A DNA stretch of 64,000 nucleotides from Cytophagales bacterium (GTDB lineage Bacteria; Bacteroidota; Bacteroidia; Cytophagales; UBA9547): contig JAAFIH010000005.1 in NCBI GenBank assembly GCA_013297755.1, positions 1 to 64,000 of the forward strand, read 5' to 3'. The notes below the pieces were generated by a model. That model worked only from the letters and a program-made list of their open reading frames with translations. It was not told where the DNA came from and made no database searches. Shown here in pieces: positions 1 to 64,000 of the stretch (position 1 is the first letter of the stretch; the number at the start of each line of letters is the position of its first letter). A program made the position numbers and the translations under genes.

Positions 1-45
1 TTTTGGCCATATATGTTACCTAATTAGGTAATGCAAATTAAAACT

Positions 46-82
46 AAAAAAGTCGAATAACAAACGATTATTCGACTTTTTT
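46..82. terminator. bidirectional hairpin terminator
   Basis: A perfect 15-bp inverted repeat (46-60 against 68-82, core AGTCGAATAA) with a 7-nt loop. It is flanked by A-runs on the left and T-runs on the right, so it can work on either strand. It lies downstream of dxs on the minus strand and would end that transcript or one entering from the left. The rest of the gap (83-344) is AT-rich and shows no other feature. Confidence 0.8.
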
Positions 83-344
83 TAAATATTCAACAACATA
101 TTACCTAAATTATTTTAGGGTTTAGGATTAATTTGATAATTTTATACCAAAATACAAACATAAAAAATCTTCTACCCTACAATTTAGCATATCAATAGAA
201 AATTTAAAATTATTGATTTTTGTTGGTCCAAAATTCAATCAATTTTATTTATAAAATTAAAAAATTTGTTTTATAAATAATCGTTAAGCATACTGATTTT
301 ACCACATTTGGTAAATGAAAATAAGGGGATGATTTAAGTTAAAT

Positions 345-2258
345 CTAAATTAAAACTTCTATCATTTTTTTGGCAGCTTCGCAAATACTTGCTGCATCGT
401 ACCCACACTCTGCATACAAATCTGATTGTTCGCCATGTTCTATAATTTTGTCGGGCATTCCTAGTCTTTTTACATGGGCTGTATATTGATTATCGGCCAT
501 GTATTCGACTATAGCTGAGCCAAATCCACCTTGTAGACAACCATCTTCTACAGTAATAATTTTATCAAAATTTGTAAAAATATCATCCAACATTTTTGTG
601 TCTAGGGGCTTCACAAATCGTAAATCGTAGTGGGCTGCCGAGATGTCTTCAGTATGTAATATTTCTATGGCTTTGGCGGCTTGTAATCCTGCAGTTCCAA
701 AACTTAGTATTGCAATATCGGTTCCAGTTTTGAGTTTTCGACCTTTACCAATTTGTAGCATTTGTAGCGGTTGTTGCCAGTCTACAATATGTCCTGCACC
801 ACGTGGGTAGCGTATCGAAAAGGGCTGCTGAGTTTCGGTGGCCGTATACATGAGATTGCGTAATTCTACTTCGTCCATTGGTGCCGAAACGATAAGATTT
901 GGCAAACAACGCATATACGCAATGTCATAAGTGCCATGATGTGTGGGTCCATCGGCTCCTGCAATGCCTGCACGATCGAGACAAAAAATAACATGTAAAT
1001 TTTGCAAACACACATCGTGTACTACTTGGTCGTAGGCACGTTGCATAAAACTTGAATAAATATTACAAAACGGTATAAGCCCCTGTACGGCCAAACCAGC
1101 CGAAAAAGTAACTGCATGTTGTTCGGCTATGCCTACATCAAATGCACGATGAGGCATTTCTTTCATCATCAGGTTGAGCGAACAGCCTGTGGGCATGGCT
1201 GGGGTTATGCCCATGATTTTGTCGTTTTGTTTGGCAAGTTCTAGTATAGTATGTCCAAAAACGTCTTGAAATTTGGGTGCTTGATTTGTTTGAGCTGCTT
1301 TTTTTTGTAATTCTCCAGTAATTTTATCAAATTTTACGCCTGGAGCATGCCAAAAAGTAGGATTTCCTTCTTCTGCAAATTTATATCCTTTGCCCTTGGT
1401 GGTAATTACATGGAGCAATTTTGGCCCTTGTATGTCTTTTAAGTCTTTGAAAATCTCTATCAAATGTGCCACATCGTGGCCATCAACTGGACCAAAATAA
1501 CGCAATTTTAAAGATTCAAACAGGTTACTTTGTTTGAGAAAGGCTGCTTTTACGGCCGCTTCCATGTTTGAAGCTATGGCTTGAGCATTGGGGCCAAATT
1601 TAGAAATCTTACCTAATAGTTTCCATACATCGTCTCTAAATTTGTTGTAAGTATGCGATGTAGTAATATCTGTTAAATAATCTTTGAGAGCACCCACATT
1701 GGGGTCTATGGCCATGCAGTTGTCGTTCAGTACAATCAATAAATTTGAATTGCTAACGCCTGCATGATTCATGGCCTCAAAAGCCATGCCTGCTGTCATG
1801 GCACCATCGCCAATGACGGCTATATGTTGTCGTTCGTTTTCATTTTTGTATGCTGAAGCCATTGCCATACCCAAAGCCGCTGATATTGAGGTGCTAGAGT
1901 GGCCAACTCCAAAGGCATCGTAAGGCGATTCGCTACGTTTAGGAAAACCTGAAAGTCCTTTGTAGCGTCTATTGGTATGAAAATCATCTTTGCGACCTGT
2001 AAGAATCTTATGGCCGTATGCTTGATGTCCTACATCCCAGACCAACATATCATCTGGGGTATTAAAAACATGATGCAAAGCAACCGTTAATTCGACAACA
2101 CCCAAACTGGCGCCAAAATGGCCACCATAAATGGATACATTGTCGATTATAAATTGTCGCAACTCGCCACACAACAGCACCAACTCGTCTAGCGAGAGGG
2201 CTTTCATGTCCTGGGGGCTTCCAATGTTTTTTAATATTTTACCTTGATGTATCAGCAT
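345..2258 (-). CDS. dxs: 1-deoxy-D-xylulose-5-phosphate synthase
   Basis: Cytoplasmic thiamine-diphosphate enzyme that condenses pyruvate and glyceraldehyde-3-phosphate to DXP, the first step of the MEP isoprenoid pathway. At 637 residues it has the family's usual length. Visible signatures are the N-terminal GHQAYGHKI segment with its catalytic histidine, the ThDP/Mg motif GDGAMTAG followed by LNDN, the central transketolase-like pyrimidine-binding domain (VGIAEQHAV, DRAGIAGADG), and a C-terminal transketolase domain. The ATG at 2258 gives the expected N-terminus. It stands alone; the minus-strand kup is upstream but separated by 111 bp. IspH from the same pathway is encoded about 23 kb away (25387-26289), so MEP genes are scattered here. 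Confidence 0.97.
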   Translation of the reverse strand: MLIHQGKILKNIGSPQDMKALSLDELVLLCGELRQFIIDNVSIYGGHFGASLGVVELTVALHHVFNTPDDMLVWDVGHQAYGHKILTGRKDDFHTNRRYKGLSGFPKRSESPYDAFGVGHSSTSISAALGMAMASAYKNENERQHIAVIGDGAMTAGMAFEAMNHAGVSNSNLLIVLNDNCMAIDPNVGALKDYLTDITTSHTYNKFRDDVWKLLGKISKFGPNAQAIASNMEAAVKAAFLKQSNLFESLKLRYFGPVDGHDVAHLIEIFKDLKDIQGPKLLHVITTKGKGYKFAEEGNPTFWHAPGVKFDKITGELQKKAAQTNQAPKFQDVFGHTILELAKQNDKIMGITPAMPTGCSLNLMMKEMPHRAFDVGIAEQHAVTFSAGLAVQGLIPFCNIYSSFMQRAYDQVVHDVCLQNLHVIFCLDRAGIAGADGPTHHGTYDIAYMRCLPNLIVSAPMDEVELRNLMYTATETQQPFSIRYPRGAGHIVDWQQPLQMLQIGKGRKLKTGTDIAILSFGTAGLQAAKAIEILHTEDISAAHYDLRFVKPLDTKMLDDIFTNFDKIITVEDGCLQGGFGSAIVEYMADNQYTAHVKRLGMPDKIIEHGEQSDLYAECGYDAASICEAAKKMIEVLI

Positions 2259-2369
2259 TTGAAAGCTACAATATTGTGTATAAAATATATAAGCTACAAA
2301 TAAACTAATTTTAAACGATTTAGTTATAAATTTTGAATTTTTTGTGCTTAAAAATTTAATTAATCAATA

Positions 2370-4316
2370 TTATCTTACTCTACATAGTTTAATTTCTGAC
2401 GCAGGTTTGATAAGCATGGGTACTTTTTCTACAATGACAGAGCTGGTATCTAGTCCAAAATATTTTTCTTCGGATGTGGCCAATTCTTTTAATATAAAAT
2501 AACCATCCATGACTAATTGCTCAAACACACCTAAGGAGTTTTCGTAAGATAAGAATTTTTCTAAAACCACAAATCTAAAATCACCAATCAAATTTTGTGC
2601 ATTCAAAGATTCGTATCTTGAGGTAATATCAACTTCGCCATTGCGTACCATGTCTTCGACTACACGCCTGAAATAAAGGTTTATTTTATTTTCGACCCTA
2701 AACCCTAGATAAAATGTAACTTTAAAAACTTGACCATCAGAATAAGTATGTACTTTATATTCTTTGGTATAAGGTTCATCAGTAATTTCTACATGCAAAA
2801 ACCAGTACACATCGGCTCGCTTGGGTTGTTTCTGAAAAATAGAATAAATAACCTTTGATTCTATTTGGTCGGTGCCTCTGGCACTTGTCATAAAAATTAG
2901 ATTGGTAGCATATTTGGGCACAGTCATATCCTCGCTCAATTTCATCATCATTCTTACCTGTTTGTGGTCTTCAAAAGGTACATATTCTGTAAGGCTGTTT
3001 TTGATTTTAAAGGCTTTATACCAAGTGTACATAACTGCAAATATTACGCCACCCAATATCAAAGATACATAACCGCCATTAGAAAATTTGGTAAGATTGG
3101 CAGCCAAAAACGAACCTTCTAGTAATAAAAATGCTCCTAAAAATAATAATAAAAAGATGGTATTTACTCGTTTTAAGTACAAATAAAATGTCATCAATAA
3201 TGTAGTCATTATCATCGTAAGCGTGATTGCAAGGCCATAAGCTGCACCCATCTGAGACGATTCTCTGAAATATAGCACTACTCCAATGCAACCTATCCAT
3301 AGCAAAAAATTTAGACTTGGCACATACAACTGCCCTTTTTGATCTGTAGGATATACCAATTTTACTTTTGGCCAAAAATTAAGTCTGATTGCCTCTGAAA
3401 TCAATGTAAAAGAACCAGTAATTAATGCTTGACTGGCTATAATGGCTGATGCTGTGGCTATAATTATGCCAGGAATAACAAACCATTGAGGCATAATGGC
3501 AAAAAATGGATTATCTGTAATGTGACCAGATTGCGACATTATCCATGCTCCCTGTCCAAGATAAGTAAGAATCAAGCATGTTTTTACATATATCCACGAA
3601 ATTCTAATATTGCTACGGCCACAATGCCCAAGGTCAGAGTATAGAGCCTCAGCCCCAGTGGTACACAAAAAAACTGAGCCAAGCAACCAAAATCCTTCGG
3701 GATATTGGGTTAGAAGCTGGTAAGCATACATAGGATTGAGTGATTTGAAAATACTAGGATTAGTAATAATTTGAGAAATGCCCAATACAGCTAACATCGT
3801 AAACCATACAAACATGACAGGGCCAAAGGCTTTGCCAACTACGTTGGTTCCAAATCGCTGAAAAGCGAACAAAACAGTAAGAATTACTATAATAATTGGC
3901 ACCGTTTGCACATTAGGATAAATACGTAATATACCCTCTACGGCCGAAGCTACAGATATAGGAGGAGTTATAATACCATCGGCAAGCAGAGTGGCTCCAC
4001 CCAACATAGCTGGCAAAAAGAGCCAAGGCATTTTTCTACGAACCAATGCAAAAAGCGAAAAAATACCACCCTCGCCATTATTGTCTGCCCTAAGAGTAAG
4101 AATGACATATTTTAAAGTAGTTTGTAACGTAAGAGTCCAAAAAATACACGAAAGTGCACCATAAATCAGCAATTCGCTCACTTCTTTGTGGTGCATTATT
4201 TCACTCATTACATACAGTGGAGATGTACCAATATCGCCATAAATAATACCTAGCGTTATCAGAAGCCCACCTGTGGTAAGGTGATGGTTGTGGCCGTGTG
4301 CTTGATTTTTTTGCAT
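2370..4316 (-). CDS. kup: KUP family low-affinity potassium transporter
   Basis: Inner-membrane K+/H+ symporter. The 648-residue length matches the Kup family. The N-terminal GIIYGDIGTSPLYV is the family hallmark, followed by about twelve hydrophobic segments up to roughly residue 430 and a hydrophilic cytoplasmic tail of about 200 residues. A short His-rich start (HGHNHH) precedes the first membrane segment and may be a species-specific extension or could bind metal; the latter is inference. It is monocistronic: the downstream dxs is 111 bp away, and upstream lies a 570-bp gap containing a MITE. Confidence 0.96.
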   Translation of the reverse strand: MQKNQAHGHNHHLTTGGLLITLGIIYGDIGTSPLYVMSEIMHHKEVSELLIYGALSCIFWTLTLQTTLKYVILTLRADNNGEGGIFSLFALVRRKMPWLFLPAMLGGATLLADGIITPPISVASAVEGILRIYPNVQTVPIIIVILTVLFAFQRFGTNVVGKAFGPVMFVWFTMLAVLGISQIITNPSIFKSLNPMYAYQLLTQYPEGFWLLGSVFLCTTGAEALYSDLGHCGRSNIRISWIYVKTCLILTYLGQGAWIMSQSGHITDNPFFAIMPQWFVIPGIIIATASAIIASQALITGSFTLISEAIRLNFWPKVKLVYPTDQKGQLYVPSLNFLLWIGCIGVVLYFRESSQMGAAYGLAITLTMIMTTLLMTFYLYLKRVNTIFLLLFLGAFLLLEGSFLAANLTKFSNGGYVSLILGGVIFAVMYTWYKAFKIKNSLTEYVPFEDHKQVRMMMKLSEDMTVPKYATNLIFMTSARGTDQIESKVIYSIFQKQPKRADVYWFLHVEITDEPYTKEYKVHTYSDGQVFKVTFYLGFRVENKINLYFRRVVEDMVRNGEVDITSRYESLNAQNLIGDFRFVVLEKFLSYENSLGVFEQLVMDGYFILKELATSEEKYFGLDTSSVIVEKVPMLIKPASEIKLCRVR

Positions 4317-4664
4317 ATTATGGTTATGCTTTTAAGTATTTTTATAGATTTTAAAGATAAAAAGTAATCAAAATTCATTTTTATTTTTAAAATCGCTTCA
4401 AAATTAATTAATTGTTTTATTAAAAAATATAAATATCAAAATTAAAACAAAAATTAAAAGTTCGTACACTTATTTGAAATATCATATAAGCAAAAATTTG
4501 ATTGTAAAGCCCAAATATATATCATTCAGCTTGTTTAAGGCTCATCTCATTAAATTCTATGGTTTATGTATAACTCCCAAAGGATAAAGGCTTTTTTCAA
4601 AGGACGAGTAGTTAGGCAGGTTTTACTTAAATTTTGATTTTTTATAGCTACTTGAGATAGAAAA

Positions 4665-4853
4665 CAGGGCAAACGCATTTAAGATATTTTAATAAAATTA
4701 CCTATTATTTTAATAACCCCACCCTAAATCCAATTTCTGTTTGATACACAGAATCCAAAGGGAGGGACTTTACATTCAACTATTATAAAAACATTCTTTT
4801 TTAGTAATATTTTACTATTTTAAACTATAATATTTTTAAATGCATTTACCCTG
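4665..4853. mobile_element. MITE family A, copy 1 (189 bp, 9-bp TSD)
   Basis: Non-coding element with terminal inverted repeats: left CAGGGCAAACGCATTTAA, right end complementary to CAGGGTAAATGCATTTAA. It is flanked by a perfect 9-bp direct duplication GATAGAAAA (4656-4664 and 4854-4862). A second, near-identical copy sits at 23651-23840 with its own 9-bp duplication. It encodes no transposase, so it must have been moved in trans. The CAGGG terminus with an 8-10-bp duplication resembles the ISAs1 family, but that assignment is only inferred. The rest of the gap (4317-4655) shows nothing recognisable. Confidence 0.85.
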
Positions 4854-4883
4854 GATAGAAAATTTAAAAGTAAAAAAACTGCT

Positions 4884-5192
4884 CTAATTTTCTTTTTTAT
4901 AAAAAATTACTCCAAAACTATTGATATGTTCCATTAAATCTTTATTATCAATATGAAAGTACAAAGATACATCAAATTTTACAGGTAACAGTAAATCATC
5001 AAGCTCTGTGTCAATTTTAAGTAATTGAGTTAATTCTATATTTTTAGAAATTAAAGTTATGTCAACATCTGAATAGGATTTTTGAGTGCCTTTGGCCCTC
5101 GAACCATAAAGTATTACAGTTTCTATTTCTGGGTGTGCCATAAATACTTCCATAATTTGTTCGTAATGAGATTTTGATAAACCATAGATCAT
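4884..5192 (-). CDS. MNT-type minimal nucleotidyltransferase (MntA/HI0073-like)
   Basis: A 102-residue nucleotidyltransferase of the DNA polymerase beta fold. Residues 30-44 carry the diagnostic GS...SDVD pattern (G30, S31, then D42 and D44 as Mg ligands). The gene directly follows the HEPN-like partner with a 1-bp gap on the same strand, the arrangement known for MNT/HEPN toxin-antitoxin pairs and for the HI0073/HI0074 complex. In characterised MntA/HepT systems the MNT protein AMPylates the HEPN RNase. Whether that happens here is inferred from order and motifs. Confidence 0.85.
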   Translation of the reverse strand: MIYGLSKSHYEQIMEVFMAHPEIETVILYGSRAKGTQKSYSDVDITLISKNIELTQLLKIDTELDDLLLPVKFDVSLYFHIDNKDLMEHINSFGVIFYKKEN

Positions 5193-5193
5193 G

Positions 5194-5670
5194 TTATAAT
5201 AATTTTTGTTGCTGACCAGTTCTTTTTTCTTCCATTTTGAATCTAAACTGAATAAAAAGTGGAAAATAATATTCTATAATTTTTGAGTAAATCTCGTTTG
5301 CTGTCGATTCATTATATGTATGTGTTGTTTTATTTCTACTTTTTATCATTTCCATCCAAGCATCTCCATTTTCGATAATTTTTAAATTTAAAGCCTCTCT
5401 TGTTGCATCCCTGGACCCACCCACTTCATTATTTCCTTGATATTCAGCGTAATCTTTCATTAGATTCCAAGCCATCTCGTGGGTATATTCGAATCTTTGA
5501 ATTAAACCGTCTTTTATGATTTCGTTAAGAATTAAGTTTAAGTCTGAACGAACTATTTGAGTTTCATCGTCTAAATAGTTATGTTTGATATAACCTATAG
5601 CTTGTTCTAATTTATTCAATGCTTTGTTACAGTTAGAAAACCTTTGTTGCCATCTTATCTCTTCCATCAT
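5194..5670 (-). CDS. HEPN-fold nucleotidyltransferase partner (HI0074/HepT-like)
   Basis: All-helical 158-residue protein of the nucleotidyltransferase substrate-binding (HI0074) family, which belongs to the HEPN superfamily. The family's usual EYTHEMAWNLMKDY segment is at about residues 61-74. Near the C-terminus the sequence R112-NKTT-H117 fits the HEPN RNase motif Rx4-6H, followed by a tyrosine. It is first in a two-gene operon with the MNT protein. It may be a toxin RNase neutralised by the MNT partner or a non-toxic nucleotidyltransferase subunit; the sequence cannot decide. Start codons ATG-ATG at 5670/5667 are equivalent. Confidence 0.8.
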   Translation of the reverse strand: MMEEIRWQQRFSNCNKALNKLEQAIGYIKHNYLDDETQIVRSDLNLILNEIIKDGLIQRFEYTHEMAWNLMKDYAEYQGNNEVGGSRDATREALNLKIIENGDAWMEMIKSRNKTTHTYNESTANEIYSKIIEYYFPLFIQFRFKMEEKRTGQQQKLL

Positions 5671-5897
5671 GTTTGAGTATTTTATAGAAATTATATTGTT
5701 TTACTAATAAAAAATTCTAATAATCTGAGAATAAATTATTAACTTATCTATTAAAAATAATTGTTTTTTTAATACCAATGATCTTATAAATTTTTAAATA
5801 TAAAATTTATAAATGATTAAAAAAAATTTAATCATTTATAAAACAGCATTAATCCAAATAAAATATTAATTTCGTAACGTCAAAAATTTTTAATATT

Positions 5898-6038
5898 ATG
5901 ACAATTAAAAGACTGTTTTTTGTGCTTATAACTTTGATTTTTTTTTCTATAATTGGTTATTTTGTATACGATATGTCTAAAAAAACCATCAATCCTTGGG
6001 ATAAAAAGAAATCTAATGAGCAAAAAAAGATATTTTAG
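5898..6038 (+). CDS. small single-pass membrane peptide (46 aa)
   Basis: A 46-codon frame from ATG at 5898. It has a basic start (TIKR), one hydrophobic segment of about 20 residues (residues 6-25) and a hydrophilic Lys-rich tail containing NPWDKKK. This is the topology of small membrane subunits or regulators. It is followed within 80 bp by a strong terminator (6115-6155), which supports a real transcription unit. No family is recognised. It stands alone between the HEPN/MNT pair (minus strand) and the TatD-like gene. Confidence 0.45.
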   Translation: MTIKRLFFVLITLIFFSIIGYFVYDMSKKTINPWDKKKSNEQKKIF

Positions 6039-6114
6039 TTTGAACTTATAAGTAGTATGGCACGATATTTGTGATTATATTATTTAATAACGCAAATATA
6101 AAAATACGAGTTAG

Positions 6115-6155
6115 AAGGCTTGAGAGAAACATACACGTTTCGCTTCAAGCCTTTT
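6115..6155 (+). terminator. rho-independent terminator
   Basis: Inverted repeat AAGGCTTGA (6115-6123) and TCAAGCCTT (6145-6153), followed by T-rich sequence. It lies downstream of the 46-aa peptide gene and just upstream of the TatD-like gene, so it separates the two units. Confidence 0.7.
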
Positions 6156-6195
6156 ACTTTTATAGACATCTCATCAAAATATTTAATTTATATAT

Positions 6196-7101
6196 ATGTA
6201 CATAGATCCACATATACACATGGTAAGTCGCACCACCGATGACTACGAGGCCATGGCTGCTGCAGGTATAATAGCTGTGATAGAACCTGCTTTTTGGCTT
6301 GGCCAACCCCGAACTTCTGTTGGCACTTTCAAAGATTATTTTAGCAGCCTTATTGGTTGGGAGCGATTTAGGGCCTCGCAGTTTGGTATTCAGCATTATT
6401 GCACTATGGGCCTCAATGCTAGAGAAGCCAACAACGAAGCCTTAGCCGAACAAGTGATGGAGATTTTGCCGCTTTTTTTGGGAAAAGAGCGCGTAGTTGG
6501 TGTTGGCGAAATTGGCTATGACGAACAAACTGAGGCCGAAGACAAATATTTTAGGCTTCAATTGCTTTTGGCAAAAAAAACCAAATCATTGGTACAGGTA
6601 CACACTCCACACAGGGACAAAAAAAAAGGCACTGATAAAAGCATGTCAGTAGCTTTGGAATGTGGCTTAGATCCCCAAATGGTAATCATAGACCATAATA
6701 ACGAAGAAACTGTAAAAAATGTACTCGACCAGGGTTTTTGGGCTGCTTTTACGATTTATCCTTATACCAAAATGGGTAACGAACGTATGGTTGAAATAAT
6801 AAAACAATATGGCCCAGAACGCATCATCATCAATAGTGCGGCCGATTGGGGTATAAGCGACCCTCTGGCTGTGCCCAAAACTGCCAGTCTTATGCTACAA
6901 AAAGGCATTGACAACGATACCATTAAAAAAGTTTGTTACACCAATGCTCTACTGGCTTTTGGACAAACAGGGCGTATGACTGAACTTGATTGGTTCCAAA
7001 AAACCGACCAAGACTTAAATAATAAATTCAACAATAACTCCATCCTCAGGGGTGGACAACTGCCCGAACATGTACATAAAAAAAGTAATATAATAAGATA
7101 A
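6196..7101 (+). CDS. TatD-like metal-dependent hydrolase (EboB-like)
   Basis: A 301-residue TIM-barrel amidohydrolase of the TatD class. The N-terminal DPHIHM supplies the paired metal histidines (H6, H8). Further candidate ligands are the glutamate of GVGEIGYDE, the histidine of VQVHTPHRD, the histidine of IIDHNNE, and the aspartate of SAADWGISD near residue 218. It differs from classical TatD DNases and resembles the TatD-type EboB proteins of the ebo/edb prenylated-compound transport clusters. No other ebo gene is present here, so the substrate is unknown. It is monocistronic. Confidence 0.75.
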   Translation: MYIDPHIHMVSRTTDDYEAMAAAGIIAVIEPAFWLGQPRTSVGTFKDYFSSLIGWERFRASQFGIQHYCTMGLNAREANNEALAEQVMEILPLFLGKERVVGVGEIGYDEQTEAEDKYFRLQLLLAKKTKSLVQVHTPHRDKKKGTDKSMSVALECGLDPQMVIIDHNNEETVKNVLDQGFWAAFTIYPYTKMGNERMVEIIKQYGPERIIINSAADWGISDPLAVPKTASLMLQKGIDNDTIKKVCYTNALLAFGQTGRMTELDWFQKTDQDLNNKFNNNSILRGGQLPEHVHKKSNIIR

Positions 7102-7419
7102 TTGAAGTTATGTTTTGAAAAAAAATTACCTCATTTACATCGCTTTCAAATGGTTGATTTTGGTTTTGTTCAAGTCCATTTGTCAAAAAAAGTAGTGAGG
7201 ATTTTTTTGATTGATAAATAACTGGCTGAAGCTTTAATAAATTATACCATTTGTATGTTATGGGCAATATTAAGACAATGTATTATTAAAATGTACTCGT
7301 AATAAAAGTCAATTATTGGCTCAAATAAAAAATAAGTTAAAGTGTTTTAGCAATTATGTAATTTTGGTTAAAATTAACTACCTAAGTTTATATACCTTGA
7401 AAAAGTGCTTATTTTTATT

Positions 7420-7625
7420 CTAAAAACCTCAAAAAATATTATTTAATACCAACACCAATTTATGCAACTGCACAACTTGGCTCAATACTTTTGTTATGTC
7501 CCACTAAACAAAATAAAAGAGGGAAATCTTCAAATTAATTTTGAATTTTAGTAGTTACATTATTTGTATTTTAGAAGTTAATTTTAGTTATGAATACAAG
7601 AGAAAATTATATTTTTATTTGATAA
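7420..7625. repeat. left ~206-bp direct repeat flanking the R-M island
   Basis: Begins with CTAAAAACCTCAAAAAATAT and matches 11505-11710 over its whole length, with only scattered substitutions. The two copies stand in direct orientation around the methylase/nuclease pair. No open frame or clear terminal inverted repeat is visible within it. The preceding stretch 7102-7419 holds no recognisable gene. Confidence 0.85.
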
Positions 7626-7720
7626 TTAAAAAAAATAGCAAAATTGTATTCTTATTGTTATCTTTACTTTTTTACTGAGCAATATATTAAAATGATTTAA
7701 GTGTAAATATTTAAAAATCA

Positions 7721-10700
7721 ATGGATTATAAAATAATGTTTACAAATTTAGGCTTTGAATTCAATATAGATTTGAAGCCTAAGCATATTATTTTTGATAA
7801 GAATCCTATTTTAACTGATAAATTACAAAATTCTATTTTTTATTATAATAATCTAAACCACACAAACACTTCATTCTATTTAATAAATTCAGTTTTAGAT
7901 ATATCTGAAATTGAAGCTGTTAGAAAATATATTTGGAATAAAAACGATGCAGATTTGATTTTTTATTACCCAAACAATGGGCAAGAATTTGAAATGTTGT
8001 ATGCCAAATATTCTCCTGAAACAACTTATAAAGAAAGTGTCTTAGAAACCTTTTCACCATCTCCAAAAGATGCTGAAAAAATGGAGAAAATTAATAAATG
8101 GCAATTTGATAGTGGCGTATTTTGGTTGCATTACCAGTCATTTATAGACAAATCAAAATATAAAGGTATTGACAAAGAATTAGTCAATACTTTAAAAGAT
8201 TTGAAACTAGAACTTTATTATACATTATCTACTTTAATTTTTAATGAAAAAGAATGTAATAAAGTTGTGCAAGCATTGATTGATAGGACTTTATACATAA
8301 AATATTTAGAAGATAACCATATTATTAACTCACGTTTTTATGACTATTATTTTGAAAATCCAAAACTTAGTTATGCAAAATTATTAGAGAACAACTCAAA
8401 TTCAGATATAAATAAGCTCTATGAAAAAATCCATGAAATTTTTAATAATAGTTTATTTGATCAACCAAATATAGAAAATGCCTATTTAACTAAAGATGTT
8501 TGCACTTTAATAGCTTCATCATTCAACTCAAATTTTAAAACAAAACAATTAAAATTATTTGATTTTCAATTTGATGTTTTACCAGTCGAATTTATTAGTT
8601 ATATATATGAAGTTTTTTTATCTGAAACTCAAAAAGCAAATGGAATTTACTATACCCCAAAAAAATTAGCTCAACTAATTGTAGATGAGGTAATTATAGA
8701 TGACAAAATTGGTTCAGTTTTGGATCCATCGTGTGGCTCAGGCATGTTTTTGATTGTAGCTTATCAAAGACTTTTAGAAATTGCACAAAAACAGGGTTTA
8801 GAACCTGAAAATAATATTGAAAAAATAAAATTCAGAACTAAACTTTTAGCTGAAAATATTTTTGGTATTGAAAAAGAACTCACAGCACAAAGATTTACTC
8901 TTTTTTCTTTGTCATTGCAGATTTTTAATGGGATTGACCCAAATGATATTAAAGAATACATTGCAAAGGAACTCAGTAAAAACAAAAAAATTGATTTATT
9001 TTCTGAGTTTTCATTTTTTGACAATATAAAACAAGCTAATGCACTTGCTATTTCTGAAGCACCTTTTGAAGGGTTGAGCTTTTCGTATTTAGTAGGGAAT
9101 CCGCCATTTTTTGAAATTCCCAAAACAGATGATTATAAAAATGAAATTTCATTTTTGGACGCATATAAAGTTGTTTTAAAAAATAATGACAAAGTAATTG
9201 CTAAAAATATAGTTGGAAAAGCTCAAATTTCACAATGCTTTTTTCTAAAAATAAAAGACTGGAGTAATGAAGATACCAGATTTGGGTTTGTTTCAAATAG
9301 TTCTAGCTTTTATAATGAAAAGTCAGATGCTTTTCAAGATTATTTTTATTCTAATTATGGAATAGAAAAAATATATGAACTCTCAAGAGTAAAAAATATA
9401 TTATTTGAAAAAGCCCAAGAAACAGTTGTTTCAATCATTTTTACCAATCATTTTAAAGATAATATTATAAATTATTATTCTTTAGATGTTGGATTGTTTT
9501 CAGAAAAACCATTTGAATTATTGATAATTCAGGAGGATAAAGTGATTGAAATTGACCAAAAGAAACTTGCAGATAAACAAGTTAGATTAAGAGATTTTTT
9601 GGTTGGAAATGAATTTGATAATAATTTTCTAGATAAAATCAAAAACAGTAACTATTTATTAAAATCAGTTCTTAGCTCAAACCAAACTAATTATAGAGGA
9701 TTAGAGCGAATACAAAATGAAAAATTATCAGAGTATTTTAATATAAGTAAGAACAATTTTGCAAATTTAACTAGTAAAGAAAAAAATGACTTACATTTAA
9801 AGTTTGGCTTTGACAATTACTTATCAGATTTTAAAAGTAATAAATTTTATATTCCTTATATTTATTCTGCAAAAAGAATATTCCCATTTAATTATGCTTT
9901 TGATTTTTATATTAATGAATCTAAAATAAATGTAAATAATTTTAGAAGATTCAACATGCTTGATTTGTTTTCTAAAAGAAAGATATTGCTAAATAGATTT
10001 GGTAAATCTATAAATGCAGTTTTTACTGATAATAAAATAGCATTTTCAACATACGTATTTTGTTTAACAATTAAAAATGAAGATTTATATTATTTTATAA
10101 CTGCTATTTTAAATTCCAAGTTATCAAATTATTTTCTTCATAATTTTACTAAAAAAAGAGTTGATTCGAATTTCGAAAATATTGATTTACATGCCCTACA
10201 GAATATCCCAATTCCCAAAGATTTAAACTCAAATTTAGTAACTCAAATATCTGAAATTAGTAAAGACCTATCAGACAGAAAGTTTGAATATTCAGAAAAA
10301 GAGCAAGAGTTAAATGAATTGATTTATGATTTGTATGATTTAAATTATTTGGAGAGACAGCGAGTGAAAGATTATTTTTTACCAAATCCTAAAAAGCCAA
10401 CTAGTCTATCCATTATAAACAACTATAAACAAGCTATATATGATACTTTAGAATTTTATTTTTCAGAAGAAATCACAATTGAACATTTTGAAAAATTTAA
10501 GTTAAGAGTTTTTAAAATTAATTTTGGATTAAATGCTGATGCTTCTGCTCAAAAAACTGGTTTATATACGTTAGAACAAATTTTTAAAGAAAATCCAAAA
10601 GAAAAAATACTGCTTGGCCAAGAGTTTATTTTTAGTGCAACATGTATTTACATTATTAAAAAAGATATAAACCAAAATTGGACAGCAACAAAAGCATTTG

Positions 10701-10744
10701 AAGATGGGCAGCATATTTTAAAATCAATCCAGAATGCAGAATAG
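7721..10744 (+). CDS. N6-adenine DNA methyltransferase of a type II/IIG-like R-M system
   Basis: A 1007-residue protein. An uncharacterised N-terminal region of about 300 residues is followed by a gamma-type adenine methylase core: GIYYTP near residue 309, SAM-binding motif I LDPSCGSGMF at about 334-343, and catalytic NPPF at 460-463. Behind it is a long region like the TaqI/Eco57I target-recognition domain, and a C-terminal segment with the LNELIYDLYDL pattern common in type IIG enzymes. A convincing PD-(D/E)XK site is not seen in the N-terminal part, which suggests cleavage belongs to the overlapping downstream protein. The gene is strikingly rich in Lys, Asn and Ile codons. The long direct repeats on both sides suggest acquisition as a unit. 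A BREX PglX role is unlikely without other BREX genes. Confidence 0.85.
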   Translation: MDYKIMFTNLGFEFNIDLKPKHIIFDKNPILTDKLQNSIFYYNNLNHTNTSFYLINSVLDISEIEAVRKYIWNKNDADLIFYYPNNGQEFEMLYAKYSPETTYKESVLETFSPSPKDAEKMEKINKWQFDSGVFWLHYQSFIDKSKYKGIDKELVNTLKDLKLELYYTLSTLIFNEKECNKVVQALIDRTLYIKYLEDNHIINSRFYDYYFENPKLSYAKLLENNSNSDINKLYEKIHEIFNNSLFDQPNIENAYLTKDVCTLIASSFNSNFKTKQLKLFDFQFDVLPVEFISYIYEVFLSETQKANGIYYTPKKLAQLIVDEVIIDDKIGSVLDPSCGSGMFLIVAYQRLLEIAQKQGLEPENNIEKIKFRTKLLAENIFGIEKELTAQRFTLFSLSLQIFNGIDPNDIKEYIAKELSKNKKIDLFSEFSFFDNIKQANALAISEAPFEGLSFSYLVGNPPFFEIPKTDDYKNEISFLDAYKVVLKNNDKVIAKNIVGKAQISQCFFLKIKDWSNEDTRFGFVSNSSSFYNEKSDAFQDYFYSNYGIEKIYELSRVKNILFEKAQETVVSIIFTNHFKDNIINYYSLDVGLFSEKPFELLIIQEDKVIEIDQKKLADKQVRLRDFLVGNEFDNNFLDKIKNSNYLLKSVLSSNQTNYRGLERIQNEKLSEYFNISKNNFANLTSKEKNDLHLKFGFDNYLSDFKSNKFYIPYIYSAKRIFPFNYAFDFYINESKINVNNFRRFNMLDLFSKRKILLNRFGKSINAVFTDNKIAFSTYVFCLTIKNEDLYYFITAILNSKLSNYFLHNFTKKRVDSNFENIDLHALQNIPIPKDLNSNLVTQISEISKDLSDRKFEYSEKEQELNELIYDLYDLNYLERQRVKDYFLPNPKKPTSLSIINNYKQAIYDTLEFYFSEEITIEHFEKFKLRVFKINFGLNADASAQKTGLYTLEQIFKENPKEKILLGQEFIFSATCIYIIKKDINQNWTATKAFEDGQHILKSIQNAE

Positions 10745-11471
10745 AGAATATATAAAAACTGGAAAATTAATTTCTTTGCCTGATTCGAGAATTAAAACTA
10801 GAGCAATAACAAATGACATTTGGAAAAATCAAGTGTTCTTTCATTTACTAAATTTCTATAAAAATTGTAACATTACTGTTATTCATAAAATTATAGAAAT
10901 AGAAAGAAATAAACCTCAAGCTAGAATTGAAGATAAAATAGGAGTGTTCATTAGAAATACTTTAAGAATTGATATAAAATTCAATTCTCAAGGTTTTAGA
11001 ATTGCAGGTGGTGTTAATAATGATGAAGAAATAAGAGGCTTTTATGATATTTCAATATTTCACAGCGATTGGGTAAACATCGATTTACCAGTTGATTTTC
11101 ATTTTGAATGTAAAAATTTGGATGGTAATCAAGAGCTAGTCAATAAGTATGTTTATTATAATACTTATGAAAATGACAAAAACAACCAAAATATATTTGA
11201 TGGAGGTGTTTTTCGATATTTTAACGGTAAATATGCACAAAATTTAGATTTTGGAGGCATGATAGGGTTTGTATTAGATGGAAAAGTTTTAGACCTAAAA
11301 TCTAAAATCGCCACTAAACTAAATGATAAATTTTCGACCTCCCCAGATGGAGATTTAATAAAAATTACTGATAATTCTATTCAAAACAATGATTTTACTT
11401 TTGATAGCTACCACAAAAGATTCAGTAAAGAGTTTATTTTGCATCATTTGTTATTTGATTTTTCTGAATAA
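10734..11471 (+). CDS. putative restriction nuclease partner with PD-(D/E)XK-like motif
   Basis: A 245-residue protein whose ATG lies 11 bp inside the end of the methylase gene, so the two are translationally coupled. No family is recognised by name. The stretch GFYDISIF (D105) followed about 20 residues later by FHFECKNL (E125, K127) fits the D-Xn-ExK active site of the PD-(D/E)XK nuclease superfamily, with hydrophobic beta-strands around both motifs. Its position after a large adenine methylase makes it the likely endonuclease or nuclease subunit. This is inference from motif and order. It shares the methylase's extreme AT and Lys/Asn bias and ends just before the right-hand direct repeat. 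Confidence 0.6.
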   Translation: MQNREYIKTGKLISLPDSRIKTRAITNDIWKNQVFFHLLNFYKNCNITVIHKIIEIERNKPQARIEDKIGVFIRNTLRIDIKFNSQGFRIAGGVNNDEEIRGFYDISIFHSDWVNIDLPVDFHFECKNLDGNQELVNKYVYYNTYENDKNNQNIFDGGVFRYFNGKYAQNLDFGGMIGFVLDGKVLDLKSKIATKLNDKFSTSPDGDLIKITDNSIQNNDFTFDSYHKRFSKEFILHHLLFDFSE

Positions 11472-11504
11472 AATAATTTTATCAAAGTTTACTAAAATGA
11501 ACTC

Positions 11505-11710
11505 CTAAAAACCTCAAAAAATATTATTTAATACCAACACTAATTTATGCAACTGCACAACTTGGCTCAATACTTTTGTTATGCCCCACTAAACAAAATA
11601 AAAGAGGGAAATCTTCAAAAGAGTTTTGAATTTTAGTAGTTACCTTATATGTATTTTAGAAGTTAATTTTAGAAATAAATACAAGATAAAATTTCATTTT
11701 TATTTCATAA
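11505..11710. repeat. right ~206-bp direct repeat flanking the R-M island
   Basis: Second copy of the 7420-7625 sequence in the same orientation. It begins 34 bp after the nuclease-like gene and ends 57 bp before the stop of the GH27 gene. Differences from the left copy are isolated substitutions, so the copies are old or under no selection for identity. Together they delimit a unit of about 4.1 kb. Confidence 0.85.
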
Positions 11711-11766
11711 ATAAAAGAATTTATTACCTGTAATATTCTTAAAACATTGATAATCAGCAGTTTAAA

Positions 11767-14061
11767 TTATTTTAGAGAGTCTAATTTAATTAATTTTACG
11801 CCATGTTTTGGTAAAATGGTTTCATAAATGCTAATATCGCCAATATTTTTTTGTTTCCAAACGTCTCTTATGTTTCCAAATTGTGCTATTCCAATAGATT
11901 TAAAATCTAGTGATATTTTTTGAGTATTATCTGAGACATTAAATATGCCAACAGCCTTGGAGCCATCTTCTAATTCTTTTACCCAAATTTGAAAGTTCTC
12001 ATTTTTTATTTTTTGCTCTGCTTGCTTCCCAAGTGGGTCTTGGTTAATAGCTATTACTTCGCTGTTTTTCAGCAAGTTAAGCGTAAAATCATCTAGTTGG
12101 CTCATGTCGCAACCAATCAGAAGTGGAGCAGCCAACAGAGCCCACATAGAGATATGGGTATATTGTTCGTTTACTGATAATCTTGAGTTTCTGAGGCTAG
12201 GACCCCAGCCCACTTTTCCGACCACCAACATATCTGGGTCGTTCCATCTGCCTGGTTTTGCATATTTATATAGATTTGATTGGCTAGAAAATATGCTTGA
12301 CATACTTACCCAACTATCTTCAATGTCGCCTGTTGTACGCCAAGATTGCCCATTTACATCTGCACCCCATTTCCAAACATCAGTCCATCCATACTGACAA
12401 ATACTATAGACAATATCTCTTTTAGGAGTAACACTAGCAATGGCATTTTGCATGACTTTATATGGTTTCTGATAATTTAAAATATCTTTTGGATTCTTTA
12501 AAACAGGTTTTCCGTCTGCCCCAAATGGTGGCATAAACACTTGATTATATTCACACCAATCGTATTTTAAATAATCAATTCCCCAACTTGCCCAAGTGTT
12601 TATATCTAATTGTTCATATTTGTAGCTACCCATATATCTGCCACAGGTTTGTGGACCTGGCGAGGAGTAAATTCCTACTTTTAGACCTTGAGTGTGCAAA
12701 TCGTCACACAATTTTTTCATGTTTGGAAATTTGCTATTTGGTTGAAGCACACCTTTTTCGTCACGTTTATCTTCCCAACCATCGTCAATATTCATATACG
12801 ACCAACCATAATTAATTAAACCTTTGTCAATCATGGCTTTTGCTGATGCACGTACTTTTTCATCAGAAACTGCCAAACCCCAACAATTCCAAGAATTCCA
12901 ACCCATTTGAGGTGTAAGAGTAATTAAATCGCCACAAATAAATTTTATGGTTTTAGAATCTGAGCCAAAGGAGTTTTTTGCCGTAAATTTTATGGGATAT
13001 TCACTTTTTGTATTTAAAACTCCTGTTACAAAACCAGTCTTAGAATCTAAACTTAACCCAACAGGAAGGTTTTCGGCCGAGAATGTTATAGGTCTTTCGC
13101 CACTTGTAGCTACTGTAAATAAAACAGGAGAACCAGGTTTTACACCAAAAACTTTTGGAGCATTGATTTTTGGTTCTAGTTTTTCAGTTGGAGTCAAAAT
13201 AAATGGCACTTCTTGCGATTCTGAAAAGCCATTGCCTGATGTCAAATCAATATACGAATAACGAGCAACAAGATTTTCATAGCCTGGTAAATTAAACTCA
13301 AAATTAAATGGTTTTTGAGCACTAAACTCAGCTACTACTGCATAGCTTGCTTTTATTTCTTTGGTAATAATATCAGATGCTTCTACCAAAAGTTTGCCTT
13401 TAAAATTTATTGACGTAGTAGAACTTACTGTAAGTGTAATGATTTTAGAAAAAGAACCATTGGTTTTGAATTGAAATGGATTTGAATTAATATCAAGAAT
13501 AATGTCATCTATATTATCAACCATACTGATACCATATTTTTTTCCATCCAACATACCCCCATTACCAGATTGATCAAAAACACGAATTGACATTGTGTTT
13601 ACTTTATCCCACGCTATGGCTGGGTGCATAGTTGATATTGTATATTTTCTATGGATATTATATGCAGTATTTCCAGGTTTATTTTCTTTGTTTCCAAAAG
13701 CAAATTTTAAGCCTCCGTTTTCTCCTATTTTTGTGTCATTCAAATAAAATTGATCCTGATCATCAATCATTCCTAAATCGAATTTTAAACTATCTTTCAA
13801 GGTAGAATTTTTTTTCAAACTACTTGGAATAAATACTTTTATGCGATACCAGGCGTAACCATCGTATTTTTCGTAGCCCTGAAACTCCCAATTACGACCA
13901 ACTTCTATATCTTTCCAATCATTGTCATCAAAACTTGGCTTTGCCCATTCAAGATTATCGCCTTGTTTAAATTTCCAACCTTGCCTCAAGTCTATTTCTT
14001 GGGCTATTAACGAAAATGATATTATACTTAATAACAGTAATTTGGAAATGCTATTTTTCAT
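11767..14061 (-). CDS. secreted GH27 alpha-galactosidase with N-terminal beta-sandwich domains
   Basis: A 764-residue glycoside hydrolase that should release terminal alpha-galactose (or a related sugar) from oligosaccharides. Domains in order: signal peptide (about 1-20, ending SLIAQ), a galactose-binding-like beta-sandwich like the GH2 sugar-binding domain (about 21-170), a linker beta region, a putative Ig/cadherin-like module (about 300-375), and the GH27 barrel from GWNSWNCWG onward. Candidate catalytic residues are D501 in YLKYDWCEYN (nucleophile) and D579 in RTTGDIEDSW (acid/base), with the conserved WNDPDML loop after them. A C-terminal beta domain closes the protein. It is export-competent and probably periplasmic or outer-membrane associated. 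It is monocistronic, with no SusCD pair beside it. Confidence 0.9.
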   Translation of the reverse strand: MKNSISKLLLLSIISFSLIAQEIDLRQGWKFKQGDNLEWAKPSFDDNDWKDIEVGRNWEFQGYEKYDGYAWYRIKVFIPSSLKKNSTLKDSLKFDLGMIDDQDQFYLNDTKIGENGGLKFAFGNKENKPGNTAYNIHRKYTISTMHPAIAWDKVNTMSIRVFDQSGNGGMLDGKKYGISMVDNIDDIILDINSNPFQFKTNGSFSKIITLTVSSTTSINFKGKLLVEASDIITKEIKASYAVVAEFSAQKPFNFEFNLPGYENLVARYSYIDLTSGNGFSESQEVPFILTPTEKLEPKINAPKVFGVKPGSPVLFTVATSGERPITFSAENLPVGLSLDSKTGFVTGVLNTKSEYPIKFTAKNSFGSDSKTIKFICGDLITLTPQMGWNSWNCWGLAVSDEKVRASAKAMIDKGLINYGWSYMNIDDGWEDKRDEKGVLQPNSKFPNMKKLCDDLHTQGLKVGIYSSPGPQTCGRYMGSYKYEQLDINTWASWGIDYLKYDWCEYNQVFMPPFGADGKPVLKNPKDILNYQKPYKVMQNAIASVTPKRDIVYSICQYGWTDVWKWGADVNGQSWRTTGDIEDSWVSMSSIFSSQSNLYKYAKPGRWNDPDMLVVGKVGWGPSLRNSRLSVNEQYTHISMWALLAAPLLIGCDMSQLDDFTLNLLKNSEVIAINQDPLGKQAEQKIKNENFQIWVKELEDGSKAVGIFNVSDNTQKISLDFKSIGIAQFGNIRDVWKQKNIGDISIYETILPKHGVKLIKLDSLK

Positions 14062-14270
14062 AAAAATTTAATTAAATCTCACTACAAATGTATTATTTTA
14101 AAAAGATTATTTAACTTAAATTCTAAAAAATTGTACTAAAATAATATTTTTTTTAATTTTTACAACAATTAAAGAGTTTATATTTGTTCATTCAAAGTAA
14201 TATTACATCAAAACAAGTTATATTTATATTCTCCAATTCTAGCAGTATATTACATTTTGTTTACACTAAA

Positions 14271-14302
14271 TTTGTTTGCAAAATCAAAATGTTGTATATT
14301 TG
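14271..14302 (+). promoter_or_regulatory. Bacteroidota-type promoter of greA
   Basis: TTTG at 14271-14274 and TATATTTG at 14295-14302 match the -33 TTTG and -7 TAnnTTTG boxes with a 20-bp spacer, the known pattern for the primary sigma factor of Bacteroidota. Predicted transcription start is about 14308-14310, only a few bases before the hairpin at 14315. Confidence 0.7.
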
Positions 14303-14314
14303 CATTAAAATTAC

Positions 14315-14353
14315 AGAACGCTACATCCAAAAGGGCTTGTGGCGTTCTTTTTT
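14315..14353 (+). terminator. terminator hairpin in the greA leader (candidate attenuator)
   Basis: AGAACGCTACA (14315-14325) pairs with TGTGGCGTTCT (14338-14348), giving an 11-bp stem with one G-U pair, followed by a run of seven T. It lies after the greA promoter and 22 bp before the greA ATG. A transcript from this promoter should therefore largely stop here, giving a short RNA of about 45 nt unless it reads through. The hairpin cannot serve the GH27 gene, which is transcribed away from it. Confidence 0.75.
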
Positions 14354-14375
14354 TATTGTTTAAAATCAAAAAATA

Positions 14376-14849
14376 ATGAGTTCAGTTAATTATTACACAG
14401 AAGAAGGTTTAAAAAGACTTCGAGACGAGTTACACGACCTTAAAACAAAAGGTCGTAGCGACATGGCCAAACAGATAGCCGAAGCCAGAGACAAAGGCGA
14501 CCTAAGCGAAAATGCAGAATACGATGCTGCAAAAGACGCTCAAGGTATGCTAGAGCTTAAAATATCTAAACTGGAAGACCTCTTGTCAAACGCTCGTGTA
14601 ATCGACCAATCTTCTTTAGACAATAGTAAAGTTTCTATTTTAAGTAAAGTTAAAATAAAAAATATTACTTTTAATAAAGAGGTAAATTTTATGCTAGTGG
14701 CCGAAGAAGAAGCTGATTTGAAACAAAACAAAATCTCTGTAAAATCGCCCATAGGCCAAGGTCTAATTAGCAAAAAAGTAGGAGATATTGCCACAATAAA
14801 AACCCCTGGGGGTGAATTGAAAATGGAAATTTTAGAAATAACTTTTTAG
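14376..14849 (+). CDS. greA: transcription elongation factor GreA
   Basis: Binds RNA polymerase in the secondary channel and stimulates cleavage of backtracked transcripts. The 157-residue length is typical. The N-terminal coiled coil contains the diagnostic ARDKGDLSENAEYDAAKDAQ tip with its acidic residues (about 42-61), followed by the FKBP-like C-terminal domain. It starts a plus-strand run: the HIT gene follows after 2 bp and a TrpF-like gene 12 bp later, so the three are probably co-transcribed. A terminator-like hairpin between promoter and start codon suggests expression is limited by attenuation. Confidence 0.97.
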   Translation: MSSVNYYTEEGLKRLRDELHDLKTKGRSDMAKQIAEARDKGDLSENAEYDAAKDAQGMLELKISKLEDLLSNARVIDQSSLDNSKVSILSKVKIKNITFNKEVNFMLVAEEEADLKQNKISVKSPIGQGLISKKVGDIATIKTPGGELKMEILEITF

Positions 14850-14851
14850 TC

Positions 14852-15238
14852 ATGGCAACTGTATTTTCAAAAATTATTGCTGGGCAAATTCCATGCTATA
14901 AAATTGAAGAAAACCATGAGTTTTTGGCTTTTTTGGATGTGTCGCCTCTGGCTCAAGGACATACATTAGTTGTACCAAAAGTAGAAATCGACTATATTTT
15001 TGATATAGATGATGCTATGCTTGGCCGAATGATGATTTTTGCAAAAAATGTTGCTTGCAAAATTAAACAAGCCATTGATTGCAAAAAAATAGGAGTAGCT
15101 GTTATTGGCCTTGAAGTGCCACACGCACACATACATCTTGTGCCTATACACACAGTAGGAGACATCAATTTTGGGAAACCTAAACTACAATTATCTGCCG
15201 AAGAATTGCAAAATACAGCAAACAAAATCAATCAATAA
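14852..15238 (+). CDS. HIT family (histidine triad) nucleotide hydrolase
   Basis: A 128-residue HIT protein, of the group that hydrolyses adenosine phosphoramidates and dinucleoside polyphosphates. The triad HAHIHLVP is at about residues 90-97. The N-terminal FSKIIAGQIPCYKI and the LDVSPLAQGHTLVVPK strand are typical of the Hint/HinT branch. The ATG is 2 bp after the greA stop, so it is translationally coupled. Cytoplasmic. greA-HIT adjacency is common in Bacteroidota, though a functional link is not established. Confidence 0.93.
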   Translation: MATVFSKIIAGQIPCYKIEENHEFLAFLDVSPLAQGHTLVVPKVEIDYIFDIDDAMLGRMMIFAKNVACKIKQAIDCKKIGVAVIGLEVPHAHIHLVPIHTVGDINFGKPKLQLSAEELQNTANKINQ

Positions 15239-15250
15239 GCCTCTGTAATT

Positions 15251-15838
15251 ATGCTTAAATATCCAGTATATGTGCAAAATATAACCAATCTTAGCGATGC
15301 TCGCTATTGTGCTGGTATGGGAGTGGCTTATTTAGGGTTTTGTTTTGATGTACATAGTGGATTTTCTCAAACACAATATTATGCCATTAAAGGATGGCTC
15401 TCTGGAGTAGCATTTGTGGCCGAGTTTTATGACTCTAATTTAGATTACATACTCAAAACTATTGAAGAGATAAAACCTGATTTTGTGCTTTTGGATGCAA
15501 AAAATCATGCTTGGCAGTCTCAAATACATATACCTATTATTTTTAGGTTTGATGTAAAAGAAAATTTACATTTTTTTGTGCCAAAAGAATCTTTGGTTTT
15601 GGTTTGTTCTTCAAATATAAATGACAATATTACTAATTATGGTGGCCTTATCAAACAATTGGTTCATGATTATTCTTACAAATTGTTTTTATCATTTAAT
15701 TTCGATAATCATCAAATAGACACTATTTTCTCCACTTATCTGCCTTTTGGTATTGCCCTGACAGGCGAAGACGAGGAAGCTCCTGGATTGAAAAACTTCG
15801 ATCATTTATCTACTATTTTAGAATCTATTGAAATATAA
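15251..15838 (+). CDS. degenerate TrpF-like (phosphoribosylanthranilate isomerase-like) barrel protein
   Basis: A 195-residue protein that keeps the outline of the TrpF TIM barrel: ITNLSDARYCAGMGVAYLGF near the start, VLLDAKN in the middle, and a C-terminal TGEDEEAPGLKNFDHL resembling TrpF's phosphate-gripping GxEExPGxKD loop. The N-terminal K-ICG motif carrying the catalytic cysteine is replaced by YVQN, and the sequence is shorter than most TrpF proteins. Tryptophan synthesis is thus doubtful, and there are no other trp genes here. It is likely a repurposed paralogue. Third gene of the greA-HIT run. Confidence 0.7.
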   Translation: MLKYPVYVQNITNLSDARYCAGMGVAYLGFCFDVHSGFSQTQYYAIKGWLSGVAFVAEFYDSNLDYILKTIEEIKPDFVLLDAKNHAWQSQIHIPIIFRFDVKENLHFFVPKESLVLVCSSNINDNITNYGGLIKQLVHDYSYKLFLSFNFDNHQIDTIFSTYLPFGIALTGEDEEAPGLKNFDHLSTILESIEI

Positions 15839-15915
15839 TTCTTACCTAAAGAAAATAAAATCAAAGGAATAGATATTTTTTGAAGCTCCTTTAGTGTATA
15901 GGAATATATTTTTAA

Positions 15916-16293
15916 TTATTCTAAAGTGATTTTTTGAGGTGGATTTTTACTTTCTACAAGTCCCATAGATTTTACTCTTTTGGCTATTTCCGATTGTTTG
16001 CTTTCTACCATATAGCTGGCTTTGAGTGTGGTAAATTCAGTTCTTAGCTCTTCTACTTCAAATTTTAATTTATCTATTTTTCTTACTGTTTTTTCGGTAT
16101 AGTGAGCGTTTGCTATGTATAAAATAATTAAGAGTGTAATCCAAGTAATTTTGGGCATATATTGCATTGGAACCCCATTTTCAAATAGCACTTCCATCTT
16201 AAAAGTATTAGAAATAGTCGAAAAAATACTTTTACTTTCTCCATTAGATTTGGCTGTATTTGTAACCTCAGGATTTCTGATTTGATTTGCCAT
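15916..16293 (-). CDS. FtsL-like cell-division protein
   Basis: A 125-residue bitopic membrane protein: a hydrophilic cytoplasmic N-terminus (about 1-48), one transmembrane segment (ITWITLLIILYIANAHY, about 49-65), then a periplasmic heptad-rich coiled coil (VRKIDKLKFEVEELRTEF) and a short tail. This is the layout of Bacteroidota FtsL, the divisome scaffold that pairs with FtsB and recruits FtsWI. FtsL genes usually sit between rsmH and the penicillin-binding protein gene; here neither is present. Assignment rests on topology and composition rather than a diagnostic motif. Confidence 0.6.
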   Translation of the reverse strand: MANQIRNPEVTNTAKSNGESKSIFSTISNTFKMEVLFENGVPMQYMPKITWITLLIILYIANAHYTEKTVRKIDKLKFEVEELRTEFTTLKASYMVESKQSEIAKRVKSMGLVESKNPPQKITLE

Positions 16294-16484
16294 TTAAAAT
16301 TTTTTGTTATTATTGTTGATTACTTAGATTTAGTAAAGGGTATAAAACTTTTAAAAACCTTTTGTTTTTTTTAGAACCTTGCCCATTGCAATGTTAAAAC
16401 CATATCTTTTTGGCTCAAAATATTCGTTTTGCCCCAAAACTACAAAATCGTGGGTGGGAGGGTTTCAATAGAACTTCCATTCAT

Positions 16485-17366
16485 TTATTTCAAAACCAAT
16501 CCTCTATTTGTAAGCCAATTTTTGAGGAGATCTGGCCATTTTTTTATTGTAGGTTCTTCTGGGTATAATCCAAAACCATGTTTTCCTCGTTCAAATATAT
16601 GTAACTCTGCTGGAATTCGATTTTCTTTAAGAGCTGTATAAAACAAAATGGAGTTCATTGCATTAATGTCGTCTTCGTCTGTGTACATCATAAAAGTTGG
16701 TGGTGTGTGGGTAGAAACTTGCATTTCAGTAGATAAACTATCAATTTTCTCTTTTGAAGCATTTTCGCCAAGCAAAACACCTCTGCCAAATGTAAAAGCA
16801 TATTTTGTACGAAAAGTAATAACTGGATATACAAGAACCAAAAAATTTGGTTTAGAACTTTGTTTATCTATGGTGTTATTTGCTTTAGGATTTCCGCCAT
16901 CCCACATGGTTGCTACACAAGAGGCCAAATGTCCACCAGCCGAAAACCCCATAATTCCTATTTTTTCGGGGTCTATTTTCCAATCTTTTGATTTAGACCT
17001 TACATATCTCATGGCTCTGCTCACATCCAAAAAAGGAGCAGGGTGTTGATATTTTTTGTGATCCCAAGTACCTATTCTATAGGTAAGTACAACTGCCGTA
17101 AACCCTAAATCAGTATACCACTGAGCTACTTTGCGCCCCTCGTGGTCGAGTGCCAGTGTTACATATCCACCACCTGGGCATATTACTATGGCAGCACCAT
17201 TGGCTTTTTGTTTTGTAGGAAAATATACTGTTACAGATGGCTTATCTACTTCTTCGTTTCCTTGCGACAGGGGTGCTTGGCTATCCCAAAGGTATGTTTT
17301 CAGGCTATCTTGTGCAAAAATACTGTTGGACAGGGCAATAAAACTTGCTATTACTAATTTTTTCAT
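16485..17366 (-). CDS. secreted alpha/beta-hydrolase esterase (acetylxylan-esterase-like)
   Basis: A 293-residue serine esterase with a signal peptide (about 1-18, ending NSIFAQ). Motifs: oxyanion-loop CPGGGYVTLA, nucleophile elbow GFSAGG, the aspartate in YTDEDD, and the histidine in KHGFGL. This is the BD-FAE/acetyl-esterase group that deacetylates plant polysaccharides. It probably acts in the periplasm or outside the cell, alongside the GH27 enzyme nearby. It lies 23 bp upstream of a sensor gene that is read in the same direction but precedes it in transcription order. The substrate cannot be named from sequence. Confidence 0.85.
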   Translation of the reverse strand: MKKLVIASFIALSNSIFAQDSLKTYLWDSQAPLSQGNEEVDKPSVTVYFPTKQKANGAAIVICPGGGYVTLALDHEGRKVAQWYTDLGFTAVVLTYRIGTWDHKKYQHPAPFLDVSRAMRYVRSKSKDWKIDPEKIGIMGFSAGGHLASCVATMWDGGNPKANNTIDKQSSKPNFLVLVYPVITFRTKYAFTFGRGVLLGENASKEKIDSLSTEMQVSTHTPPTFMMYTDEDDINAMNSILFYTALKENRIPAELHIFERGKHGFGLYPEEPTIKKWPDLLKNWLTNRGLVLK

Positions 17367-17389
17367 TTTTAATATTTATTTTTATTTAT

Positions 17390-19015
17390 TTATTTAAGTT
17401 TATTTTTGAGTTCTATATTTTCGAGTAACAATCTTTGATTTTCATTTTTTAAAGCAATCTCAGCTCTTTTTGTCTCTTCTTGTGTAGCCATCAATTCCTC
17501 CATATTTTGTCTTAACTCTTCTTCTTGGGCGTGCATTTGTTCTGATTTTAGCTGCAAATCATCTACAAGTTTTTTCATTTTTGTTGCATTTGCACTCGTT
17601 TGCAAAACGGAGGCTAAGTTGTCACAAATTTTTTGTATAAACTCAATTTTATGTTTTGGATAAGCATTTAAGCTTGCTAGTTCTACCACCCCAAGCATGT
17701 TTTCATCTATCATGAGAGGCAAAAATAATAGCGTTGTGGGCAATGCTTCGCCCAAGCCAGATGTTATTTTAATATAATCTTCTGGGATTTCTGTGATGTG
17801 GTTGAGTTGTTTTTCTTTGTATGTTTGCCCAACTAAGCCTTCGCCAATGGCAATGCTGACCTCAAAGTGCTTTTTTTTGTTGTAGGCATAGCAAGCCAAC
17901 ATTTCTAGTTTTGTTACTTGTGGGGCTTCCTCGTTAATATAAATTGCACCTTGGTTAGAATCAGTATATTCTATCAACTGAGCCAGAAATCGGTCTGCGA
18001 GTAAGTTTTTATCATGGCCGTTTTGCCTGATTACATCTGCAAAAATGGCCAATCCTTTGTTTATCCAAAATCGTTTTTCGTCTTCGATTTTAAAATTTTG
18101 CAATTCATTTCTCATGTATAACAACGATCGTCCAAGCTCGTCTTTGTCGCTAGCAGGATTGTAGTTGTAGCTATAATCACCCTGGCCTACTTTTTTAGCA
18201 AAAAGACTTGCATTTTTTATATTACCTACAAGAATATTGCTGGCTTCCATTATTTGTCCTACTTCGTCTTTCGATTCTACATTTTGTTCTATTAATTCGC
18301 CCTTTGACATTTGTTGTAGCCGTGTAACTATGGTAGATATAGAGTAAGAAATATAGGAATATATGTTTTTCCACATCAAAAATCCTATGACAATGATTAA
18401 AAACGATATAAGGATAATAATTGTAGTAAGCCTTTCAGAAAGTGCAAGTATTTCGGCCAAATGAATATCTTTGTTTCCAATATAGCTCGCTAAATAATCA
18501 GAATAAGCACCAAAAATTTGCCAAAATTTTTCATTAGATTTTTTTAATTGTTCTTTCAATAAGGTATCTACTGGCTGTTCAAAACCATTTTTATTAATTT
18601 GATATTTCTCAATGATTTGAAATAACTCTTTGGCAGTAAGTAAATATTCTTGGTTTTTTAATAAAACTTTTTTGTGCAAATCATAATTTTTTATACCCAG
18701 TGTATCGCAATGCAATTTAATGATTTTGTGAAAATTCATATAGGCTTCAATATTGTTATTAAAGTTTTGTTTTGTAGAGGTGTCTTTTAAAAAAGCTGCT
18801 TTATTCAAATCTCCAATACTAGAATTAATGCAAGAAACACCTATAAAATGCAATGTTACTGTTGGTTCATTATGTTTATATAATATATCAAATCGTTTTT
18901 TAACCTCCAAACTTTGAAAAAAAACAAACACCGCAAAGCCTGATAATAAAAAAATAATTAAAAATATAACACTTGTGATTTTGCCTTTTATTGAAAGGAG
19001 AAATTGCTTTATCAT
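17390..19015 (-). CDS. membrane HAMP-GAF sensor protein without output domain (paralogue 1)
   Basis: A 541-residue two-transmembrane sensor. Membrane segment 1 is at about 14-32, then a mostly helical extracytoplasmic domain like the four-helix bundle of chemoreceptors (about 33-190), membrane segment 2 at about 197-215, a HAMP domain (YSISTIVTRLQQMSKGELIE onward), a second HAMP-like linker, a GAF domain (about 325-470), and a C-terminal coiled coil with AQEEELRQNMEELMATQEE. No kinase, cyclase or MCP signalling domain follows, so the coiled coil must signal through a partner. It is a tandem duplicate of the gene at 19428-21065. Confidence 0.85.
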   Translation of the reverse strand: MIKQFLLSIKGKITSVIFLIIFLLSGFAVFVFFQSLEVKKRFDILYKHNEPTVTLHFIGVSCINSSIGDLNKAAFLKDTSTKQNFNNNIEAYMNFHKIIKLHCDTLGIKNYDLHKKVLLKNQEYLLTAKELFQIIEKYQINKNGFEQPVDTLLKEQLKKSNEKFWQIFGAYSDYLASYIGNKDIHLAEILALSERLTTIIILISFLIIVIGFLMWKNIYSYISYSISTIVTRLQQMSKGELIEQNVESKDEVGQIMEASNILVGNIKNASLFAKKVGQGDYSYNYNPASDKDELGRSLLYMRNELQNFKIEDEKRFWINKGLAIFADVIRQNGHDKNLLADRFLAQLIEYTDSNQGAIYINEEAPQVTKLEMLACYAYNKKKHFEVSIAIGEGLVGQTYKEKQLNHITEIPEDYIKITSGLGEALPTTLLFLPLMIDENMLGVVELASLNAYPKHKIEFIQKICDNLASVLQTSANATKMKKLVDDLQLKSEQMHAQEEELRQNMEELMATQEETKRAEIALKNENQRLLLENIELKNKLK

Positions 19016-19427
19016 TGCATAAAATTATAAATAAAAATTAGAAACATAATATAATTTGTAATTTATTTAATAAAATAACTTCAAACTGACATTGGCTCTA
19101 GCTTTGCAAAAGCTCTATTTAATTTTTATAATAAAGTAATGATAAAGTTTTTTTATACCAGTTCGTTTTAGGTTTAATACTTTTTTTACCCCATTAAATA
19201 TAAAATTATAAGATTTTTTGTTTAAAAAAAAGGTGAAAAAAGCCCTTTTGATTTTTTTACTTGAAAATTTAGTAAAAAAAAATTCTTACAAACGATTCTT
19301 TTCGATATAAATTTAGTTCAATGGAACAAAACGAAAGTATGAGATAGGCTTTACTGTTATGGGAACTACTAAAATTTGTTAGGAGATATGGATATTTTAA
19401 AACAAAGAAGTTTATCAAAAAAATCAA
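19016..19427. other. AT-rich spacer between tandem sensors, nothing recognised
   Basis: 412 bp with no open frame above background, no repeat shared with other gaps and no strong hairpin. It probably carries the promoter of the 17390-19015 gene, though no clear TAnnTTTG box was found on the minus strand. Confidence 0.5.
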
Positions 19428-21065
19428 TTAAGATTCGTATAACTTCAATCTATTTTTGAGCTCAATGTTTTCTAGTTTTATGCTTTCAAACTCTTTGTTT
19501 CTTACTTCTTCTGACCTAGCAGTTTCTTCTTGTGTGGCCATCAATTCTTCCATATTTTGCCTTAGCTCTTCTTCTTGAGCATGCATTTGTTCTGATTTTA
19601 GCTGCAAATCATCTACAAGTTTTTTCATTTTGGTAGCATTAGCACTCGTAAGCAATACTGATGCTAGGTTATCACAAATTTTTTGTATAAACTCTATTTT
19701 ATGTTTTGGGTAAGTATTAAAACTTGCTAATTCTACCACCCCAAGCATGTTTTCATCTATCATGAGAGGCAAAAATAGAAGCGTTGTGGGCAATGCTTCG
19801 CCCAAGCCAGATGTTATTTTAATATAATCATCTGGGATTTCTGTGATGTGGTTGAGTTGTTTTTCTTTGTATGTTTGCCCAACTAAGCCTTCGCCAATGG
19901 CTATGCTAGCTTCTAGGTGCTTTTTTTTGTTGTAGGCATAGCATGCCAACATGTCAAGTTTTGTTACTTGTGGGGCATCTTCGTTGATGTAAATTGCACC
20001 TTGGTTAGAGTCTGTATAATCTATCAACTGAGCCAGAAATCGGTCTGCAAGTAGGTTTTTGTCATGGCTATTTTGCCTGATAACGTCTGCAAAAATGGCC
20101 AAACCTTTGTTTATCCAAAATCGTTTTTCGTCTTCAGTTTTGAAGTTCTGCAATTCATTTCTCATGTATAGCAGCGATCGTCCAAGTTCGTCTTTTTCGC
20201 TAGCTGGTGTATAGTTATAGCTATAATCACCCTGGCCTACTTTTTGAGCAAAAAGACTTGCATTTTTTATATTACCAACAAGTATGTTGCTGGCTTCCAT
20301 TATTTGTCCTACTTCGTCTTTGGTATCGACATTTTGCTCTATTAATTCGCCCTTTGACATCAGTTGTAATCGAGCGACAATGGTAGATATAGAGTAAGAA
20401 ATATAAGAATATATGTTTTTCCACATCAAAAATCCTATGACAATGATTAAAAACGAAATTAGAATAATAATTGTAGTAAGCCTTTCAGAGAGTGCCAACA
20501 TTTCGGCCATATGGAGCTCTTTGTTGCCCATAAAAGTGTTCATATAATCAGAATAAGCCGTAAAAAGTTTCCAAAATTTATCATTTACAATTTTTAATTT
20601 TTCATTTATTACTGTATCTATTGGAGTTTCAAAAGTCGCCTTTTCATATTTGTATTTTTTTATTATGGCATAAAAATCTTCTACTACCAATAAAAACTCT
20701 TGGTTTTTGATTATTACATTTTGATGTTCTTTGTTATTATCTATACCAAGTGTATCACAATGGAGGTCAGAGGTTTTATGTAAACTCATGTAAGAATCAA
20801 CATAAGAATAAAATTCGCTTCTTGCGTTTGTATCTTTATTAAAAGCAGATTTGTATATAAGTTGGTAACACCAATTCATATCAGATATACCAATAAAATG
20901 GAGTGTTACAGTAGGTTCGTTGTGTTTATAAAGGGTATCTAACCTTTTTTTGACATCAATATTTTGAAAAAAAACAAACACTGCAAACCCAGACAAAAGG
21001 ATAATTATCAAAAATATAACACTGGTAATTTTGCCTTTTATAGAAAGTAGAAATTCTTTAATCAT
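19428..21065 (-). CDS. membrane HAMP-GAF sensor protein without output domain (paralogue 2)
   Basis: A 545-residue paralogue of the preceding entry with the same order: TM1, helical sensor domain, TM2, HAMP, linker, GAF, coiled coil. From about residue 185 to the GAF end the two are nearly identical, while the sensor domain (about 70-180) has diverged strongly apart from short conserved points (NEPTVTLHFIG, LHCDTLGI, LALSERL). The C-terminal coil again ends without an output module. This points to two receptors detecting different ligands through the same cytoplasmic partner. The divergent sugar-kinase gene starts 108 bp upstream on the other strand. Confidence 0.85.
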   Translation of the reverse strand: MIKEFLLSIKGKITSVIFLIIILLSGFAVFVFFQNIDVKKRLDTLYKHNEPTVTLHFIGISDMNWCYQLIYKSAFNKDTNARSEFYSYVDSYMSLHKTSDLHCDTLGIDNNKEHQNVIIKNQEFLLVVEDFYAIIKKYKYEKATFETPIDTVINEKLKIVNDKFWKLFTAYSDYMNTFMGNKELHMAEMLALSERLTTIIILISFLIIVIGFLMWKNIYSYISYSISTIVARLQLMSKGELIEQNVDTKDEVGQIMEASNILVGNIKNASLFAQKVGQGDYSYNYTPASEKDELGRSLLYMRNELQNFKTEDEKRFWINKGLAIFADVIRQNSHDKNLLADRFLAQLIDYTDSNQGAIYINEDAPQVTKLDMLACYAYNKKKHLEASIAIGEGLVGQTYKEKQLNHITEIPDDYIKITSGLGEALPTTLLFLPLMIDENMLGVVELASFNTYPKHKIEFIQKICDNLASVLLTSANATKMKKLVDDLQLKSEQMHAQEEELRQNMEELMATQEETARSEEVRNKEFESIKLENIELKNRLKLYES

Positions 21066-21173
21066 TTTTTAAAATTATAAAAAAAAATTTGAAACAAAAT
21101 AAATTTTGTATTTAATGTAAAAATAATTTAAAATAATCTAATTTTGATATTGTTTTTAAAATAGAATTTTTAA

Positions 21174-22145
21174 GTGTTACAAAATATACAAAAACTAAAA
21201 GTACTTGTCATTGGCGATGCCATGTTAGATATATACGACTGGGGCAAAGTAGAAAGAATATCGCCTGAAGCACCAGTGCCTATTTTTAATTTATCTGATA
21301 CTGAATATAGATTTGGGGGAGCCGCCAATGTAGCCTCTAATCTTAAAAAAATGGGTGCAACGCCCATATTATGCTCAGTTATAGGAAATGACATTTCTGG
21401 TAATATTTTATTAGATTTGTTTAAAAAAAATGACTTACCCACCAAAGGTATTTTAAAAATAGCGACAAGGCCTACAACTACTAAAAGACGCATTATTGCC
21501 CAATCACAACACTTATTGCGTATCGACCACGAGGTGGATACACTTTTAGACGAAGCCGATAATGACACCTTTATGGCTTTAATTTTACCACTTCTTGATA
21601 GCTGTAATTTAGTAATATTTGAAGATTATGATAAAGGAGTAATTTCACAAAAAACTATTAAGCAAATGGTAGATATTTGTAATCAAAAAAATATTCCTAC
21701 AACTGTTGACCCTAAAAAAAGAAATTTTCTCGGCTACCAAAATGTAACTTTATTCAAACCAAATTTAAAAGAACTAAAAGAAGGTCTCAAGATAGATATT
21801 GAAAGCCAAAATTTAGACCAAATTACTGAGGCTTTACAAATATTAGATACAAAACTAAAAGCAAAAAATTACCTTATTACACTTTCCGAAAATGGAGTTT
21901 TGCTATATTCTGAGGGCAAGAGCTACCACATTCCAGCACATATTCGCGAAATTGCAGATGTATCAGGGGCTGGAGATACTGTAATAGCAGTTGTTTCTAT
22001 TTTCTTAGCCCTGGGATATTCTTCTTATATATCAGCTTGTATGGCAAACTTGGCAGGTGGATTAGTGTGCGAACATGTAGGAGCTGTTCCGATTGATATG
22101 ACTATATTGCTAGAAGAGGCTGCCAAAAACAAAATTTTAGATTAA
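21174..22145 (+). CDS. PfkB-family sugar kinase, RfaE/HldE kinase-domain-like
   Basis: A 323-residue ribokinase-fold enzyme resembling the kinase half of HldE (D-glycero-beta-D-manno-heptose-7-phosphate kinase). Signatures are GDAMLDIYDWGKVERISPEA, FGGAANVASNLKKMGA, TTKRRIIAQ, DPKKRNF, and the PfkB motif DVSGAGDTVIA with the catalytic aspartate. The adenylyltransferase half of bifunctional HldE is missing, as in split HldA/HldC arrangements. The start is a GTG at 21174, since no upstream ATG keeps the N-terminal strand. Its stop overlaps the flippase start by one base, linking it to envelope glycan synthesis. Confidence 0.85.
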   Translation: MLQNIQKLKVLVIGDAMLDIYDWGKVERISPEAPVPIFNLSDTEYRFGGAANVASNLKKMGATPILCSVIGNDISGNILLDLFKKNDLPTKGILKIATRPTTTKRRIIAQSQHLLRIDHEVDTLLDEADNDTFMALILPLLDSCNLVIFEDYDKGVISQKTIKQMVDICNQKNIPTTVDPKKRNFLGYQNVTLFKPNLKELKEGLKIDIESQNLDQITEALQILDTKLKAKNYLITLSENGVLLYSEGKSYHIPAHIREIADVSGAGDTVIAVVSIFLALGYSSYISACMANLAGGLVCEHVGAVPIDMTILLEEAAKNKILD

Positions 22146-23629
22146 TGTCTGTATTAAAAAAATTGGCAGGGCAAACGGCCATATACGGTTTAACAACAAT
22201 TATAGGACGTTTTTTGAATTTCTTACTTACCCCACTCCATACTGCAGTATTGTTGCCTTCGCAATATGGGGTAGTCATGAATGTATACGCTTATATGGCA
22301 TTTTTGAATGTTATTTTTACGTATGGCATGGAAACTGCCTATTTTAGGTTTGCTACAAAAAACGACAAGGATGAAGATAAAATTTTTGCAAACACATTTT
22401 TACTCATTTTTATAAGTACAGTATTTTTTTCTGGTCTTATTTATTTTAATGCAAATGATATATCCCAAATTTTAGGATTCTACAGCGACCCTTCTTTGAT
22501 AAAATGGGTGGCTGGTATATTGGCAATAGATGCACTTACTGCAATCCCTTTTGCAAAATTACGTTTACAAAAAAGAGTATTTTTGTTTTCTACTGCCAAG
22601 ATTACAAGTATTTTTTTAAATATTGGATTAAATGTATTTTTTTTATACATCTGCCCAGCAGTGGCCAATCAAGAATTTCTGATAGAGTGGCAACCTTTCG
22701 TTGATAAAATTTATACATCAGGCAATCCATTAAAGTATATTTTCATAGCTAATTTAATTGCTAATTTAGCGTTTTTGCCTTTTTTAATTCAAACTTTTAG
22801 AAATTTCGAGGTCAGTATCAACACCCAACAAACGAAAGAAATGTTTAAATACGCATTTCCAATATTAGTTATGGGTATAGCAGGTACTATCAACGAAATG
22901 TTTAGCAGGATAATGCTCGAAAAATTACTGCCACCAAACTTCTACTCCAATATGTCCAACATGGAAGTTCTTGGCGTTTTTGGTGCTTGCTACAAAATGG
23001 CCATTTTTATGACAATATCTATACAAGCATTTAGATTTGCATCAGAACCATTTTTCTTCAGCCAAGCAAAAGACAAAAATGCACCACAACTATATGCCAA
23101 AGTGATGCATTATTTTGTAGCTATTTGTATGGTTTTGTTTTTGGGTGTTTCGCTCAACGCCAATTGGATCTCTGGATTGCTCATCAAAAATGAAGTCTAT
23201 AAAACTGGGCTTGCTATTGTACCCATTTTACTTTTGAGCAATGTGTTTATGGGAATTTACTTTAATCTATCTGTTTGGTATAAACTTACTGATAAAACTT
23301 ACTATGGCACTTATATAACCATTGCGGGAGCCGCCATTACTATAATTGCTAATTATTTTTTGATTCCTTATTTTGGGTACATGGGTTGTGTGTGGGCTTC
23401 GCTTTGCAGTTTTGCAACTATGGCTGTGGTTAGCTATTTTTTAGGACAAAAAAACTACCCTATACCCTACAATTTATTTTTATTATCATTCTTAATTTTA
23501 TTTGCAATAGCACTATACTTTGTTTTAGATTTACTATTCATTCATGATTTCAATCATTTTATTATCAAAAATATTTCTATTTTGGCTTATGTTGGTTTGG
23601 CCACAATTATATTGAAAAAATATACTTAA
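22145..23629 (+). CDS. polysaccharide flippase (Wzx/MATE-like, MOP superfamily)
   Basis: A 494-residue membrane protein with about 12-14 hydrophobic segments, starting with the family's KKLAGQTAIYGLTTIIGRFLN. It belongs to the oligosaccharide/polysaccharide exporter branch that flips lipid-linked glycans across the inner membrane. The ATG overlaps the preceding kinase stop (TAATG), so the two are coupled. The substrate cannot be read from sequence. A MITE lies 21 bp after its stop. Confidence 0.9.
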   Translation: MSVLKKLAGQTAIYGLTTIIGRFLNFLLTPLHTAVLLPSQYGVVMNVYAYMAFLNVIFTYGMETAYFRFATKNDKDEDKIFANTFLLIFISTVFFSGLIYFNANDISQILGFYSDPSLIKWVAGILAIDALTAIPFAKLRLQKRVFLFSTAKITSIFLNIGLNVFFLYICPAVANQEFLIEWQPFVDKIYTSGNPLKYIFIANLIANLAFLPFLIQTFRNFEVSINTQQTKEMFKYAFPILVMGIAGTINEMFSRIMLEKLLPPNFYSNMSNMEVLGVFGACYKMAIFMTISIQAFRFASEPFFFSQAKDKNAPQLYAKVMHYFVAICMVLFLGVSLNANWISGLLIKNEVYKTGLAIVPILLLSNVFMGIYFNLSVWYKLTDKTYYGTYITIAGAAITIIANYFLIPYFGYMGCVWASLCSFATMAVVSYFLGQKNYPIPYNLFLLSFLILFAIALYFVLDLLFIHDFNHFIIKNISILAYVGLATIILKKYT

Positions 23630-23650
23630 TAATCTGTGTAAAAAAATAAA

Positions 23651-23840
23651 CAGGGCAAACGCATTTAAGATATTTTAAATAAAATTACCTATTATTTTAA
23701 TAACCCCACCCTAAATCCAATTTCTGTTTGATACACAGAATCCAAAGGGAGGGACTTTACATTCAACTATTTAAAAAATATTCTTTTTTAGTAATATTTT
23801 ACTATTTTATTCTATAATATTTTTAAATGCGTTTGCACTG
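23651..23840. mobile_element. MITE family A, copy 2 (190 bp, 9-bp TSD)
   Basis: Same element as 4665-4853. Left terminus CAGGGCAAACGCATTTAA and right terminus complementary to CAGTGCAAACGCATTTAA. A perfect 9-bp direct duplication AAAAATAAA flanks it (23642-23650 and 23841-23849). The interior keeps the CCAATTTCTGTT / CACAGAATCC hairpin core. Interior identity with copy 1 is high, suggesting fairly recent mobility. Confidence 0.88.
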
Positions 23841-23901
23841 AAAAATAAATTAAAACTTAAATTTTAAACAAAAATTTACAAAAAACATAAAAATTTCAAT
23901 G

Positions 23902-23909
23902 TATATTTG
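23902..23909 (+). promoter_or_regulatory. TAnnTTTG -7 box upstream of the lipoprotein gene
   Basis: TATATTTG, 30 bp before the ATG at 23940. A clear -33 TTTG partner is not visible at the expected distance, so only half of the consensus is present. Confidence 0.5.
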
Positions 23910-23939
23910 TATTAGTTTAATAGTAGATAAATTCTAAAA

Positions 23940-24485
23940 ATGAAAAATTTACATATATTCATCATCGTTGCAACACTTTTCTCTTGCTCCAAAGACAATG
24001 CACCAGGCCCACCCCTAAACGAGAAAAGATACGAATTTGATGATGCACGCTCAAACGCTAGTGTACTTCTGACATCAGACAAGGCTGCCGCCAAGGGCCT
24101 TGGCTCTGCTGGGTCGTTTTATAGCATTGTCAAAAGAACACCCACAGCCACAATGGATTCTACAACCTCGTTTATGTTATCTGATATAAGCACTGTTGCT
24201 GGTACAAGCCTAATGGTTTTAAAACAAATCCCAAATAGAACTGAAACCGTTTTTTATCCATCAGTACTCGCCTACTACACCATAACTGCCAACGATATCA
24301 TATATCTTGGAGTTGAAAATTGGACCAAAACAATAGAATTAAAAGGTTTAGACGACACTTTTTATTTTAAAGACAATAAAGGAAACATGGGAAAATGTAT
24401 TGTTCGCTCTTTTAATCAGGCAGTAGCTTTTGGTGGAGGCAACACCTACAATGTAGGATTTGAAATAAAGGTAGTCAAATACTAA
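23940..24485 (+). CDS. hypothetical lipoprotein
   Basis: A 181-residue exported lipoprotein. Residues 1-15 form a hydrophobic signal ending in the lipobox LFSC, with the cysteine at position 16 followed by SKDNAPGPP, a typical flexible lipoprotein linker. The mature part is predicted mostly beta and contains no family motif I recognise. It has its own TAnnTTTG box. The alkyltransferase-like gene follows after 3 bp, so the two are probably co-transcribed, though no functional link is evident. Confidence 0.75.
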   Translation: MKNLHIFIIVATLFSCSKDNAPGPPLNEKRYEFDDARSNASVLLTSDKAAAKGLGSAGSFYSIVKRTPTATMDSTTSFMLSDISTVAGTSLMVLKQIPNRTETVFYPSVLAYYTITANDIIYLGVENWTKTIELKGLDDTFYFKDNKGNMGKCIVRSFNQAVAFGGGNTYNVGFEIKVVKY

Positions 24486-24488
24486 GCC

Positions 24489-24827
24489 ATGAAAAGCACC
24501 CAAAAAAGTAATTTTTTTGAAGATGTATATCAAGTTGTCAAACTCATACCAAGAGGGAAAGTAACCTCTTATGGAGCCGTAGCTACCTATTTAGGTGCCA
24601 AAGGTAGTGCTCGTATGGTGGGTTGGGCCATGAATAGCTCACACACCAACCCAGAAATACCTGCCCATAGGGTTGTAAATAGAAATGGTTTACTTACAGG
24701 CAAATTTCATTTTGGCGGCCTTAACCAAATGCAGCATTTATTAGAAAACGAAGGGATTGAAATTGAAGACAACAAAATAAAAAACTTTGACTTTCATTTT
24801 TGGAATCCATCAACTGAATTATTATAA
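24489..24827 (+). CDS. alkyltransferase-like protein (ATL) with Ala in place of the catalytic Cys
   Basis: A 112-residue protein equal to the DNA-binding domain of O6-methylguanine-DNA methyltransferase. The helix-turn-helix with arginine finger (GSARMVGWAMNSS) and the active-site strand are present, but the PCHR motif reads P58-AHR, so the methyl-accepting cysteine is alanine (A59). It cannot be a methyltransferase. Known ATLs bind O6-alkylguanine and hand it to nucleotide excision repair, and a Thermus ATL also has alanine at this position. Cytoplasmic. The lipoprotein gene lies directly upstream. Confidence 0.88.
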   Translation: MKSTQKSNFFEDVYQVVKLIPRGKVTSYGAVATYLGAKGSARMVGWAMNSSHTNPEIPAHRVVNRNGLLTGKFHFGGLNQMQHLLENEGIEIEDNKIKNFDFHFWNPSTELL

Positions 24828-24971
24828 GTATCTTTGAAAATGTTATCTTTTAACATAACGAATCAGTCGAATGTAGAGAAAATGATAAAACTGCAATTTC
24901 AAAGGACTAAAATAATCATTTAAGAAATTGCCAGAAAAACACAATAAAATATAGATTTGTAGAATAAAAAA

Positions 24972-25064
24972 TCAGTGTCGTTTATCTAAGCATTTTAATT
25001 TGCCTCTATCTTAGTCTATCTCCAAAGGAGAATGATAATTTGATTCTGTAAGTAAACGACATTG
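24972..25064. mobile_element. MITE family B, copy 1 (~93 bp)
   Basis: Palindromic non-coding element with left end CAGTGTCGTTTATCTAAG and right end complementary to CAATGTCGTTTACTTACA. The interior has the family's TTGCCTCTATCTTAGTCT and CCAAAGGAGAA segments. Flanks AATAAAAAA (24963-24971) and AAAAAAAAA (25065-25073) fit a 9-bp duplication with one mismatch, though A-richness weakens this. The rest of the gap from 24828 shows nothing else. Confidence 0.75.
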
Positions 25065-25114
25065 AAAAAAAAATAATTTGTATGAAATAAATTTTATTTA
25101 AAAATTTTTTATAA

Positions 25115-25122
25115 TATATTTG
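25115..25122 (+). promoter_or_regulatory. TAnnTTTG -7 box of the tRNA-Arg gene
   Basis: TATATTTG, 23 bp before the tRNA 5' end. Spacing suits a transcript starting shortly before the tRNA. The -33 box is not clear. Confidence 0.6.
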
Positions 25123-25145
25123 CAATCCGTTTTTAAAAACGATAT

Positions 25146-25219
25146 GATTTCGTAGCTCAACTGAATAGAGCACCTGACTACGGATCAGGAGGTTTGGGGT
25201 TTGAATCCCTACGAGATCA
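25146..25219 (+). tRNA. tRNA-Arg (anticodon ACG)
   Basis: A 74-nt cloverleaf without encoded CCA. The acceptor GATTTCG pairs with CGAGATC (one T-G pair), with discriminator A at 25219. The anticodon stem CCTGA/TCAGG encloses the loop CTACGGA with anticodon ACG, reading CGN arginine codons after A34-to-inosine editing. The T-arm has the loop TTTGAAT. It has its own -7 box upstream and a bidirectional terminator at 25336-25371. Confidence 0.93.
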
Positions 25220-25335
25220 CATGAGATTATGTATAGGAATATCAAAATTCATATATATTATCAAAAAAATGCCCTAATTTTACAAAAAATAGGGAATATT
25301 GTAAAAAAGGGTTTTGAAAAGATACCCTAAACAAA

Positions 25336-25371
25336 AAAAATCCTTTAGAACTAATTTCTAAAGGATTTTTT
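25336..25371. terminator. bidirectional terminator between tRNA-Arg and ispH
   Basis: AAAAATCCTTTAGAA (25336-25350) pairs perfectly with TTCTAAAGGATTTTT (25356-25370) around a 5-nt loop. T-runs on both strands suit termination of the tRNA transcript (plus) and of ispH (minus). Confidence 0.85.
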
Positions 25372-25386
25372 GTTTCTAATTTGTTT

Positions 25387-26289
25387 CTAACAATTTACTG
25401 TCGAAGTTGTTTTTATTTCGTTTTCAATAAAAGACTTTACTTTTTCCATCAACCATTGTGGAGTTGATGTAGCACCACAAATACCTACTTTGGATGCGTT
25501 TTCAAACCAATGTTGGTCTATTTCTGATTCGTTTTCGATAAAGTAACTTTTTTCATTATTTAATTTGCAAACACCATACAAGGCTTTGCCATTAGAGCTT
25601 TTTTTGCCACTCACAAAAATAATTACATCGTTTTCTTTAGAAAATTTTTCTAATTGTGGTTCTCGATTTGAAACTTGTCTGCAAATACTGTCGTTGGAAT
25701 CAAAAATTTCTAGGAGGGCTGTATTGCCATTTTGAGCAATTCTTTGCTCAATAAGGGCTTTCATTTTATAAAAACCAGCAGTACTTTTGGTAGTTTGGCT
25801 ATAAAAAGAGATAGGTTTTGTAAAATCTACCATTTCTAGGTCTTCTTCAGAAGCAACTACAATGGCTTGATTGTTGGTCTGACCTGCAATCCCTATGACT
25901 TCTGCATGCCCTTTTTGGCCATAAATGACTATTTGTCCATTTTGTTTTTGTACTTCATCATAAGAATTTTTAACTCTATTTTGCAATTTTAAAACCACAG
26001 GACAAGAAGCATCAATCAATTCAATATTATTTTTAAGAGCTAATTGATACGTTTCTGGCGGCTCGCCATGTGCCCTAATGAGTACTTTACAATCGTGCAA
26101 TTGTGGCAAGTCTTCATTTTTGATAATGATGAGGCCTTTTTGTTGCAGTCGAGCAACTTCCATCGCATTGTGTACAATATCACCCAAACAATAAAGTGTG
26201 CCAGAATCGCTTAGCTCGTCTTCGGCCATTTGTATTGCAAATTCTACTCCAAAACAATAGCCCGAATTTTTATCAATGATTACTTCCAT
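25387..26289 (-). CDS. ispH: 4-hydroxy-3-methylbut-2-enyl diphosphate reductase
   Basis: Last enzyme of the MEP pathway, reducing HMBPP to IPP and DMAPP with a [4Fe-4S] cluster. 300 residues. Cluster cysteines are C12 (SGYCFGV), C96 (DASCPVV) and C203 (SICRQVSNR). Substrate-binding histidines are H40 (DIVHN), H74 (RAHG) and H128 (GQKGHAEV). The ATG at 26289 gives the typical MEVIIDKNSGYCFGV start. It is monocistronic, with a shared terminator downstream and a TACATTTG promoter box upstream. It works in the same pathway as dxs at the left end of the window. Confidence 0.97.
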   Translation of the reverse strand: MEVIIDKNSGYCFGVEFAIQMAEDELSDSGTLYCLGDIVHNAMEVARLQQKGLIIIKNEDLPQLHDCKVLIRAHGEPPETYQLALKNNIELIDASCPVVLKLQNRVKNSYDEVQKQNGQIVIYGQKGHAEVIGIAGQTNNQAIVVASEEDLEMVDFTKPISFYSQTTKSTAGFYKMKALIEQRIAQNGNTALLEIFDSNDSICRQVSNREPQLEKFSKENDVIIFVSGKKSSNGKALYGVCKLNNEKSYFIENESEIDQHWFENASKVGICGATSTPQWLMEKVKSFIENEIKTTSTVNC

Positions 26290-26355
26290 CTCAATTATTT
26301 ATATATTATTGTAAAACAATTTTTTTTGATTTTGGTTTTTTTTCTCATATTTTCA

Positions 26356-26383
26356 CAAATGTAAACTTTATAATACTAGCAAA
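26356..26383 (-). promoter_or_regulatory. candidate ispH promoter
   Basis: Read on the minus strand, TTTG (complement of 26380-26383) precedes TACATTTG (complement of 26356-26363). The 16-bp spacer is somewhat shorter than the usual 17-23. The -7 box lies about 67 bp upstream of the ispH ATG. Confidence 0.5.
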
Positions 26384-26506
26384 AGCCTCATTTGATTTTT
26401 TTATGTTCATCAAATTTAAAGACCAAAGTTTAAAGGCTTTAAATTACACAAAAATTAAACCAAATTCGATATTCCCAAAAAATTTATTCCACTTCATTTA
26501 TAATTA

Positions 26507-26598
26507 TCAATGTCGTTTGCTTAAGCATTTTTTATTGCCTCTATCTTAGTCTTTCTCCAAAAGAGAAAGTTAATAGGATTCTTAAGTAAACGATATTG
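26507..26598. mobile_element. MITE family B, copy 2 (92 bp)
   Basis: Left end CAATGTCGTTTGCTTAAG, right end complementary to CAATATCGTTTACTTAAG, with the family interior. Flanks TTATAATTA (26498-26506) and TTATATTTA (26599-26607) agree at 8 of 9 positions, consistent with an ageing 9-bp target duplication. It sits between ispH and rpsP, which are divergently transcribed. Confidence 0.82.
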
Positions 26599-26651
26599 TT
26601 ATATTTATTATAAAAAAATAAAAAAAATAGTGATAGATTAAATTAATAAAC

Positions 26652-26659
26652 TATATTTG
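26652..26659 (+). promoter_or_regulatory. TAnnTTTG -7 box of the rpsP operon
   Basis: TATATTTG followed by an untranslated leader of about 50 nt before the rpsP ATG at 26716. A clear -33 TTTG is not visible. Confidence 0.55.
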
Positions 26660-26715
26660 CAACCCTTTTAAACAAATTTAAACCGCAGACGAGTTCTGCA
26701 CTATTAAATACACTT

Positions 26716-27246
26716 ATGGCAGTCAAAATCAGATTATTTCGCAGAGGTAGAAAAAAATTAGCATTATACGATGTAGTCATTGCAGATGCACGTTCGCCAA
26801 GAGATGGTAAATTTATCGAAAAGATAGGTGTTTATAATCCAAATACAAACCCAGCAACCATAGAATTAAACGAAAACAAAGCCTTTGATTGGTTGATGAA
26901 AGGTGCACAGCCTACAGATACTGTAAAAGCGATGCTATCTTATAAAGGTCTTTTGTTTCAAAAACACTTACAAATTGGTGTTGGCAAAGGTTCTATCACA
27001 CAAGAAGTAGCAGATGCTAAACTTGCAACATGGAAAACCAACAAAGCCAATAAAATTAACAATAAAGTTTCTGGCTTGGCTTCTGCCAAAGCAAAATCTC
27101 AAACCGAGAAACTTGCAGCCGAAGTAAAAGCAAACACTGCTAGAGCCGAAGCCATAGTAAATAAAAATAAACCAGCAGAAGTAGTAATAGAAGAAACTCC
27201 AGCAGCTCCAGTTTCTGAAGAAGTTTCTACTCCAGTAGCAGAATAA
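26716..27246 (+). CDS. rpsP: 30S ribosomal protein S16 with long C-terminal extension
   Basis: Small-subunit protein S16, opening with the conserved [18 protein letters not shown] and containing [16 protein letters not shown]. The core ends by about residue 85. The remaining ~90 residues form a Lys/Ala-rich then Glu/Pro/Val-rich tail ([15 protein letters not shown]). Such extensions are common in Bacteroidota S16, compared with about 80-90 residues in Escherichia coli. First gene of rpsP-rimM-tsaB, 10 bp before rimM. Confidence 0.96.
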
Positions 27247-27256
27247 TTTTGAAATC

Positions 27257-27814
27257 ATGCAATTAAATGATTGTTTTCTTTTGGGTTCAATCGTTAAAAC
27301 ACATGGTTTTAAAGGTCAGTTGGTATTAAAAATTAGTAAAGAAGTAACATCGCTTCCCAAAAAAATGGAACAACTCTTTGTAGAAAACAAAGGTAAGTTG
27401 GTTCCATTTTTTGTTTCTGAATTTTCTCAAAATGGCGATTCTGCTCTCTTAAAATTAGACGATATAGATTCTGACACCAAAGCCAAAGAATGGCTCAAAT
27501 GCCAGGTATATGTACTCAAATCTATTTTACCAAAAATAAATAAAGACGCTTTTCAGCCTCAAAAGTATATCAATTTTAAGGTTTTTGACATCAACAACAT
27601 ACAAGTTGGTATATTGGATATGTTTTATGACATACCCAACAATCAACTTTTTGGTATAACACACCCAACAGGTAAAGAAATATTGCTACCAGCACGACAA
27701 GATTTTGTAAAAAATATAGATTCGTTAAAAAAAAATATCACTTTTGATTTTCCAGAGGGTCTTTTAGAAATTTATTTGGAAGACCACAAACAACAAACAC
27801 CAGATGATATTTAG
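27257..27814 (+). CDS. rimM: 16S rRNA processing protein RimM
   Basis: Ribosome maturation factor that helps assemble the 30S head and binds S19. 185 residues. The N-terminal beta-barrel starts LLGSIVKTHGFKGQLVLKI, and the C-terminal PRC-barrel includes the segment from the KYINFKVFD strand through TGKEILLPARQDFVKNID. The position directly after rpsP is a conserved bacterial arrangement. The stop is followed 2 bp later by tsaB, so all three are one operon. Confidence 0.95.
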   Translation: MQLNDCFLLGSIVKTHGFKGQLVLKISKEVTSLPKKMEQLFVENKGKLVPFFVSEFSQNGDSALLKLDDIDSDTKAKEWLKCQVYVLKSILPKINKDAFQPQKYINFKVFDINNIQVGILDMFYDIPNNQLFGITHPTGKEILLPARQDFVKNIDSLKKNITFDFPEGLLEIYLEDHKQQTPDDI

Positions 27815-27816
27815 TT

Positions 27817-28491
27817 ATGGCCTTTATCCTAAGCATAGAAACAGCCACTAAAGTATGTTCGGTAGCAGTACACTACAATGGCAAAATAGTAAGTTTAGTA
27901 CAAAATTTTAGCGAAAAATCTCACGCAGAGCGTGTGCATGCACTTATTCAAAATGTTTTGAAAGAGTCGCATATAGAACTGTCTGATATAAAAGCTGTTG
28001 CTATTTCGGCAGGCCCAGGGTCCTACACTGGTTTACGTATTGCATCATCGTTGGCCAAAGGACTTTGTTTTGCACTTCAAATTCCTCTTATTGCTGTAGA
28101 TACATTGCAAAGTATGGCCAAAGCTATTGCTATTGATGGTTTTTTTTCATGCCCTATGATAGATGCACGCAGAAACGAAGTTTACTGTGCTATATACAAC
28201 GCCACAAATGAATTGATTTTGGCCAATGAGGCCAAAATAATTGATAAAGATTCGTTTTCGGATTTACTTGAGTCAAATAAAATGATTTTTTTTGGTGACG
28301 GCTCTACTAAGTGCAAGGATATTATTTTGCACCCAAACGCATTTTTCTTAGATATTATCCACCCCAATGCTACACAAATAGGACAAATAGCCTATCAAAA
28401 ATTTGTAGAAAATAAAATAGAAGATTTAGCTTATTTTGAACCCCACTATTTGAAAGAGTTTTATACTACAAGTAAGATTTTAGATTTCTAA
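27817..28491 (+). CDS. tsaB: tRNA threonylcarbamoyladenosine biosynthesis protein TsaB
   Basis: ASKHA-fold partner of TsaD needed for t6A37 formation in tRNAs reading ANN codons. 224 residues. Signatures are the N-terminal LSIETATKVCSVAV and the family hallmark SAGPGSYTGLRIA. Like other TsaB proteins it lacks the metal-binding histidines of TsaD, so it acts as a scaffold. Last gene of the rpsP-rimM-tsaB operon, converging 3 bp away with the DUF4834-like gene. Confidence 0.95.
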   Translation: MAFILSIETATKVCSVAVHYNGKIVSLVQNFSEKSHAERVHALIQNVLKESHIELSDIKAVAISAGPGSYTGLRIASSLAKGLCFALQIPLIAVDTLQSMAKAIAIDGFFSCPMIDARRNEVYCAIYNATNELILANEAKIIDKDSFSDLLESNKMIFFGDGSTKCKDIILHPNAFFLDIIHPNATQIGQIAYQKFVENKIEDLAYFEPHYLKEFYTTSKILDF

Positions 28492-28494
28492 AAA

Positions 28495-28746
28495 CTATTT
28501 TATAACTTCATAATCAATATAATCGCCAGCTTGATTGGATGAGCTGGTGTTGTTATTTTTGCGAGGATCATAATCTACTTTTATGGTTCCTTCTTTGGTG
28601 TGATTAGTATTGCTTTGGGGGTTGTGGCGGCCATTAAAATTTCGTTGTGCCTCGTTGAGTTTGCTCGAAATCCAGTATTTAAGGGCATATTTTATGATTT
28701 TTCCAAATAGGAAAACGAAAACAATGATAAATAATATGTATTTCAT
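28495..28746 (-). CDS. DUF4834-like small membrane protein
   Basis: An 83-residue protein with an N-terminal membrane segment (about 3-20, YILFIIVFVFLFGKIIKYAL), then a polar Asn/Lys-rich tail ending with GDYIDYEVIK. The closing DY(I/V)DYE pattern and N-terminal anchor match the DUF4834 family, which Bacteroidota often encode beside tsaB. Function is unknown. It is convergent with tsaB, and a MITE lies about 200 bp upstream. Confidence 0.7.
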   Translation of the reverse strand: MKYILFIIVFVFLFGKIIKYALKYWISSKLNEAQRNFNGRHNPQSNTNHTKEGTIKVDYDPRKNNNTSSSNQAGDYIDYEVIK

Positions 28747-28942
28747 AAATTTTTATACATAAAAACATTTATGATATAAGTACAAATGTTTTTATACGCT
28801 AATGTGTAAGTTTTTAAATAAAAAACATTTTTAGCCACAACATCCTTACAAGTGTAGAAACTAATAAATGATAGCAAATATACATAATTATTGAATTTTT
28901 GCAAAAGTTAGATTTTTAGAAGATAAAATTAGAGTTTATATA

Positions 28943-29034
28943 ATAATGTCGTTTACTTAAATAATTTTTATTGCCTCTATCTTAGTCTTTCACCAAAAGA
29001 GAAAGTAAATCTGATTATTAAGTAAACGACATTG
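28943..29034. mobile_element. MITE family B, copy 3 (92 bp, 9-bp TSD)
   Basis: Left end AATGTCGTTTACTTAA, right end complementary to CAATGTCGTTTACTTAA, with the family interior. It is flanked by a perfect 9-bp direct duplication GTTTATATA (28934-28942 and 29035-29043), which fixes the element boundaries for the whole family. Confidence 0.88.
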
Positions 29035-29111
29035 GTTTATATAAAAAGAAAATGATACAGATGGACAGTAAATCAATTGTAATTATTAGCACAGCTCATA
29101 AATCGATTGAA

Positions 29112-29255
29112 GAGACAATGTAAGGACAGGGTATGCCCCACCCCTAAAATCGAATGCCATTATTTATACTTTTCTCGCTTTTGTTTGAGAAAAGCTCAAA
29201 TAATGGTTTTAAAACAATTTTCTAAGTCGCTATTGTTGCAAACGAGGTCGATTGG
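29112..29255. repeat. structured intergenic repeat (GGACAGGG-type) with long hairpin
   Basis: Begins AAGGACAGGGTATGCCCCAC, resembling 30571-30592, and ends TTGCAAACGAGGTCGATTGG, whose complement matches 30608-30630. Between them is a 50-nt nested hairpin: CCATTATTT (29157-29165) pairs with AAATAATGG (29198-29206), and CTTTTCTC (29169-29176) with GAGAAAAG (29187-29194). It lies downstream of the 29279-30250 lipoprotein gene. No coding potential is seen. Confidence 0.55.
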
Positions 29256-29278
29256 GTTGTCTAGGCTTTAATAAAATA

Positions 29279-30250
29279 TTATTTATAAGTATAAGTTGTT
29301 TTTGATATTTCTGATAGTTTATTACAGGTAAAGTTATTGACCAAATTTATATTATAACTCAAAATGCAACCTTCGTTATTTATTTTTATATTACTAATTG
29401 TATTAGAGAAGATAAGTTCGTGTTTATATGTAGAACCATTACAATTTTTATAACCATAAAGATTATATTTAACAACAATATTATTATTTTTGTCTTTATT
29501 TCCAGGATTAGGATTGTTGTCTCCTAAGTTTTGATATGAATCTGGCCAAATATTTGAATCAAATGTACTTTCTGATTCAATAATTGGGGTTTTTTCTGTA
29601 CCATTATATGATACTTCTGTTAAAATAGTTTTAATTCTATTCATATTATCATCGTAAAAGTAGGCACGTTTTTGTCTTAGTTCTAGTGAGTCCTTTTTGT
29701 TTTTATCATAATATTTAGAAAAATTCGGACGACCATTTACATAATCTTCAAAAGTGGTTATGTAAGAGAAAGTATCAATTATTTCGTTGTATTTATAAAA
29801 ATGTTTAATTTCTTTTCTAATTAGGTTGTTTTTATTATCATAATCATAACTAAGAACTCTGTTTTCTAATCCATTTTCATCACAATGTTTTTCAATTATT
29901 ATGTTATTTTTGAAGTATTCATACTTTGTTGTAGAAAAAACCTTATTATTCCAAATATATGAAATAGAAGATAATTTATTATCCATGTAAGTATAACTAG
30001 TATAACTGCCCAAATTTGGTTTGCCTAAAGAATCTAAATTAATTGATTTTAAAATATTTCCCTTGCTGTCGTATTCGTGTAAAGCTCCTGCAAAACTGCC
30101 ATTAGCTAATTCTGTAACACTACTTACATTTTTGCATTTATCTACTACTAAAGGTTTTTCAGGAGTTGGAGGAGTTTCTTTTTTGCAAGAAACGATTATT
30201 GAAATTGTTAAAAAAAAATATAAATTAAATATAGGTTTTATTTTAAACAT
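29279..30250 (-). CDS. hypothetical lipoprotein with YD-repeat-like beta strands
   Basis: A 323-residue exported lipoprotein. A signal segment ends in the lipobox IIVSC (C22), followed by KKETPPTPEKP. The mature region holds repeated strands such as HEYDSKGNILKS, YTYMDNKLSSI, YEYFKNNIIIEK and YDYDNKNNLIRK, the pattern of degenerate YD/Rhs-like repeats found in many Bacteroidota surface lipoproteins. It lacks the tyrosine-aspartate density and C-terminal toxin of true Rhs proteins. Likely cell-envelope located; no function assigned. It has no co-directional neighbour. Confidence 0.7.
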   Translation of the reverse strand: MFKIKPIFNLYFFLTISIIVSCKKETPPTPEKPLVVDKCKNVSSVTELANGSFAGALHEYDSKGNILKSINLDSLGKPNLGSYTSYTYMDNKLSSISYIWNNKVFSTTKYEYFKNNIIIEKHCDENGLENRVLSYDYDNKNNLIRKEIKHFYKYNEIIDTFSYITTFEDYVNGRPNFSKYYDKNKKDSLELRQKRAYFYDDNMNRIKTILTEVSYNGTEKTPIIESESTFDSNIWPDSYQNLGDNNPNPGNKDKNNNIVVKYNLYGYKNCNGSTYKHELIFSNTISNIKINNEGCILSYNINLVNNFTCNKLSEISKTTYTYK

Positions 30251-30411
30251 ATTTTAGAAAGTTTCGAGTTTTAAAAAAATTTATTAAAATTAAAAAAAAA
30301 ATCTTTTTGAAAAAATTTATTATTATTATTTGAGTAAAAATTTTATGAAGCATGTTTGGTATACTACTCAGCTCTTCCACTTCTTCCATCAAAAAAATAG
30401 CAAAAAAAGCT

Positions 30412-30496
30412 GTTCAACAAGTTAGCGATAGCGATTGTTGAACTTTAGATAAAGAGGATTTTCAATCCTCACATATTAATTATGCCAAAGGCATAA
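30412..30496. other. cluster of three consecutive hairpins
   Basis: Within 85 bp there are three perfect stem-loops: GTTCAACAA/TTGTTGAAC (30412-30443), GAGGATT/AATCCTC (30454-30470) and TTATGCC/GGCATAA (30480-30496). They lie in the 593-bp gap between the minus-strand lipoprotein and dnaK. No T-run follows them directly, so they look like a decayed repeat or a structured RNA rather than a terminator. Confidence 0.5.
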
Positions 30497-30570
30497 CAAA
30501 AAACAAAAAAAAGGGCAAAAATACATAAGTGGCATTACCAATAATAAATCTCTTTTGTTGGGACAATTTA

Positions 30571-30632
30571 AGGACAGGGCATGCCGTGTCCCTACAGTCC
30601 GTAAATCCAATCGCCTTCGTTTGCAAGAATTA
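30571..30632. repeat. GGACAGGGCATGCC palindromic intergenic repeat
   Basis: The near-palindrome GGACAGGGCATGCCGTGTCC (30572-30591) is followed by CCAATCGCCTTCGTTTGCAA (30611 onward). Both parts recur, the second inverted, at 29112-29255. This is a dispersed non-coding repeat. Confidence 0.6.
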
Positions 30633-30676
30633 ATTACCTATTATATTATTCTTTGCATTATTTTCGCCTATTTCAA

Positions 30677-30702
30677 ATGACATTTTTAACTTTTAATGTC
30701 AT
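30677..30702. promoter_or_regulatory. inverted repeat upstream of dnaK, candidate operator
   Basis: ATGACATT (30677-30684) and AATGTCAT (30695-30702) form a perfect 8-bp inverted repeat with a 10-bp spacer, 142 bp before the dnaK ATG. A second small one (TGAC-TTTTT-GTCA, 30739-30751) follows. It is not the CIRCE sequence. A role in heat-shock control is only a guess from position. Confidence 0.3.
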
Positions 30703-30843
30703 AAAATCCAAAAATATTTCATTAAAAAATTGTTTTTTTGACTTTTTGTCATGTTGTGTATGGCTATATATGGGTAGGCACACAAATTGACTATTAAAAT
30801 ATGTTAAAAAAATATAGCAATTAATTATTCAACTTAAATAAAA

Positions 30844-32760
30844 ATGGGAAAAATAATAGGAATAGATTTAGGAACAACCAACTCTTGCGTTTCGGTAATG
30901 GAGGGCAACGAGCCAGTGGTAATACCTAATAGCGAAGGTCGCAGAACCACGCCATCAATAGTGGCTTTTTTGGATAATGGCAATGGCGAACGCAAAGTGG
31001 GCGACCCAGCCAAGCGTCAGGCCATAACCAACCCAACCAATACCATATCTTCTATCAAAAGATTTATGGGTAAGAAATTTTCAGAATCTACCAAAGAAGT
31101 TGCCAATGTAACTTATAAAGTAGAATCTGGTGCCAACGATACCCCACGAGTGCGTATTGGCGACCGCCAATATACGCCTCAGGAGCTATCGGCCATGATT
31201 TTGCAAAAAATGAAACAAACGGCAGAAGACTATTTGGGCACTACTGTATCAGAAGCCGTAATCACTGTACCTGCTTATTTCAATGATTCTGAACGCCAAG
31301 CAACCAAAGAAGCTGGTGCTATAGCAGGATTGGATGTAAAACGTATTATCAACGAACCCACTGCTGCTGCCCTAGCTTATGGCATGGACAAAAAAAGCAC
31401 TGAAATGAAAATTGCAGTTTTCGATTTGGGAGGCGGTACTTTTGATATATCTATCCTCGAACTAGGCGATGGTGTGTTTGAAGTAAAATCTACTGATGGC
31501 GATACTCATTTGGGTGGCGATGATTTTGACCAAAAAATTATAGATTGGTTGGCACAAGAATTTATCAACGACCAAGCCATTGATTTACGTAAAGACCCTA
31601 TGGCTTTGCAACGATTGAAAGAAGCTGCCGAAAAAGCCAAAGTTGAATTGTCGAGTTCTACCGAAACCGAAATCAACCTGCCTTATATCATGCCTATCAA
31701 TGGTATTCCACAACATTTGGTACGCAAACTGACTCGTTCTAAATTTGAGCAAATATGCGATGATTTAATCAAAAGAAGCCTAGAACCTTGCAAAAGAGCC
31801 ATCAAAAACTCTGGCGTAAGCATCAGCCAAATAGACGAAGTGATATTGGTAGGTGGCTCTACTCGTATACCAAGAATACAAGAAGAGGTAGAAAAATTCT
31901 TTGGCAAAAAACCATCTAAAGGTGTAAACCCAGACGAGGTAGTGGCCATAGGTGCTGCCATACAAGGTGGTGTACTTACTGGTGAGGTAAAAGATGTACT
32001 TTTGTTGGACGTAACTCCACTGTCATTAGGTATCGAAACAATGGGCGGTGTGTTCACTCGATTAATTGAATCAAACACAACCATTCCAACCAAAAAATCA
32101 GAAACTTTCTCGACAGCATCCGACAGCCAGCCAAGTGTAGAATTGCACGTGCTACAAGGCGAACGCCAAATGGCAAAAGACAATCGTACCATTGGTAGAT
32201 TCAACCTAGATGGTATTCCGCCAGCTCCACGTGGAGTGCCTCAAATTGAAGTAACTTTTGATATTGATGCCAATGGTATTTTGAATGTATCGGCCAAAGA
32301 CAAAGGTACAGGCAAAGAGCAAAAAATACGCATAGAAGCAAGTTCTGGGCTAAGCGAAGCTGATATCAAACGTATGAGAGACGAAGCCAAAGCCAACGAA
32401 AATGCCGACAAAGCAGAAAGAGAAAAAGTAGATAAACTAAACGCTGCCGATTCATTGATTTTCACAACCGAAAAACAATTGAAAGAGTTTGGCGATAAAG
32501 TATCTGAAAGCAACAAAACTGCTATCGAAAGTGCATTGATTAAGCTAAAAGCTGTGCATGGTGCTCAAGATATAGCAGGTTTAGATGCAGCAACCGAGGC
32601 CTTAAACAAAGCCTGGGAAGCAGCAAGTGGCGAAATGTACAATGCAGCCAATGCACAAGGTGGTGCCCCAAATGGAAGTGCTCAAAACAATGGTACACAA
32701 AGCAACAACGCTACTCAAGATGCCGAAGTTACTGATGTGCCTTTTGAAGAAGTAAAATAA
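30844..32760 (+). CDS. dnaK: chaperone DnaK (Hsp70)
   Basis: ATP-driven cytoplasmic chaperone for protein folding and heat-shock recovery. 638 residues. Signatures are the N-terminal [19 protein letters not shown], the nucleotide-binding motif [28 protein letters not shown], a substrate-binding beta domain ([16 protein letters not shown]), a lid of helices, and the acidic C-terminal TDVPFEEVK. dnaJ and grpE are not adjacent here, so it forms a single-gene unit ended by a strong terminator. Confidence 0.98.
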
Positions 32761-32785
32761 TAGTTTTTCATTTGATTTTTACCAA

Positions 32786-32822
32786 AAAAAGCCTTACAAA
32801 TTAGATTTTGTAAGGCTTTTTT
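32786..32822 (+). terminator. dnaK terminator
   Basis: AAAGCCTTACAAA pairs with TTTGTAAGGCTTT around a short loop, followed by T6, 25 bp after the dnaK stop. The remaining gap to metF (32823-33166) is AT-rich and holds only a weak TAATTTTG box at 33124-33131. Confidence 0.88.
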
Positions 32823-33166
32823 GATTAAATTGAAAACTAAAAAAACAATTTTTTGTATAGTCTATATAACTATCATTCAGCATTTTTAAGCCCAATCCAA
32901 CAAATTATGAAAGGTTTTTTTGATATAAAGATAATGTTCAAAATCAACCTCTTCTATTTGAAAATCTACTCATAAAGTATAATTTTTTGTTGCAAAGTCA
33001 AAACAAGTCAATATGAATCATTCAAGACTACTTTATTTTTTAAAACCATTTTATAATACAATACTTTGTATTTTTTAAATCAAATACCAAAAAAAATCAA
33101 TAGGAAAATTTTTATAAATACATTAATTTTGCATCATAAATGCACCAAAAAATTTACTTCCTGTAA

Positions 33167-34123
33167 ATGACAAAAATAACCGAACATTTAGCAAAAGCTC
33201 AAAAAACTTTATTTTCGTTTGAAATATTACCTCCCCTAAAAGGCGAAAGTTTTGAATCTTTATGTAAAAACATAGATCCATTGATGGAGTTTAAGCCACC
33301 ATTTATAGATGTAACCTATCACCGCGAAGAACATGTGTATAGAAAAACCAGCAATGGACTGCTCGAAAAACACACCACTCGCAAGCGACCAGGCACTGTG
33401 GGTATTTGTGCCGCTTTGATGAATAAATATAAGATAGATGCAGTTCCACACCTTATTTGTGGCGGTTTTGATAAAGAAGAAACCGAAAACGCACTCATAG
33501 ATTTGCAATTTTTGGGTATAGACAATGTACTTGTATTGCGTGGAGATGCTATCAAAAGTGAAGGTAATTTTGTGCCTACCAAAAATGGCCATGCTTATGC
33601 ATCAGATTTGATGGTGCAAGTAGCTAATATGAATAAAGGTATATATTTAGATGACGAAATACAAACAAATATTACATCCACATTTTGTATGGGAGTGGCT
33701 GGGTATCCAGAAAAACATTTTGAAGCCCCAAACCTAAGTTCTGATTTAAAATATCTGAAATTAAAAGTAGATTTAGGAGCCGAGTATATTGTAACACAAA
33801 TGTTTTTTGATAATCAAAAATATTTTGATTTTGTAAAAGCTTGTCGTGATATGGGAATCATGGTGCCAATTATCCCAGGACTAAAACCCTTAGCTACCAA
33901 AAAACAGCTGACAATTTTGCCTAGTATTTTTCATATAGACATCCCCACAGAGCTAAGCGAAGCCGTAGAAAAAGCCAAAGATGCAGAAGCTGTCAAACAA
34001 ATTGGTATAGAATTTTGTGTGCAACAATCCAAAGAATTGATGAAATTTGGGGTGCCAGTGCTACATTATTACACCATGAGCAAATCGCAAGCTGTAAAAG
34101 CAATAGCAAAAGAGTTGTTTTAG
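33167..34123 (+). CDS. metF: methylenetetrahydrofolate reductase
   Basis: Flavin-dependent enzyme that reduces 5,10-methylene-THF to 5-methyl-THF, the methyl donor for methionine synthase. 318 residues in a TIM barrel. Signatures include SFEILPPLKGESFE, FIDVTYHREE, HLICGGFDKEETENAL, NVLVLRGD and ADYIVTQMFFDN-like AEYIVTQMFFDN. First gene of a tightly spaced plus-strand run. Its TAG stop overlaps the Shine-Dalgarno of the ATPase gene. A link to the BtuG-like gene further down is plausible because methionine synthase often uses cobalamin. Confidence 0.96.
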   Translation: MTKITEHLAKAQKTLFSFEILPPLKGESFESLCKNIDPLMEFKPPFIDVTYHREEHVYRKTSNGLLEKHTTRKRPGTVGICAALMNKYKIDAVPHLICGGFDKEETENALIDLQFLGIDNVLVLRGDAIKSEGNFVPTKNGHAYASDLMVQVANMNKGIYLDDEIQTNITSTFCMGVAGYPEKHFEAPNLSSDLKYLKLKVDLGAEYIVTQMFFDNQKYFDFVKACRDMGIMVPIIPGLKPLATKKQLTILPSIFHIDIPTELSEAVEKAKDAEAVKQIGIEFCVQQSKELMKFGVPVLHYYTMSKSQAVKAIAKELF

Positions 34124-34133
34124 GAGGGAAAAA

Positions 34134-35234
34134 ATGGAAAGACTAATAGTAAAAAACTTTGGACCAATCAAAGAAATAGATATTGAGCTAAAAAAAACAA
34201 TGGTTTTTATAGGCACTCAATCTACTGGAAAAAGTGTGTTGGCTAAGTTGATTAGTATTTTTAAAAGTCATTATTTATATACTAATGAAGCAAGTTTAAG
34301 TCAATTCTTTGAATATTATCAAATTTACTCATTTTTCCAGGATAATTCTTTTATAGAGTTCAATAATGAAATATTTAAAATTAAAATTACTAATTTAAAT
34401 TATGAATTAACTTTTAATAATCAAAAGTTTAGTTCAGACTTACTTCAATTTAAAGGATTAAAAAATAATTCGGACTTTATAACTTCAAAAATACTTATTG
34501 ACAAGTGGTTTTCTAATCTCCTTTACATACCAGCCGAACGCTCGTTTACCTCGTATGCCATAGGCTCACTTGCAGGTTTGATAAGCAACAATATTTTAAT
34601 TCCTAAAACAATTTTAAATTTTGTTTCAGAATTTGAAAAAGCCAGAACATTACTAAAATCATCAAATCTTGACATATTTGATATAAAATATGAACATAAA
34701 AATGGTGATGATGTAGTGGTGTTATCAAATAAAACTGAAATCTTTTTAAAAAACTGCTCTAGTGGTTATCAATCTGTTATTCCACTTTGTATGGTTATAG
34801 AAAACAAGTATAAAATTGAAAAACAAGCTACAACTTTTGTTGTAGAAGAACCTGAATTAAATCTTTTTCCCGAAATACAACAGAAAATGATTTATTATTT
34901 GGTTGAAAAATGTTGCAATAAAAACGTGGAAAATAATCTTTCTAATGAATTAATCATCACAACACACAGTCCTTATACTTTAACTTCTTTAAATAACTTA
35001 CTACTTGCGTTTCAAACTGCCTCAAAATCAGGATTAAACGATGAAGTCATCAAAGTTATACCTCAAAAATCGTGGATTAATCCTGAAGATTTTGAAGCTT
35101 ACAGCCTTGCCGATGGTTTTGCAACTTCAATTTTTAATAAAGAAACGCTATTGATTGAGGAATCTGTTTTAGATGCTGCATCTGAAACTATTATGCAAGA
35201 TTTTTATGACTTAATGGAATTATACAAAAAATGA
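34134..35234 (+). CDS. AAA15/OLD-like ABC-type ATPase, putative defence ATPase
   Basis: A 366-residue SMC/RecF-type ATPase. The N-terminal VKNFGPIKEIDIEL strand leads into Walker A GTQSTGKS (27-34). A mid-region insert with QYSERS-like AERSFTSYA follows, then signature-like SSGYQS (about 210), Walker B FVVEEPELNLFP (E238/E239) and the switch TTHSPYTLTSL (about 283). It lacks the C-terminal TOPRIM of OLD/GajA proteins. Unlike its neighbours it has a strong Shine-Dalgarno AGGAGG (34122-34127). Its stop overlaps the next ATG (ATGA), so it forms a coupled pair with a nuclease-like protein. This architecture is typical of anti-phage modules such as PARIS or Septu, but the partner matches neither. 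Confidence 0.8.
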   Translation: MERLIVKNFGPIKEIDIELKKTMVFIGTQSTGKSVLAKLISIFKSHYLYTNEASLSQFFEYYQIYSFFQDNSFIEFNNEIFKIKITNLNYELTFNNQKFSSDLLQFKGLKNNSDFITSKILIDKWFSNLLYIPAERSFTSYAIGSLAGLISNNILIPKTILNFVSEFEKARTLLKSSNLDIFDIKYEHKNGDDVVVLSNKTEIFLKNCSSGYQSVIPLCMVIENKYKIEKQATTFVVEEPELNLFPEIQQKMIYYLVEKCCNKNVENNLSNELIITTHSPYTLTSLNNLLLAFQTASKSGLNDEVIKVIPQKSWINPEDFEAYSLADGFATSIFNKETLLIEESVLDAASETIMQDFYDLMELYKK

Positions 35235-35752
35235 TAGCCCAAACTATTAAAAAAGCTTTTCCAATTTGTGAAACAAATGCTTGTTTACAAGAAATTTCAC
35301 ATTATTTTGAAACTAAAATTATTGATATTGAAAACTCAAAATGCAAAATTACTTTAGGTCAGAATTTTCATTTTTTGGCAAAAAACCCAAATCAAATCGA
35401 ACTTTATTTTTTGGCTTTTGATAAATGTGTATTGTTTGACAATGATAATATTGGAAAAGGAAGAGCTGATTTTGCCCTAATTTCAAATTCAGAATTTAGT
35501 ATAATCGAAATAAAAGATACTTTTAGAAATAGAAATGCACATAAAACAACTGTAAACAAACAGTTAGAAGACACTTTAATTTATTTTATTGAGAATCAGG
35601 CAATTTTAGAATCTCAAAAACGAATTTTAATACAATGCTGGAGTTACAAACCAACCAGACCAGCCTCAACTTCAAAACAAAATAGTTATAAATATTTTTT
35701 TGATTTATATAATGCTGAATTATTAGAGGGAAATTCTAAGATTTATAAATAA
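35231..35752 (+). CDS. small PD-(D/E)XK nuclease-like partner of the ATPase
   Basis: A 173-residue protein not recognised as a named family. It carries a D-Xn-ExK pattern on two beta-strands: ADFALIS (D80) and FSIIEIKDT (E93, K95), with the superfamily-like helix KQLEDTLIYF after it. This fits a PD-(D/E)XK nuclease fold. It is translationally coupled to the upstream ATPase by a 4-bp overlap and ends 3 bp before the next gene. It is likely the effector of an ATPase-nuclease pair. It is not the TOPRIM AriB of PARIS nor the HNH PtuB of Septu. The function is inference from motif and context. Confidence 0.55.
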   Translation: MIAQTIKKAFPICETNACLQEISHYFETKIIDIENSKCKITLGQNFHFLAKNPNQIELYFLAFDKCVLFDNDNIGKGRADFALISNSEFSIIEIKDTFRNRNAHKTTVNKQLEDTLIYFIENQAILESQKRILIQCWSYKPTRPASTSKQNSYKYFFDLYNAELLEGNSKIYK

Positions 35753-35755
35753 AAA

Positions 35756-36766
35756 ATGAAAAAAAACTACTCATTTCTGTTTTTTCTTACTACCATTATC
35801 TCATCCACAGCTCAATTTGCTCCACAAGTTGGTTTTGGTAGTACAAATGCTATTTTCAAAGACAACTCCAATATAAAAGCATGGGCTACAGGCTGTACTA
35901 TAAATCGTGGATGGCAAAATATTACCGATAAATCGTTAGGAAAAACCTCATTTGGATCCAACTCTGATGCTCTGGGTCCTGCTGGCGGTGGCTCCACAGT
36001 AAGCCTGGGCGACAGTGGTATAGCTATTCTTACTTTTGATACCCCCATCTCAAATGGTTCTGGGGCAGATTTTGCCGTTTTTGAAAATGCTTTTTTGTAT
36101 CAAAATGCTGGTTTGGCCTTTTTAGAACTTGCTTTTGTAGAAGTAAGCTCAGACGGTACTCACTTTTTTAGATTTCCTGCTATATCAAATACCCAAAATT
36201 TGTCTCAAGTCAATGGATTTGATTATATGGATGCATCAAAAATACACAATCTGGCAGGCAAATACATCTCAAATTATGGTACACCTTTCGATTTAGAGGA
36301 ACTCAAAACTGTTATTGGATTAGATATAAACAACATAACCCATGTCAAAATAATTGATGTTATTGGTAATATTGCTGGTGCTGCTCCCTCAAAAGATGGC
36401 AACAATAATACCATCAACGATCCATTTCCTACACCATTTACAACCTCGGGTTTCGACTTAGACGCAGTGGCGGTTATGAATCAATCTAATACAAATTTTG
36501 AAAGTAACACCTATATAAATGAAAAGATTAAAATATTTCCTACAGTAATAAAATCATTCAATGAATTAAAAATAGCAGCCCCAGAAAACATCAAAAATAT
36601 CAAAATAACTAACCCACATTATAATAAAGATGAAAACTTAGAGCATCTGAATATTAGTAATAATTACATCATTACAAATAAAAATATCTACACAAATGGA
36701 CTATATTTTATTAAATTAGAATTAGAAGAAATCGTAATAATTAAAAAAATTATCATTGAAAATTAA
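35756..36766 (+). CDS. T9SS-sorted surface protein linked to BtuG-type genes
   Basis: A 336-residue exported protein with a signal peptide ending about TIISSTAQ. The central domain contains GSGADFAVFENAFL and SGFDLDAVAVMNQ, motifs seen in surface proteins encoded next to cobalamin-uptake systems in Bacteroidota. The last ~80 residues (from EKIKIFPTVI to KKIIIEN) resemble a T9SS type A sorting domain, though the PNP/G-D landmarks are degraded. It overlaps the following beta-propeller gene by 11 bp, so the two are coupled. No TonB receptor is next to them. Confidence 0.65.
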   Translation: MKKNYSFLFFLTTIISSTAQFAPQVGFGSTNAIFKDNSNIKAWATGCTINRGWQNITDKSLGKTSFGSNSDALGPAGGGSTVSLGDSGIAILTFDTPISNGSGADFAVFENAFLYQNAGLAFLELAFVEVSSDGTHFFRFPAISNTQNLSQVNGFDYMDASKIHNLAGKYISNYGTPFDLEELKTVIGLDINNITHVKIIDVIGNIAGAAPSKDGNNNTINDPFPTPFTTSGFDLDAVAVMNQSNTNFESNTYINEKIKIFPTVIKSFNELKIAAPENIKNIKITNPHYNKDENLEHLNISNNYIITNKNIYTNGLYFIKLELEEIVIIKKIIIEN

Positions 36767-37844
36767 ATCAATAATTATTGCATTTTTTTTGATAGGATGT
36801 CGCCAAGAGCCAATCCAAATAAAGCCAATTGCTGTTGATAATTTTAATCATGGTTTTTTTGTATTGTGTGAAGGAACTTTTGGAGCTGGCAATGCTTCAG
36901 TAAGTTTTTTTGATAAATCTACCAATGTAATGTACAACGATGTGTACAAAGCCAACAATAATTTATTTCTTGGCGACCAGGCACAATCTTTTTTTTATTT
37001 TGGTAATAAAATTTATATTGTAGTTCAAAATTCACAAAAAATAGAAGTAGTAGATGCTCGAGACTTCAAAAAACATGCAACCATTCAATCAGATTGGCTC
37101 CAAAGTCCAAGATATTTTATAGGAATCTCCGAAAATATAGGTTTTGTATCTGATTGGCAGTCTGATGGCGTTGTAAAAATAAATCTAAAAACTGGTAATG
37201 CAGAGCAACTTATCCCTACTGGCGAAGACCCAGAGCAGATGTATCTGCTTGATAATCAACTATTTGTGTGTAATTCAGGCTATGCAAGTGTGCAAGGAAA
37301 AGATAGCACAGTGGCAGTAATTGATATAGAAAAAAATCAATTAATCAAAAAAATAACTGTTGGAAAAAGACCTGAAAAAATTGTAAAAGACCACAAAGGC
37401 CAATTATGGGTATCTTGCAAAGGTATAAAAAAATACGATGCTAAAGGCGAAATAGACGAATCTAAAAGCTCGGCTGGTAGTTTTTGGCGTATAGACCCAA
37501 GCCAAATGAAGTCAGAATTTATGTATGCTATACCCAAAACAAGCGAAACACCAATTAACATGACTATTTCTACCAACAAAAAGTCAATATATTACTCAAG
37601 TGGAGGTGCTATCTATAAAGTAAATATTACTCAACCCAATTTTGAACCCAAGAATATTCTCCAAAAAAATGCTTATGGATTGGGCATAGATTCCGAAAAT
37701 GGACATTTAATTGTTTGTATTGAGCAGGGCTTTACATCCAAAGGTATGGTAGAAAGATATTTTGAAAACGAACAAGGAAATCTTACTAAAATTGATTCAT
37801 ACACCACGGGCATTTTGCCCAATGGTGTATTGCAAAAAGAGTAA
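36756..37844 (+). CDS. BtuG-like/DUF5074 beta-propeller lipoprotein
   Basis: A 362-residue lipoprotein (signal with lipobox FLIGC, then RQEPIQIKP). The mature part is a YncE/DUF5074-type seven-bladed beta-propeller with repeats such as VYKANNNLFLGDQAQSFFYF, VIDIEKNQLIKKITVGKRPE and LWVSCKG. In Bacteroides the DUF5074 protein BtuG captures cobalamin at the cell surface for BtuB. The same role is plausible here but unproven, as BtuB is not in the window. The start is a TTG at 36756 overlapping the preceding gene. Convergent with porX. Confidence 0.75.
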   Translation: MKIKSIIIAFFLIGCRQEPIQIKPIAVDNFNHGFFVLCEGTFGAGNASVSFFDKSTNVMYNDVYKANNNLFLGDQAQSFFYFGNKIYIVVQNSQKIEVVDARDFKKHATIQSDWLQSPRYFIGISENIGFVSDWQSDGVVKINLKTGNAEQLIPTGEDPEQMYLLDNQLFVCNSGYASVQGKDSTVAVIDIEKNQLIKKITVGKRPEKIVKDHKGQLWVSCKGIKKYDAKGEIDESKSSAGSFWRIDPSQMKSEFMYAIPKTSETPINMTISTNKKSIYYSSGGAIYKVNITQPNFEPKNILQKNAYGLGIDSENGHLIVCIEQGFTSKGMVERYFENEQGNLTKIDSYTTGILPNGVLQKE

Positions 37845-37863
37845 TAAAGTATAAAAATAATAT

Positions 37864-39420
37864 TTAATTTTTTGGCGACAAATTGATAAATGGTACAATC
37901 ATTTCCTCCATGGATACTCCCCCATGTTGAAAAGTATCTTTGTAATAATTTACATAAAAATTGTAATTATTAGGATAAGCCAAAAAGTAATCTTCTTTGG
38001 TAAAAACATACGAAGTAGTCAGATGTTTTTTGGGTAACATCAGGTTTTCGGGCTTGCGAGTAAAATAAATGTTTTTTTCATCAAAGGTAAGATTTTTTCC
38101 TTGTTTGTATCTCAAATTTGTGCTTGTTTCTCGGTCGCCAATAATTTTATAAGGTCGTTTTACACGTATTGTTCCATGATCTGTAGTAATAATTAACTTT
38201 ATTTTTTTCTCGGCTATTTTCTTTAAAATTTCAAATAATGGCGAGTGCAAAAACCAAGATTTTGTGAGCGATCGATATGCTGGCTCATCTGGGGCAAGCT
38301 CACGTATCATGGCTGTATCTGTGCGTGCATGCGAGAGCATATCTACAAAATTATATACAATCACATTTAATTTATTGGTCATCAGATTATTGATATTATC
38401 CAATAAAGTTTTGCCTTGGTTGGTGTGCACAATTTTGTGATACGAAAATTTAGCATCAACTTTGTGTCGTTTTAGTTGTAGCTCCAAAAATTTCTCTTCT
38501 TGCAAATTCTTACCAGTTTCTTCTTCATCGTCTATCCACAAATCTGGGTGCATTTTTTGCATATCAGAGGGCATTAGTCCCGAAAAAATCGAGTTTCTAG
38601 CAAATTCAGTTGTGGTAGGCAGTATAGAATAATAGGTGCTGTCTTCGTCTACTGTAAAAAAGTCGGCAATGATAGGTTCAATAATTTTCCATTGATCGTA
38701 TCTTAAATTATCAATCAAAAGAAAAAAAACTGGTTCTGGTTTTTGGAGTAATGGAAAAACTTTTGACTTCATCATTTGGTAAGAAAGCATAGGTTTTTCG
38801 GCTTTTGCATCTTTCAGCCAGTGTTCGTAGCTACCCATGACATATTCGCAAAAATACTTATTAGCTTCACTTTTTTGGCTTTCGAGCATTTCTCGCATAT
38901 CTTTATTGTCAGATGCATCAAGGGCAAGCTCCCAGTAAATGAGTTTTTTATAAATTTCTACCCATTCTTTAAAATCTGGCCTATCATTGTAGGCCATCGA
39001 TAAATTACGAAATTCTTGTTGATAATTAAGCGTTGTTTTTTCGGAAACCAATCGTTTATTATCTAATATTTTCTTTACCGAAAGTAATATTTGGTTAGGA
39101 TTCAATGGTTTTATCAAATAATCAGCAATGTGCGAACCTATGGCCTCTTCCATGACCAATTCTTCTTCACTTTTGGTTATCATTACCACAGGAAGCATTG
39201 GTTTGAGTGTTTTTATCTGAGACAGCGTTTCTAGGCCTGTCATGCCAGGCATATTTTGGTCCAAAAATACAAGGTCGTAAGTATTTTGTTCGCACAGTTC
39301 AAGTGCATCTATACCACTTTGAGCAGGAGTAATATCATATCCTTTTTGAGTAAGAAATATAATATGAGGTTTCAGAAGATCAATCTCATCATCGGCCCAA
39401 AGAATTTGATAGCGTTGCAT
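37864..39420 (-). CDS. porX: PorX, response regulator with PglZ domain (T9SS regulator)
   Basis: A 518-residue two-domain protein: an N-terminal receiver (phospho-acceptor D54 in VFLDQNMPGM, acidic pair at D10/D11, YLIKPLNP lysine) and a C-terminal PglZ/alkaline-phosphatase-fold domain with LIDNLRYDQW, TTEFARNSIFSG and TTDHGTIRV, the metal-site motifs. In Porphyromonas gingivalis PorX works with PorY and SigP to control the type IX secretion genes and hydrolyses oligoadenylate. The presence of T9SS-sorted proteins in this window agrees with such a role. It is monocistronic; the PorY kinase is not adjacent, as is usual. Confidence 0.93.
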   Translation of the reverse strand: MQRYQILWADDEIDLLKPHIIFLTQKGYDITPAQSGIDALELCEQNTYDLVFLDQNMPGMTGLETLSQIKTLKPMLPVVMITKSEEELVMEEAIGSHIADYLIKPLNPNQILLSVKKILDNKRLVSEKTTLNYQQEFRNLSMAYNDRPDFKEWVEIYKKLIYWELALDASDNKDMREMLESQKSEANKYFCEYVMGSYEHWLKDAKAEKPMLSYQMMKSKVFPLLQKPEPVFFLLIDNLRYDQWKIIEPIIADFFTVDEDSTYYSILPTTTEFARNSIFSGLMPSDMQKMHPDLWIDDEEETGKNLQEEKFLELQLKRHKVDAKFSYHKIVHTNQGKTLLDNINNLMTNKLNVIVYNFVDMLSHARTDTAMIRELAPDEPAYRSLTKSWFLHSPLFEILKKIAEKKIKLIITTDHGTIRVKRPYKIIGDRETSTNLRYKQGKNLTFDEKNIYFTRKPENLMLPKKHLTTSYVFTKEDYFLAYPNNYNFYVNYYKDTFQHGGVSMEEMIVPFINLSPKN

Positions 39421-39623
39421 AATTTATTATAATATTTAATTTTATTTCTGAAACGAAGGTATTGAATTTATATTGTTACTTTTGTAGATTTATGTATAAA
39501 TCTTGTTTTAGATAAAAAAAAAATTTAAAAGAAAAACTATACAATTTGTTTTATACAAATTGTTTATTAACATTTTATTAAATCAAACTTATTTTTACAA
39601 AAATCTTATAAAAGTATATCATT

Positions 39624-40316
39624 TTGAAGCTATTTTATACACCAAATCCCGAATTTTTATCTTTAGAAGAAACAAATCATGCCAAAAATGTACTTCGACT
39701 AACCCTACAAAGTACATTGGAAACAACTGATGGCAAAGGTTTTTTTTATAATTCTAAAATAGTTTCTTATCAAAAAACGGGAACAATACTGCAAATATTG
39801 TCTCAAAAAAAAGAAATTGATACTCCTAAACATAAAACTCATATAGCCATATCGCCAACCAAAAATGCCGATCGTATAGAATGGTTTGTAGAAAAAGCCA
39901 TAGAAATTGGGATTTCAGAAATTACTTTTTTGCAATGCCAACATAGCGAACGCAAAAATATAAATCTTGATAGGATTGATAAAATAGCCATTGCCGCCAT
40001 GAAACAATCACAAAAAGCAAACCTGCCTGTGATAAATAATTTAATACATATTGACGATTTTATGAAATTTAATTTTCAAAATACATCAAAATATGTGGCT
40101 CATTTGGACAACTCCAATCGATATTTTTTGTGGGATTGTATTAACCAAAATCCTACCACTGACAAACTTATATTGATAGGCCCAGAGGGCGATTTTTCAA
40201 CATCTGAAATACATTTGGCTTTATCTAAAGGATTTGAGCCAGTAACACTTGGCAAAGCCAGATTAAGAACCGAAACTGCTGGTGTTTATGCAGCAACATT
40301 GTTTTCGATAGTTTGA
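39624..40316 (+). CDS. rsmE: 16S rRNA (uracil(1498)-N(3))-methyltransferase
   Basis: SPOUT-class methyltransferase that methylates U1498 of 16S rRNA with SAM. 230 residues: an N-terminal PUA-like domain, then the trefoil-knot domain with WFVEKAIEIGISEITFLQCQ, a KQSQKA helix, IGPEGDFSTSEI and LGKARLRTETA, which form the SAM pocket. The start is probably the TTG at 39624, because it gives the family's usual MKLFY N-terminus and no in-frame ATG precedes it. Confidence 0.95.
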   Translation: MKLFYTPNPEFLSLEETNHAKNVLRLTLQSTLETTDGKGFFYNSKIVSYQKTGTILQILSQKKEIDTPKHKTHIAISPTKNADRIEWFVEKAIEIGISEITFLQCQHSERKNINLDRIDKIAIAAMKQSQKANLPVINNLIHIDDFMKFNFQNTSKYVAHLDNSNRYFLWDCINQNPTTDKLILIGPEGDFSTSEIHLALSKGFEPVTLGKARLRTETAGVYAATLFSIV

Positions 40317-40556
40317 TTTTTGCGTGAAAAAATCTGTTTTATCGACAATATTGATTTTTTTAGAAATCAATCGTCTAAAGTAAAAGATGGAATAAGCTAT
40401 ATTAAATGAAATAAATTAATCAATCAATTTAAAATTAAACTCCAAAATAATTCTTTAGATTTTAATTCTACATTTTAAAAAAAATCATAACTAATTGATA
40501 GCATTTAATAGTAAATATTAGAAGTTTTTTAGTTTATTTGTCAAAAAAACAAATAA

Positions 40557-41303
40557 TTGATAGAAGTAAGGCAAATATCAAAATCATTTTTAGACAAAAA
40601 AATCTTGAATGATGTAAATTATACTTTTGAAAAAGGAAAAACTAATTTAATCATTGGTGCCTCAGGAACTGGTAAATCTGTATTGCTAAAAGTTATTGTA
40701 GGATTGGTTAAACCAGAAGCAGGGGCTGTTTTGTATGATAATAGAAACTTTACGGCTGGTGATAGCAACCTCAAGACTCAAATCAGGCGAGAAATGGGTA
40801 TGTTGTTTCAAAATTCTGCCTTATTTGACAGCAAAAATGTAGAACAAAATGTAATGTTTCCCCTAGAATTGCTTTCAAATCAATCAAAATCAGATATGTT
40901 GGATAGAGTAAACTTGTGTTTACAACGGGTGGGACTAGAGGGAAGCAATCTCAAAATGCCTTCTGAATTGAGTGGTGGTATGAAAAAAAGGGTAGGTATT
41001 GCCAGAGCCATAGTGCTAAATCCTCAATATTTGTTTTTTGACGAACCCAATTCTGGCCTCGATCCTCAAACATCTGTCAAAATTGATGCTCTTATACAAG
41101 AAATTACACACGAATACAATACTACTTCTGTTGTTGTAACCCATGACATGAACTCTGTAATGGAAATTGGAGAAAGAATAGTTTTTATGTACAAAGGTAT
41201 TAAACTTTGGGAAGGCGATAATAAGTCTATTTTGACAACTGAGGTCAAAGAATTACAAGATTTTATATTTGCTAATCATCTATTGAAACATTTAAGAAAA
41301 TGA
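40557..41303 (+). CDS. ABC transporter ATPase, MlaF-like
   Basis: A 248-residue ABC ATPase: Walker A GASGTGKS, the signature LSGGMKKRVGIARA, Walker B YLFFDEPNSGLDPQ, and VVTHDM with its switch histidine. The wording SGGMKKRVG is characteristic of the MlaF/Ttg2A/Mkl branch that energises MlaE-MlaD lipid transport between inner and outer membranes. The MlaE permease usually lies just upstream; here the 240 bp before it holds no gene, so it is orphaned or its partners are elsewhere. The start is a TTG at 40557. Confidence 0.85.
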   Translation: MIEVRQISKSFLDKKILNDVNYTFEKGKTNLIIGASGTGKSVLLKVIVGLVKPEAGAVLYDNRNFTAGDSNLKTQIRREMGMLFQNSALFDSKNVEQNVMFPLELLSNQSKSDMLDRVNLCLQRVGLEGSNLKMPSELSGGMKKRVGIARAIVLNPQYLFFDEPNSGLDPQTSVKIDALIQEITHEYNTTSVVVTHDMNSVMEIGERIVFMYKGIKLWEGDNKSILTTEVKELQDFIFANHLLKHLRK

Positions 41304-41598
41304 TTTTTTTAAATCAAATATTACTATTAAAATGTGTAATTATTTTACTCTTTTTTAAAACCAAACGATAGCATAGAAATATTACATTTGCAACTTTTAA
41401 AAATCACTAAAGTAAGATTAAATTTATTTTAAATTTTATTGTTTTGCTATAAAAGCTATTTTATTCTAAATAATATTCAAAATAAAACCATCCCCTTAAA
41501 AATATTATTAATTTTGTAATCTAATCTTGGACTGAATAACAATTTTTATTATTAAAAGTAATATTTATTGACATATATAATAAAATATTTCAAAATAA

Positions 41599-42324
41599 AT
41601 GACAAAATTATCTGTCAATATCAATAAAATAGCAACTTTACGCAATGCACGAGGTGCCAACAATCCTAATGTAGTGCAAGTTGCCATAGACTGCCAACGA
41701 TTTGGTGCTCAGGGTATTACAGTGCATCCTAGGCCTGATGAGCGGCATATTCGCACCTCTGATGTATATGCATTGGCAAAAGTAGTAACTACAGAGTTTA
41801 ATATAGAAGGCTACCCAGATGCCAGATATATGAAACTCATAAAAGATACCAAACCAGCACAAGCCACCTTAGTACCTGATCCGCCTGATGCTATTACATC
41901 CAACGCAGGATGGGACACCAAAACCAATCTTTTGTTCCTTAAAGATACAGTGGCCGAGCTACAATCTTATGGCACTAGGGTTTCTATTTTCTTGAACCCA
42001 GATATAGAAATGGTAGAATTTGCAAAACAAACCAACACAGATAGAATAGAACTATACACAGAACCTTATGCACATAACTATCACAAAAACAGGGAGTTGG
42101 CTATCAATGATTATATCAATGCTTCAAATAAGGCACTTCAACTAGGGCTTGAACTCAACGCTGGCCACGACCTTGATTTGCATAATTTAAAATACTTTAT
42201 CCAAAATATTCCACAAATAGCAGAAGTATCTATTGGCCATGCCTTGGTTTGCGATGCTTTGTATTTGGGATTAGAAAACACTATTCAGCTATATTTACAA
42301 AAATTAAATTTACAAAATCAATGA
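41599..42324 (+). CDS. pdxJ: pyridoxine 5'-phosphate synthase
   Basis: TIM-barrel enzyme that makes pyridoxine 5'-phosphate from 1-deoxyxylulose-5-phosphate (the product of Dxs) and 3-amino-1-hydroxyacetone phosphate in the DXP-dependent vitamin B6 pathway. 241 residues, with [44 protein letters not shown] and [22 protein letters not shown] box at 41509-41516 is a possible promoter. Its TGA overlaps the ATG of the PAP2 gene. Confidence 0.96.
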
Positions 42325-42956
42325 TAAACACAACAGGAAAGAATGTATATATGACCATTTATATACTTTTTTTAATCGCTGGTGCAGCACTTTTATACAA
42401 TTTTAAACAACCAACTTTAGAACTTACAATCAATAGTTGGAATAATATTTATTTAGATTATTTTTTTAAATATATTACTCATCTTGGCGATGGACTCAGT
42501 TTTGTATCAGCAGTATTAGTTATAGGTATTTTTGATTGGAAAAAAGGGGTAATAGTGGCTTTGATAGGTGTAACACAAGGAATTTTGGTACAAGGACTCA
42601 AAAATTATGCTTTTCCTGATGCTCCACGCCCTATGCACTTTTTTCAGCACAACACGCCAGCCCTTCCGCCACATTTGGTCGATGGGGTGGATATACACTC
42701 ATTCAATTCGTTTCCTTCGGGCCATACAGCCACAATTTTTGCTATTACACTTTCGTTGGTTTTTGTGTTTACGGCCAACAAGCCTTTGTTTAGTTTATTA
42801 CTTTTCTTGGTGGCTTTTGTAGTGGGTTATTCTCGAATATATCTAATGCAACACTTTTTTGTAGATGTGTATATGGGTGCAATCATTGGTGTATTTATTA
42901 CTATTGTAGGTTGGAATTTGGCAAGCAAATACTGGCTCAAAGAGGAGGTGGAATAG
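42321..42956 (+). CDS. PAP2-superfamily membrane phosphatase
   Basis: A 211-residue membrane phosphatase with about five or six hydrophobic segments. Its tripartite active site is [18 protein letters not shown] and [13 protein letters not shown]. Members dephosphorylate lipid phosphates such as undecaprenyl pyrophosphate or lipid A; the substrate is not determined. The ATG at 42321 is chosen over the in-frame upstream start at 42249 because it gives the standard 4-bp ATGA overlap with the pdxJ stop. The longer form would run 76 bp into pdxJ. Confidence 0.88.
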
Positions 42957-42981
42957 CAATGTATTTTGTTTTAATCTAATG

Positions 42982-43752
42982 CTATTCTAATTTTTGGATA
43001 TAAGATTTTCCGCCCAAATTTTGCATCTGAGTCAATATCCAAGATTGGCGTTTTCGCATAAACGAAGTAGGTTTGTTGGTTTTGAAAATAATTGGATTGG
43101 GCAGTGAGCAAGCTATCATGGCAGCCTCTGAGGCAGTAAGTTTTCGGGCCGATTTATCAAAATACTTTTGAGCAGCAGCCTCGACCCCAAAGGTAAGATG
43201 TCCCATTTCGGCAATATTGAGATATACTTCTAAAATTCGTTTTTTACCCCAAATCAATTCTATCAAAAAAGTAAAATAAACCTCAAATCCTTTACGAATA
43301 ATGGTGCGACCATCCCACAAAAAGGCGTTTTTGGCTGTTTGTTGCGATATTGTACTGGCACCTTTGGTACGTTTGGCGTGTTTGTTTTTTTCTAATGCTT
43401 TGGCAATAGACACAAAATCAAATCCCTGGTGGGTAGGAAATTTTTGATCCTCGGAGGCTACAACAGCTATTTTGAGATGGTCGGATATTTTATTGTATGG
43501 CACAAAACTATAATGAATATCGCTACTGCCTTGCCCAAAAAACATGGTTGCCATTTTTCGTTTGCACATCAAATAAGTGTATGGTGGATCTACATACTTA
43601 TATAGCACAACCCAAGCCACCGAAATCAAAAAAAATGTCAAAACAGACACATAAACTATACGCCAAAGTTTGAGCCAAAAGCCTGTTTTAGAACCTTTGG
43701 TGTTGCTTTTTGATTTTGAAGTTGGCTTTTTGGCTACCGTTTTTTTGGCCAT
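42982..43752 (-). CDS. mtgA: monofunctional peptidoglycan glycosyltransferase
   Basis: A GT51 enzyme polymerising lipid II into glycan strands, without a transpeptidase domain. 256 residues: a basic Lys/Ser N-terminus, one transmembrane segment at about 30-50, then the GT51 domain with ASEDQKFPTHQGFDF (catalytic Glu), KGASTISQQTAKNAFLW, KRILEVYLNIAEMG and ACSLPNP. The length and lone GT51 domain match MtgA. Convergent with the PAP2 gene. Confidence 0.93.
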   Translation of the reverse strand: MAKKTVAKKPTSKSKSNTKGSKTGFWLKLWRIVYVSVLTFFLISVAWVVLYKYVDPPYTYLMCKRKMATMFFGQGSSDIHYSFVPYNKISDHLKIAVVASEDQKFPTHQGFDFVSIAKALEKNKHAKRTKGASTISQQTAKNAFLWDGRTIIRKGFEVYFTFLIELIWGKKRILEVYLNIAEMGHLTFGVEAAAQKYFDKSARKLTASEAAMIACSLPNPIIFKTNKPTSFMRKRQSWILTQMQNLGGKSYIQKLE

Positions 43753-43848
43753 AAATAATACAGACTAGCGTTTTTGAAATGTAAAATTACTGCAATTCAT
43801 ACAGAGTTTGCCTACAAAGTTGTAATTTGTTAGGATTTTTGATTATAT

Positions 43849-43970
43849 CGAACCGAAAAACAAATATTACAATTTTATTTTAGATCCCACCCAAACCAAT
43901 TTCTGTTACGATGCCACAGAATCCAAGTGGGAGAAAAATTACAGGAATGTAATTTTAATTTTTCGGTTTG
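43849..43970. repeat. 122-bp inverted-repeat element sharing a core with MITE family A
   Basis: Ends CGAACCGAAAAACAAATATT and the complement CAAACCGAAAAATTAAAATT form imperfect terminal inverted repeats of about 23 bp. The interior has CCCACC, CCAATTTCTGTT, CACAGAATCCAA and GTGGGAG, almost the same hairpin core as MITE family A, although the termini differ. No convincing target duplication is seen. The remaining part of the gap, up to menC at 44078, holds no gene. Confidence 0.6.
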
Positions 43971-44077
43971 ATTTAAAGTATACCTTTGCTTGTCTTAAAA
44001 ACAGGTTTACAAAAATCGGTTTGGGTTTCCATCTAACGAGGGCGATTGGGGGACAAAAATTGTTGATATAAAAACCT

Positions 44078-45103
44078 TTACCTACTTTCTCCCCAACTTT
44101 TGGTTTTATCATAAAAAATATGCCCTCGTTGTACACAAAGTGGACTTTCGATATTGTTTTGGTATAAACCCCCAGTACCCAAACCTTGTTTGATAGGATT
44201 GTGGTACTGAGCCACAAACTGACAAATAGCATTGAGCCCTATATTGGATTCGAGGGCAGAGGTGGCCCACCAACCCATATTTTGTGCCTCTGCTAGTTGT
44301 ATCCACTCGTGTGTTTGGGCAAATCCACCCAGCAAAGTAGGTTTCAAAATGATAAAATCTGGCTTTATGGTTTGTAATAATTTTAGTTTTTCTGATGAAG
44401 TATTTATACCAATCAACTCTTCGTCTAGTGCAATTGGCAGTGGTGTAGTTTGGCATAGTTGGGCCATAGCATCCCACTGTCCTGCTTTGATGGGTTGTTC
44501 TATAGAATGTAGCTCATAATCAGATAGTTTCTTTATTTTTTCGAGAGCATCGTTTGGGGCAAAAGCACCATTGGCATCTACCCTTATGGCTATTTCAGAG
44601 GCAGTATATCGAGAGCGAATATATTTTAAAAGTGCTATTTCTTGGTCGAAATCTATGGCTCCAATTTTTATTTTTATGGTATCAAATCCTTGACTTATTT
44701 TTTCGTCTATCTGAGTTTGCATATTGTCTTTGGTATCCATCCACACTAGGCCATTGATAGCAATAGGCGTTTGATTGTTGTAAAATTGATTATCAAAAAT
44801 CAATTTTCGGCCTCCATTTTCTAGGTCTTTTTGGGCAGTTTCGAGGGCAAAAGCAATGCTCGGGAATGCGGTCAAATCTATAGGAATATTACTTTGTAGG
44901 GCTTCTATCGTTTGTTGTAATATAAGCTCAAATTCGGGCAAAGCATCTATGCTCAATCCTGGCAGTGGAGCAGCCTCGCCCACCCCAACAATGTCATGTT
45001 GGGATATTCTAAGGCTATAACTCACGTGTTGGTGCATGACACCACGAGAGGTACCTGCCAAGAACTTAAATCTTAAAACATTTTTTGAGTAATTTATATT
45101 CAA
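44078..45103 (-). CDS. menC: o-succinylbenzoate synthase-like enolase-superfamily enzyme
   Basis: A 341-residue enolase-superfamily member: an N-terminal capping domain with VGVGEAAPLPGLS and a barrel with KIKIGAIDF (catalytic lysines), RVDANGAF, HSIEQPI, ALDEELIG and IILKPTLLGGF. MenC makes o-succinylbenzoate for menaquinone, the usual respiratory quinone of Bacteroidota. L-Ala-D/L-Glu epimerases look similar, so the name is likely but not certain without other men genes. It overlaps the upstream minus-strand gene by 4 bp. Confidence 0.78.
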   Translation of the reverse strand: MNINYSKNVLRFKFLAGTSRGVMHQHVSYSLRISQHDIVGVGEAAPLPGLSIDALPEFELILQQTIEALQSNIPIDLTAFPSIAFALETAQKDLENGGRKLIFDNQFYNNQTPIAINGLVWMDTKDNMQTQIDEKISQGFDTIKIKIGAIDFDQEIALLKYIRSRYTASEIAIRVDANGAFAPNDALEKIKKLSDYELHSIEQPIKAGQWDAMAQLCQTTPLPIALDEELIGINTSSEKLKLLQTIKPDFIILKPTLLGGFAQTHEWIQLAEAQNMGWWATSALESNIGLNAICQFVAQYHNPIKQGLGTGGLYQNNIESPLCVQRGHIFYDKTKSWGESR

Positions 45104-46497
45104 TTTTCAGATTCTAAATATTTAGTAAATAATTGTCTTGTAAAATTGTTTTCTCCTATGTGAGAAGTAATTACAAGATCAAGTAATTGAATTAAACGCA
45201 GATAATATTGAGCAATCATACTATCAGTGATATTAGTTATTGAATCAAAAACATTAAAAATATTTTTAAAAGTAGCCATATCGTTTAAAATTAAACTTAT
45301 AGAGCAAGATGTATGATAATATTCTGCCAAGTATAAATTATAAATTTTATTTTTTTTGTCGGTATAATCGCACAAATTTATATTACATAGATATTGATAT
45401 GCCTCCTCTGCTTTTCCAGTTTTTTTGATAAGCAATGCTTTCATATTTACAAATGGCAAATGATTTGGAAACAATTTTTCATATTCTAAAAGTAAATCTA
45501 ATGTTTCATCTGTGTTATTAGTTCTTTTATAGTGCAATTCCAGGTATTCTGACCTAAAATGTGGGTTATTTGGATGAGCATTTATCAAAGATTTCAATTT
45601 TTCTAAGTTATTTTTTTGGACCTCATCATATTTGCCATCAATTAATTCATCTAATAATTCAAAATTATTTTCTTCAAAAAATTCATCTTCATCACAGTCT
45701 ATTTTGATTTTTGAAAAACTTTTTAAATCCATTTTTGGCTTATCGTTTGAAAAATCTCTTACATCAGTTTTATATTTTTCAATCAAATCTAAAATACATT
45801 TTTTTGTAATATCAATTACCATAAAAGATGGTAAATCTTTGATTTTATCCATAAAACCAATCACCTCTTCTGTCAAGTCATCATCGTCCTCATCTAAATC
45901 ATCATCGCTAACATCGTCATCATCGTCCTTATAAGAATCAATGGCATCTGCACCAATGGTAAAATGAAAATTGCCTTTGCCCACATATTTTTCTAAATGT
46001 GGTAAAAAACGGCTATATTCTGGGCTTACTTCAGTTACAAAAAGATGGGGTTTGCCATCATTTTTGTCGCCACAAGCGATTTCTATATAAGGTATGTCTT
46101 CGTTGTCTTCGTCTTCTAAAATAAATTTTGTTATCTTAAAATCTTTGTGAGGTTTTATTTTAATTGCATCTGCAAAATCTATGGCTTCAAAAATAATATT
46201 ATGTGCCATATTGTAGTCAATTTTAGAATGCTTATTTGAATTTGTCATTTTTAGTAAAAAATCTTGATAGTAATCTTCATCTTTGTTGAAAATAAAAAAA
46301 GTATCTTTTACACCCAAGCAAAGCAAATCTACCATATACACGCCAACCGTATAATTGCCTTGTGTGTGTTGGCGTACTACAAAAATAGTGGCAATACAGG
46401 CTGATTCCCAATTATTATTAATCAATACATCGACTATGGGCAGTGTTCTAGCTTTTTTGATTATGTAGTTTTCGGGCGATAATTTTTGATTACTCAT
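45100..46497 (-). CDS. hypothetical acidic protein with TPR-like C-terminus
   Basis: A 465-residue cytoplasmic protein without signal or membrane segments. The N-terminal ~170 residues are globular (IATIFVVRQHTQGNYTVGVY, VDLLCLGVKDTFFIF). A highly acidic stretch of Asp residues follows at about 190-215 (KDDDDDVSDDDLDEDDDDL), then a helical C-terminal half with TPR-like pairs (NPHFRSEYLELHYKR, FPNHLPFVNMKALLIKKTGK). The family is not recognised. The N-terminal part resembles uncharacterised Bacteroidota proteins. It is coupled by a 4-bp overlap to menC, with no clear functional link. Confidence 0.6.
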   Translation of the reverse strand: MSNQKLSPENYIIKKARTLPIVDVLINNNWESACIATIFVVRQHTQGNYTVGVYMVDLLCLGVKDTFFIFNKDEDYYQDFLLKMTNSNKHSKIDYNMAHNIIFEAIDFADAIKIKPHKDFKITKFILEDEDNEDIPYIEIACGDKNDGKPHLFVTEVSPEYSRFLPHLEKYVGKGNFHFTIGADAIDSYKDDDDDVSDDDLDEDDDDLTEEVIGFMDKIKDLPSFMVIDITKKCILDLIEKYKTDVRDFSNDKPKMDLKSFSKIKIDCDEDEFFEENNFELLDELIDGKYDEVQKNNLEKLKSLINAHPNNPHFRSEYLELHYKRTNNTDETLDLLLEYEKLFPNHLPFVNMKALLIKKTGKAEEAYQYLCNINLCDYTDKKNKIYNLYLAEYYHTSCSISLILNDMATFKNIFNVFDSITNITDSMIAQYYLRLIQLLDLVITSHIGENNFTRQLFTKYLESEN

Positions 46498-46662
46498 GTG
46501 AGGTATTGTTACAATTAGTTTTTATTTGATTTTACAAATGTAATTAGTTTTTTATTTTTTGGTACTTCAAAATATAGTTATCTGATGTAGATTTAAAACC
46601 TTTTTTTGATTTTTAAAAACCTGACTCTAGTGTAAGCATTACAAAAAACCCAATATTTATGT

Positions 46663-46670
46663 TATATTTG
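46663..46670 (+). promoter_or_regulatory. TAnnTTTG box immediately before the helicase ATG
   Basis: TATATTTG ends 4 bp before the helicase ATG at 46675. If used, transcription would start at or within a few bases of the start codon, making the mRNA leaderless or nearly so. Confidence 0.45.
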
Positions 46671-46674
46671 TATT

Positions 46675-48018
46675 ATGATAGAAACACCGCCAAAATTAAT
46701 ACAGTTTTTAGAAAATCTACAAATTGCCAAACTCAACGACATGCAACTGGCTTCTATTGAGGCCAACCAAAATACATCTGATGTCATATTGCTTTCGCCC
46801 ACTGGTTCTGGCAAAACTTTAGGTTTTTTGTTGCCTCTAGTGCTAAAGTTGCAAGCCCAAATAGCAGGTATACAAGCCCTAGTGATTGTACCCTCACGAG
46901 AACTGGCTTTGCAAATAGAGCAAGTATTTAAGGCCATGAAAACTGGCTTTAAAGTAAATTGCTGCTATGGAGGCCACGATATTAGCATCGAAGAAAACAA
47001 CTTTTCGCAACTGCCAGCCTTGCTTATTGGCACACCTGGACGTATCTGCGACCATCTTTCTCGTAAGAATTTTGAACTTTCCAATGTCCATACTTATGTA
47101 CTAGACGAGTTCGACAAATGCCTTGAAATGGGTTTTCAAGAGGACATGGCTTTTATTCTAAAAAACCTCAAAAAAGTAGAAAAAAGAATCCTTACATCGG
47201 CCACTCAAAGTGTGGGTATTCCTACTTTTACAGGAATTAGTAATCCAATAAGATTAAATTTTATTACTAAAAAAGAAAATGGTCTTACCCTTAAAATACT
47301 TACCAACCAAGGCACAGATACCAAATTTGACACTTTATATCAGTTTGTTTGCCACATAGGCAACCAATCGGCCATTGTTTTTTGTAATCAAAGAGACGAA
47401 GTAGAGGAGGTTTGCCATTATTTATCAGCTCACAAAATTGTAAACAACAATTTTCATGGTGGATTAGAGCAAAATTATAGAGAATCTACCCTTATCAAAT
47501 TTAGAAATGGCAGCAATAATCTGCTCATTACCACCGACCTTGCGGCCCGTGGACTCGATATACCTGAGGTAAAATATGTAGTCCATTTTCATTTGCCACC
47601 CAAAGAAGACGCTTTTATTCATCGCAATGGCCGCACTGCTAGGCAAGAAGCCACAGGAACTGTCATCATAATGATGAAAAAACAAGAATATTTGCCCAAC
47701 TATATCCAAACCGAACCCGAAGAGTTGATTTTAGGGAATACTAAAATATTGCCCTCAAAGCCCCTTTGGGAAACGCTATTTTTTGGTGCTGGCAAAAAAG
47801 ACAAAATCCATAAAATAGACATTGTAGGTTTTTTATCTAAAGTTGGTGGCCTTGCCAAAGACGATTTAGGGTTGATAGAAGTAAAAGACAACAACGCTTA
47901 TGCTGCCGTCAAACGTGATAAAATCATGGATTTGCTCGAAACCGTGCGTAAAGAAAAAATAAAAGGACAAAGGGTAAAAATAGAAATTGCCCGAGAATCG
48001 CCCAAAGTAGTATTATAA
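46675..48018 (+). CDS. DEAD-box RNA helicase with DbpA-like RNA-binding domain
   Basis: A 447-residue ATP-dependent RNA helicase: Q-motif region LNDMQLASIEAN, motif I SPTGSGKT, Ia PSRELALQ, GG and TPGR (IGTPGRICDHL), motif II written DEFD in place of DEAD, motif III SAT, then the second RecA domain with FHGGLEQ, TTDLAARGLDIP and HRNGRTAR. The C-terminal ~75 residues (VDIVGFLSKVGGLAKDDLGL) match the DbpA RNA-binding domain, which targets helix 92 of 23S rRNA. A role in 50S assembly is therefore likely. Possible near-leaderless mRNA. Confidence 0.88.
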   Translation: MIETPPKLIQFLENLQIAKLNDMQLASIEANQNTSDVILLSPTGSGKTLGFLLPLVLKLQAQIAGIQALVIVPSRELALQIEQVFKAMKTGFKVNCCYGGHDISIEENNFSQLPALLIGTPGRICDHLSRKNFELSNVHTYVLDEFDKCLEMGFQEDMAFILKNLKKVEKRILTSATQSVGIPTFTGISNPIRLNFITKKENGLTLKILTNQGTDTKFDTLYQFVCHIGNQSAIVFCNQRDEVEEVCHYLSAHKIVNNNFHGGLEQNYRESTLIKFRNGSNNLLITTDLAARGLDIPEVKYVVHFHLPPKEDAFIHRNGRTARQEATGTVIIMMKKQEYLPNYIQTEPEELILGNTKILPSKPLWETLFFGAGKKDKIHKIDIVGFLSKVGGLAKDDLGLIEVKDNNAYAAVKRDKIMDLLETVRKEKIKGQRVKIEIARESPKVVL

Positions 48019-48030
48019 TATTTGTTTTTA

Positions 48031-48294
48031 ATGAAAAAACATATTAACCCAAAAGACCCAAACAATGTAGAAATTACATCTTTGGTCAAAGATTGGGTTA
48101 CAAAAAAATTTGAAATAGATAATCATACAACTGTCGAGGTACTAGAAATTTCATGCCCTGATGGCTGCTGCCCCAATGCTCAAACAAAAATAATTATTCA
48201 CTCTCATCCCCATTATCATTTTGTGATTGGCAAACCTCTTACTTACATACGCCAATGGGATATTAAATTATTACAAAAAAATAAAACCATCTAA
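48031..48294 (+). CDS. hypothetical small protein (87 aa)
   Basis: A compact soluble protein. The ATG at 48031 is preferred over the TTG at 48022, which would add three residues only 3 bp after the helicase stop. It carries a Cys-rich SCPDGCCPNAQTK and a His-rich IIIHSHPHYHFVIGK, suggesting metal binding, though this is inference. No family is recognised. It is probably co-transcribed with the helicase gene 12 bp upstream and is ended by the hairpin that overlaps its stop. Confidence 0.65.
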   Translation: MKKHINPKDPNNVEITSLVKDWVTKKFEIDNHTTVEVLEISCPDGCCPNAQTKIIIHSHPHYHFVIGKPLTYIRQWDIKLLQKNKTI

Positions 48295-48316
48295 ACAGTA
48301 CTATTTAGATGGTTTT
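48283..48316. terminator. bidirectional terminator between the small protein gene and rhaI
   Basis: AAAACCATCTAAA (48283-48295) pairs perfectly with TTTAGATGGTTTT (48304-48316) around an 8-nt loop. The left arm contains the stop codon of the plus-strand gene. It also ends the minus-strand rhaI transcript. Confidence 0.8.
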
Positions 48317-48338
48317 GATATTGAAATATATTAAATAA

Positions 48339-49595
48339 TTATTTTCTTTCGTTAATCAAATTTTTGCGACAATTGGCATCACGATAGTAAGAAATGGGCT
48401 GAATGGCAGCACCAGCAAGTATACGAGCTTCTGCCAATAGCGGACGCACATCTGTACGGTAAGCATGTTGCAAAATTTCTTGTGCACGCACGGCATCGTT
48501 GGCCTCTTGGGCCTTTTCTAAAGCCTTGCGATCGACCAACATTGCTTGAGCATAAGCAATTTTTATGGCTTCTACCGATTGCAATAAGTCTTCGAGCGGA
48601 TCTTTTATGTTGTGGGCAGCATCTATCATCCAACCCCAATCAGTTTTTGAGAGGTCTTTGCCGGCACCCTCCACCAATTCATTAAAAATAAGAAACAACT
48701 GATATGGACGCAACGAACCAACCGTTAAGTCATCGTCAGAATATTTAGAATCGTTGAAATGGAAGCCCCCCAACTTGTCTTCTTGTATCAGTCTTGATAC
48801 AATTTGCTCTATATTTGCATTTGGCAAATGATGCCCCAAATCTACCAAACAAGCTGCTTTTTTGCCCAATTTATTGGCCAAAAGCAACGAACTGCCCCAA
48901 TCTTGAACCACAGATGAGTAAAACGCTGGTTCAAATGGTTTGTGTTCGGTAAACATCATCCAATCATCTGGCAGATGTTTGTAAATATCTTTGAGAGAAT
49001 CTAAAGTGCGGTCAAACGATTTGGCAAAATGTTGCTGCCCTGGGAAACCAGAGCCATCGGCAAGCCAAACCGTAAGCGATTTGCTACCTACTATTTTGCC
49101 CACTTCTATTACTTCGATATTGTGTTCTACGGCTTGTTTTCTTACTGATTTGTCGGTATGGCATAGCGAACCAAATTTGTAAGAATGTTTTTGATCTGGC
49201 TGGTCTTGAAAAGTATTAGAATTGACTGCATCAAATTTTATACCCAACTCCTCGGCTTGTTTTTTTACTTTTTTGGGTTCTTTGGGTATATCCCAAGGGA
49301 TGTGCATAGATACTGCTCCACTCGAGGCATTAATGGCATGTAATAGACCAATATCATCTAATTTTTGCTCAAAAGTAACTGGTTCGCCCTCGCCAGGAAA
49401 TCTACCAAAACGAGTACCACCTGTACTCAAAGCCCAACTTGGTATAGCCACTTGGTAATCTACCAACTCTTTTACTATTTTTTTTACTGATAGTCCTTCG
49501 TCTTCTAAGGTAGATGATAAATACTCGAAGTTTTTGTGGTGTTGTTTGATGTATTTATCGTTGTGCGAAGCTATATCTTTTTTGTCTATGTGCAT
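48339..49595 (-). CDS. rhaI: L-rhamnose isomerase, catabolic RhaI type
   Basis: A 418-residue TIM-barrel aldose-ketose isomerase of the Pseudomonas stutzeri RhaI group, converting L-rhamnose to L-rhamnulose. Visible are the VAIPSWALSTGGTRFGRFPG start, MHIPWDIP, TEHKPFEPAFY, CLVDLGHHLPNANIE and FHFNDSKYSDDDLTVGS, which carry the metal-binding Glu, His and Asp residues. A related sugar-isomerase activity cannot be excluded. No rhamnulose kinase or aldolase is adjacent. Confidence 0.9.
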   Translation of the reverse strand: MHIDKKDIASHNDKYIKQHHKNFEYLSSTLEDEGLSVKKIVKELVDYQVAIPSWALSTGGTRFGRFPGEGEPVTFEQKLDDIGLLHAINASSGAVSMHIPWDIPKEPKKVKKQAEELGIKFDAVNSNTFQDQPDQKHSYKFGSLCHTDKSVRKQAVEHNIEVIEVGKIVGSKSLTVWLADGSGFPGQQHFAKSFDRTLDSLKDIYKHLPDDWMMFTEHKPFEPAFYSSVVQDWGSSLLLANKLGKKAACLVDLGHHLPNANIEQIVSRLIQEDKLGGFHFNDSKYSDDDLTVGSLRPYQLFLIFNELVEGAGKDLSKTDWGWMIDAAHNIKDPLEDLLQSVEAIKIAYAQAMLVDRKALEKAQEANDAVRAQEILQHAYRTDVRPLLAEARILAGAAIQPISYYRDANCRKNLINERK

Positions 49596-49767
49596 GGTTT
49601 CTTAAATATAATTAAAATCAAAATAAATCTTAAAATAATAACATTCCAAAAAAAATAAATATTTGTTTAAAAATTATTAAAAATAATATGCAACTATGGC
49701 TTTTATATAAAAAAATTATTGAAATGCCCAAATACTTATTTTTAGTTAATTAAAACCCCTATCCCAA

Positions 49768-49797
49768 CCCTTTCCCCAAAAGGGAAAGGTCTTTTTT
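49768..49797 (+). repeat. CCTTTCCC/GGGAAAGG hairpin in an otherwise empty gap
   Basis: CCTTTCCC (49769-49776) pairs with GGGAAAGG (49782-49789), followed by TCTTTTTT, so it has terminator form on the plus strand, but no plus-strand gene precedes it nearby. The preceding CCCCTATCCCAACC is typical of dispersed intergenic repeats. The rest of 49596-50125 shows nothing else recognisable. Confidence 0.45.
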
Positions 49798-50125
49798 AAG
49801 GACATTTTGATGTTTTTTTATTCATTTTCCTAATAAATTTCTAAGTTGGCTTTTCTAAAAATTTAATAAAATATAAGACAATACCATTTTTAAATTTTGT
49901 AATAAAAATTAGAAAATCGTTTTTACAAAGACAGGCTATAATTTCGTTGGCTAGGTTATTGAAAGTCTAATAAATATTTTTGGTAAAAATAACAGCAAAG
50001 TACCTGCTTTTTATTATCAAAAATCATAACTAGACCATGCCCACAGCAAGGCTCAAAATTTTTAGTTAATCTGCCAAATAAAGGAAATTATATGAATTGA
50101 TATTTTTTATAAGTTTCCATATTTC

Positions 50126-51076
50126 TTACTTCATTATCTGTACTTTAAATGTTTCTGATTTTTGGTTTTGGGTAAATATTTTTACAAAATAAAAGCCTTG
50201 GCTTATGTTTTGCATATCTAGCTGGTATGTTTTGTCGTTTGTGGTTAATGATTGCAATTCTGTGCCAAGCATGTCGTAAAGGCATATTTTCTGGATTATT
50301 TCGTCTGATTGTATATTGATGATTCTATCTGTAGGGTTGGGATATAGTAAGGTTTTGGTTGTTGGTGTATTTGGTGCCAAAAGCTCGTCTGAGGCCAATC
50401 GAGCATTGTTGGAGCAAAGGGTAGATGGTATGGTGGTGCAGATTTCGCACCAGTTTTTGATGGTAATGTTTGCAGTGGCTGTGCCACAGGCGTTGGTTGA
50501 TTGTACTTGCCAAGGGGTTTTGCTGTATTGTGTCCAATCACCAGCATTGAAAGTAAGATTTTGATTGGTTCCACCAACGGATGTTGGTACATTTGTGCCA
50601 GCAAGAGTGTCAAAAGTAGTGGTATTGTTTGGGAACTTCCATTGATAATTGTTTGCAGAACTTGTGGCTGATAAAGTTGTAGTTTCAGAACATAATCCAT
50701 TGTTTGTAAAACTAGAGGAAGTATTTATTATTGGTTTTAAAGAATTATTTTGAGTTAGTAAATAACTTATCCCAAGTGTTGTTGTATTGCTTGATATAAA
50801 AATAGGACGATAATATAGTGTGTAATCTGAACTTATATTTGCTGAAACTGAATATACATTAGTCCAATAAAAAGTTGAATAAACATCATAATAATAATTA
50901 AGGTATCTTACTTTATATAATTGCCAACCCACCCTATCAGAACAAGGACTAATAGCAGTTAAGGTAGCACTACAGGTATTAGTATTTTGGTAAGTTATGT
51001 TAGAAATACCAGAGGTTGTACTTGGTACTAATCTCAAAGTTGCAGGATTAGAATAATACGCACAACCCCCTGGCAT
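50126..51076 (-). CDS. C-terminal part of the frameshifted T9SS metalloprotease, with sorting domain
   Basis: A 316-residue frame that continues the protein of 51048-53312 after a one-base shift. Sequence homologous in style (Ig-like/adhesion strands with Ser/Thr-rich loops, WQVQSTNACGTATANI) leads to a clear T9SS type A sorting domain from LLYPNPTDRIINIQS to the end (LYDMLGTELQSL, ISQGFYFVKIF, ETFKVQIMK). In the joined frame the bases before the apparent ATG at 51076 read LDNTRLRCVIT, so that ATG is probably not a real start. A single gene 50126-53312 of about 1060 residues is the likely ancestral state. Confidence 0.7.
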   Translation of the reverse strand: MPGGCAYYSNPATLRLVPSTTSGISNITYQNTNTCSATLTAISPCSDRVGWQLYKVRYLNYYYDVYSTFYWTNVYSVSANISSDYTLYYRPIFISSNTTTLGISYLLTQNNSLKPIINTSSSFTNNGLCSETTTLSATSSANNYQWKFPNNTTTFDTLAGTNVPTSVGGTNQNLTFNAGDWTQYSKTPWQVQSTNACGTATANITIKNWCEICTTIPSTLCSNNARLASDELLAPNTPTTKTLLYPNPTDRIINIQSDEIIQKICLYDMLGTELQSLTTNDKTYQLDMQNISQGFYFVKIFTQNQKSETFKVQIMK

Positions 51077-53312
51077 GGTAATGACGCAGCGTAGGCGTGT
51101 GTTGTCGAGGGGTTGTGGAGGGTGCTATTACTGTAAGCTCTGGTGTGGTGGTGCCTGCCCAAAAGCCTGGCGTATCGTCTCTATCTGCCCAGCCTGGTGG
51201 TGTGTTTGTTTGGATAAACCTTTGCCACTTAAAAGCCATGCCTGGTATGGTGGCAATGGTAATTTTAAATTTTGCTGTGCCTGCTCCTACGCAGCCTATG
51301 GTGTCGCGTGGGTGGGCGAAAGCAGTAATTGTTGAAACTAATGGACAGCTACTTCCCCAATTAATAGTTCTTGAATCTACAACTTGTCGCAGTGCTGCTT
51401 CTAAGGCTTTTCCTCTTCCTGTATTTAAAGAAATTCTATTTACACCAAGTGTGGAATTGACCTCTTGCTTATAGTACATTAATTCTTGCTCAAGATTTAC
51501 ATCATCAATAATGTGTTCTAAACCTAAACAATGACCTATTTCGTGAAGTAAAGTAGCATAAAAATCGTTTGAACCTTGAGGTTTGTTTCCATCTGAGGGA
51601 AAATACCAATTAATAGTAGAGTTTATGGCAATATCTGGGTTATTCATATAGGCTCTATTTCCACAAGCAGTTGGATTTACTTGTGTTGCCATTATTTCAT
51701 TAAAACCAAGTGTGGTAGTAAAGAAAAGCCTACTGGTGTTATCAACACTAGAGAAAAGCCCATTTACAGTTAAAACCTCATTGTTGGCGTTTTGTTTTAA
51801 TCGAATGTCTATATTGAGGGCATCACTCCATGTTTTTAGTGCTTTTTGCACAGTGCCTAATATGGTAGCATTGTTTTTGATGGTAGGGTCTACATAAAAT
51901 TCGTACCATTTAGGGCAACCGTTTGTGAGATACGCACCAAGATTAAGCCTTGTTTTTACAACTCCACTCACACTAATTACATTTATGAGGGAATAATCAA
52001 TATTGATAGCCATTGGAGATGTTACAGATGATAAAATTAAATTGCCACCACCTAGAGATACCAAATAAAAGAAACCAGAACCTGGATTTCCTTCTCTAAC
52101 ACCATAATTTGCAGAACGTGTTACTATTGAAGGAACTGTAAGTACAATTTTGGTATTAGACCAATCTGATTGGCTATAATCCACAGCATCCAATTTTTCT
52201 AAATACCCAGTAAAAGTTCCCGTGGGGTTACCGCCAATAAATGCATCACGGAATTGAATATGAACATTTGGATTATAGCTACTGCCAAATCCATACCCTA
52301 CAATGGTTAAACGCTCTCCCAGACCAGCTCTAACCGTTTTAGGATAAAAATCAGTAATGCCAAAAACGGCATTAGTTGTCCCTGCCATTCTTGCGTTTGC
52401 TAGTCCGTTTTGATTTTTTTTTTTACTATTGATATTAAATTCTTTTCTCAGTTTTTCTGCTCGTTGTTCAAAAGTTATTCCTTCTTTTTTATATTCTGCT
52501 TCTTTTTGTTCGTAAAACATCACACCCGTGTTGTTAATACAATTTGGTATATTTATGGCATCACTTAAATCTAACTCATTGTTTTTATTCATGAATTTAA
52601 ATAGCTCTTCTTGCGTATTATAATCAAATAAGCCAGTATAATGATATGCACGAGAAGTTATATGATTAGGATTTACTGTTCTGTCAATAATAATGCTGTC
52701 TTTTACAATAATGTTAGAAAGACTTGCTTCTGTATATGGATATGTTAAAAGTTGATTGGCATCAATATAGAATGTTTTTAACCCAATTTTATGCTTTTGT
52801 TTGCCTTTCAAAATAGTTATTACTTCATAACTAACTGTAAAATACTCTTTCCCATTAATGATAGTTCTTTTGTATGCATCAGACATAGGTCTAGGAAAAA
52901 ATCCTCCATTTTTAATTAAATCCTCTTTAAAATGAATATTAAACATAAAACCTTGAAAGATTAAATCTGCTTTGGTAATGTTTTTTGTAAGTTCATCCAT
53001 CGCATTTTGCTTGTTTACTTTTGCAATAGAATCGTTTATTCTTTGTTGGTTTTCGGAAGCAACAGGCAATGTTTTAAAAGACATTTTTTGCATATTTTCT
53101 TGTTGCTGGGTCATTTTCTCAGCTTCAGCATTTTGCTTTTTCCACACATCTTGCATACTGTCGTTGTATAGCATGGTGCTGTCTATCCATTTTTGCACTT
53201 GGTCTCTGGTGGCAGTTTCTTTGGGAAATTGCTTTGGTTTTAGGTGTTCGTTTTGGGCAAAAAGCGTACTTGTGGTTATTGCTATGGCAAAAATGAAGGT
53301 GCTAGTTTTCAT
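51048..53312 (-). CDS. N-terminal part of a secreted matrixin-like zinc metalloprotease (frameshifted)
   Basis: A 754-residue frame with a signal peptide (about 1-19, ending TSTLFAQ), a helical Gln/Glu-rich region, an IPT/TIG domain (RAGLGERLTIVGYGFGSSYN, about 330-430) and a metalloprotease domain with H590-EIGHCLGLEH (HExxHxxGxxH, three zinc histidines and catalytic Glu). The frame then runs out of phase at a C4 run (51109-51112 on the plus strand) and ends in an unrelated tail. Removing one base restores a continuous protein with the T9SS sorting domain of the next piece. A TACCTTTG box (complement of 53365-53372) lies upstream. Confidence 0.75.
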   Translation of the reverse strand: MKTSTFIFAIAITTSTLFAQNEHLKPKQFPKETATRDQVQKWIDSTMLYNDSMQDVWKKQNAEAEKMTQQQENMQKMSFKTLPVASENQQRINDSIAKVNKQNAMDELTKNITKADLIFQGFMFNIHFKEDLIKNGGFFPRPMSDAYKRTIINGKEYFTVSYEVITILKGKQKHKIGLKTFYIDANQLLTYPYTEASLSNIIVKDSIIIDRTVNPNHITSRAYHYTGLFDYNTQEELFKFMNKNNELDLSDAINIPNCINNTGVMFYEQKEAEYKKEGITFEQRAEKLRKEFNINSKKKNQNGLANARMAGTTNAVFGITDFYPKTVRAGLGERLTIVGYGFGSSYNPNVHIQFRDAFIGGNPTGTFTGYLEKLDAVDYSQSDWSNTKIVLTVPSIVTRSANYGVREGNPGSGFFYLVSLGGGNLILSSVTSPMAINIDYSLINVISVSGVVKTRLNLGAYLTNGCPKWYEFYVDPTIKNNATILGTVQKALKTWSDALNIDIRLKQNANNEVLTVNGLFSSVDNTSRLFFTTTLGFNEIMATQVNPTACGNRAYMNNPDIAINSTINWYFPSDGNKPQGSNDFYATLLHEIGHCLGLEHIIDDVNLEQELMYYKQEVNSTLGVNRISLNTGRGKALEAALRQVVDSRTINWGSSCPLVSTITAFAHPRDTIGCVGAGTAKFKITIATIPGMAFKWQRFIQTNTPPGWADRDDTPGFWAGTTTPELTVIAPSTTPRQHTPTLRHYHARGLCVLF

Positions 53313-53364
53313 AGGTTTTTTGTTTATTTATATTCTTAGTATAGTACAATTTTAGTTGATGGTG

Positions 53365-53372
53365 CAAAGGTA
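53365..53372 (-). promoter_or_regulatory. -7 box of the metalloprotease gene
   Basis: TACCTTTG on the minus strand, about 53 bp upstream of the ATG. The surrounding ~100 bp is duplicated almost exactly at 54419-54530 upstream of the paralogue, where the same box lies at 54471-54478. Confidence 0.5.
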
Positions 53373-53418
53373 ATATTTTATTTTAATTGATATAGTTGAA
53401 AACTACATTTTATTTTAA

Positions 53419-53463
53419 ATTCGTAGTCTGCTTGGCTCAAACCCAACACACAAGACTACGAAT
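53419..53463. repeat. 45-bp inverted repeat ATTCGTAGTC...GACTACGAAT
   Basis: Perfect 10-bp inverted repeat arms (53419-53428 and 53454-53463) with a 25-nt centre. Similar copies are at 54632-54675 and 58838-58882, the last also 45 bp. The right arm supplies the stop codon of the truncated paralogue, so the gene's break point coincides with this repeat. Confidence 0.65.
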
Positions 53464-54418
53464 AGCGGGGGTTAAACGTATTTCCAAAGCCAAAACCTAC
53501 AATAGTGAGCCTCTCACCTAAACCAGCTCTGATATTTTTAGGATAAAAATCTGTAATACCAAATGTAGTATTAGTAGTTGCTTCTATTCTTGAGTTTCTT
53601 AATCCTTGTTGAAGTTTTTTTTTGAATCCTGTTTGTTTGCGTAAATCTTTTAAAAAATCACTATAAGTAAACTTGTTTTTTTTACAATATTCTTCCAAAT
53701 CAGGCCATGACAATCTACTGTTTATTAGATATTCATTACTCATATCCAAATTTTTGAATCGTTCAAAATATTTATTACAAGAGTCTAGTGTTGTAAATAT
53801 ATTTTTAATCATTCCTGGACTAAAATAGTTACTGCCTGTGTAATAAAATGAATTTGTTATTACACCATTTTTCACTGTGAAATTACCACCTCCTAAGTAA
53901 GCAATTCTTTTGTTATTAGTTTTGTATTTAAAAGTTGCTCCACCAATAGAATAATTAGCATTTTTTCTAAAAATTTCAAAAACTTTTGCATTACAAAACA
54001 CATAAGCTTCTCCGCCAATCATATTATACTTTCTTTCATAAGGATCGCTTCCTGCTTCATAAAATTGGTGGTCAATTAATATTCCTTGAAAAATAAAGTC
54101 TGCTTCTTCTATGTCTTTAGTTAATGCAGCCATTTCTACTTCATAGTTTTTTTTAGCATATTCAGCCTTTGATTTTCTGTTTATTTCTGCAACTTCGTTA
54201 TCACGTTTTGAATCAGTTTCTACTTTTTGTATTTCATTTTGCTTTTTCCACACATCTTGCATGGTGTCGTTGTATAGCATGGTGCTATCTATCCATTTTT
54301 GGACTTGGTCTCTGGTGGCAGTTTCTTTGGGAAATTGCTTTGGTTTTAGGTGTTCGTTTTGGGCTAAAAGCGTATTTGTGGTTATTGCTATGGCAAAAAT
54401 AAAGGTGCTAGTTTTCAT
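53456..54418 (-). pseudogene. truncated tandem paralogue of the T9SS metalloprotease
   Basis: A 320-residue frame. The first ~50 residues are nearly identical to the neighbouring protease (MKTSTFIFAIAITT, PKETATRDQVQKWID), the middle is diverged, and the end re-joins it at the IPT domain (NIRAGLGERLTIVGFGFGNT). It then stops after NPRYS, where the paralogue continues with NVHIQFRDAF. The stop TAG belongs to the 45-bp inverted repeat. The protease and T9SS sorting domains are missing, so export may occur but surface sorting cannot. The upstream promoter segment is a duplicate of the neighbour's. Most likely a remnant of a tandem duplication. Confidence 0.65.
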
Positions 54419-54631
54419 AGGTTTTTTGTTTATTTATATTCTTAGTATAGTACAATTTTAGTTGATGGTGCAAAGGTAATATTTTATTTTAATTGATGTA
54501 GTTGAAAACTTGATTTTATTTTAAATTCGTAGTAAGTTTGGATTAAAATTATGAATAGTGTGGATTTTATAAATTATGTCATAAGTTTTACTTTTTTTGT
54601 TAATATAGTTAGAAACTACAATTTATTTAGG

Positions 54632-54675
54632 ATTTGTAGTCTTATATGCTTTTGAGTATGCACAAGATTACGAAT
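54632..54675. repeat. inverted repeat of the ATTCGTAGTC family, diverged copy
   Basis: ATTTGTAGTC and GATTACGAAT arms around a 24-nt centre, 44 bp in all. A still weaker copy begins at 54525. These fill part of the 947-bp gap between the truncated paralogue and galE, together with the duplicated promoter segment (54419-54530), a MITE and a small reading frame. Confidence 0.5.
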
Positions 54676-54789
54676 AATGGGTTGGTTTGGGTGGGGCTTT
54701 TAAAAAAATATGTATATTTATATGAAAAGAAGTTTCTTGTTATCTTTTAATCTAGTTAAATTTTACTTCGTCTTTCTGAAAATTATATT

Positions 54790-54880
54790 TCAATGTCGTT
54801 TACTTTAGCAATTTTTATTGCCTCTATCTAGTCTTTCTCCAAAGGAGAAAGATAATCTGATTATTAAGTAAACGACATAG
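54790..54880. mobile_element. MITE family B, copy 4 (91 bp, 9-bp TSD)
   Basis: Left end TCAATGTCGTTTACTTTAG, right end complementary to CTATGTCGTTTACTTAA, with the family interior. It is flanked by a perfect 9-bp duplication AATTATATT (54781-54789 and 54881-54889). Confidence 0.87.
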
Positions 54881-55093
54881 AATTATATTAAATAAGAAAT
54901 AAATATTGTTTTAATACAAAGACAAGTGTCTAACAAACTAAATTTTGATACCAGATTGATGAGATTACCTATTTTTAGAAAAAATAATCAATTTATGCTT
55001 GATTTAGCAAAAAAAAGATGTCTAAATTTATAAAATTGGACTTTTGTTGGATTAATTGTATATATTATTGCATACATTTAATTGTATGCTTTC

Positions 55094-55255
55094 ATGAAAA
55101 AATCTACTTCAACAACCGAAAAAAAATTATCTAAAACTTATGTGCGCTATCAGTATGCACCCAACGCCATTAGAATTTATAAACCTTCAATAAGTGCTAT
55201 TTTAAAAATGAATAAAATACATCTAGAATTTTCGTTTGAAGACAAAATGGTATAA
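55094..55255 (+). CDS. hypothetical small protein (53 aa)
   Basis: A 53-codon frame from ATG at 55094. It is basic, with no signal or membrane segment. The layout KTYVRYQYAPNAIRIY-PSI faintly recalls the SymE-like small proteins, but the conserved tryptophan and GF end are missing, so no assignment is made. No clear promoter. It may be a remnant or noise in an AT-rich gap. Confidence 0.3.
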   Translation: MKKSTSTTEKKLSKTYVRYQYAPNAIRIYKPSISAILKMNKIHLEFSFEDKMV

Positions 55256-55365
55256 TTTATATTTTTAGGTTTCGTGCAAACGCTATTTTATTAAATTATT
55301 ATAGCTCCTATTTTTTGATTATTATAAACGAAATAGTTACTTTGCAACCGAAAAATTAAATAAAT

Positions 55366-56364
55366 ATGGGCAAAATATTAGTAACTGGCGGTGCAGGTTA
55401 TATAGGTTCGCACACTGTGCGTATGTTGGTAGACAAAGGCCTCGAGCCAATCGTTATAGATACCTTAGAATACGGCCACCGTGAGGCCATACTAAACCCA
55501 GAAACCGAATTAGTAGTTGGCAATCTTGGCGATACTGACCTGCTGGGGCGTATATTTGAGTACCATGATATTGATGCTGTCATACACTTTGCGGCTTATG
55601 CTTCGGTGGGCGAATCGATGAGCGAACCAGAAAAATATTACCAAAATAATATTTCAGCACCACTTAATTTGCTATCTGTGATGCGAAAATATGGTTGCAA
55701 AACTTTTATTTTCTCGTCTACTTGTGCCACTTATGGCAATCCACAATATGCTCCACTAGACGAATTACACCCTCAAAACCCTATCAATCCTTATGGAATG
55801 AGCAAATATATGCTCGAATTGATACTTAAAGATTACGAAAGGGCTTATGATTTTAAATACGCTTTTTTGAGGTATTTCAATGCCTCTGGTGCCTCGCCTG
55901 ATGGCTTGATTGGCGAAGACCACAACCCCGAAACGCATCTTATCCCACTTATTTTGGATGCCATACAGGGCGATAGATCACATATAACGATTTTTGGTAC
56001 CGATTATCCAACCCAAGATGGCACTTGTGTACGTGATTATATCCATGTAAACGATTTGGCCACAGCTCACTTGGCGGCTTTGGATTATATCAAAACCAAA
56101 AACGAATCTGTCGTATGCAATCTTGGCACTGGCGTGGGGGTTTCGGTAAAAGAAATGATAGCCATGGCCGAAGAAGTAACAGGCAAAAAAGTCCCTTTAC
56201 AATATGGCGAACGTAGACCTGGCGACCCTCCATTTTTGTTTGCCAATCCTGCACAGGCCAAATCAATATTGGGCTGGGAGGCCAGCTACAAAGATGTGAG
56301 AGAAATTATAAAACACGCTTGGGCTTGGAAAACAGGCATCAAAAGTGGTAAGTTTTTGCAATAA
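55366..56364 (+). CDS. galE: UDP-glucose 4-epimerase
   Basis: SDR-family enzyme interconverting UDP-glucose and UDP-galactose with tightly bound NAD. 332 residues. Rossmann motif GGAGYIGSHT at the N-terminus, SSTCATYG, the catalytic YGMSK tyrosine-lysine pair, YFNASGASPDGLIGEDHNPE, and VRDYIHVNDLATAH. It feeds galactose metabolism and surface glycan synthesis and fits with the alpha-galactosidase in the window. Preceded by a near-consensus TTACTTTG box at 55337-55344. Monocistronic. Confidence 0.95.
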   Translation: MGKILVTGGAGYIGSHTVRMLVDKGLEPIVIDTLEYGHREAILNPETELVVGNLGDTDLLGRIFEYHDIDAVIHFAAYASVGESMSEPEKYYQNNISAPLNLLSVMRKYGCKTFIFSSTCATYGNPQYAPLDELHPQNPINPYGMSKYMLELILKDYERAYDFKYAFLRYFNASGASPDGLIGEDHNPETHLIPLILDAIQGDRSHITIFGTDYPTQDGTCVRDYIHVNDLATAHLAALDYIKTKNESVVCNLGTGVGVSVKEMIAMAEEVTGKKVPLQYGERRPGDPPFLFANPAQAKSILGWEASYKDVREIIKHAWAWKTGIKSGKFLQ

Positions 56365-56394
56365 TTAATTGTTTATTTGTTTTTAGAAATTCAG

Positions 56395-56979
56395 CTATAT
56401 TATATTTCTAAAAGTAAGATTTATTCTAGGGTTTTGTACTTTTGTGGTTTTAGCAATTTGATGTTTCCAGCAGTCTTGTGTGGTGCCTTGCATAATCAAA
56501 AGCGAACCTGAGGTTAATGCTAGTTTTTGGATATTTTTAAGATTGGCGTTTTCTCTAAACTGAATTATGCGACTAGCACCAAAACTAACAGAGGCTATCG
56601 TAGGCCGAGGCCCAAGGCTGGCTTCGTTGTCGGCATGCCAGCCCATGCTATCGCTGCCATTGCGATACAAATTGCACAATACACTGTTGAAAACCAGTTT
56701 TGTGTCGTTTTCTATCTTTGTTTTAATGTCAAAAAGAGTAGCCTCCCAGGGAGTAACAGGCATAGTTTTGCCCGAATAAGTATAAGTCTTGGAGCCATAC
56801 CAAGCCGTAAGGCGTGGCTCAGCTATGTGTTTGCCAAAGATAGTAATATAGGATTTTTGCCAGTTGAGCGAGTGCAAAAGATGTTCAAAAAGTAATTTTG
56901 ATTCTTCAAAATCATAAAAATGAGGTCTATAAATAAGGTCAGGTTGGATATTCAAGAATTTACTTTTGTGGATATTCAA
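56395..56979 (-). CDS. AlkB-like alpha-ketoglutarate-dependent dioxygenase
   Basis: Fe(II)/2-oxoglutarate dioxygenase that repairs N-alkylated bases by oxidative demethylation. 194 residues. Key points are RLTAWYGSKTYTYSGK (nucleotide recognition lid), the iron-binding WHADNE (HxD), the distal histidine in CWKHQIAKT, and the 2-oxoglutarate-binding arginines in PRINLTFR. It resembles the ALKBH2/3-like branch found in many bacteria. A single-gene unit converging on galE. With the ATL protein it is the second alkylation-damage gene in the window. Confidence 0.9.
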   Translation of the reverse strand: MNIHKSKFLNIQPDLIYRPHFYDFEESKLLFEHLLHSLNWQKSYITIFGKHIAEPRLTAWYGSKTYTYSGKTMPVTPWEATLFDIKTKIENDTKLVFNSVLCNLYRNGSDSMGWHADNEASLGPRPTIASVSFGASRIIQFRENANLKNIQKLALTSGSLLIMQGTTQDCWKHQIAKTTKVQNPRINLTFRNII

Positions 56980-57085
56980 CTTGGTTGGCGGTATATTGTT
57001 TGATTAAAATAAATTTTGTTTTTCAAAAAATTTCTGAAAAACAAAAAAATCAATATTTTTACGATAGATTTTAAAAAAACATACT

Positions 57086-57532
57086 ATGTCAAATACGGTA
57101 AAATTACACAGAGTATTGGCGGCTCCTGTAGAAAAAGTGTATAAAGCATTTACAGATGCCGATGCCTTAGTTGGTTGGATGCCGCCTTATGGTTTTCTAG
57201 GCAAGGTACACCACTTTGATTTGAGCATTGGTGGCACCTACAAAATGACTTTTATCAATTTTGGTACTGGCCATGAGCACTCGTTTGGTGGCAAATATTT
57301 GGAGATTGTACCCAACCAAAAATTAAAATATACCGACCAGTTTGACAACCCAGACTTGCCAGGCCAAATCATTACTACTATTGAGTTTAAAAAAGTGTTG
57401 TGTGGCACCGAAATTTTTGCTACCCAAGAAAACCTGCCAGAGGCTATACCCGTAGAAATGTGCTATTTGGGATGGCAAGAAAGCCTCGACAAACTCAAAA
57501 GACTTGTAGAACCAAATATACCTGATGCGTAA
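57086..57532 (+). CDS. SRPBCC/AHSA1-like domain protein
   Basis: A 148-residue START-fold (Aha1 C-terminal-like) protein. It has the usual opening VKLHRVLAAPVEKVYKAFTDADALVGWMPP, the central GGTYKMTFINFGTG and KLKYTDQFDNPDLPG, and the C-terminal amphipathic helix GWQESLDKLKRLVE. Such proteins form a hydrophobic pocket that binds small ligands. The function in this genome is unknown. Cytoplasmic, no neighbours in the same pathway. Confidence 0.85.
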   Translation: MSNTVKLHRVLAAPVEKVYKAFTDADALVGWMPPYGFLGKVHHFDLSIGGTYKMTFINFGTGHEHSFGGKYLEIVPNQKLKYTDQFDNPDLPGQIITTIEFKKVLCGTEIFATQENLPEAIPVEMCYLGWQESLDKLKRLVEPNIPDA

Positions 57533-57668
57533 GTTTTTTGGTTTTTACACGATAGTCATTGGTTCAGCTAAAACTTATAATTGGAGTATTTTTAGTGCTA
57601 CATACAAGGTTGATCATTACAAAAAACTTTGCATCAAATGTTGGAACAAAAATAAGAAACTGAGCAGG

Positions 57669-58130
57669 ATGAAACTATTCAAAAATGTGATATTATTTTC
57701 ATTTATTTTGTTTTTATCTAATAAAACAATTTGTCAAACGATAGATTCCACCTTAATTTTGGATGCAAATGTTGGCTTTGTAAGTAAGAAAAACAAAACT
57801 ACTTATCAAAAATGTAGATTAGAGGCACATAATCAATATATTTGTATCAAGTCATTGGATTTGGATACTATAATATTAAAATTAGAGATGTCTAAAATAA
57901 AATCTGCTGGATATGGTATGTTTAAAACAAATACATTGGTAATAAAATATGAATTAAACAAAAAAATATTAGTTGAAATTGATTCAAAAATAAAAAGAAA
58001 AAATCTAACAAAAATTCTCAAAAAAAATGAAAACATAGCCTATAAAGATTTAAGAGCTCTTGGATATACATTTTATGGATTTGATGTTGCTCTTACAGGT
58101 TTGATTTGTGTATTTTTGGTTTTAAATTAA
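57669..58130 (+). CDS. hypothetical exported protein with C-terminal membrane segment
   Basis: A 153-residue protein taken from ATG 57669, where MKLFKNVILFSFILFLSNKTICQ forms a signal peptide. An in-frame start at 57525 would overlap the SRPBCC gene and put a hydrophilic stretch before the signal. The mature part is beta-rich and basic (VEIDSKIKRKNLTKILKKN), followed by a hydrophobic C-terminal segment (YGFDVALTGLICVFLVLN). The overall plan matches the frameshifted gene at 58314-58762. No family recognised. Confidence 0.55.
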   Translation: MKLFKNVILFSFILFLSNKTICQTIDSTLILDANVGFVSKKNKTTYQKCRLEAHNQYICIKSLDLDTIILKLEMSKIKSAGYGMFKTNTLVIKYELNKKILVEIDSKIKRKNLTKILKKNENIAYKDLRALGYTFYGFDVALTGLICVFLVLN

Positions 58131-58140
58131 CAATTTTATA

Positions 58141-58232
58141 TCAATGTCGTTTACTTAAGCATTTTTTATTGCCTCTATCTTAGTATTTATCCAAAGGAGA
58201 AAGATAAGCTGATTGTTAAGTAAACGTCATTA
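58141..58232. mobile_element. MITE family B, copy 5 (92 bp)
   Basis: Left end TCAATGTCGTTTACTTAAGC, right end complementary to AATGACGTTTACTTAACA. Flanks AATTTTATA (58132-58140) and AATATTATA (58233-58241) agree at 8 of 9 positions. It lies between the two small exported-protein genes. Confidence 0.82.
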
Positions 58233-58313
58233 AATATTATATTATTACTTATTTACAAGAAGTTTTGGTATGATTTTAGTTTGGTCTAAATGTTAAATAT
58301 TACACTTATTAAT

Positions 58314-58762
58314 ATGAGAAAATACACGTTTGGTATATTGATTTTGTTTTCATTTGTTGTTCAGGCAACAAATGAAAACATATTTTTTGGGTCAGATAGC
58401 TTTGATATAGAGGTTGCTCCAAATTTTAGAAACGCATTTGCAGTGAAAAAAAACCCAAAAGCTATGCTATATCTATTTTCAAAATCTATGGTTATAGATT
58501 ATGTTATCGAAAAAAAATCAGACACCATTTATTTTGAAGAAGTAAGAAAAATAAGAAAGGGGTTTATGGGCAACCGTTTTTAAAAATTGTATATAAATTT
58601 AAGAAAGACCCCATTTTGATTTCGTTTAGAGACAGGCGTGAGTACGATACTTTTTACAATCAACTCAAAACAATGGATGTAAAAAGATACAACAGTTCTT
58701 TTTGGGAATATACCTATATTATAACTCTTGCATTGATTATAAATGTTGGGATTATATTGTAG
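58314..58762 (+). pseudogene. frameshifted gene for a small exported protein with C-terminal membrane segment
   Basis: From ATG 58314 the frame opens with a signal peptide (MRKYTFGILILFSFVVQATNE) and runs to a stop at 58581. A second frame, shifted -1, is open from about 58559 to TAG 58760 and continues sensibly (GQPFLKIVYKFKKDPILISF, then EYDTFYNQLK) into a hydrophobic end (YIITLALIINVGIIL). Together they give about 150 residues with the same plan as the gene at 57669. The shift point carries A-AAG-GGG in the proper frame (58556-58562). Mutation is the simplest explanation; programmed slippage is possible. Confidence 0.55.
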
Positions 58763-58837
58763 GGGCAGGGCAAACCAAGATGACAGTAAATTTTAAATGT
58801 ATTTTTATTAATGGAGTTGAAACTGCTTTTATCTAAA

Positions 58838-58882
58838 ATTCGTAATATATCTCGCTTTTTTTCATAGCACAAGACTACGAAT
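58838..58882. repeat. 45-bp inverted repeat of the ATTCGTAGTC family
   Basis: ATTCGTAATA and GACTACGAAT arms, with the same 45-bp length as the copy at 53419-53463, preceded likewise by GTTGAAACT-like sequence. It lies just downstream of the peptide ABC gene (minus strand). Confidence 0.55.
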
Positions 58883-58947
58883 TACTCGTTTGAACAGATG
58901 ATTGATTTTGATGTTTAGATAAAATGTTAGCGTAGAAAAATTGGCTT

Positions 58948-60792
58948 TTATTCGATAGTATTTTCATATTTCTTGATAATTTTTTGCATTTTAATATTCT
59001 CTACTATGCCTTTGGGAATTGATTGAATGAGTTTTTTGGTATATTCTGATTGTGGATTTGTGTATATATCATCGGCAAAACCTTGTTCTTCTATTTTGCC
59101 TTTGTTCATAATAATGACTCTATCGGCCATAAACCTAACCACAGATAGGTCGTGAGATATAAAAATGCAAGTAAATTTGAATTTTTCTTTGAGTAAATTG
59201 AGCAGATTTAGCACCTGAGCCTGCACAGATACATCAAGAGCTGACACAGATTCGTCACAAACGATAAATTTGGGCTGCAAAGCCAAGGCTCTAGCAATGC
59301 AGATGCGCTGCCTTTGGCCACCAGAAAATTCGTGGGCATATCTGTTGTAGTGCATTTGTTTGAGCCCCACTGTGTCTAATAATTCAAACAAAAATTTCTT
59401 ACGACTGGTGTCATTATCAAATATTTTGTGTACACGCATGGGTTCGAGTATGGCTTCGCCAATAGGTATGCGTGGATTGAGCGATGAGTAAGGATCTTGA
59501 AAAATAATTTGCATATCTTTTCTCAATAACTGCATTTCTTTTGGCGAAAATGCGGTTATATCTTGCCCATTAAATATTATTTTGCCCTCTGTAGGTTCTA
59601 CCAATCGTAAAATAGTACGCCCAAGAGTGGTTTTGCCACATCCAGATTCGCCTACTAGACCCAGTGTTTCGCCCTCGTTTACACTAAAAGTAACACCATC
59701 TACTGCTTTTACAAAATCAGTGGGTTTCTTAAAAAAGCCTTTTTTGATTGGAAAATACGTTTTTAAGTTTTCGACCGACAAAATTGTTTTGCCATTCATT
59801 ATTTCGGTTTCCCTTAGTTTATACTCTTGGTCAGAAATTATATTCCTAAAAATAGCATCGTCTACAGAGTCAAAAATCTTGGTTTTGATTTCACTAGCAT
59901 TTCCTTGCGTATCAAAAGCCACAAAATCAGCAATGGTGGGTAGTTTTCTTAATTTTAATTCAGCTTTTGGTCTACAAGCCAAAAGACCTTTGGTGTATGG
60001 ATGCTTAGGATTAGAAAAAATATTCCAAACGGTGCCTTGCTCTACAATTTTGCCTTGATGCATGATTATAATTCGATCCGCAATTTCGGCAATAACACCT
60101 AAATCGTGGGTTATAAAAATAATTGAAGTATCGTTTTCATCCCTTAATTTGCGCATCAAATCAAGAATTGTGGCTTGCACTGTTACATCCAAGGCAGTAG
60201 TTGGCTCATCAGCAATTAATATTGAGGGATTACAACAGATAGCCATGGCAATCATTACGCGTTGTTTTTGGCCGCCAGAAATTTCGTGAGGATAGCAATC
60301 AAAGATGGCTTCTGGTCTAGGTAATTGTACTTTCTCAAATAATTCTATGGTAAGTTGTTTTGCTTTTTTGTAATCAGTTTTTTGATGCAAAATGATGCTT
60401 TCCATGACTTGATTACCACATGTAAAAACAGGATTAAGCGATGTCATTGGCTCCTGAAAAATCATGGAAATTTCGTTTCCACGAAGGCTCTGCATTTCTT
60501 TTTCAGTCATTTTCGACAAATCTACAGGGCCTAGTTTTTTGGAGTTAAATATTATTTCTCCACTTTCGATATAGCCATTGGAAGCCAGCAACTGTAGTAT
60601 CGACAAGGATGTAACTGATTTGCCAGAACCAGATTCTCCAACTATTCCTATGGTTTGGCCTTTTCTTACCCTAAAACTTACGTCATTTACAGCTTTGAAT
60701 ACGCCATTTTCTGTATTAAAACTTGTTTTGAGTTGTCGAATCTCTAAAATTGAATCTAAAAAATTAGCCTTTGGAAACGAGTTGATTGGCAT
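58948..60792 (-). CDS. fused oligopeptide/dipeptide ABC transporter ATPase
   Basis: A 614-residue protein with two complete ABC ATPase domains, each with Walker A (GESGSGKS and GESGCGKT), signature (ISGGQKQRVMIAMA and FSGGQRQRICIARA) and Walker B (ADEPTTALDVT; CDESVSALDVS). This is the DppD-DppF fusion type known from GsiA and YejF, which drives uptake of peptides or glutathione. The second Walker B has DES in place of DEP, common in this branch. Permease and binding-protein genes are not adjacent. Monocistronic. Confidence 0.92.
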   Translation of the reverse strand: MPINSFPKANFLDSILEIRQLKTSFNTENGVFKAVNDVSFRVRKGQTIGIVGESGSGKSVTSLSILQLLASNGYIESGEIIFNSKKLGPVDLSKMTEKEMQSLRGNEISMIFQEPMTSLNPVFTCGNQVMESIILHQKTDYKKAKQLTIELFEKVQLPRPEAIFDCYPHEISGGQKQRVMIAMAICCNPSILIADEPTTALDVTVQATILDLMRKLRDENDTSIIFITHDLGVIAEIADRIIIMHQGKIVEQGTVWNIFSNPKHPYTKGLLACRPKAELKLRKLPTIADFVAFDTQGNASEIKTKIFDSVDDAIFRNIISDQEYKLRETEIMNGKTILSVENLKTYFPIKKGFFKKPTDFVKAVDGVTFSVNEGETLGLVGESGCGKTTLGRTILRLVEPTEGKIIFNGQDITAFSPKEMQLLRKDMQIIFQDPYSSLNPRIPIGEAILEPMRVHKIFDNDTSRKKFLFELLDTVGLKQMHYNRYAHEFSGGQRQRICIARALALQPKFIVCDESVSALDVSVQAQVLNLLNLLKEKFKFTCIFISHDLSVVRFMADRVIIMNKGKIEEQGFADDIYTNPQSEYTKKLIQSIPKGIVENIKMQKIIKKYENTIE

Positions 60793-60853
60793 ATTTCATT
60801 TAAGATTTCAAATATATCTTAAATTAAAGTTTAAAAAAATTATTTTATTTCAA

Positions 60854-60874
60854 ATCATTCACTTTGTGAATGAT
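60854..60874 (-). promoter_or_regulatory. perfect inverted repeat upstream of the peptide ABC gene
   Basis: ATCATTCAC (60854-60862) and GTGAATGAT (60866-60874) form a 9-bp perfect stem with a 3-nt loop, about 60 bp upstream of the ABC gene's ATG. It may be an operator or a leader hairpin; no T-run follows it. Confidence 0.35.
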
Positions 60875-61415
60875 ATAAAATAATAAAACCAAAAAAATTG
60901 TAATTAACTTTTAGGTAAAACCCTGACAAATACTCTAGTTTCAAAAAAAGTATTTCTCATTCTCCACCCTGGTTTGTGGCACTCATCACACAAATAAGTG
61001 AGGTGTTTTGTATATCACATACCTCCGAGTTGTTATTAAACAATTATTACTCAATAGCATAAATATCCACGATTGAATATTAACATAAAAATTAAGTCAA
61101 AAAAATGTATTTTAAAAACATATTTATCTTTACATTTGAGCAATAAAAAATTTAAGATTGGATTATCTTAACTTACTCATATTGCTAATATATTACTAAA
61201 AAAAGTTTTATTATTGAAATAAGCAAGCGAATGAAGTGAAAAAAGGCTTTGGATAGGCACTTGTCAGATTTCAATGAAGTAAAACATTGGGCTGATTCTG
61301 ATTTAAAATATAACTTATTTTCATTTACTAAAATGCTGGTTAAGAACTATAATTGCGATAAATCTTACATTAATTTAATTCTAATAGTTGCATTTTTGGC
61401 TTTATTAAATCAAAT
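60875..61415. other. AT-rich gap between ABC gene and CheC-like gene, nothing recognised
   Basis: About 540 bp with no open frame above background and no repeat shared with other gaps. It must carry the promoter of the chemotaxis-like cluster; no convincing TTTG/TAnnTTTG pair was identified. Confidence 0.4.
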
Positions 61416-61958
61416 ATGAAAAATAAAAATATGACAATCAATCAAAGTTTGATTGAAGAAGCACTACAACATGCAGCAAATGTATTTTCATCGTTTATCA
61501 ATAAAGAAGTAAAACTTGAGATAGTAAGCACAAAACACGAAAACGAAAAGACCGAAAATCAAAACGACCCTATTATTGTTTTATTATCAGAACTCAAAGG
61601 GGCACTCAAAGGCAAAAGTTACTTGAAAATAAAGCCATTGGACGCTCAAAATCTGTTTTTGGTTTGTCTGCCAGAGCCTTACAAGGATCAAGAAGAGATG
61701 CAAAATGCTATTTTATTAGAATTAGACAACATTCTTACGGCTGCTGTTGTTACTGTTTTTTCTAATCATTTGGCCATAAAAACGCATGCACATGTGCCAC
61801 AACTGATGTCTATCCAAAGTTATCAATTAGACGAAATGATTGATTCTGACCAAAAAAACAATCATTTAATTTTCTATTTTAACACAAAGTTCAACATACA
61901 ACAACACAGTATATTATCAGAATTTATATGGGTAATGGATTTTAATACAAATCAATAA
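61416..61958 (+). CDS. CheC-like protein
   Basis: A 180-residue soluble protein. The segment NAILLELDNILTAAVVTVFSNHLAIKTHAHVPQL resembles the CheC/CheX E-x3-N active-site helix (Glu and Asn of LELDNIL) that dephosphorylates CheY-P. The second copy of this motif seen in full CheC is not obvious. ATG options are 61416 and 61431; the first is shown. First gene of a run with a GAF-PAS sensor (5-bp gap) and cheR. Assigned as CheC-like with moderate certainty. Confidence 0.6.
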   Translation: MKNKNMTINQSLIEEALQHAANVFSSFINKEVKLEIVSTKHENEKTENQNDPIIVLLSELKGALKGKSYLKIKPLDAQNLFLVCLPEPYKDQEEMQNAILLELDNILTAAVVTVFSNHLAIKTHAHVPQLMSIQSYQLDEMIDSDQKNNHLIFYFNTKFNIQQHSILSEFIWVMDFNTNQ

Positions 61959-61963
61959 TCAAC

Positions 61964-63790
61964 ATGTCAAACAATAATCTTAAATCTAGGTATTTTTTAG
62001 TACAATTTTTTATTATCCTTGTAGCTATCATTATAGTAATATGTATTACAAATTATACACAACTCAATCGAGCAGTATATTTATTAATATTACTAAATAT
62101 TACTGCTTATACCATTTTGTTGCTTTGGATATACAATACCTATATCAAACCACTAAAATCGATAAAATCACTTATCGAAAACGATGATTTAGAACTTCAA
62201 CAGTATCAATATTCAAAAAAAAGTTACTTATTTGAGTTAGAAAAAAAAATAATTGAATTAAAAACTAATAAAAACGAGGCTATTGCCTTTGCCGAAATCA
62301 TTGGTAATGGAGATTTTCAAAAATCATTTGTTTTTCAAAACCCACAAAACGACCTAGCACAGATGTTGGTAACTATGCGTCAGAAATTAAAACTAGCCAA
62401 CGAAGAGGAAACAAAACGCAACTGGGCCATTGATGGATATGCCAAATTTGACCAAATTTTTAGAGAAAATCTTAATTCAAACCTTGATGTTTTAGGACGA
62501 ATTCTTGTTTCTAATCTCGTAAAGTATGTCAATGCTAATCAATGTGGTATTTTTGTAATACAAGAAAACGACAATCAACCTTCTTTTATATCATTGCTGG
62601 CTTCTTATGCGTTTTCTAAAAACCAACAAAAAGAACAAATTGACCTAGACGAAGGATTAGTGGGCGAATGTATAAGAACAAAAGAAGTTATATTTATAGA
62701 CAATTTGCCAGAAACTTACCTCACTATAGAATCTGGCTTAGGAGTAACAGCCCCAAAATGTGTACTTATAGTGCCCACAGTGATCAACAATACTGCACTT
62801 GGCGCCATAGAAATAGCCTCTCTCAACACTTTTGAACCCTATCAAATAGATTTTATAAAGAAAATTGCGACCAACTTTGCCTATACCTATCAATACCTCA
62901 AATCGAGTGCTACCATGAGCCATCTATTTGAAATTTCTAAGAAAAATGCCGAAGAGCTTACTGTTAAAGAAAAAATATTACTCGAAAACGAAATAGAACT
63001 AAAAAATGCCCAAGAAACACTAAACCAAAATTTGATAGAATTATTGGCCGAAACCAACCTGACCAAATCAATTTTGGACGCTATCAACAAAAGCAATGCC
63101 TGCATACATTTTGATACTCATGGCAATATTTTAGATGCAAACGATATGTTTTTGTCAGTGATGCAATTCGAGAAACACGAAATTGTGGGCAAAAACGAAT
63201 CTATTTTTATTCCTCAAGATGAGATAGATTCAGAAATACATAAAATGATGTGGCAAAGCCTCAGAGAGGGTAATTTTAACTCTGGCGAATTTAAGAGAAT
63301 TAACAAACATGGCAAAGAAATTTGGATGGATGTAACATTTAATCCCATTTACTCTCTCGACAAACGTGTATTTAAAATTTTGATGTTTGCCAGCTTTACC
63401 ACCGACCAAAAAGAAAAAGAAAAAGAATACCTCAACAAACTGCAAGCCTTAAACGAATCTGTAGGATTGCTTGAACTCAATCTCGATTACACGGTCAAAT
63501 CTGCTAATCCTTTTTTTCTAAACAAGTTGAATATAAAACGAAAAGACCTCAAAAGTTACACTTTTATAGACATGATTTCAAACCCAAATAATGCAAGCCA
63601 AGTTATCGATAAAATCAAAAATTTCCCAGAAACCAAAGTGCCAATCATAGAAGATTTACACATTCATTTAGGAACACATCCGCCCATGTTTTTTAATATT
63701 ACTATTTCTGCTGGTTTGGATTTATCCAATAAAGTATCTTGTTATTATGCCATTTTGATATTAAAAAACGATAGCTTATATCTCCAATAA
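61964..63790 (+). CDS. membrane GAF-PAS-PAS sensor protein without output domain
   Basis: A 608-residue protein. Two membrane segments close together near the N-terminus (about 11-30 and 36-56) form a hairpin with almost no external loop, followed by a HAMP-like coil and a linker with ALAEIIGNGDFQ-like sequence. A GAF domain follows (about 155-310), whose ending IKKIATNFAYTYQYLKSSAT matches the two tandem sensors at 17-21 kb. Next come a coiled coil, a PAS/PAC pair (about 365-480: SILDAINKSNACIHFDTHGN) and a second PAS (about 490-605). No kinase or MCP domain. Its stop overlaps the cheR start by one base. Confidence 0.82.
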   Translation: MSNNNLKSRYFLVQFFIILVAIIIVICITNYTQLNRAVYLLILLNITAYTILLLWIYNTYIKPLKSIKSLIENDDLELQQYQYSKKSYLFELEKKIIELKTNKNEAIAFAEIIGNGDFQKSFVFQNPQNDLAQMLVTMRQKLKLANEEETKRNWAIDGYAKFDQIFRENLNSNLDVLGRILVSNLVKYVNANQCGIFVIQENDNQPSFISLLASYAFSKNQQKEQIDLDEGLVGECIRTKEVIFIDNLPETYLTIESGLGVTAPKCVLIVPTVINNTALGAIEIASLNTFEPYQIDFIKKIATNFAYTYQYLKSSATMSHLFEISKKNAEELTVKEKILLENEIELKNAQETLNQNLIELLAETNLTKSILDAINKSNACIHFDTHGNILDANDMFLSVMQFEKHEIVGKNESIFIPQDEIDSEIHKMMWQSLREGNFNSGEFKRINKHGKEIWMDVTFNPIYSLDKRVFKILMFASFTTDQKEKEKEYLNKLQALNESVGLLELNLDYTVKSANPFFLNKLNIKRKDLKSYTFIDMISNPNNASQVIDKIKNFPETKVPIIEDLHIHLGTHPPMFFNITISAGLDLSNKVSCYYAILILKNDSLYLQ

Positions 63791-64000
63791 TGAACAAATT
63801 TGTACAAAATGACATTACAGACGAAGAGCTCAACTCTATTACCTTTGCCTTGATAAATAGATATGGCCTTGATTTTTCTGATTATGAACCCACTTCATTC
63901 AAAAGGCGAATATCAAGAATTATGCACAAAAATAATTTTGAAAACATACTTCAATTATGGCAAAAATTACTTTACGATGCTCCATTTGCCACCTATTTTA
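63790..64000 (+). CDS. cheR: chemotaxis protein methyltransferase CheR (5' part, cut by window end)
   Basis: The first 70 codons of a gene starting with the ATG that overlaps the preceding stop (TAATG). The sequence ALINRYGLDFSDYEPTSFKR and RISRIMHKNNFENILQLW is the N-terminal helical domain of CheR, which binds and methylates receptor glutamates with SAM. The SAM-binding domain lies beyond the window. It belongs with the CheC-like and GAF-PAS genes and suggests a chemotaxis-type pathway whose receptor is not a standard MCP. Confidence 0.8.
   Translation, partial: MNKFVQNDITDEELNSITFALINRYGLDFSDYEPTSFKRRISRIMHKNNFENILQLWQKLLYDAPFATYF

Follow-up and report, generated by a model that had tools for sequence, protein, structure and literature searches.

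An R-M gene pair bracketed by sister copies of a decayed MITE in a Cytophagales genome

Our analysis of the window, by which we mean the whole 64,000-nucleotide stretch of contig JAAFIH010000005.1 from a Cytophagales bacterium, suggests that a horizontally acquired IIG-like R-M pair settled at an intergenic site occupied by a decayed MITE, and that the MITE together with about 75 bp of its flank was left on each side of the pair, a reading to which we assign a probability of roughly 0.55. The methyltransferase would mark adenine target sites of the host, and its PD-(D/E)XK-like partner, read from an overlapping frame, would cut DNA that had been left unmarked. Insertion at the decayed MITE would leave the direct repeats as a by-product, either through a long target duplication or through Campbell-type recombination in which a MITE carried by the incoming DNA paired with a resident chromosomal one, which would give the same product, and the perfect stretches of 35-42 bp in these repeats might allow RecA-mediated deletion, excision or amplification of the unit as a whole. 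The features on which this reading is built are collected in Table 1.

Table 1. Coordinates of the repeat-bounded island and its parts in the window.
Feature	Position	Strand	Details
Left direct repeat (DR1)	7420..7634	.	215 bp
Decayed ~148-bp MITE in DR1	7412..7559	-	nhmmer and alignment; six outermost left-terminal-repeat bases unrecognisable
DR1 shared flank past MITE end	7560..7634	.	65/75 identical to DR2 flank
1007-aa type IIG-like gamma-class N6-adenine DNA methyltransferase	7721..10744	+	motifs, domains
245-aa partner, probable PD-(D/E)XK restriction nuclease	10734..11471	+	invariant D105, E125, K127
Right direct repeat (DR2)	11505..11719	.	93% identical to DR1
Decayed ~148-bp MITE in DR2	11497..11644	-	nhmmer and alignment; left terminal repeat better kept (TGAACTCCTAAAAACC)
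DR2 shared flank past MITE end	11645..11719	.	65/75 identical to DR1 flank

DR1 and DR2 align without gaps and in direct orientation over all 215 bp, at an offset of 4085. The initial annotation had described direct repeats of about 206 bp, which was correct as to their existence and orientation and somewhat short as to their length, the ends lying at 7634 and 11719. Identity is unevenly spread (98% at 7420-7530, 96% at 7420-7559 and 87% in the last 75 bp), the perfect runs common to both copies measure 36, 42 and 35 bp, and just outside the repeats identity is ~25%. As had been proposed, the repeats enclose exactly a methyltransferase gene and its overlapping partner, these being the only two ORFs between them and neither of them a transposase or an integrase. 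In a search of the 4.24-Mb genome, a draft assembly of 70 contigs, the exact 215-bp repeat was returned at two sites only, namely DR1 and DR2. We also considered a structured RNA inside the repeat and rejected it, as the fold is not stable (z -0.5) and 0 Rfam families reached the gathering score. Elsewhere in the window, two adjacent paralogous proteins of 541 and 545 aa (17390-19015 and 19428-21065) represent a duplication that is likewise seen as repeats.

The repeats are not sequence private to the island: DR1 and DR2 are decayed copies of a dispersed MITE family. A genome search matched the window repeat to this family at 70% identity, with E values down to 8.5e-10, and in nhmmer searches with a model built from intact members DR2 was aligned end to end (11643-11499 against model positions 2-117 of 119, E 3e-4) and DR1 near end to end (7556-7418, E 0.008). 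Intact copies are 98-152 bp long and have matching, inverted ends, with terminal repeats of GGGAACTTCTAAAAACC, and identical 4-bp flanks (target duplications) were found at 13 of 17 distinct elements. Counted as matching pieces or as end sites, which is not a full census, the family amounts to 67 pieces at E 0.01 or better, and to 60 sites in 4.24 Mb where the end sequence GGGAACTTCTAAAAA occurs with no more than one mismatch, compared with 2 sites for a reversed control pattern. Among nine genomes compared, the MITE is present in its own genome and, with 59 and 4 matches respectively, in the two sister species, and it was not found in the six genomes of other genera. The initial annotation had named a repeat that is dispersed and unrelated to R-M borders as a finding against its reading, and half of this applies: the family is indeed dispersed, but the two sister copies are confined to the borders of the island.

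Several observations on this and other repeats stand apart from the island. One MITE member of ~100 bp lies in frame within the gene of a 1508-aa type ISP restriction enzyme (L143:527-628, equivalent to G000:C67:111326-111427), where it is translated as a peptide around GTSKNLNSFEALPFGEGLGGAFKNEFGAF. In one sister species, a type ISP-like protein (L066:1099-4560) has peptides of the type SPSPxGRAGxG inserted repeatedly, and in-frame repeats may be the origin of these inserts as well. A second type of repeat, starting with AAACAGGGCAAACGCATTTAAG, is found at 4662-4874 and 23648-23861 of the window with 91% identity between its copies; the core of this repeat is recognised by the GGGAACTTC MITE model, from which it follows that families with different ends have a common core. 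Finally, a dispersed repeat of ~108 bp has five copies in the window (24974-25081, 26509-26616, 28945-29052, 54791-54898 and 58143-58250), some of which coincide in part with inverted pairs whose ends are TTAAGTAAACGA-like.

From their alignments, DR1 and DR2 most likely stem from a single local sequence. Over the MITE they are 92% identical, whereas neither exceeds 71% against any other full-length member compared, and past the MITE end they share a further 75 bp at 87% identity, where the best among 20000 shuffles reached 46/75. The left MITE end is better kept in DR2 than in DR1, and the older copy could therefore be either of the two; under a simple target duplication this difference would be unexpected unless DR1 later lost bases. 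The same difference speaks for a local segmental duplication that followed acquisition, in which the R-M pair would already have lain beside a single MITE before a rearrangement or template switch copied the MITE and its flank to the opposite side, as if DR2 were the source and DR1 the derived copy. We consider such a history unlikely, as its second event must happen to bracket exactly two genes and direct evidence for it is absent.

Two other histories appear more improbable still, and to a similar degree. Both MITEs could be the ends of a single composite unit that carries the R-M genes and is moved by an IS transposase in trans, in keeping with a family that is a genuine MITE and has the 4-bp target duplications described above. 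However, DR1 and DR2 are both decayed, the outer terminal bases of DR1 being beyond recognition, the shared tail falls outside the MITE end, and no autonomous element with such ends was recognised, the sole widely spaced inverted pair inspected (1.2 kb, on C36) having no transposase ORF. Alternatively, two MITEs could have inserted independently, one to the left and one to the right of the R-M genes, and bracketed them by coincidence. The family is abundant enough, given its ~60 terminal-repeat sites, and further close pairs on the same strand exist (e.g. C67:111326 and 116326), but the 92% identity of the two MITEs and the 75-bp flank common to both beyond the element make two independent insertions unlikely.

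The initial annotation had seen in the repeats either a duplicated target or substrates for recombination that could delete or exchange the R-M unit. They could serve homologous recombination, and a duplicated target is the best model, short of proof. Neither an empty site nor a genome with a single repeat was found in the two sister species (one genome per species), in which the gene order around TatD and alpha-galactosidase is not conserved, and target duplication and Campbell-type recombination both fit what is seen.

The first of the two enclosed genes encodes a large protein in which motif I (DPSCGSGMF) occupies aa 335-343, motif IV (NPPF) aa 460-463 and a TaqI_C-like specificity domain aa 729-831. 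A family search identified a MmeI-type methyltransferase domain together with the TaqI-like specificity domain, and in PADLOC the type IIG models were the nearest to this protein. With Foldseek, run on a low-confidence model (predicted structures of partner and methyltransferase had pLDDT of 48.5 and 41.3, respectively), the best matches were the adenine methyltransferases CamA and PglX, with MmeI further down. The N-terminal stretch D78...YAK96, at the place where a classical single-chain type IIG enzyme would have its catalytic PD-(D/E)XK, is kept in the five close homologues but not in the four distant ones. A plasmid search with the methyltransferase gave, among the matches listed, only distant methylases below 30% identity.

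The start of the partner gene overlaps the end of the methyltransferase gene by 11 nt. An alignment of nine partners shows that D105, E125, C126 and K127 are invariant, and because this D-(X)n-ECK motif is the pattern expected for a PD-(D/E)XK nuclease, the partner is probably a restriction nuclease, in agreement with its initial description as PD-(D/E)XK-like. No family matches were obtained for it in Pfam, PADLOC, NCBIfam or PHROGs, nor any sequence match in the PDB, and Foldseek with its predicted structure, whose confidence was too low to support the nuclease fold, gave no meaningful match. Within a set of 98 genomes (its own and relatives) the partner was found in its own genome only, the sister species being without it, and it was absent from the GenBank phages searched. 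As it stands beside an adenine methyltransferase in 9/9 loci, the partner represents a candidate nuclease family unnamed by the curated libraries searched.

The base composition of the island sets it apart from its surroundings, and the stronger AT bias originally noticed is borne out. Its GC content is 24.8% against 32.6% in the remainder of the window (32.1% for the window as a whole), the methyltransferase gene and the 245-aa ORF having 24.5% and 26.2%, respectively, and the neighbouring TatD-like and alpha-galactosidase genes 41.6% and 34.2%. In 8/9 of the loci with the gene pair the unit is lower in GC than its surroundings. Near the island lies another AT-rich pair, comprising a nucleotidyltransferase and a HepT-like gene (4884-5192 and 5194-5670), which is possibly a toxin-antitoxin system.

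The gene pair is found in eight other Bacteroidota-type loci with unrelated neighbours. Its close homologues come from two Bacteroidetes MAGs (L067 and L068) and two contigs of a viral collection (L069 and L070), to which four distant loci from a profile search across 395 genomes of the phylum can be added, each with a methyltransferase of ~1000 aa immediately upstream. In all nine loci the two genes either overlap or abut to within one or two bases. One of the viral-collection contigs (L069) has a phage head-maturation protease close to the pair, and at another locus (L088) TnsA-, TnsB- and TniB-like genes lie a few kb away. The pair is conserved and appears to be mobile. At the four closest islands the flanking direct repeats are absent (4/4), so that the unit apparently moves without such repeats, those in the window being a feature of its insertion site there; for the same reason we rejected the view that they form intrinsic termini of the R-M unit. 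That DR1 and DR2 are attachment sites for a site-specific recombinase acting in trans, as their direct orientation and exact bracketing might suggest, is very improbable, given that there is no integrase inside, that the MITE family accounts for the sequence and that these four islands are repeat-free.

A more far-reaching interpretation, which we hold only tentatively and consider somewhat unlikely, is that the pair constitutes an undescribed R-M subtype, in which the nuclease domain of a IIG-like methyltransferase would be defunct and a conserved, so far unnamed PD-ECK nuclease from the overlapping frame would do the cutting in trans, and which would spread within the Bacteroidota on phage-like contigs and in the vicinity of Tn7-like genes, with resident MITEs as its landing sites. 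In its length, its MmeI-type methyltransferase domain and its TaqI-like specificity domain the large protein resembles type IIG/IIL enzymes such as MmeI (PDB ID 5hr4). Unlike in MmeI-type systems, however, a separate, conserved nuclease-like gene follows it here in 9/9 loci, and its own N-terminal region may be an inactive nuclease domain. TaqI-type type II systems have separate M and R genes, and the present pair is similar to these in combining a gamma-class adenine methyltransferase that bears a TaqI_C-like specificity domain with a separate, small nuclease-like gene; it differs from them in that its methyltransferase is large (~1000 aa), the N-terminal region being long, and its partner matches no curated family.

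With regard to the way in which the pair may have settled, R-M genes are known to insert with long and variable target duplications or between direct IS repeats, from which tandem amplification is expected (PMC3031569; PMC1643837). As far as these two papers relate them, the insertions in which R-M genes duplicated a long target (Nobusato et al. 2000) are similar to the present island in having no recombinase inside and long direct repeats of local sequence, whereas here the duplicated sequence is a decayed MITE with its flank and is known without an empty allele. R-M complexes with direct IS repeats (PMC3031569) likewise carry a mobile element in direct orientation on each side, a substrate for amplification or loss, although in our case the flanks are short, non-coding, decayed MITEs with additional shared sequence outside the element. 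If the insertion model is true, the island would be a Bacteroidota case in which a dispersed MITE provided an R-M unit with the target that was duplicated or with a site for recombination, and would link two mechanisms of genome plasticity. For the most part it is an R-M island of the ordinary kind, bounded by repeats, although its partner gene is undescribed, and a further example of a known way in which R-M genes settle.
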